From a virus, in IMG/VR virus record IMGVR_UViG_3300044799_000425, positions 1 through 23,946 of that record: DNA of 23,946 nt. One strand, given 5' to 3'. A program made the position numbers and the translations under genes. Under the pieces are notes generated by a model. The model was given only the letters and a program-made list of their open reading frames with translations, was not told the origin of the DNA and ran no database searches. Position 1 is the first letter of the stretch, and the number at the start of each line of letters is the position of its first letter. This document shows, one piece after another, positions 1-23,946 of this stretch.

Positions 1-791
1 TGGTCCAGCATCATCTGATATTCCTTGAGCTTCATCAGCCAGGTCTCTTCGGTGATGACCTCGAGCTGTCCGGCTGCGGCGCCCCGCTCCACGTCCGGGA
101 AATCGAAATCATAGAACCCGCAAGCTTCGCAGGCTTCCTTCGTTTCGGCTTTCGGGGGATCCTCTTTCTTCACACACTCGTTGACGTATCTGAGCCCGTC
201 GAGAAGGCTAGAGGCGTAGGCTGGATCAAGCTCGACATCCATGAGGTGTCGCTGGCCGCTTTCCTTGTCCTTGAAGAAAAGGACCGACGGCATCTTCCGG
301 GTCATCAGCATATAGGCTTGGAGCTGCGCCGGATAGTGTCTGATCCAGATAAACGGGGACCGGAGAAGATCGTCCTTTGACTGAGCCCTTTGGACCTTCG
401 AGAACATGGCCGAGGAGCAGGTCTTGTAGTCGATGGGATACTGCTTGCCCCCCACTTCAACTAGGTCGTCGAGTTCGCCCGTGAGCTCCAATGCCGGCCA
501 GGTCAGCCGGCCAGGATGGACGAGCTTGATTCCGGCGCCCTCGAGGTCCGCCCTGATTAAAGACTCGTGCTTCTTCCCTTCCTGAAACCTTGCCTTGGTT
601 TTCTCATCGAAGTCCTTGGCTTTGTCTGGGCACATCCTCATGAGGCAAAGACGCCGTGGACAATCCTGGACCCACCCGAGCTGAGAAGCCCCGGTGAAAC
701 CGCTTACAACTTTGTCCCTGGCCTCCGAATCGTCTTTGGCCTGTTGCGTCGAAGCTTCCACAAGTAAACCGGATATCTTTTCGCTTATCAC
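1..791 (-). CDS. Cas4/RecB-like PD-(D/E)XK nuclease, 3' end off window
   Basis: A leftward open frame of 263 codons runs off the left edge of the window. The start is a GTG that overlaps the stop of the RecT-like gene (GTGA), with AAGGAGG seven bases upstream. Visible nuclease motifs are His75 in GKKHE, Asp108 in GELDDL, Asp121-Tyr-Lys123 in PIDYKT, and Gln156-Leu-Gln-Ala-Tyr160. This is the H / D / (D/E)xK / QxxxY order of the RecB-Cas4 branch of the PD-(D/E)XK superfamily. Cysteines at 44, 49, 54, 205, 220 and 223 recall the Fe-S-bearing members. The usual last Cys after the CxxC is not seen in the visible part, so a cluster is uncertain. By family knowledge it is probably a 5'-3' or end-processing exonuclease that supplies single strands to the adjacent RecT-like annealing protein. 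Nuclease assignment is fairly sure; the exact role is inferred from the neighbour. Confidence 0.82.
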   Translation of the reverse strand, partial: MISEKISGLLVEASTQQAKDDSEARDKVVSGFTGASQLGWVQDCPRRLCLMRMCPDKAKDFDEKTKARFQEGKKHESLIRADLEGAGIKLVHPGRLTWPALELTGELDDLVEVGGKQYPIDYKTCSSAMFSKVQRAQSKDDLLRSPFIWIRHYPAQLQAYMLMTRKMPSVLFFKDKESGQRHLMDVELDPAYASSLLDGLRYVNECVKKEDPPKAETKEACEACGFYDFDFPDVERGAAAGQLEVITEETWLMKLKEYQMMLD

Positions 792-1699
792 AGCACGCCC
801 TCCTTCCCCGCCTCTTCCTCTTCCTTCGCCGCGGCAGCCTTTTCCGCGTCCAGAGTGTTCTTCAAGGCGTTGAGGATGATCGTCGCTTCTTTCTGCGTGA
901 GGTCCTCGGGGATCTTTTCCACGGCGCGACCGAATACCTTGAGAACCCTTGCCCGGATCTTTTCAATCATCTCGCCTGGAACCTGGTTGTATTTCTCCAC
1001 CAGCGTCACGAGCGTCAGCCCGATTTCGCCTTTCGTTTTGTCGAGCTCTGTCGGCTCCGGCTTGGGCGCGGGCTTCGGTTCTTCTTTCGGCTTCTCTTTG
1101 GCCTTTTTCACGGGTTCAGCGGGCTTTTCCTTGACGACTTCAGCCTCTTTGATCTCCCCCTCTGCCGGCAGGATGATATCCTGCATCTCCTCGATGGCGT
1201 AAAGCCCCAGGACCGCGTCCGGAGCGATCTGCCGGACCCCGCGGCTTGCCGTCCTTGCGAAGTACATGTCTTTGGCGTAGTTCTTCCAGTTGTCTTTCCC
1301 CAGGAGCCCCGCCGCCTTCGCGTCCGTCTCGTCGAAGCTGACCTTCACCGATTCGAACCCCGGCCTTGAGAAGACCATGATGCAGCCCTTCGCCGTAAGC
1401 GTCTCGATCTTCCAGGTCACGGCGGCCCGATCGTGTGCCACCGCCAGGAGCGCCTTCGCTTCCATTGTCAGCCGGCCGTTCACGATCGCCATTGTGTTGA
1501 GTGCGGCCACCGGGGGAATCCCGAGTTCCCGTCCGTACTCGATGATGGCGAAGACGCCGGCCACGCCTTTGTCTTTCAGGTTCGGCCACATTCCCGACTT
1601 AAGAAGCATTTCTGAAAGCTGGGTCATGTTGTTGCTGTCCGGGACAAGAGAATCGATCTCTTTCCTCGGCACAATTGCTGTCGTTTTTTCGTCTTTCAT
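788..1699 (-). CDS. recT: RecT-like single-strand annealing recombinase
   Basis: A 303-residue protein. Residues about 25-175 resemble the RecT family: an early segment ending in IPPVAALNTMAIVNGRL (61-77), then WKNYAKDMYFARTASRGVR (138-156) and APDAVLGLYAIEE (159-171). These match the conserved W-x-x-Y-x-x-D-M-x-x-A-R-x-x-S-R and PD-x-x-x-G-x-Y-x-x-E pattern of RecT proteins. Residues about 186-217 form a Lys/Pro/Glu-rich linker, followed by a helical C-terminal domain ending in an acidic tail. Family members bind single-stranded DNA and anneal complementary strands in phage recombination. The ATG overlaps the upstream stop (ATGA) and follows AAAGGAG. The nuclease gene downstream overlaps its stop, so the two are probably translationally coupled and act as an exonuclease-annealase pair. 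The longer-than-usual C-terminal extension is of unknown role. Confidence 0.8.
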   Translation of the reverse strand: MKDEKTTAIVPRKEIDSLVPDSNNMTQLSEMLLKSGMWPNLKDKGVAGVFAIIEYGRELGIPPVAALNTMAIVNGRLTMEAKALLAVAHDRAAVTWKIETLTAKGCIMVFSRPGFESVKVSFDETDAKAAGLLGKDNWKNYAKDMYFARTASRGVRQIAPDAVLGLYAIEEMQDIILPAEGEIKEAEVVKEKPAEPVKKAKEKPKEEPKPAPKPEPTELDKTKGEIGLTLVTLVEKYNQVPGEMIEKIRARVLKVFGRAVEKIPEDLTQKEATIILNALKNTLDAEKAAAAKEEEEAGKEGVL

Positions 1700-2091
1700 T
1701 TCTTTACTCCTTTGTTTGTTTTATTTCTTTCTATGGCTAAGGCTACAGCCTCGGCCATTCTTTCTCTTATTGCTGCGCGGGCTCGATCCGGATTGACGTT
1801 TATCATTTTCATTATAGAACTGAAGCCGAAGACGCTGTTTTCGTCATTCATCCCCTCGTTGAACACATAACGCTCGGCGCCTGCTTGATATTGTCGTAAC
1901 TCGCCGCACCGCTTCTCCCAGGCTTTTTCTCGCTTGCTTCCTTTAGGACAGTTCGGCCTCTTTGGAAATTTTAAAACAAGGTCGTCAACGGCTTGCTCCG
2001 CAACTGCGGCCAAGAGAGCCATGTATCCATTTCCAGATACGCCTCGATGTTTTACTTCAGGACTCTTTTCCATGTCCTTAAAATAACTCAT
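1696..2091 (-). CDS. small phage protein with possible helix-turn-helix
   Basis: 131 residues from the ATG that overlaps the preceding stop (ATGA); GGAGGAG lies just upstream, which favours this start over in-frame ATGs further up. The N-terminal half is helical and basic (PKRPNCPKGSKREKAWEK). The C-terminal half, FGFSSIMKMINVNPDRARAAI, resembles the phage pattern FSF-x-x-(I/V)-C-x-x-L-x-(I/L)-(D/N)-P-D-x-x-R. I associate that pattern with short helix-turn-helix segments in small phage proteins. Its stop overlaps the RecT-like start. DNA binding or partnership with the recombination pair is inference; no firm family name. Confidence 0.75.
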   Translation of the reverse strand: MSYFKDMEKSPEVKHRGVSGNGYMALLAAVAEQAVDDLVLKFPKRPNCPKGSKREKAWEKRCGELRQYQAGAERYVFNEGMNDENSVFGFSSIMKMINVNPDRARAAIRERMAEAVALAIERNKTNKGVKK

Positions 2092-2471
2092 CTCCGTCTC
2101 CTCCATTCGAACGGCAGCGGATGGCCCTCGATAAAGAAATAATATGGCTGTCTCCAATATCTCGGACGGTAAATCAGGAATTCCTCAATAAGCATTCTGT
2201 TAAACCTCTCGGTCTCCATCTCCCGAAGAAGCCGATTTCTCTCAAGCCGCATTTCCTCTTGTAGTGTTAGCCTTTGCAGATCCAATTCCTGCTGTATGAT
2301 GCGGCGGGCATCGGATTTCATCTGACTTAGGTATTCATCAATCATTCTCTGTATTTTCTTTGCTTCCTCCCGGTCCCGGGCTCCCCGTGCAAGAGACTGT
2401 TCCATGCTTTCTTGTCCAAACATAAGGACGGGCAGGACCATCAACACTGCTCCGAGGATGAGTTTTTTCAT
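2088..2471 (-). CDS. exported coiled-coil protein
   Basis: 127 residues. The N-terminus MKKLILGAVLMVLPVLMFGQ is a classic signal peptide: two lysines, a 15-residue hydrophobic core, and a likely cut near Gly19-Gln20. There is no lipobox cysteine. Residues about 25-95 are a long, highly charged helix rich in Glu, Arg and Leu, a probable coiled coil. The tail is aromatic and basic (RPRYWRQPYYFFIEG) and ends in four arginines. It would act in the periplasm or cell envelope. It sits inside the recombination operon with ATGA overlaps at both ends, which is odd for a secreted protein. A role in envelope alteration or superinfection exclusion is conceivable but not shown. Confidence 0.75.
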   Translation of the reverse strand: MKKLILGAVLMVLPVLMFGQESMEQSLARGARDREEAKKIQRMIDEYLSQMKSDARRIIQQELDLQRLTLQEEMRLERNRLLREMETERFNRMLIEEFLIYRPRYWRQPYYFFIEGHPLPFEWRRRR

Positions 2472-2920
2472 TGTTTCTTCTTGTTCTCAAATCGTCTTTG
2501 ATATTCTTCTTCGAGCATCTTCCAGACTGCATCGCTTCCCCCGGCCAGGAATGCAGGAATGAATTCATCAGCCCGGAGTCCCGACCCGTCGTAGTAACAG
2601 GGTTTGCCGTCGAGGTATTGACAACCGTCTTTCATTTTGGTCTGGCCTTTGTATTGAGGGACAAGGCTGTGATAGCCGATGTCTGCGCCCATCGGTTCGG
2701 GTTGGTTGAATCTTAGGCGATGGCTAATATCTCCTTTGGCATATAGTTCTTTTTGAACGTGCGGAAGGAACCAGTTGGTATAGATGACGAATTGAGTTGC
2801 GCCCTTTTTACCTTTGAGGACGAAGCGAATTTCGACACCATGGATTCCGTAGTTCTTCTTTGGGTCAGGGTCACGCCTGTCAAATGCCGGTGCAAAAGTG
2901 ACTTCTCTTGTTAGTTTCAT
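2468..2920 (-). CDS. conserved phage protein of unknown function
   Basis: 150 residues from the ATG that overlaps the preceding stop as ATGA; an alternative in-frame ATG lies nine bases upstream. It contains DPDPKKNYGIHGVEIRF, FVIYTNWFLPHVQKEL, MGADIGYHS, and a Cys-bearing segment DGCQYLDGKPCYYDGSGLRA, then EFIPAFLAGGSDAVWKMLEEEY. The strongly patterned, mixed alpha/beta sequence looks like a conserved soluble protein. I recall related hypothetical proteins from phages and prophages but no function. Two Cys and several His could bind a metal, though this is only a possibility. Confidence 0.72.
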   Translation of the reverse strand: MKLTREVTFAPAFDRRDPDPKKNYGIHGVEIRFVLKGKKGATQFVIYTNWFLPHVQKELYAKGDISHRLRFNQPEPMGADIGYHSLVPQYKGQTKMKDGCQYLDGKPCYYDGSGLRADEFIPAFLAGGSDAVWKMLEEEYQRRFENKKKQ

Positions 2921-3063
2921 GGTTTCCATTTCTCTATCGCCTCTCTCCACGGTTTATACGTTTTCGATTTCCTATTCCCGATCCTGCGCTTTTCGGTGCT
3001 TATCCCGCGGCCTATCAAGCCGAGCAGGAACCAGAACGAGATCCAGGCGATTGCTTCCCACAA
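2917..3063 (-). CDS. small single-pass membrane protein, TTG start
   Basis: 48 residues starting at a TTG two bases past the preceding stop, with AAGGA about eight bases upstream. The frame stays open further upstream but would overlap the neighbouring gene heavily, so the short form is preferred. Residues 5-18 (IAWISFWFLLGLIG) form one hydrophobic segment. The rest is very basic (EKRRIGNRKSKTYK), predicting an inner-membrane protein with a cytoplasmic positive tail. No family recognised. The start choice is the main uncertainty. Confidence 0.5.
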   Translation of the reverse strand: MWEAIAWISFWFLLGLIGRGISTEKRRIGNRKSKTYKPWREAIEKWKP

Positions 3064-3064
3064 A

Positions 3065-3349
3065 TTATTCTTCCTTCGTGAGCTCGTCAATAATTTCCTT
3101 GAGCATCGTCGTCGGATTTCTGTCGCTGGGTCCGTTCTCGGCCAGCCGGCAGATTTCGTCTTTCGCTTTTTGGTCTTTCCTTCTCCCGTAAACCGCAACC
3201 TGGCCCGTCATTAAAAGCTCAGCGGAGAATACCAGCCCTTCGGCCTTTTTCACATAATCGACGCCGACTGCAGCAAAAACGAGCTTCTTTCTTCCGTCGG
3301 GAATTAGGTATTGCGTCACTTCCACTTCATCTTCGCGCTTTTCGATCAT
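3065..3349 (-). CDS. hypothetical protein
   Basis: 94 residues, ATG after AAGGGA with four bases between the upstream stop and the start. The N-terminal two thirds look like a compact beta-rich fold (VTQYLIPDGRKKLVFAAVGV, SAELLMTGQVAVYGR). The last 40 residues are helical and charged (AKDEICRLAENGPSD, TTMLKEIIDELTKEE). It is co-directional with its neighbours in the leftward operon. No known family recognised. Confidence 0.7.
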   Translation of the reverse strand: MIEKREDEVEVTQYLIPDGRKKLVFAAVGVDYVKKAEGLVFSAELLMTGQVAVYGRRKDQKAKDEICRLAENGPSDRNPTTMLKEIIDELTKEE

Positions 3350-3353
3350 TTCT

Positions 3354-3710
3354 CTATCCCTTGTCTTCGGCCTTTGCTATGGCGGCATCAAGTGCTCGTT
3401 CAAGTCTGGGGTGTCTCATCCCTTCGGGCAGCGCCTTCTCTGCGGCCAGGGCCCATTTACAAGCCTCAAGCAAGTCCGGTAAAGATGAGATCGCGCGGGC
3501 GTTGGCCTCGGCCTGGATGGAGTTGTCCGTAATAATGGCGACAGTGTAATTATGCTCCAGATAGTCGTGCCGCGTTGATGCGTTCCCGATCGTGATTCTA
3601 AATCCGTCTTTTTTGTAGTGCCATGGTCCCGGCGTGTGTTTGATCTTTTCCATTTTCTCTTTTTCCCTTACCATTCCTTCAACACACTTTTCCCATTCTT
3701 TTCTTTCCAT
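3354..3710 (-). CDS. phage protein with HTPGPW and NARAI-LLEA motifs
   Basis: 118 residues from the first ATG after the upstream stop. An internal ATG at about 3653 (MEKIKHTPGPWHY) follows AAGGGA and could be the true start, giving about 99 residues. The sequence HTPGPWHY near the start and ANARAISSLPDLLEACKWAL in the second half are hallmarks of a very common small phage protein family (typical form: TPGPW...ANA-x-LI-x-x-x-P-x-LLEAL). The family is widespread in early phage operons; its function is unknown to me. Confidence 0.75.
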   Translation of the reverse strand: MERKEWEKCVEGMVREKEKMEKIKHTPGPWHYKKDGFRITIGNASTRHDYLEHNYTVAIITDNSIQAEANARAISSLPDLLEACKWALAAEKALPEGMRHPRLERALDAAIAKAEDKG

Positions 3711-3712
3711 GT

Positions 3713-3892
3713 TTACCGCTCTTCCCATGAACTCAGATGATAAACATCGCCGGCCTGGTCCCGCCGCAGCCGATCATCTTCCTCGGGATTCGCGCCGTCC
3801 GTGTCGTAATCGTGGACTTCGATCGTTGTTCCCTTCGGGATGCCGAGAACGTTCTGGACGATGCCGCCCTCAACGATAATGATGATTTTCAT
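3713..3892 (-). CDS. small conserved phage protein
   Basis: 59 residues. The start is the ATG overlapping the upstream stop (ATGA), preceded by AAAAGGAGG. The opening MKIIIIVEGGIVQNVL followed by an acidic stretch with a short DYDTDGA segment resembles small phage and prophage proteins that begin with an IVxGGxVQxV strand pattern. Likely a compact beta protein. Function unknown. Confidence 0.72.
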   Translation of the reverse strand: MKIIIIVEGGIVQNVLGIPKGTTIEVHDYDTDGANPEEDDRLRRDQAGDVYHLSSWEER

Positions 3893-4104
3893 CGTCCCTC
3901 CTTTTTGGTTTTCAATTCGATGAGGCGGGTATTGCAATATCCGCGCCGGACAACTTTCAATTCCCCGTAATATCTGTCCGGGATGACTTCGATGGATACG
4001 ACCCGCCGTCCAAGCCGGTCATTAAGACCGGGGAGAATATTAACGATTCCTATTGTCGTTTCAATATGTAAGATTTCGTTTTTGTGCCAAGAAATAGTTT
4101 TCAT
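3889..4104 (-). CDS. small conserved phage protein
   Basis: 71 residues, ATG two bases-adjacent to the upstream TAG with AAAGGA nine bases before. Beta-rich sequence (ILHIETTIGIVNILPGLNDRLGRRVVSIEVIPDRYYGE...YCNTRLIELK). Its end overlaps the next start as ATGA. It resembles other hypothetical phage proteins but carries no functional motif I can name. Confidence 0.7.
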   Translation of the reverse strand: MKTISWHKNEILHIETTIGIVNILPGLNDRLGRRVVSIEVIPDRYYGELKVVRRGYCNTRLIELKTKKEGR

Positions 4105-4650
4105 CTAAGCGATCCTTTCAACAATCCAGCTCTCGCCGTTCGTATAGCACTTTCCAAGCCCCGCTGCATCGGCGGCATAGTGAAATACCTTTGCTCTTGT
4201 TCTGGTGTCTGTCCACGTTGCCGACCGTCGTGCCGAATGAAGATAAAGAACCTTGCCGAAATAGTCCTTTTTGATTATGTATTTTTCCTTCGGCGTCTTC
4301 ATTGACAAGACCCTTTTCAAGAACTCATCGAAGGCCGGCGTCTTTCGGTTGATTTGTGCTTTTTCATATCCCGGCCCGTTCTGTCTCCAGTCGAAATCGG
4401 CATATTCCGGAAGATGTCGCAGGATCGCCAGCGGCCGTAGGTATTTTCCAGCGGACCCCTGGAAGTTTCCGCTTTCGTAATCTTTCAAGATTTCAATATC
4501 AAGTCTTTCCTCGCCTTCATCTTGAAGGATTTTTGTCAGCGAAGGGCACTCGAATTCTTCATAATCGCGGGGATAGACGTTGTTCGGAGCGCCCTTGATG
4601 AACACCTTGCCGTCCCTTATTTTGATTGATTTGATTATTTCGTAGCTCAT
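4105..4650 (-). CDS. conserved phage protein of unknown function
   Basis: 181 residues from an ATG that overlaps the upstream stop (ATGA) with AAGG upstream; a longer frame upstream is discarded because it lies within the neighbour. The pattern IKSIKIRDGKVFIKGAPNNVYPRDYEEFECPSLTKIL, then LDIEILKDYESGNFQGS, resembles a conserved family seen in phages and mobile elements whose members carry NNV-x-P and ESGNFQ signatures. A C-terminal block ends in a basic WTDTRTRAKVF segment. Soluble, mixed alpha/beta. Function unknown. Confidence 0.75.
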   Translation of the reverse strand: MSYEIIKSIKIRDGKVFIKGAPNNVYPRDYEEFECPSLTKILQDEGEERLDIEILKDYESGNFQGSAGKYLRPLAILRHLPEYADFDWRQNGPGYEKAQINRKTPAFDEFLKRVLSMKTPKEKYIIKKDYFGKVLYLHSARRSATWTDTRTRAKVFHYAADAAGLGKCYTNGESWIVERIA

Positions 4651-5072
4651 AGGTCTAACCTTAATTGGGCCGGCGCCGAACCTTCTAGGCCCCTGGCCGT
4701 CGCTGTCAATTGATCCGGCGCCGGTGTGTCTCCTTGTGTTTCCGACTTTAGTCCTTCGTGTTGGATCACCTCCTTTGAATAAAAGCACTGTTCGCAGGTG
4801 TCCCCCATCATTCGGCTCTCGTAGACGACGCGATCACAGCCTTCACAGAACGTGAGGTGGTCATGATGAACGGCATCCCAGAACCCAAAAGACGAAGTAT
4901 TAATCTCAACTTTCGGCACGCCGTTCTTGGCAACGTGTTCCCGAACCCGCTGCTTTTCGATCCTGAGCTTTCGTCTTTCTTCCCGTTCCTGGCGCTTGCG
5001 ATCTCGGCGCTCCTTTCGGATGCCTTTGTCGATGTCGGCCGCGATGCGTTCGGGCGATCTTGGGCGGGGCAT
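4647..5072 (-). CDS. basic zinc-ribbon protein
   Basis: 141 residues, start at a TAATG junction with AAAGGTGG six bases upstream. Residues about 8-50 form a very basic helix (about half Arg/Lys) likely to contact nucleic acid. A CxxC...CxxC pair follows (FCEGCDRVVYES, then DTCEQC, about 15 residues apart), the pattern of a zinc ribbon. The C-terminal 35 residues are low-complexity. A nucleic-acid-binding role is plausible from the combination of basic helix and zinc ribbon, but the specific role is unknown. Confidence 0.72.
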   Translation of the reverse strand: MPRPRSPERIAADIDKGIRKERRDRKRQEREERRKLRIEKQRVREHVAKNGVPKVEINTSSFGFWDAVHHDHLTFCEGCDRVVYESRMMGDTCEQCFYSKEVIQHEGLKSETQGDTPAPDQLTATARGLEGSAPAQLRLDL

Positions 5073-5473
5073 TATAACCACCTTTGTTTTAGGGCATATC
5101 CCCCAGACTTGTGCAAATGGGGTGTTCGGTCCCCGTCTCCGTTGGAATGGTCATTTGATGGGCAACGCTCCCCCAGGCACATAAACCCGTCTCTAAATAG
5201 AATAGACGATAGCTCATAAACGAGATGGAATCCCATGTCCATACCGCAACCGCCCATCACTACGCCGCCGTTGTCGTCAAGCCTTTCCTCAAGAAGAACC
5301 GCGACATTATAGCCTATCCAATTCGGTTCGTTCTCCTGAATGATAATAGGCTTAATGTGTCGCGTCATGCCGGACCTGGAAACGCTCAACAGCTCCGTAT
5401 AGATCACGTTCCCGGGCTTGAGGAAGGACAGGCGCTCCCTTGCCGTCTCTTTTTCCTCTTTTGAATATTTCAC
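5072..5473 (-). CDS. conserved phage protein with GGCGMDMG motif
   Basis: 133 residues from a GTG start with GAGGAG eight bases upstream. Distinctive blocks are LLSVSRSGMTRHI, GGVVMGGCGMDMGFHLVYEL, LGERCPSNDHSNGD, and a C-terminal HKSGGYALKQRWL. I recall this arrangement from a conserved, uncharacterised family in many phage genomes. The conserved Cys, His and Asp cluster may be a metal-binding or active site, but this is inference. Co-transcribed with the rest of the leftward operon. Confidence 0.75.
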   Translation of the reverse strand: MKYSKEEKETARERLSFLKPGNVIYTELLSVSRSGMTRHIKPIIIQENEPNWIGYNVAVLLEERLDDNGGVVMGGCGMDMGFHLVYELSSILFRDGFMCLGERCPSNDHSNGDGDRTPHLHKSGGYALKQRWL

Positions 5474-5506
5474 CTTATTACTCCTCGGCCTGCTTGTCCT
5501 TTCGGC

Positions 5507-5689
5507 TCAAGACTTATGGCCTCCTTCGATTCTTTTTGCCACCATCCAGGCCTGCCGTTGCCAGAGCGCCCTTTCGGCTTTCGATAACCGCTTATCGACA
5601 GCATTCAGCATCATCTTAGTAAGGCGGGCGTCCGGCTGCCGGCGGATCACTATCCGCGGCTCGTGTTCGGTCTGTTCGGTGTGATTCAC
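5507..5689 (-). CDS. small basic helical protein
   Basis: 60 residues from a GTG that overlaps the upstream stop (GTGA); GAGGT lies upstream. The sequence is mostly helical and positively charged (IVIRRQPDARLTKMMLNAVDKRLSKAERALWQRQAW). No recognised family. A 33-base gap separates it from the next gene. Confidence 0.6.
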   Translation of the reverse strand: MNHTEQTEHEPRIVIRRQPDARLTKMMLNAVDKRLSKAERALWQRQAWMVAKRIEGGHKS

Positions 5690-5877
5690 TTGACCGTGAC
5701 CTCGATGCCGGGATTATTCAACCCGATGGTCTTCAATACCTGCCAATCCTCTGCGCCTGCTCTGAACGCGGTTGGGATAACGTCCGATCCGAAAAGGCGC
5801 TTGACTTCGTGGGCATGCGGACCCTTGAACCAGGCCATCCAGCTTCCAAGTGATTTGAAAAGGATTATTTGATTCAT
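5686..5877 (-). CDS. first gene of leftward operon, small conserved phage protein
   Basis: 63 residues. The pattern SWMAWFKGPHAHEVKRLFGSDVIPTAF, then a GAEDWQVLKTIGLNNP segment, resembles small phage proteins with W-M-A...LFGTD-x-(I/L)PT-x-F followed by V-x-x-x-I-x-x-x-NP. Function unknown. The ATG lies 21 bases beyond the first base of the -10 box of the leftward promoter, so the mRNA leader would be only about 10 bases. Only a weak ribosome-binding sequence (GTGAGACC) is visible. Confidence 0.7.
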   Translation of the reverse strand: MNQIILFKSLGSWMAWFKGPHAHEVKRLFGSDVIPTAFRAGAEDWQVLKTIGLNNPGIEVTVK

Positions 5878-5891
5878 CTTTCGGTCTCACT

Positions 5892-5923
5892 TACTATCAC
5901 GGAATCCCACCCACTTGTCAACC
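5892..5923 (-). promoter_or_regulatory. leftward promoter, copy 1 of repeated element
   Basis: On the minus strand the sequence reads GGTTGAC, 15 bases, CGTGATAGTA. It gives a perfect -35 TTGACA (5921-5916), a 17-base spacer and a -10 GATAGT (5898-5893) that matches TATAAT at four of six positions. It lies directly before the first leftward gene and shares all its fixed bases with the rightward copies at 6251 and 6551. Confidence 0.8.
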
Positions 5924-5978
5924 TGCCCTTCAAAGTATCTCCACCCTGGACGTGCTTATGTAATGTATTGAACGTAAT

Positions 5979-6035
5979 TGATATCATTCATACCTGATGA
6001 TATTATCTCTACCTGATGATATCATTCATTCATTA
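5979..6035. repeat. three tandem 19-bp repeats (iteron-like array 1)
   Basis: TGATAT begins at 5979, 5998 and 6017, exactly 19 bases apart. Units are TGATATCATTCATACCTGA, TGATATTATCTCTACCTGA and TGATATCATTCATTCATTA. Units 1 and 2 share TACCTGA at the right end; units 1 and 3 share TGATATCATTCAT. The core ATGATATCAT at 6016-6025 is palindromic. Such arrays are typical binding sites for replication initiators or repressors. Confidence 0.7.
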
Positions 6036-6080
6036 ATTCTCTCTTAATAGTATTACTTACTATAATGTATTTACTTTCTA

Positions 6081-6137
6081 AATAGTACTTACTATTCTGA
6101 ATAGTACTAATCAATATAGATAGTATATATAATATAA
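6081..6137. repeat. second 19-bp repeat array
   Basis: AATAGTACT at 6081 and at 6100 and GATAGTATA at 6119 are spaced exactly 19 bases apart. The first unit contains the dyad AATAGT-ACTT-ACTATT. A further AATAGTA lies at 6046, off the 19-base grid. The last unit runs into an A/T-only stretch that could melt easily. Confidence 0.55.
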
Positions 6138-6150
6138 TATAAGAGAAGAG

Positions 6151-6162
6151 GGGGTATACCCC
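6151..6162. promoter_or_regulatory. perfect 12-bp palindrome
   Basis: GGGGTATACCCC is a perfect inverted repeat in an otherwise AT-rich region, directly after the A/T-only stretch. It could be a dimeric repressor site. No direct evidence for function. Confidence 0.4.
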
Positions 6163-6238
6163 TAAGGGAATAGGTAGGGCCAGAGCAAGTATGTAATTAT
6201 GTCATTTTCCTATAACTTTCCCAGAAATTTTAGGGAAT

Positions 6239-6268
6239 TAAGGCCACTTAGGTTGACATGGGGCCTTA
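6239..6268. promoter_or_regulatory. dyad around the rightward -35 box
   Basis: TAAGGCC at 6239-6245 and GGCCTTA at 6262-6268 are perfect inverted arms that flank the TTGACA at 6253-6258, which lies near the centre. The placement is that of an operator that would block the rightward promoter. The dyad is absent from the leftward copy of the promoter, so any control through it would be specific to this promoter. Confidence 0.45.
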
Positions 6269-6282
6269 TAAGCGTGATAGTA
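6251..6282 (+). promoter_or_regulatory. rightward promoter, copy 2 of repeated element
   Basis: GGTTGAC, 15 bases, CGTGATAGTA. The -35 is TTGACA (6253-6258), the spacer 17 bases, the -10 GATAGT (6276-6281). Transcription would begin near 6288 and read the rightward early genes. Confidence 0.8.
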
Positions 6283-6295
6283 TATGAGCGCTGGG

Positions 6296-6448
6296 ATGAC
6301 CGGGGAAGAGGACTACTACAAAACCGATGCCGACGGTCGCTACGTCGCTGTGAGTGAAATTCTCACCCCCGGGAGTCCCGGCTTTAGAATCTACGATGAG
6401 TCAGGAAAAGATAGATCGGGATGGGGGATCTCTTTTAAAAGCCATTGA
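6296..6448 (+). CDS. small protein, first gene of rightward operon
   Basis: 50 residues (MTGEEDYYKTDADGRYVAVS...). The ATG at 6296 lies 20 bases beyond the first base of the -10 box. This matches the arrangement at the leftward operon and at 7448, and it is why this start is chosen over the in-frame ATG at 6284, which would lie upstream of the transcript. The ribosome-binding site is weak. The sequence is acidic and looks protein-like, but there is no known family. The end overlaps the next gene by about 50 bases in another frame, so one of the two may be mis-called. Confidence 0.45.
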   Translation: MTGEEDYYKTDADGRYVAVSEILTPGSPGFRIYDESGKDRSGWGISFKSH

Positions 6449-6587
6449 TAAACTACATGAAGAGGACCGCGTTTTTTACTGGAGGCTGGTCTATCAGGAT
6501 AAGAAGTTTGCGGCAGAGCTTCGGGGGCAAATCAATTACTTGCTTTCCCAGGTTGACGCCGATGGCAAAAGCCGTGATAGTAGGTAA
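6396..6587 (+). CDS. small helical protein
   Basis: 63 residues from ATG (MSQEKIDRDG...). The frame is open upstream to a GTG at 6354; neither start has a strong ribosome-binding site. The helical sequence LLKAIDKLHEEDRVFYWRLVYQDKKFAAELRGQINYLL looks genuine. The last codons (SRDSR, stop) also encode the -10 part of the next promoter copy. No family recognised. Confidence 0.55.
   Translation: MSQEKIDRDGGSLLKAIDKLHEEDRVFYWRLVYQDKKFAAELRGQINYLLSQVDADGKSRDSR
6551..6582 (+). promoter_or_regulatory. rightward promoter, copy 3 of repeated element
   Basis: GGTTGAC, 15 bases, CGTGATAGTA. The -35 is TTGACG (6553-6558), the spacer 17, the -10 GATAGT (6576-6581). It lies within the last codons of the preceding gene and would drive the methyltransferase gene with a leader of roughly 115 bases. 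Confidence 0.7.
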
Positions 6588-6620
6588 GGACCTGCTGAGC
6601 TCGGTAGGTTCTACGGTCGT

Positions 6621-6689
6621 CCGGGAGCGGCTTTTAGGTTATCGTGAAATCCCCGTCTAGACGATGGCTAATAACAAAGCCACTCCCGG
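6621..6689 (+). promoter_or_regulatory. long hairpin in methyltransferase leader
   Basis: CCGGGAGCGGCTTT (6621-6634) pairs with AAAGCCACTCCCGG (6676-6689) over 14 positions with one mismatch. Inside, ATCGT (6641-6645) pairs with ACGAT (6661-6665), and CGTCTAGACG (6654-6663) is self-complementary. The structure ends 14 bases before the start codon. There is no U-run, so it is not an ordinary terminator. It may be an RNA control element or an autoregulatory operator. Confidence 0.6.
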
Positions 6690-6703
6690 TGCGGGGTTTA
6701 AAT

Positions 6704-7438
6704 ATGAAACGATTACTTGACCTCTTTTGCGGTGCTGGCGGGGCAGCGATGGGATATCATAGGGCCGGATTCGAGGTTGTCGGCGTGGACAACCGCCCGC
6801 AGAAACGTTTTCCATTCGAATTTCATCAAGCGGATGCTCTGGAATACCTGAAGGAACATGGGCGCGAATTTGATTTCATTCATGCAAGTCCGCCGTGCCA
6901 GAGGTTTTCGGTTATGCGTCGGGGCCGATGGCAAGACCGTGAACATCCTGACTTATTGACTCCCACGCGTGAACTTCTGGGCAAGATAGGCCGGCCTTAT
7001 GTCATTGAGAACGTCGTCGGGGCTCCGCTTATTAATCCCGTCATGCTGTGCGGAACATTATTCGGCCTTAAAACTAAGGCGGGGAGCCAGTTGCGCCGTC
7101 ATCGGCTGTTTGAAATCCATCCGCCCCTTTTGGTTTTGACCCCTCAATGCCTTCATGCGACCGAGGCGTCGGTTATTGGTGTTTATGGGGGCGGGCAACA
7201 TCCGCAGCGCCGGCGGTTTCCGCTCACCATCGGGGTTTTCGGGCATTCGGGCGGAACGAGCAGGCGGGACTATCCCGACATGGATTGTTTTACGACGAAC
7301 GACCGGCGGGACGCAATGGGGATCGACTGGATGACCGGCAAGGAACTAAGCGAAGCTATCCCGCCAGCCTATACAGAATATATCGGAAAGCAGGTGCTGA
7401 TGGTTGACAATCCCCCCAAAATCCGTGATGGTAGGTAG
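6704..7438 (+). CDS. DNA (cytosine-5-)-methyltransferase
   Basis: 244 residues. The protein transfers a methyl group from S-adenosylmethionine to cytosine C5 in DNA. Visible motifs are I (LLDLFCGAGGAAMGY, 4-18), IV with the catalytic Cys65 (ASPPCQRFS), VI (IENV, 101-104), VIII (QLRRHRLFE, 129-137) and a C-terminal AIPPAYTEYIGKQVL (218-232) corresponding to IX-X. It is short, with a small target-recognition region, like the orphan methylases of many phages. No restriction enzyme gene is adjacent, so self-protection of phage DNA or regulation is likelier than a restriction-modification system. MKRLLDLF at 6704 is chosen over a GTG at 6644 because family members start close to motif I; the ribosome-binding site is weak (GCGGGG). 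Its last codons carry the next promoter copy. Confidence 0.93.
   Translation: MKRLLDLFCGAGGAAMGYHRAGFEVVGVDNRPQKRFPFEFHQADALEYLKEHGREFDFIHASPPCQRFSVMRRGRWQDREHPDLLTPTRELLGKIGRPYVIENVVGAPLINPVMLCGTLFGLKTKAGSQLRRHRLFEIHPPLLVLTPQCLHATEASVIGVYGGGQHPQRRRFPLTIGVFGHSGGTSRRDYPDMDCFTTNDRRDAMGIDWMTGKELSEAIPPAYTEYIGKQVLMVDNPPKIRDGR
7402..7433 (+). promoter_or_regulatory. rightward promoter, copy 4 of repeated element
   Basis: GGTTGAC, 15 bases, CGTGATGGTA. The -35 is TTGACA (7404-7409), the spacer 17, the -10 GATGGT (7427-7432), one base different from the other copies. It overlaps the 3' end of the methyltransferase gene and precedes the next start codon by 21 bases from the first -10 base. Confidence 0.7.
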
Positions 7439-7447
7439 AGGCTGACG

Positions 7448-7630
7448 ATGACAAGAGAAGATGTCCTGAAACGGGTTGATGCGAAGATCGCTAATGCGGA
7501 GAGCTTTTTGAAGATACGAAGAAAGTCGCCGGTTATTTCAAAGAGCATGAGGCAGCAACAACTCGCTGCATGGCGAGGAGAATTGGCTTTTTATACATCC
7601 ATCCGTTCGCTTATCGAGGAAAAGAAATGA
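7448..7630 (+). CDS. small helical protein
   Basis: 60 residues, ATG with AGAGG six bases upstream. Entirely helical, charged sequence (DVLKRVDAKIANAESFLKIRRK..., LAAWRGELAFYTSIRSLIEEK). First gene downstream of the fourth promoter copy, with a very short leader. No family recognised. Its stop overlaps the next start (ATGA). Confidence 0.68.
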   Translation: MTREDVLKRVDAKIANAESFLKIRRKSPVISKSMRQQQLAAWRGELAFYTSIRSLIEEKK

Positions 7631-7872
7631 CGACAACGATAATCAATGAACAGGCGTTCGATCAACTCTTGAGAGAATTCATTATGCCTGGGATTAAAAA
7701 GACGATCGAAGACATCACCAATGAGGAAATCGTCAAGGCAGAAGAAAGCGTCAGAAGGCGATTAAAGGAAGCTGTCGCCGGGATCGCCGTTAGGTTGGCT
7801 CGGCAGTTCGATGTTCAGAAATTCGGCCAGGAACTTCGGATCACTTTCGTCGAAGAAGACTTAAGAAAATAA
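7627..7872 (+). CDS. small helical protein
   Basis: 81 residues, ATG overlapping the preceding stop with GAGGA upstream. Helical sequence with alternating charges (IMPGIKKTIEDITNEEIVKAEESVRRRLKEAVAGIAVRLARQF), ending in a short strand segment. Possibly a coiled-coil oligomer. No family recognised. Confidence 0.7.
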   Translation: MTTTIINEQAFDQLLREFIMPGIKKTIEDITNEEIVKAEESVRRRLKEAVAGIAVRLARQFDVQKFGQELRITFVEEDLRK

Positions 7873-7885
7873 ATAGGAGGTCGAC

Positions 7886-8242
7886 ATGAATTTAAGACGT
7901 AAGACGGAACGGTTTCTCAGGCGGTTGTTTCACAGGAAGAAGAAGAGAACCCGGCTCACTAAAGCTGAACTGAAGCTCATGGAATCCCACCTTCAGATGC
8001 ACCACGACATGATTGCCAAGGAAAGGGTCGAGACCATGACCATCGACGGCAAGGACTACGAGGCCGCAGTCGAGAAGTTTACGGAATTCATGATGGTGAA
8101 GAGCACGATAGAAATCAAAGGATTGGCAGGGCTCGACGAGGCCCCGCTTACGGAAACTCCCGTCTACGATGATATCCCCGTCGTCCGTGTCTCCAAGATC
8201 CCCGAACTGCTTCTGCTTCTCGGCGTCAGGATTAAGGGATAA
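7886..8242 (+). CDS. hypothetical protein with basic N-terminus
   Basis: 118 residues, ATG after AATAGGAGG, the best ribosome-binding site of this operon. The first 27 residues are very basic (RRKTERFLRRLFHRKKKRTR), suggesting nucleic-acid contact. The rest is mixed, with a helix about residues 28-48 and a C-terminal leucine run (PELLLLLGVRIKG). No family recognised. Confidence 0.72.
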   Translation: MNLRRKTERFLRRLFHRKKKRTRLTKAELKLMESHLQMHHDMIAKERVETMTIDGKDYEAAVEKFTEFMMVKSTIEIKGLAGLDEAPLTETPVYDDIPVVRVSKIPELLLLLGVRIKG

Positions 8243-8245
8243 CCC

Positions 8246-8731
8246 ATGTTGATCGAAGTCACGCTTTGCAGAGGCAAGATTCAGCAGGCGCTTCTTCATA
8301 AAGAGGCGATTGTTTTCGGCATGACGAGGGGTCCGCTTAAGGATAAACTCAAGCCGGATAAAGAGCAGGTCGATCTGTGCAAAGAGATTTCCAAACTCTG
8401 CTGGCGCCTGCTTGAGGGGCCGGCCGATATTTTCTGGGATGACGATGTCGGCGAAGTCATGGCCTGGTATGAGAAAGAACCGGGGCCGAAGCCGAAAGAG
8501 CCGGCGAATTTTTGGCCTCTCTGGACGATCGAGGATGCGATTACGTGGATAGGAAAGCAGGGATGCGTGGGGGTTTCCATTTATCAGTTCATGGAGACGG
8601 GGGACGCCGAGGTTTATTTCAAGCTGGAGGACGGGAACCTTGCATTTGAAAAAGGCAAGAATCTTATCGACGTCCTTCTGATTTTCATCCTGAAGAAGCT
8701 GAAGAGCGGAGCGGAATGCAGAAAGGCATGA
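8246..8731 (+). CDS. hypothetical protein
   Basis: 161 residues, ATG three bases after the previous stop, with AAGGGATAACCC upstream. A soluble mixed alpha/beta sequence rich in Trp and acidic residues (PADIFWDDDVGEVMAWYEKEPG, NFWPLWTIEDAITWIG). The C-terminal helix is hydrophobic (NLIDVLLIFILKKL). No family recognised. Confidence 0.72.
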   Translation: MLIEVTLCRGKIQQALLHKEAIVFGMTRGPLKDKLKPDKEQVDLCKEISKLCWRLLEGPADIFWDDDVGEVMAWYEKEPGPKPKEPANFWPLWTIEDAITWIGKQGCVGVSIYQFMETGDAEVYFKLEDGNLAFEKGKNLIDVLLIFILKKLKSGAECRKA

Positions 8732-8937
8732 AAAAGATCAAGGATTTTTCGGGAACCGTTACTATATCGGCGGAGCAGATAGAAAAAAGAAGTGAACAGG
8801 GAATCCTTGATCTTGCTGACGAAGAGCTCGATATATTTTTTGAGAATTTTAGAAAGAGACTTTTGAAGTATTGGCTTTTAACGAGACCTCTGGTTGAAAA
8901 TACCCTATCTAAAAAAAGATTCTGGGAAAGAAGATGA
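8716..8937 (+). CDS. small helical protein
   Basis: 73 residues. Two starts are possible: ATG 8716, which has GCGGAG at good spacing and overlaps the previous gene by 16 bases, and ATG 8728, which overlaps the previous stop as ATGA but has AAGG too close. The sequence is helical and charged (DEELDIFFENFRKRLLKYW). Base composition here is more A+T-rich than in the preceding genes. No family recognised. Confidence 0.62.
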   Translation: MQKGMKKIKDFSGTVTISAEQIEKRSEQGILDLADEELDIFFENFRKRLLKYWLLTRPLVENTLSKKRFWERR

Positions 8938-9185
8938 GAGAAATCATAAAGCAGGTAACAGTCTCGGAGCTGTATGATATTCTCCTCAAGAAGAGCAAGA
9001 AACCAGTCAGCCGGGAGGATTTCCTGTTCCAGTTGATGAACTCTTTTCTCCTGTCCCCGGCACTCGAGCTCAGGTTTCATGACAGAGAAAAGGCCAGTAT
9101 TGATTTGATATATGTCCTCAAGCATCAGGAGATCGCCAAGGCCCTGGAAGAGAAAAAGAATGCGCAAAAAAAGACTTTGGCCTAA
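8934..9185 (+). CDS. small helical protein
   Basis: 83 residues, ATG overlapping the previous stop (ATGA) with GGGAAAG upstream. Predicted helices throughout (VTVSELYDILLKKSKKPVSREDFLFQLMNSFLL), with a Lys-rich tail. It may form a short co-regulated pair with the preceding gene, but no function can be inferred. Confidence 0.65.
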   Translation: MREIIKQVTVSELYDILLKKSKKPVSREDFLFQLMNSFLLSPALELRFHDREKASIDLIYVLKHQEIAKALEEKKNAQKKTLA

Positions 9186-9375
9186 ACATCTTGATCCGAA
9201 ACCGTTACCGGAAAACGTAAAAGATTTTCCTAAATGGTTTATGCAGGAAGATATGAGGTCTTTTCTACGCGACCATTATTCGTTTTATGATCGCATGAAA
9301 AGATTAAATAAACAAATAGAACGACAAGACAGAAGAAATCTAAGCAAACAAAAGCCGCCGGCCCCCCGATCCTGA
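9160..9375 (+). CDS. small basic protein
   Basis: 71 residues from ATG 9160 (MRKKRLWPKHLDPKP...), with GGAAGAG about nine bases upstream; overlaps the end of the previous gene by 26 bases. Strongly basic, with a Pro-rich start and a helical, Arg/Lys/Gln-rich second half. Possibly nucleic-acid binding. No family recognised. Confidence 0.6.
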   Translation: MRKKRLWPKHLDPKPLPENVKDFPKWFMQEDMRSFLRDHYSFYDRMKRLNKQIERQDRRNLSKQKPPAPRS

Positions 9376-9431
9376 CCATCGTCAACCTCCTTATTTTCCT
9401 TCGGCGCGGGTCGGTGGCTTTATAATTTCAC

Positions 9432-9460
9432 TTGACATAACCCGGACTTGCTGTAATCTT
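9432..9460 (+). promoter_or_regulatory. possible promoter before packaging genes
   Basis: TTGACA at 9432-9437 is followed at the same distance as in the repeated promoter by GTAATCTTTA (9453-9462), where the other copies have GTGATAGTA. It lies in a 126-base gap between the early genes and the late block. The upstream GG and the -10 differ from the other copies, so it is a divergent or unrelated promoter. Confidence 0.45.
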
Positions 9461-9501
9461 TAATACTGTTATGCACGTTTTTCTATTAAGGGGAGACGAA
9501 G

Positions 9502-9669
9502 ATGCCCGTTAAGGTAAAAGTGAGGGGCGGAAAATTTTGCGTCATTGAGGTTCAGGGCGGCAAAACGAAGAAGTGCTATCCTGATAAAGAAAGTGCTCAG
9601 GATTATGCCACCGTCCTGAATATGCGCCATGCCGGAATTCCTCCTAAAAAGGGAAAATCAAAAAAGTAA
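9502..9669 (+). CDS. small phage protein
   Basis: 55 residues (MPVKVKVRGGKFCVIEVQGG, and so on). The ATG follows AAGGGGAG at good spacing. It begins with a likely small beta fold containing two Cys (Cys13, Cys25) and ends in a Lys-rich tail (PPKKGKSKK). It is the first gene after the 9.4-kb gap and is closely followed by a paralogous gene pair. No function recognised. Confidence 0.7.
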   Translation: MPVKVKVRGGKFCVIEVQGGKTKKCYPDKESAQDYATVLNMRHAGIPPKKGKSKK

Positions 9670-9681
9670 AAGGAGCAAACT

Positions 9682-10119
9682 ATGCCAAAAATCGGAGAAA
9701 TCAAGGAATGGCGCAGCGTTTCGTTCCCTGAACTTTTAATCAAACTAGGTAAGGCGCCGAGTTTTTCTCTCGACCATCTCGTAGAAATGATTGCGGCGGC
9801 TGAGAGCAAGGGCGAAGACTTCAGGATTGTTAATGATGCGGAACAGTTCTTCGTTCCTTTAAACCTTATTACGGAATACCTCCAGGATCGCCTCAAGCCA
9901 AAGATCAGCCTGCCTCAAAAGGCAAAGGAAGATAGGATCGAGCCCAAGACGGTCCCGGTCCCATTTCTGAAAACCACAAAGATTCCGGTAAAGAAAAAAA
10001 TGTCTCCGGTAGAGATTGTCAAGAAATTGAAGCACGCTCTTCCGAAAGCGAAGCCAGCCAGGAAAATGTCGGAGATGGTCAAGAAAGGGCTTCCTAAAAG
10101 TCAGAAAAATAAAAAGTAA
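9682..10119 (+). CDS. paralogous pair member A
   Basis: 145 residues, ATG with AAAAGGAG upstream. Residues about 8-73 (EWRSVSFPELLIKLG, LDHLVEMIAAAESKGEDFRIV, FFVPLNLITEYLQDR) are clearly homologous to the same region of the next gene, so the two arose by tandem duplication. The C-terminal half is different: a very basic Lys/Pro-rich tail ending KSQKNKK, likely to contact DNA or acidic partners. The position just before terminase suggests a role in packaging or late-gene control, but this is inference. Confidence 0.72.
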   Translation: MPKIGEIKEWRSVSFPELLIKLGKAPSFSLDHLVEMIAAAESKGEDFRIVNDAEQFFVPLNLITEYLQDRLKPKISLPQKAKEDRIEPKTVPVPFLKTTKIPVKKKMSPVEIVKKLKHALPKAKPARKMSEMVKKGLPKSQKNKK

Positions 10120-10130
10120 AAGGAGTTATC

Positions 10131-10655
10131 ATGCCTCGAAAAACAGAAACGCATGAATGGAAGCAAGTCAGTTTCCCCGAGCTGGTGACAGCAATCGGAA
10201 GCGGAACTTCCTTCAGCGTTGACCAGTTGGTGTCGATGCTTTCGAACGCCGAACAAAAAGGCGAGGACTTCAGGATCGTCCATCAGGACGGCCACTTCAT
10301 CGTTCCACTCGGGCTCATCCAGGAATACTTCAAGGACCATGCCCGTCCCGCGCCCAAGTTGTCCCAGAAGGAAGAACTTGAATACCTTCGGAAGCGCGTA
10401 GCCGATCTCGAATCAGTGCGCGCCTCAGTAGAAGAACTCAAGCCCCATCCCCAGGCCCCACCCCGACCAGAGCGTTTTCAGATGACTCCCACGGCCCCGC
10501 CTCCGCGAGACGAAGGCATTCCTACCCGCGAAAAGATGTCCGCCGAAGAGCTCCGAGAAGACCTGAAGAAGGAACTTGGGGCTGCCGCGCCGCTTACGAG
10601 GGAATCGGGAACGGTGAAAAAGCGGGGAAGACCCGCAGCAGAGGATAAGTTTTGA
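10131..10655 (+). CDS. paralogous pair member B, with coiled coil and AT-hook-like tail
   Basis: 174 residues, ATG after AAAAGGAG. Residues about 8-70 are homologous to the preceding protein (SFPEL, GEDFRIV and a VPL-x-LI-x-EY-x-x-D signature in both). A coiled-coil segment follows (QKEELEYLRKRVADLESVRASVEEL), then a Pro-rich linker, a helix (SAEELREDLKKEL) and the C-terminal KKRGRPAAEDKF. RGRP is the core of the AT-hook minor-groove binder. Its stop overlaps the terminase small subunit start, so it may bind DNA during packaging; this is inferred from tail and context only. Confidence 0.72.
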   Translation: MPRKTETHEWKQVSFPELVTAIGSGTSFSVDQLVSMLSNAEQKGEDFRIVHQDGHFIVPLGLIQEYFKDHARPAPKLSQKEELEYLRKRVADLESVRASVEELKPHPQAPPRPERFQMTPTAPPPRDEGIPTREKMSAEELREDLKKELGAAAPLTRESGTVKKRGRPAAEDKF

Positions 10656-11182
10656 CGGAAGACCTTGTTTCAACGCTGCCGCCTAGGACGACGGAACTCC
10701 AGAGGAAGTTTTTCGAGATCTGGGCGACGAAGTATAATTTTTCGCTCGAAGGCGGCGCCCTTGCAAAAGCTTACATAGAAGCCGGATATGCTCCGCTCTA
10801 TGCCCAAGAAAATGCCCATAAAACCCTCTATTCAACAAACCTGAACAAGATCGTCCGCTTTATCATGATGAAGAAGAACATCACCCTGGCCCGCCTTGTC
10901 GATAAACACGCCCAACTCCTTGAGGCTAAGCATCCCTTTGCCCCCGAGATGCCTGACAATGTCGTCCAGCTCAAGGCCTGGCAGGAAGGCATGAAGATTA
11001 TGGGCGGATATCCCGTACCTGTTCAAAAAGTCGATGTCCATCATTCCGAAGAGTATCATATTTCCATAGAAGACCAACGGAAGGCGGAAAAAACTCTTCA
11101 GGAGTGCATCGACGTGGAGCCCATTGAAGATGGAAACGACAGTAGAGACGAACTTCTCGACGCTGAAGCTCCCCTCCTCTGA
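10652..11182 (+). CDS. terminase small subunit-like protein
   Basis: 176 residues from a TTG that overlaps the previous stop (TTGA), with AGAGGATAAG upstream. The N-terminal part (ELQRKFFEIWATKYNFSLEGGALAKAYIEAGYAPLYAQENAHKTL) follows the small-terminase pattern: a helix, then A-x-A-(Y/F)-x-x-AGY with a helix-turn-helix-like recognition region. An extended helical middle (RLVDKHAQLLEAKHPF) and an acidic C-terminus follow. Small terminases bind the packaging site and deliver DNA to the ATPase. The assignment rests mainly on the pattern and on the position just before the large subunit. Confidence 0.72.
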   Translation: MTEDLVSTLPPRTTELQRKFFEIWATKYNFSLEGGALAKAYIEAGYAPLYAQENAHKTLYSTNLNKIVRFIMMKKNITLARLVDKHAQLLEAKHPFAPEMPDNVVQLKAWQEGMKIMGGYPVPVQKVDVHHSEEYHISIEDQRKAEKTLQECIDVEPIEDGNDSRDELLDAEAPLL

Positions 11183-12680
11183 CGGCCTTGAACTAAACTC
11201 GCGGGAGAGGTGGAGAAACGCCTGTAAACGTCTCTTCTTTTTCATGACTGAGGTTCTATCGACCGCCTGGCAGGATAAATTCCGGAATTTCGGCGTCCTT
11301 CAGAAACATCTCTGCCGGTTTCTTGAAAATAAGAGATGCAAAAAGAAATTCATTTCGATTTTCCGGGGAAGTTTCAAGACGACCGTCCTGCTCGGCTATT
11401 GTCTTTTCCTTTTCTGTTGGGCCGTGGCTAACGGAGAGGCCCTGGCCATCTGTTACAACACGTCTTCCAAAGACAACGCGGCGATTTTCTCTGATTTTTT
11501 CCGGCAGACCCTCATGAACTGCAAACGGCTTCATTGGATTTTCCCGGAGATCCCGACGGATCCTTCCAAGTATCTTCGCTGGACGCAGAAAATGATTGAA
11601 TATAAGGCGGTGAAGTTCCACGTCGCGTCCCTCGATACCCGCCAGGTCATGCGCCATTATCAGGTCATCATAAACGACGACCTTGTGAACGATGATAATG
11701 CTTTTTCGGAGACGGAGAGGAAGTCGATTATCCGCAAATGGAAACTCCAGAAGTCAATTCTTACGAAATACAAAAAATTCAATATCGGGACGGAGATAGA
11801 TGTCGGCACGCCTTATCATCACAAGGATCTTGTTTCCCACATCATGAAGAATGTCTCGACATACGAGAAATTTATCGTCCCCTATGCGATTGAGGATGAC
11901 CGGGGGATCTTGGACATAAAAAACGAAATCGGCTTCCTGACGATGCCGGAAATGTACTGCTGGGAGGACTTCCAGGAAAAAAGAATAGAGATGGGGCCGT
12001 CCCTTTTTGCGACCCAGTATGAGATCAAGGTCATCGACGATGCCGATATGCTCTGCAAATCCGACTGGATCAAGTATTGGAACGACCTTCCTAAATGCTA
12101 TCAACGCATCATGATTGTTGATCCGGGAGGCTTGGACAAGGACGACGACCAATCGAACGGGATCTACATCGGAGACGTGGATCCGGCAGGATACATCTAC
12201 AGCCTATTCGCCGAAGAACTCGGGGCGACACCGGTTTCTCTTTTGAAACTCATGGAGAAACTCAAACAGGAATATGACCCCGACGAGATTTACATGGAAA
12301 GGGAGAAGGCGGAAATCGTCTTGGCCGGTGTGATTGATCTTCTCAATGCGAACCTTCCATGGACGCCCGTTTCTCCTTATGGCCGGGACAAGATCTCAAG
12401 AATAAAGCGGATCAAACAGTATGTTGAGACGGGGCGGTTCCTTTTGGGCAAGGGGATGACGACGCTCGAAGATAGACTTTTGAATTTTCCCGACTGTCCG
12501 AAGCATCTTTTGGACTGTGTCGCTCATTTTATCACCGTGATGAACCCGCCGAAAAAGGGAATCGACCGGACGCCCGAAGAGAAAAGGACCAGCGATTTTG
12601 AGGAAGAGATGACGAAGGCTTCCCGGTATTTTAGAGGCAGAGACGAGGAGGTTGGCCGTGAAAACGACAGGATTTATTAA
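11130..12680 (+). CDS. terminase large subunit
   Basis: 516 residues. The protein is the packaging ATPase and nuclease. Visible motifs: Walker A-like FRGSFKTT (78-85), Walker B-like QVIINDDL (178-185, with Asp where many terminases have Glu), coupling motif VGTPYHHKDL (225-234), and a C-terminal RNase H-like nuclease with Asp331 (IVDPGG), Glu390 (YMERE) and Asp462 (LLDCVAHF). The ATG at 11130 overlaps the small subunit gene by about 50 bases; a TTG at 11124 closer to GGAG is an alternative. The length is normal for phage large terminases. High confidence. Confidence 0.93.
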   Translation: METTVETNFSTLKLPSSDGLELNSRERWRNACKRLFFFMTEVLSTAWQDKFRNFGVLQKHLCRFLENKRCKKKFISIFRGSFKTTVLLGYCLFLFCWAVANGEALAICYNTSSKDNAAIFSDFFRQTLMNCKRLHWIFPEIPTDPSKYLRWTQKMIEYKAVKFHVASLDTRQVMRHYQVIINDDLVNDDNAFSETERKSIIRKWKLQKSILTKYKKFNIGTEIDVGTPYHHKDLVSHIMKNVSTYEKFIVPYAIEDDRGILDIKNEIGFLTMPEMYCWEDFQEKRIEMGPSLFATQYEIKVIDDADMLCKSDWIKYWNDLPKCYQRIMIVDPGGLDKDDDQSNGIYIGDVDPAGYIYSLFAEELGATPVSLLKLMEKLKQEYDPDEIYMEREKAEIVLAGVIDLLNANLPWTPVSPYGRDKISRIKRIKQYVETGRFLLGKGMTTLEDRLLNFPDCPKHLLDCVAHFITVMNPPKKGIDRTPEEKRTSDFEEEMTKASRYFRGRDEEVGRENDRIY

Positions 12681-12933
12681 GAGAATTCTGGGAACCAAAA
12701 AGGTGGAAAAAAACAAGGATAAAGCGGCCATGGGAGCCGAGTTGACACTCAGAATCATAGAGGTTCATGTCGTGGAAATGATGGAAATTGTCACCGGCAT
12801 GGCCGCAAATCTCGAAAAGATAGCAAGGGGGACGGATTCCCTTTCAAAGTATTTCGAGATGGAGATCAAGGCCCTGCAAAAAATGGAAGAGGTCGAATCC
12901 AAGCCTCCAACCGAAGCCGATTACAGGTATTGA
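12658..12933 (+). CDS. small helical protein between terminase and portal
   Basis: 91 residues from a GTG with GAGGAGG six bases upstream; a TTG six bases earlier is too close to that site. It overlaps the terminase 3' end by 23 bases. A basic N-terminus (TTGFIKRILGTKKVEKNKDK) is followed by a long Met/Glu-rich helix that is a probable coiled coil, ending with Pro-Thr-Glu-Ala-Asp-Tyr. Its location suggests a head-assembly helper; unidentified. Confidence 0.65.
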   Translation: MKTTGFIKRILGTKKVEKNKDKAAMGAELTLRIIEVHVVEMMEIVTGMAANLEKIARGTDSLSKYFEMEIKALQKMEEVESKPPTEADYRY

Positions 12934-12945
12934 TAGAGAAATAAA

Positions 12946-14946
12946 ATGCCAGAAGAAAAAGAAGAAACGCAACCGCAGAAAAAGAACGGTGAAGACGAAA
13001 AATCCTGGTTTGTCGTCGATGGCGTCGAAAAATCAGAAGAGGAGTTCTGCGGCTGGATAACAGATCAGGTCGTAAACCATCCCGTCGTCAAGAAATATCA
13101 CGGAAAATGGAGGGAGCTCATCGCTTGGACGGAAGAGGGAGAGCAGTTCTCCGAGTGGAGCGACAGCAAAAGGGCCATGATCCCCGTCGAGCTCGTCCGG
13201 AGGAAAAAGAAGGTCGTTATAAACCTCATGAAGCCCCTGGTCGAGGCCATAGAAAGCAAGATCAATCTTTTCTACAAGGTGATGGGCGCGCCGAATTCTT
13301 CAGAGATGAAAGACATTCGCGGGGCTGAGGTAGCCGGCCGTCTTCTCGATTACAATGACTACACGAATGGGATCGAGGATGTCTTCGAGGAAGTCAAGTA
13401 CGACATGACCCGGCCCGGCCTGGGCTGCATGAAATGGTTTTGGGATCCCATGGCCGAAGGGAAGGAGAGGATAAAGAAAGGCGGGGAGCCGAGAACCGTT
13501 CCCGGAGAAGTAGCCGTCGAGGTTGTCCCCATTTTCAACATCCGTCCGCTTCCTTATACGGCCAAGAATCCGAAGCAGATGAAGGGGATCATCGAGATCG
13601 CCGAGATAACGAAGGAAGAGGTCAAAGACCTTTTCCTGAAATACGGGAGAATAACTTCCGAGCAGATAGAGGAAGTCGTCGAATCGGAGAAAAAAGACAA
13701 GGACCCGGCGCCGACTGAAAGTGACGAGACTGCCCTTACGATAAAAACCTTCCTTGAAAAGAAATCGGAGGATTATCCCAAGGGCCGGAAGGTCATCGTT
13801 TTTGGAAAGCACGCGGTTTACTGCGGCCCGAACAAGAACCCCAAGACGGAACTCGGGTATTTCTTCTTCTTCTACAAGAAAAGTCCGTATTCTTTCTGGG
13901 GTACGTCTCCGCTCAGCTACATTCAACCGATCCAGCGGGAATTTAACCGCACTGTCTCCATCATCTCCGAACACCTGGAGGCATGGAGGCCGAAAATGTC
14001 CGTCGGCCAGGGGGCCTTGAAGAGGGCGGGATCGCTGACGATTGATTCCTTTGAGATCGTCGAGGTCGATTACAGCCGCGGGGAACCCCGGCCCATCAAT
14101 ATGCCGGAACTTTCAGCTCAGGTCATGGCTTGGAGGGATTTCCTCATAAGTTCCATCGATCGTGTCTCGAACGTCCACGAGGTGAGTTACGCCAGGCTTC
14201 CCCAATATGCCAGCCGTGCGCCGGCGTCGCTTTATTCGATGATGCTGGAGCAGGAGAACATCAAACTCGATCCGATGGTCAGACGCACGAACAGGACGAT
14301 CATCGAAATGTGCAAGTTCAGGCTTCTCCTCATGGACCAGCACTACGACAACCCGCGGTTGACGAAGATCATGGGCGAAGGGAGAAAGGCGTCGATCGAC
14401 TATTTCAACAAGGCCGACCTGAACTCGAATTTTGATGTCCGGCTTGAAATCGGCGTCTCTCTCAATCAGTCAACGACCATCCAGCAGCGCCTTCTTATCG
14501 AACTCTGGGAGAAGGGGATTATCGAGCAGACAGACAAGAACAGAAACAAAATAAATCAACTCCTGAACTTGGGGACCGCGGAACAGGCGCTCAGGACCGA
14601 CATGGCCGATACCGAAAAAGCCATGCGCGAGAACCAGGCGTTCATGGACAACACCTATGAGAAGACGAGACAAGAGGGCGGAGTTAATCTTCTTTTAGAT
14701 GACGATCACGAGATCCACCTCGAGATCCACGTCGTGCTCTTGAAGTCCGAAGAAGCGGCCAAATGGGAAGATGCGAGATTCAAGGCGGTTGAAGACCACA
14801 TCAACAAACATCGGGAGAAATACCTTGCAGCGATTGCGGCGATGCAACCTACTGCGGAAATTCCCGGACAAGTTCCGCCACCCGGCCCCTTGACAATTGA
14901 GGGAAACGAACCCATGATTGAAGGCATGGGTGGACCTGGAATGTAA
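12946..14946 (+). CDS. portal protein
   Basis: 666 residues. The size, position after terminase and sequence style fit a podovirus-type portal, the dodecameric ring at the head vertex through which DNA passes. The N-terminal part (about 20-130) is charged and helical. Then comes a wing-like alpha/beta region with the SFWGTSPLSYIQPIQREFNR segment (about 323-342), common in portals of this type, and the stem/crown helices (NRTIIEMCKFRLLLMDQHYD, TIQQRLLIELWEKGIIEQ). The C-terminus is Pro/Gly/Met-rich. A weak ribosome-binding site (GATAGAG) precedes the ATG. The following gene starts 18 bases after the stop. Confidence 0.87.
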   Translation: MPEEKEETQPQKKNGEDEKSWFVVDGVEKSEEEFCGWITDQVVNHPVVKKYHGKWRELIAWTEEGEQFSEWSDSKRAMIPVELVRRKKKVVINLMKPLVEAIESKINLFYKVMGAPNSSEMKDIRGAEVAGRLLDYNDYTNGIEDVFEEVKYDMTRPGLGCMKWFWDPMAEGKERIKKGGEPRTVPGEVAVEVVPIFNIRPLPYTAKNPKQMKGIIEIAEITKEEVKDLFLKYGRITSEQIEEVVESEKKDKDPAPTESDETALTIKTFLEKKSEDYPKGRKVIVFGKHAVYCGPNKNPKTELGYFFFFYKKSPYSFWGTSPLSYIQPIQREFNRTVSIISEHLEAWRPKMSVGQGALKRAGSLTIDSFEIVEVDYSRGEPRPINMPELSAQVMAWRDFLISSIDRVSNVHEVSYARLPQYASRAPASLYSMMLEQENIKLDPMVRRTNRTIIEMCKFRLLLMDQHYDNPRLTKIMGEGRKASIDYFNKADLNSNFDVRLEIGVSLNQSTTIQQRLLIELWEKGIIEQTDKNRNKINQLLNLGTAEQALRTDMADTEKAMRENQAFMDNTYEKTRQEGGVNLLLDDDHEIHLEIHVVLLKSEEAAKWEDARFKAVEDHINKHREKYLAAIAAMQPTAEIPGQVPPPGPLTIEGNEPMIEGMGGPGM

Positions 14947-14963
14947 ATTCGTAAGGAGACGAA

Positions 14964-16088
14964 ATGCCAGAAGAAGAGAAAGACCAAACGGCAGCGACCG
15001 AAGCTCCGAAGTCTGAAGAAGGTTATAAACTCCCGGAAAGAGGATTTTTCCAGGGAGAAGACATGATGAAATTCGCGGAGCAAATGGAGGAGGTCTCAAA
15101 AGCCGCCCCAACTCCGGCGAAGAAAGAAACGCGTCCCTGTCCCGAAGGCGTGCCTTGCCCCGACGAAGAGAAGGAGGCCAAACCCGCAGAAAAAGGGAAG
15201 CCTTTCAAAATTCTCAAGGTCAAGGGCAAGGAAGTTCCGGTTTATTCTGAGGAAGAGTATAACGAACTCGCTCAGAAGGGAGCCCACTATACAAGGGAAC
15301 GTCAGAAAGATTCCGAATGGGAAAGGGATCTTCAATCGCGGGAGGAACGCATCGAGCGTCTTTCCCCGCACATAGAGAGAATCGTCGAATTTCTTGACGG
15401 AGGCGGAGAACTCCCGGGCGCGAGAGCGCCAAGAAGGGAAGAACCTCAGCTCGAGGAAGAAATACTCGACCCCGTAGCCGCAGACAGAATGAAGCGCCTT
15501 GAGGAACGGCTGGGATCTCTCGAAAGCGAAAATAAAAACCTCAAAGGTCGGGCGCAGGTGGATTCCTTCGAAAGAGCCCAGAGGGAACTCACCGAAACAT
15601 TCAACTCAGTCTCAAAGGAAGTCCCCTTCGAGCAGGTCTTGGATGAAGACAATCGCAACATTAGCCAGGAAGTTTTCGCGGGTCTTATCGCCTTAAAAGC
15701 GAATAAAGACGCCCTTCGGATGAAGTCCGAACGGGGATTCAAAATGAAGACGATGGCCGAATACATGACCGACACGGCAAAGGACTTGGCCTATCTCGAA
15801 AAGCATTTTCGAGGAAATGGGCCGGGCGAAGTATCGGCGGAAATCGTCAAAACGAAATTCCCCAAAGTCGCGGAAGCTCTCGGCCAGGAAGCGATAGACG
15901 CTTATCTACAGAAGATCGAAGAATCCGGAGAACCCGTAGTCCGGTCGACCAAGACGGAACCCTCCGTCCGTCCTCCGAAAAGGGAAATCAAGAGTATTGC
16001 AGACGGCCTTGAGCAAGGTCTAAACGACCCCGAAATTATGGAAGGGCTCGGAGAATTAGGACGAAAGTTCAGAATCTCCAACACTTAA
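14964..16088 (+). CDS. scaffolding protein
   Basis: 374 residues, highly charged and Glu/Lys-rich, located between portal and capsid as scaffold proteins usually are. The N-terminal third is disordered-looking, with a CPEGVPC segment (about 59-65). A GKPFKILKVKGKEVPVYSEEEYNELAQKGAHYT block (about 78-110) resembles a common motif in phage scaffolds. A long coiled-coil region follows (about 160-220, DRMKRLEERLGSLESENKNL). The C-terminus ends in helices (LEQGLNDPEIMEGLGELGRKF) that could be the capsid-binding part. It would guide capsid assembly and be released. Ribosome-binding site GTAAGGAG. Confidence 0.82.
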   Translation: MPEEEKDQTAATEAPKSEEGYKLPERGFFQGEDMMKFAEQMEEVSKAAPTPAKKETRPCPEGVPCPDEEKEAKPAEKGKPFKILKVKGKEVPVYSEEEYNELAQKGAHYTRERQKDSEWERDLQSREERIERLSPHIERIVEFLDGGGELPGARAPRREEPQLEEEILDPVAADRMKRLEERLGSLESENKNLKGRAQVDSFERAQRELTETFNSVSKEVPFEQVLDEDNRNISQEVFAGLIALKANKDALRMKSERGFKMKTMAEYMTDTAKDLAYLEKHFRGNGPGEVSAEIVKTKFPKVAEALGQEAIDAYLQKIEESGEPVVRSTKTEPSVRPPKREIKSIADGLEQGLNDPEIMEGLGELGRKFRISNT

Positions 16089-16106
16089 GACAGGAGGACT
16101 ACTCAA

Positions 16107-17390
16107 ATGTCAGTTTTTTCAATGGGAACCTCCGCTACAGACAAACTCTTTTTAGAGTTCGTCATGCCGGGTTTCCACGTTCAGATAAAAGAGCACAGCA
16201 AGCTCTATGATCGGTTCAAAACCGATACCTCTCACGTCGTAGGCAAATACGCCGTGTTCAAATGTTTGACGGCTTCACCGAAAAGCGCCAGACCGTCTTC
16301 AAGCTCGACTCTCCCCACGGCAAAGCAGGGGACCTATGACGAGTTCATCATCTACATGAAGCGCGGCATGTACGCCCAGCTTCAGTTCGACGGCTTGGCT
16401 ATCGCTTGCTCGAAGGGCAAGGGGGCCGTCATGGACGTGCTCAAGGCCGAGATGGAAGGCATGAGCATTCAGATCGCCCGGAAACTCAATCGGCAGTATT
16501 GGGGCGACGGGTCGGGCCGGCTTGCGGTGATGTATGCGGCCGTCTCTAATTCGACGGCAGGCTATGTCGATTCCGCACAGTTCGGCTTGGATTCCGCGGG
16601 ATACACGGATCCGGCAAACTACCTGGACGAAGGCGGAGAATACGACATTTACACTTCAGCCGGAGTTCTTGAGGCAGAGGGCGTCACGATCAGTGCGATC
16701 GGAACCCAGACGGCAGGGTACAGGGCTGTCACCTTCGACAGTGCTATCACTGTCAGCGCCGATTCGCTCATCTTCGACCACGACACCTATGCGGCTTCGC
16801 AGGCCGCGGGCACGGGCGTTCCCATGGGTCTTCATGGAATCGTCGAGGCTTCCGATCCTTATACCGGAATCACCGAGACATCATTCCAGAATATCGACAG
16901 GGACACCTACGCCTGGGCGAGAGCTCAGGAAGTGAACATGAGTTCCCTGGCAGTCACGAATTCGAAGATGCTGGAAACGATCATGGCGATCGAAAAGTTC
17001 GGCAAGGCCAAGGTTGGCATCACGAACGAAAAAATCTGGACCGCGATCTTCGAGCAGTGGGAAGGCACGATCGGGCTCAAGCCTGAACCCGCCCTGTGGG
17101 GAGGCACAACCGGTCTCTCTTTTTACGGCGGCAAGGCGGGCAAACTCCCGATCATTTATGACTTCGACTGCCCGGACAATACCATAATGTTCCTGGATGA
17201 CGACTATCTCCAGGTCTACTCCCCCTACGAAAAGAGTGGAATGACCTGGCTCCCCGGCGACAACGGTATTCTTACCCGCGTAGCCGGAAAGGATGAATGG
17301 GTCGCGTCCCTGGTCCATTATTACAACTTCGGGTCGAACAAGCCCCAGGCTCTCGGCAAGCTCTACGGCGTTAAGCACGCCGCTGCGTAA
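16107..17390 (+). CDS. major capsid protein
   Basis: 427 residues after a strong ribosome-binding site (ACAGGAGG). It follows scaffold directly and is in turn followed by small structural genes, the standard capsid position. Helical and basic segments in the first third (KLYDRFKTDTSHVVGKYAVFK, VMDVLKAEMEGMSIQIARKL) resemble the N-arm and spine helix of HK97-fold capsids. The middle (about 140-260) is a beta-rich Ala/Ser/Thr/Gly region that may be an inserted surface domain. The C-terminal part (ATNSKMLETI-type helix, then PIIYDFDCPDNTIMFLDDDYLQVY) fits the A and P domains, where short strands alternate with loops. The assignment rests on position, size and this pattern; no cleavage site is evident. 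Confidence 0.88.
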   Translation: MSVFSMGTSATDKLFLEFVMPGFHVQIKEHSKLYDRFKTDTSHVVGKYAVFKCLTASPKSARPSSSSTLPTAKQGTYDEFIIYMKRGMYAQLQFDGLAIACSKGKGAVMDVLKAEMEGMSIQIARKLNRQYWGDGSGRLAVMYAAVSNSTAGYVDSAQFGLDSAGYTDPANYLDEGGEYDIYTSAGVLEAEGVTISAIGTQTAGYRAVTFDSAITVSADSLIFDHDTYAASQAAGTGVPMGLHGIVEASDPYTGITETSFQNIDRDTYAWARAQEVNMSSLAVTNSKMLETIMAIEKFGKAKVGITNEKIWTAIFEQWEGTIGLKPEPALWGGTTGLSFYGGKAGKLPIIYDFDCPDNTIMFLDDDYLQVYSPYEKSGMTWLPGDNGILTRVAGKDEWVASLVHYYNFGSNKPQALGKLYGVKHAAA

Positions 17391-17400
17391 GGAGGAAATC

Positions 17401-17751
17401 ATGTTCCAACCAGCAGACTCTATTTTCACGAAAATCAAATGCGATCGGGTCAAGGTCGCAAAACACCTTGAACTCGACTCCGAGATCGTCTCGGCTTCCG
17501 GGGCCATCAGCGTTGTCAAGCCGGTGAGTTATATTCTCGCCGCTGCGACAGCCTGCACCTTGGCGAACGGGACGTATCCGGGCCAGATCAAGATCATCAT
17601 CTGCAAGACCTACAGTTCCACGATCACTGTTACTCCGGCGAACCACATCAACACATCCGTCGCTTTCGGCGCAGCCGGGCAGAGCTGGATCGGAATCTGG
17701 CACGACGGCAACTGGTACAACATCGCTATCAACGCCGCGACCATCAGCTAG
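17401..17751 (+). CDS. small beta-rich virion protein, possible decoration protein
   Basis: 116 residues, ATG following AAGGAGG by five bases and ten bases after the capsid stop. The pattern NGTYPGQIKIIICKTYSS, then TITVTPANH...FGAAGQSWIGIWHDGNWYNIA, matches a small beta-sandwich repeat seen in phage structural proteins, in which a Gly-rich strand leads to W-x-G-x-W. Capsid decoration or head stabilisation is likely by position, unproven. A terminator follows. Confidence 0.7.
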   Translation: MFQPADSIFTKIKCDRVKVAKHLELDSEIVSASGAISVVKPVSYILAAATACTLANGTYPGQIKIIICKTYSSTITVTPANHINTSVAFGAAGQSWIGIWHDGNWYNIAINAATIS

Positions 17752-17791
17752 GGCGGCAAGTAGAAAAGGACAGGAAAATACTTTGAAGCCT

Positions 17792-17836
17792 AAGGGGTCG
17801 GAATGTGATCGCCATACGTCTGCCGGCCCCTTTTTT
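17792..17836 (+). terminator. rho-independent terminator
   Basis: AAGGGGTCGG (17792-17801) pairs with CCGGCCCCTT (17823-17832), ten pairs with one U-G wobble, a loop of 21 bases, and a run of six T (17831-17836). It lies between the capsid-companion gene and the next structural gene, whose AAAAAAGGAG ribosome site begins right after it. It would lower downstream expression relative to the capsid. Confidence 0.82.
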
Positions 17837-17850
17837 AAAAAGGAGAAAAA

Positions 17851-18768
17851 ATGGCCACATTTAGAGGCCGGCTAACAGCCGGAAGATTAGAGGTCGACCA
17901 CGGCCTCGATTTGACAAGGGCGGAATCCCTCACCGGGTTGACGAGCCAGAACGCCATCAAGTTCGCAAGTGGTTGCTACATCGGGTCGAACTACACGACC
18001 GGGGAGTGGACAAAGGGCATCAAGATCAAGGACACCCTGACCGAGGGAACCTACACCACGGAATACAAGGGCAAGTACGCCAGTGTCGTCACCATTGAGG
18101 CCAATACGACTTCAACAAGAGACGGACACACGAACGGCGCGGCCCTTCGGGTCGACTTCGCCAGAGAAGCAGGATACAACCACACCGGGGGTTCTGAGGA
18201 CATCGCGGCCAGGATTAACGCCACAAACTACTGCACACTGACATCGGGCGGAATCCGGGCCTTAGGCGTCACGGCCACAAACCGAACAGGTACTGTCGCC
18301 AAGGTTCAGGGAGTTCTTATCACGGCCCACCAGAGGGACTCCGGAGGGTTCACGACAGGCCTTTACGGAGCGCGGATCGTCTCAAAGAACCAGTCCCCGA
18401 GCGTCGCCACGGGCTATCAGCACGCCTTGGAGGTAGCCGACGAGTCCGACGGAGTTCAACCGGCACTGAACTCGATCGTGTGGATCGAGAAGCAATCGAA
18501 TTCTTACACAGCCGCGACAAGGGCCGGGATCGAGATCGTCAACAACTGCAACACGACCTATGCCCAGGTCATCACGAACGGTATCTACTTCAAGAGCGGG
18601 GCGTCGGGTTCCAACATCACGAACGCATTCGGATTCGACAGCGATGACGGGACGGATGGGGCCACGCTGGGAGATGGAAGCTGGACGATGGGCGGCGCTG
18701 AAGCGATCATTACAATCGCCGTCGCGGGAACAACCTATTACATCAAGGCAAGCGCAACAGCGGTGTAG
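17851..18768 (+). CDS. beta-rich structural protein
   Basis: 305 residues after AAAAAAGGAG. The sequence is dominated by Thr, Gly, Ser and Ala with short beta strands (VVTIEANTTS, AALRVDFAREAGY, TGLYGARIVSKNQ), and resembles a parallel beta structure. Position between capsid and adaptor suggests a head fibre, a decoration protein or a tail-associated protein. A short conserved ending (TIAVAGTTYYIKASATAV) resembles strand-rich terminal segments of phage structural proteins. No enzymatic motif visible. Role inferred from context. Confidence 0.62.
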   Translation: MATFRGRLTAGRLEVDHGLDLTRAESLTGLTSQNAIKFASGCYIGSNYTTGEWTKGIKIKDTLTEGTYTTEYKGKYASVVTIEANTTSTRDGHTNGAALRVDFAREAGYNHTGGSEDIAARINATNYCTLTSGGIRALGVTATNRTGTVAKVQGVLITAHQRDSGGFTTGLYGARIVSKNQSPSVATGYQHALEVADESDGVQPALNSIVWIEKQSNSYTAATRAGIEIVNNCNTTYAQVITNGIYFKSGASGSNITNAFGFDSDDGTDGATLGDGSWTMGGAEAIITIAVAGTTYYIKASATAV

Positions 18769-18776
18769 GGTTGAAA

Positions 18777-19046
18777 ATGGCCTCACAGCAAGCATGGGAC
18801 GATTTTGAATCCGTCAAAAGGATCATCGCCGTTCTGAACTCTCAAATCGCCGGGTCCTTCAAAGGATATTTGGATGAACTGAATTCCCTATTCACAGCTA
18901 TCTCCGCAGATCCAGCGAGAAGCGCGGAAGTGATTGCCTTGGCCGACAGTCATCCTGTTCTGAATAGCGCGTATCTGAGCGAAGGGGCCGGAAAGTTCTT
19001 GGCGTTGAGGGCATGGCTTATTGCCAACGGCTACATTTTGGAATGA
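18777..19046 (+). CDS. small helical structural or assembly protein
   Basis: 89 residues from ATG with TAGGG six bases upstream; a TTG two codons upstream, within the stop-start junction, is less likely. The sequence is almost entirely helical (WDDFESVKRIIAVLNSQIAGSFKGYLDELNSLFTAI, SEGAGKFLALRAWLIANGYI). No family recognised. Position in the structural block suggests head or tail assembly. Confidence 0.68.
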   Translation: MASQQAWDDFESVKRIIAVLNSQIAGSFKGYLDELNSLFTAISADPARSAEVIALADSHPVLNSAYLSEGAGKFLALRAWLIANGYILE

Positions 19047-19048
19047 TG

Positions 19049-19074
19049 AAGGGGGCCGGGGTAACTCGGCCCTT
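19049..19074 (+). terminator. hairpin, weak terminator candidate
   Basis: AAGG-GGGCCG pairs with CGGCCC-TT around a loop of eight bases with a two-base bulge. It is followed by CTCTTC rather than a T-run, so termination would be weak at best. It has the same placement style as the hairpin at 17792. Confidence 0.4.
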
Positions 19075-19097
19075 CTCTTCATAAAGAGGAGATGAAG

Positions 19098-19583
19098 ATG
19101 AAGCAAAGGAAAAACGTCTACATGGCCTACATCCCGCCACAGGCGACCGCTGCGAACAAGTATCTTCTGGCACTTCTCAATACAGAAGCTGGCCAGAGAC
19201 TCAGGATCTTTGATCTCAGGATCATAAACGGCAAACTTACCGCCGTCTCGGGAGTGGGGGTTGAGCTGGACATCATCAAGATCACGGCGATCGTCGGAGG
19301 GACTGACGTGACCCCAACTCCATGTGACGGGAAAGACCCGGCACTGGCTGGAGTGACCTCTGTTTATGCGGCCACATCAGTCACGGCGGGGGCTACGATG
19401 TTTTCGGTCTTCGAGAACAACGATGAGATCGCCCTGACAAACCCCAGGCCGGAACATCCACAAAACATCCTGCCGCACCCGATCGTCTGCTATGACGACC
19501 AAGGTATTGCCGTAAAGCAGATCACGGATTCGACAGTGGGATCATTCGGGATTCTCTGTCTCTTCGAAAGAGAACTGATTTAA
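19098..19583 (+). CDS. beta-rich structural protein
   Basis: 161 residues. ATG 19098 is chosen: GAGGAG lies directly against an in-frame ATG at 19092 but six bases before 19098. The protein is strand-rich (LRIFDLRIINGKLTAVSGVGVELDIIKITAIVGG) and carries a conserved acidic/Asn segment (ENNDEIALTNPRPEHPQ). Possible head or tail structural component. No family recognised. Confidence 0.68.
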   Translation: MKQRKNVYMAYIPPQATAANKYLLALLNTEAGQRLRIFDLRIINGKLTAVSGVGVELDIIKITAIVGGTDVTPTPCDGKDPALAGVTSVYAATSVTAGATMFSVFENNDEIALTNPRPEHPQNILPHPIVCYDDQGIAVKQITDSTVGSFGILCLFERELI

Positions 19584-19603
19584 AACCAATAAAAGGAGAC
19601 AAA

Positions 19604-19996
19604 ATGAGCAAAAAGCTGTCTGTGCCGCCTACTCCGGCGGACCCCGGAGCAACGTTGGAGTTCTCCGTCCGCGACCGGCTGAAGTTCGGTAGCGTTTTTC
19701 CGGAGCAAGGAAATCTTCTGGAGATGAAGCTTGTGAAGTCGATCGAACGGAAGATCGAGCTAACCGCGGAGGAACTCGCCAAGATCGGCTATCAGGACAT
19801 CATCGACCCACAAGGAAGGCCGACCGGGAGGGTGAAGTGGGAGGCTAAGAAAGAGAAGCCCCTTGTGGTTTCTCTCTCTGGAATCGAGATCGATTTTCTG
19901 AAAAAGGTCATCAACCGGTTGAGTGGGGAAAACAAGATCGGCCAGGATTTCGCCGACCTTGCCATTAAAATCGACGAGGTGAAAAAAGGCGCATGA
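19604..19996 (+). CDS. phage structural-block protein of unknown function
   Basis: 130 residues, ATG after AAAAGGAG. N-terminus Pro-rich, then LTAEELAKIGYQDIID and a C-terminal helical segment GIEIDFLKKVINRLSGENKIGQDFADLAIKI. I recall this type of protein in the tail-proximal part of head modules, but not its function. Its stop overlaps the next start (ATGA). Confidence 0.7.
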   Translation: MSKKLSVPPTPADPGATLEFSVRDRLKFGSVFPEQGNLLEMKLVKSIERKIELTAEELAKIGYQDIIDPQGRPTGRVKWEAKKEKPLVVSLSGIEIDFLKKVINRLSGENKIGQDFADLAIKIDEVKKGA

Positions 19997-20394
19997 TCCC
20001 TCCCAAGTGGTTTCTCAGAGACTTGGAGATTATCGACAAGTCCTATTTCCCGGCCTGGAATGAAAAGGCGGGATACTGGGAAATCAAAAAGAAGATGCAC
20101 GAATACTATATGGGTAGGAGCCGGGGCAGGAGTTTTGTTGCAGAGGTCTTAGACCCGACCATCGGAGTGTTCAAGGAACTCAATAACAATGTCCTTGATA
20201 ACATCCGCCAGCGCAAAAAACTCAGCATCCAATATCCTGGGGCATCCTATCTCAAATGGATCATGGATCAGGCGAAAGAATCAAAGGCGAAGAAAAACGC
20301 CCTTGCGGTTGAAATGGCGACCGAAGGATTTATGAGGATTTTTAACCAAGGAAAATCGAAGCAGTTCGATATGGCAGTTCCAGAGAAAAACTAA
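19993..20394 (+). CDS. helical protein before head-tail adaptor
   Basis: 133 residues, ATG overlapping the preceding stop. The N-terminal motif PPKWFLRDLEIIDKSYFPAWNEKAGYWEI is aromatic and conserved-looking. The remainder is helical and basic (NNNVLDNIRQRKKLSIQYPGASYLKWIMDQAKESKAKKNA). Likely paired with the preceding gene. No family recognised. Confidence 0.7.
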   Translation: MIPPKWFLRDLEIIDKSYFPAWNEKAGYWEIKKKMHEYYMGRSRGRSFVAEVLDPTIGVFKELNNNVLDNIRQRKKLSIQYPGASYLKWIMDQAKESKAKKNALAVEMATEGFMRIFNQGKSKQFDMAVPEKN

Positions 20395-20427
20395 AACAGA
20401 CGGCGGGCTCATAGCAGGAGGACTCGC

Positions 20428-21135
20428 ATGACGCTCGCAGAACTTAGGTCGGCGGTTCGATATCTCTCGAAAGAGTGGGAGACCGATTCCGGTACGCTTT
20501 TCCCGTCGGACAATACGCTTCTCGATCTCTACCTGAACTGGGCCTGTGAGCAGGTTGTCCTGGATCTCGTGGAGTTCCTGCCGGAGACCTTTCTGACTTA
20601 TGAGGATATAACCCTGGTCGCAAGCCAGGCCCCCTATACCCTCACAGCCGAATGGCTTCAGATTTGGGCGATACAGAAAAACGTCACGAGCGAAGCGCCG
20701 AAACTCATTCCTTACAGGGATGTAAAACAACTTCCTTTCAAGGGGTATACTGGGGAGACTGCGGAATTTCCAAAGTGCTGGTATCTCAAAGGAAAATCGA
20801 TCTGCTTCTGGCCGACGCCGAGCGTGGCTAAGACAACCTATGCCCGTGCCTGGATCATCCAGCCGGAGGTGGCTACGATAGTTGCGGCCGGACCTTCGAT
20901 TATCCCGCGGGTCGCCCATAAACTCATTTCGATCCAGGCTTGCATCCTGGCGGCGATTATGAATGAGACCTCGATAACTTCCCTTGAAACCCTTTATGCC
21001 CGGCTCCTGGGCCAGGTCAGGGGCGTCATCGGAGTTCAAGTTCAGCAGCAACCAAGGTTCCTGGGCGAGAGCGTTCTGGATCTTGAAAACGTGGAGGCGC
21101 GTGACAAAGCCTTCTATGACGGTCACTGGGATTAA
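20428..21135 (+). CDS. head-tail adaptor-like protein
   Basis: 235 residues after AGGAGG. MTLAELRSAVRYLSKEWETDSGTLFPSDNTLLDLYLNWACEQV at the start is the helix-rich pattern of phage adaptor proteins (a common opening: L-x-x-x-V-x-x-x-L...(F/W)-x-D-x-x-(L/I)-x-x-x-(L/I)-N-x-A). The middle is beta-rich. The C-terminal half is helical (RVAHKLISIQACILAAIMNE, LYARLLGQVRGVIG). Directly before the nozzle-like gene, as in P22- and T7-like viruses. Adaptors form a ring under the portal. Confidence 0.78.
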   Translation: MTLAELRSAVRYLSKEWETDSGTLFPSDNTLLDLYLNWACEQVVLDLVEFLPETFLTYEDITLVASQAPYTLTAEWLQIWAIQKNVTSEAPKLIPYRDVKQLPFKGYTGETAEFPKCWYLKGKSICFWPTPSVAKTTYARAWIIQPEVATIVAAGPSIIPRVAHKLISIQACILAAIMNETSITSLETLYARLLGQVRGVIGVQVQQQPRFLGESVLDLENVEARDKAFYDGHWD

Positions 21136-21138
21136 AAC

Positions 21139-23769
21139 ATGGCATTTGAAACTGGAAAGGGATTAAAGTCCTTAGAGATAACGCCATCGGGTGGGATGAA
21201 CGAGATCTCTGCCGTAACCGCAATACCTTCAAATCAGGCCCTTCTCATGGAGAACTGGCGAATAAGCACCGACGGCGCGAGAATCGAGAAACGAGACGGC
21301 CTTACCCTTGTCCATGACGGCTTCACGACCGACGTTTACGGCTTTACGACCTACTATGATGCTACGCCGGCCTTCTGCCAACTTGCAATCTGCGAAGATA
21401 AAATCTGGAGAAAGACAGGATCCGGAAGCTGGGCTACAATTCATACCTGGTCTTCTTCTCTGGCCCATCCCCTGCGTCCGATTGAGATTCAGGGGAAGCA
21501 ATTCATCATAAGCGAAATCCAAAACAAGATGATCCTTGGCGCCGGAACCGTCGTTCAGGCGGGGATAACCGCCCCTACGACAATCCCGACCCTCACGGCC
21601 TCTTTTGAGGAAACATTACTCGCTGAGGACTGCGCGGTGATAACCGATTGGACGGACGCCGACGCCGGCTCCGGCGCCACATCTCAGGCAACTTACGACA
21701 GCAAGAGCACGATGAAGTTCCTGAATACAGGGGCTTCGGGAGACATCTCCTCAAGATACAGGACGGTCACTGGGCTCGGCCCGGAATACGGAGTCGAACT
21801 TTCCGTCTATTTCGATACGCTTGGAGCCAAGGCCGCCAATGATTATTTCATTCTTTCCATCAGAAACGGCAGGGTCCACTTCCAGCTCATTGTCGATTCA
21901 AACGACGTTTATGTCAAAAACGGGACCGACTGGGTCTCTGCGGGAGTGAAAGTTTATCAGGATAAGTGGGTAACTCTTAAGTTCTATGTCAACTCGGTAG
22001 AACCCGGAGAGGAATACTGCGAAGTTTTCATGGACGGGGTCTCCGTAGGCGAGTATTACGTCATCTGCCCGGATACAACGAGTTCCGGCAAGGTTCAGGT
22101 CAGTCTTTACGGGTCTTCCGCGGCGACAACCGCCTACCTGGATTATATCAACATCGGATCGACCGCCGGCGGGAAGATCACGGGGATGAGGCGCTATGCC
22201 GTCGCCTTCGCCAGATCCGGGAACTATGGAAACCTGAGCAATCCCATAAAATCTCTTGTCGGGAGCAAGACGTTTGTGGGATCCGGCCTCAACGACATGA
22301 CGCCGGGCGGGGTCTATACTGCCGATGTCAATAAAAACATCCGGGTTCAGATCGACGCCGTCGGCGCGACGGACACAATGAAGTGGTCGGAAGATAACGG
22401 CGTCACCTGGGTTTCTACGGGGATCCCCCTGACCACGACGGTTTACCTTTCCTATGGGATAGAACTGGTCTTCGTAGCGACGACGGGGCATACGATTAAC
22501 GAGTATTGGAATTTCACCTGTTCGGCCCTAGCTGTCGACTGCGTTCATCAGAAAGTCAGCTTCGCCTCAATCCCGGTTTCGACGGACGCACAGGTCAATC
22601 AACGGCATATCTTTAGGACCCTGGCCGGCGGAGAGGATTATTTCCTTGTCGCAATCATAAACGATAATACCACTACAACTTTTGTCGACAACCTTCATGA
22701 TACAGCCCTGGGTGTGGACATGGAAGAGGACCATGACATCGTTCCCTTGGGGAAATATTTTACCTGGTGGGATGACAGGCTCTGGGTCGCGGACGAAGAT
22801 GACAACCTCGTCTATTATTCAAAGACAAGTGTTCCCGATGCTTTCTATATTGCAGTCAACTGGGTCTCCGCAAAATCCGGAGAAACCCAAGATGTCATCA
22901 CGGGCATCCACCCCTATAAATCCTATCTCTATGTTTTCAAGAGAAACAGTATAAAATACATTGTCAAAAAGGATGACGGAAGCTATGGGATCTACGACTG
23001 CGAATCGGATCACGGATGCCGGGCTCCATGGTCCATTGTCGGAGCCAACGACCTTCTGACCTTTCTCAGCGAACGTGGCTGGGAATCCTTCAACGGATGC
23101 AGCCCCTACCCGATCCCGATTTCCAAACCCATTGAAAGAACTTTTAAAACGATAGACGATACGAAGCTCGACTTTATCTGCGCCGCCCATCACAGAAAAT
23201 ATAATGAGATCCTGCTTACGATCTCAGACCGCACAAGCGGGTCCGCGAGAACCGCAGTTTGCAATTACATGAATACCGGCGATTATCTTTTCTACTGGCA
23301 TAAGACGCCGAGCTTCCTGGGGGAGGCAAGAGATTCGTCTAAAAGACGCCAACTTTACATGGGGACGCGGGATGGGTATGTCTATAAAGTTGACAGCGGA
23401 ACACAGGATGATGCAACGAACATAACGGCAAAAATAAGGCTCCCCTGGATAAAGGGGCCTACGTACCAATACTGGAGGCATCTCGAAATCGAGCATGAAT
23501 GCCCCACGGGAAACACCCTGACGCTCAATATGTATATCAACATGGATAAGGATGTCTTTAGGACAAAATCTTTCACGGGCGCGACGCCGTCTGCTACCGA
23601 CCAGGACTACCGCTGGCCAATAAAGGACAAGATGGAAATGGCACTCCGGGGAAAGTACGCGGCCATAGAACTGACGAATGCCGAGAATCTTGGGAGTTCT
23701 CTCAAGATTAATTTATTGAAGATCTTCTATCAGGATATGAGGAGAGAGGGGAAGGTCACTCCTGATTAA
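21139..23769 (+). CDS. nozzle-like tail hub protein with inserted domains
   Basis: 876 residues, a few bases after the adaptor stop. The N-terminus (GLKSLEITPSGGMNEISA...NQALLMENWRIS, GARIEKRDGL) and the repeated D-x-L-W-V-A-D-x-D-x-N-L-V-Y-Y-S pattern (about 550-565) are typical of the beta-propeller nozzle proteins below the adaptor in podoviruses. A LamG/concanavalin-like beta sandwich appears inserted at about 154-334 (including ISIRNGRVHFQLIV-type strands, KWVTLKFYVNS, YCEVFMDGVSVGEY). A second small domain at about 374-460 (DTMKWSEDNGVTW, TTGHTINEYWNFTC) resembles repeats found in several phage proteins. These may bind host glycans. Function as a tail nozzle is inferred from architecture and position. 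Confidence 0.82.
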   Translation: MAFETGKGLKSLEITPSGGMNEISAVTAIPSNQALLMENWRISTDGARIEKRDGLTLVHDGFTTDVYGFTTYYDATPAFCQLAICEDKIWRKTGSGSWATIHTWSSSLAHPLRPIEIQGKQFIISEIQNKMILGAGTVVQAGITAPTTIPTLTASFEETLLAEDCAVITDWTDADAGSGATSQATYDSKSTMKFLNTGASGDISSRYRTVTGLGPEYGVELSVYFDTLGAKAANDYFILSIRNGRVHFQLIVDSNDVYVKNGTDWVSAGVKVYQDKWVTLKFYVNSVEPGEEYCEVFMDGVSVGEYYVICPDTTSSGKVQVSLYGSSAATTAYLDYINIGSTAGGKITGMRRYAVAFARSGNYGNLSNPIKSLVGSKTFVGSGLNDMTPGGVYTADVNKNIRVQIDAVGATDTMKWSEDNGVTWVSTGIPLTTTVYLSYGIELVFVATTGHTINEYWNFTCSALAVDCVHQKVSFASIPVSTDAQVNQRHIFRTLAGGEDYFLVAIINDNTTTTFVDNLHDTALGVDMEEDHDIVPLGKYFTWWDDRLWVADEDDNLVYYSKTSVPDAFYIAVNWVSAKSGETQDVITGIHPYKSYLYVFKRNSIKYIVKKDDGSYGIYDCESDHGCRAPWSIVGANDLLTFLSERGWESFNGCSPYPIPISKPIERTFKTIDDTKLDFICAAHHRKYNEILLTISDRTSGSARTAVCNYMNTGDYLFYWHKTPSFLGEARDSSKRRQLYMGTRDGYVYKVDSGTQDDATNITAKIRLPWIKGPTYQYWRHLEIEHECPTGNTLTLNMYINMDKDVFRTKSFTGATPSATDQDYRWPIKDKMEMALRGKYAAIELTNAENLGSSLKINLLKIFYQDMRREGKVTPD

Positions 23770-23778
23770 GTGAATGAA

Positions 23779-23946
23779 ATGCCGGAACTAGAGCTGACCG
23801 TTAAGAATCCTTGGATGGACAAGGATTTTAATGTCTGTGCCCTTAAATCTAAAACGGGTACGGTTCCGGTTGGCCTTACCTTAGATGGCGTTGCCGGGGC
23901 TAATGGACCCAGTGGGATTGCTGGGGCGGCTGGAGTTATAGGCGGC
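23779..23946 (+). CDS. start of a collagen-like tail fibre protein (partial)
   Basis: 56 codons run off the right edge. ATG is used; an in-frame GTG at 23770 directly after the upstream stop is an alternative, and neither has a strong ribosome site. After about 36 residues (MPELELTVKNPWMDKDFNVC...) a Gly-X-Y repeat begins: GVA GAN GPS GIA GAA GVI GG. Collagen-like triple helices are common in phage fibres and would place receptor-binding domains outward. Only the opening is visible. Confidence 0.68.
   Translation, partial: MPELELTVKNPWMDKDFNVCALKSKTGTVPVGLTLDGVAGANGPSGIAGAAGVIGG

Follow-up and report, generated by a model that had tools for sequence, protein, structure and literature searches.

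The lambda promoters pL and pR and the early promoters of T4 are read by the host sigma70 and combine a TTGAC sequence, a 17-bp spacer and a GATA-type -10 box with divergent early transcription. In T4-type phages, the PeSL (promoter early stem-loop) has been described (Arbiol 2010 and Comeau 2014, as cited in PMC4503421), and cluster K mycobacteriophages carry both the SAS, a contiguous 13-bp GGGATAGGAGCCC, and the ESAS, which consists of 17-bp inverted repeats (PMC3203893, PMC12699233). Also relevant are the virion RNA polymerase of N4-like phages (PMC4496689) and the polyvalent virion proteins (Iyer 2017, PMC5512222). The word sigma is absent from the polyvalent-protein paper, and no account of a sigma factor carried in the virion turned up in the part of the literature that was searched.

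The element considered here, GGTTGAC-N15-CGTGATRGTA, has exactly four matches in a 23,946-nucleotide stretch of viral DNA (the whole stretch analysed, hereafter the window), all in one early region: 5892..5923 on the minus strand and 6251..6282, 6551..6582 and 7402..7433 on the plus strand. These positions and strands agree with those of the initial annotation, and its description of near-invariant fixed positions around 15 free bases is likewise borne out. Any two copies share 16-17 of the 17 fixed positions, while their spacers match at 3-6 of 15, which is chance level, and the flanking 20-mers show near-chance similarity. A pattern scan of the window allowing up to three mismatches found no further match, a weight-matrix scan returned the same four sites and nothing else, and CGTGATAGTA (at most one mismatch) is restricted to the four copies; GGTTGAC itself occurs seven times, four of them in the element copies. 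The comparison with sequence of equal composition, which had been named as a possible refutation, gave a mean of 0.08 matches in dinucleotide shuffles, and none of the 100 shuffles reached four. Because the boxes are fixed while the spacers are at chance, we conclude from these alignments that the element is a recognition signal; a recent duplication is ruled out by the chance-level spacers and flanks.

Beyond the window, the pattern has eight matches in 2.9 million viral contigs, three of which are close relatives of the window phage with the match at the orthologous place, and 41 matches in about 85,000 genomes, each of them single. The matches in genomes and in unrelated viral contigs are single and at about chance level, and we set them aside. 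By our estimate, the number of bare-pattern matches outside the phage group is close to the expectation from base composition, and the pattern is uninformative there.

Several other identities were considered for the element. A coding origin, in which the copies would share a C-terminal peptide, was rejected on the grounds that two copies lie upstream of genes and that third codon positions are fixed as well. Just two frames across the element are free of stop codons, GTT GAC ... CGT GAT being one of them, and with so few available, the occurrence of the two ORF-end copies in one frame needs no coding explanation. Inspection ruled out integron-like attC sites, since the element has no symmetry and the wrong core. 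T7-like promoters are not favoured, given a bipartite element with a free spacer, and no T7-type RNA polymerase was found in the subset of ORFs scanned from G018, a distant relative.

All four copies have a -35/-10 geometry. The -35-type hexamer is TTGACA at three copies and TTGACG at one, and a promoter scan reported a 17-bp spacer at three copies, with sigma70-type scores of 10/12 at two and 9/12 at a third. The copy at 7402, whose -10 box is GATGGT, was unlisted by that scan, and its geometry is identical by sequence. GATAGT agrees with TATAAT at four of six positions, and bases beyond the hexamers (GG and CGT) are fixed across the window copies. A scan for terminator-like sites abutting the four copies found none.

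The predicted leftward early promoter (5892..5923, minus strand) is followed by two ORFs (5507..5877, minus strand), of which the first, 5686-5877, has its ATG at 5877, at a distance of 46 nt from the first base of box 1. The first predicted rightward early promoter (6251..6282) precedes a small ORF of 50 codons (6296..6448, plus strand; start distance 45 nt) and a small putative ORF of 77 residues (6354..6587, plus strand); family searches with both returned no match. The second rightward copy (6551..6582) overlaps the end of ORF 6354-6587, which stops just after it, and lies upstream of a C5 cytosine DNA methyltransferase gene (6704..7438, plus strand; Pfam PF00145, 7.9e-9; PHROG 363) whose product is about 50% identical to mycobacteriophage methyltransferases. 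The third (7402..7433) falls within the last codons of this ORF and encodes the last residues of the methyltransferase, and thus two copies do lie inside the ends of coding genes, as had been noted. After it comes a small ORF (7448..7630, plus strand) with its ATG 46 nt after box 1. The AT-rich intergenic region between the divergent promoters (5924..6250) has a diverged counterpart in the close relative L006. Within it, positions 5930-6250 hold repeats such as TGATATCATTCAT and CCTGATGATAT and several ATAGTA/TACTAT words, together with a TACCCCTRAGGGAATAG element that is also present in L006, and this stretch is a possible origin or operator region.

A portal search yielded four contigs at about 90% portal identity. 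Three of them (L005, L006 and L015) extend to the early region, and in all three a scan for the element found it at orthologous places. L006 carries the leftward and first rightward copies; its leftward copy agrees with that of the window at 17 of 17 fixed and 12 of 15 spacer positions. The homologue of ORF 7448..7630 directly follows the single rightward copy in both L006 and L015. In L006, the sequence that the window has as far as its first rightward copy is followed at once by the sequence that comes after copy 7402. L015 has the same rightward junction with different DNA further upstream, and in L005 the sequence following the copy matches the window from position 7865 on. A gene block at 6283..7423 (plus strand), comprising the small ORFs and the C5 methyltransferase gene between copies 6251 and 7402, is missing from all three relatives, as judged by blastn and the junction sequences, and homology with them breaks at the motif. 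The block may have been gained in the lineage of the window or lost from the others. On the leftward side, L006 is without ORF 5686-5877, and its next leftward gene stands directly after the common promoter and leader. In L015 (region 433-460), the copy at 434 has a hairpin (CCCACTACC ... GGTAGTGGG) abutting its -35 box on the upstream side; no such hairpin was seen in the window.

A wider portal search brought in two dozen loci, and a search for recurring pairs of gapped words, made without a preset pattern, revealed arrays whose consensus is particular to each lineage. Nine copies of TTGACR-N14-TCTTATAG are present in L044/G018, six of GTTGACTT-N13-TTTGTTT in L020/G008 (five plus one cut by the contig end), six of ATTTGG-N17-GCAATRRTG in each of G005 and G006, and five of GTGACA-N14-GCGGTT in G019, the least certain array, several of whose copies have no clear downstream gene. 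The copies face outward from a divergent centre in early regions; in G018, which spans 45 kb, all nine fall between 16.5 and 26.6 kb, away from the structural genes. Weight-matrix matches are all-or-none, and in long contigs they are confined to the early region. No array was found in G009, G011, G007, G020, G021 or G026, several of which may lack the early region; single-protein searches for further early regions found nothing, and a search of 84,980 genomes with the portal yielded no prophage. As separate observations, a small protein that looks GroES-like by eye is encoded among the early rightward genes of G018 (L102:2772-3071), the annotation of Cellulophaga phage phi18:3 likewise includes GroES-like genes, and tandem-like repeated units occur at G027:2008-2352 and G029:855-1203, one set with inverted repeats.

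Taking six phages together, an ORF starting with ATG begins no more than 45 nt beyond box 2 at 28 of 35 copies, compared with 27% of random positions, and the usual distance from box 1 to the start codon is about 45 nt. These distances fit short leaders except at two G018 copies, where only 34 nt separate box 1 from the ATG and a transcript begun at a standard start site would have no leader. The geometry, the divergent early arrays, the near-constant distance to the ATG, the orthologous conservation and the lineage-specific counterparts all lend weight to the earlier proposal of a phage-specific promoter class, and we regard the elements as very probably phage-specific early promoters.

The near-identical phages G005 and G006 differ by gene blocks, and the blocks that they share at 87-99% identity have edges at or near promoter copies: homology starts at the first promoter base of one copy and stops at the end of box 2 of another, and at a third the promoter and leader are common and are followed by different genes, which by sequence reading encode different DNA methyltransferases. 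From these junctions, together with those of the close relatives, we conclude that the elements bound exchangeable gene cassettes, a role that goes beyond the promoter reading of the initial annotation. An inverted repeat, CTTACGA...TCGTAAG, recurs in the G006 early region (62-97, 46261-46297 and 46961-46997), possibly as terminators between cassettes.

A candidate for the factor that reads the elements is found in the distant relatives. A late-region protein of G018 with 1797 residues matches Pfam Sigma70_r4, and the domain alone scores 24.6 bits against a cut-off of 24.1; the giant protein of G019 is above the Sigma70_ECF cut-off. NCBIfam TIGR02937 matches the G018 protein at 8e-10 over positions 40-163 of 165, covering parts of regions 2 and 4, that of G019 at 2e-7, and those of G005 and G009 more weakly, with the full-length cut-off unreached in every giant protein. 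A sigma70/ECF-like match lies within the giant protein in six of the six related contigs that reach it, strong in G018, G030 and G019 and weak in G005, G006 and G009. The sigma model also matches archaeal control genomes at a loose limit, and weak matches count little alone; these gain support from their position in the corresponding giant protein and from the similarity between G018 and G005, whose giants have the sigma-like domain as their main common segment (27% over about 230 residues).

Among the PDB profile matches listed for the domain, most are sigma factors. An AlphaFold model gives the domain two modules at moderate confidence, with low confidence elsewhere. Foldseek matches of this model are dominated by sigma factors, none under an E value of 0.001, and the VIA Z of 8.2 over residues 94-186 (the region-4 part) is a moderate value; at the sigma2 end, the domain seems to be short. 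The C-terminal half of the giant protein resembles, over part of its length, gp123 of phage phi18:3, a virion protein identified by MS/MS, and also resembles PHROG virion structural family 22602. In phi18:3 the equivalent search found no array and gp123 has no sigma family match, a single consistent negative. A mild counter-example to the pairing of sigma domain and array is G009, whose giant protein shows a weak sigma-like domain although no array was detected.

Other features of these proteins were recorded alongside. G009 (IMG/VR 3300031566_000111) encodes at 12297-12875 a free-standing protein of the early region that is XRE-like at its start and sigma4-like at its C-terminus, the latter over the TIGR02937 cut-off when taken with its neighbouring match. 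Residues 700-760 of the G019 giant contain, by eye, a metallopeptidase-like ILSHEILHT, as in polyvalent virion proteins. An apparent covariation between the sigma4 recognition helix and box 1 (TRQRAEQ with TTGAC in G018, TGERIRQ with ATTTGG in G005) is suggestive, but it was given no weight, as it depends on three lineages and on presumed contacts.

These observations can be joined in one model. The four elements would be early promoters, each with TTGAC, a 17-bp spacer and GATRGT with conserved flanks, one firing leftward and three rightward from an AT-rich divergent centre, and each would drive an early gene or small operon whose transcript has a short leader or almost none. Their reader would be the host core RNA polymerase combined with the phage sigma2-sigma4-like domain of a giant virion-type protein, which would accompany the DNA into the cell and activate the early genes at once, with each phage lineage having a matched signal of its own. 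Because every cassette would start or end at one common short signal, recombination at the promoters could add, remove or exchange genes such as those for DNA methyltransferases while leaving expression intact. The window stops short of the giant gene, no contig from its genus that reaches this gene turned up, and we therefore infer the presence of a giant sigma-like gene in the window phage from its relatives. For the same reason, the earlier suggestion that a phage factor reads the elements has acquired a candidate in the relatives but not yet in the window itself. The model as a whole, with early promoters, cassette exchange points and a virion-borne sigma reader, seems to us nearly evenly balanced on the sequences at hand. 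We hold tentatively, as the leading reading, that a virion-carried phage sigma domain reads these promoters, and with somewhat greater reserve that this sigma redirects the host core to a phage-specific promoter, that sigma and promoter co-diverge, and that the promoters serve as exchange points.

Most lytic phages start transcription via the host primary sigma factor, and this factor alone might read the early promoters here, with the sigma-like virion domain doing something else. TTGACA with 17-bp spacing is standard, GATAGT agrees with a -10 box at four of six positions, and G011, like some other relatives, has a single canonical-looking promoter (TTGACA-N17-TATATA); the extra conserved bases could then reflect selection for host-beating strength, as in T4 early promoters, and lineages would differ with their hosts. 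Such an account sits less easily with -10 boxes that are uniform within each phage and differ between phages (GATRGT, TATAGR, TTTWWA, AATRRT and GTTRRG), several of them poor matches to TATAAT, with the fixed GG and CGT outside the hexamers, or with changes in box 1 as well (ATTTGG, GTGACA). We consider it the main rival and a real possibility, if a slightly less probable one than a virion-borne sigma reader.

The conserved bases might instead be operators of a phage repressor or activator acting on ordinary host promoters, in the manner of lambda pL/pR or of the stoperators of cluster A mycobacteriophages. One regulator would then co-control all copies, a lineage-specific consensus would resemble immunity specificity, and the XRE-like/sigma4-like protein near the G009 early region would be of the right kind. 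Yet the element is asymmetric, its conserved bases fall exactly at -35 and -10 around a free spacer, unlike a compact operator, and no repressor or integrase was recognised among the window ORFs scanned, all of which makes this explanation unlikely. Finally, the element could act on RNA, in leader, processing or translation control within polycistronic messages, as might be suggested by its placement in G008 and G018, where a stop codon immediately precedes it and a start codon follows, and by the Shine-Dalgarno-like bases after box 2. We find this very improbable, given that each of the divergent operons begins with an outermost copy that has nothing but intergenic DNA before it and that, by inspection, the two boxes show no mutual base pairing.

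If a virion-borne sigma factor does read these promoters, the phage would start transcription without an RNA polymerase of its own by bringing the specificity factor in the particle, which would be a new way of doing so. The lineages would then offer naturally diverged sigma-promoter pairs for the study of -10 recognition, and promoter-bounded cassettes would explain the movement of early genes, such as those for methyltransferases, between related phages.

Among known systems, the PeSLs, as portrayed in PMC4503421, resemble the present arrays in being repeated early promoters between small accessory genes that are tied to gene shuffling, and the cassette edges between the window and its relatives do lie at or near element copies. 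By comparison with that portrayal, the window copies are without an adjoining stem-loop terminator, they belong to another phage group, and their box 2 varies by lineage. The SAS and ESAS likewise recur in one part of the genome, close before start codons, and vary between lineages, but the window element has two boxes and a free 15-bp spacer, and its consensus is neither GGGATAGGAGCCC nor a 17-bp inverted repeat. With lambda and T4 the window phage shares TTGAC, the 17-bp spacer, the GATA-type -10 box and the divergent early layout, and it differs in having many copies with a lineage-specific box 2 and no lambda-type regulator seen. Finally, as with the N4-like virion RNA polymerase and the polyvalent proteins, a giant, multi-domain, injected virion protein would supply early transcription at entry, and the difference is that the domain in the relatives is sigma-like and would use the host core enzyme.
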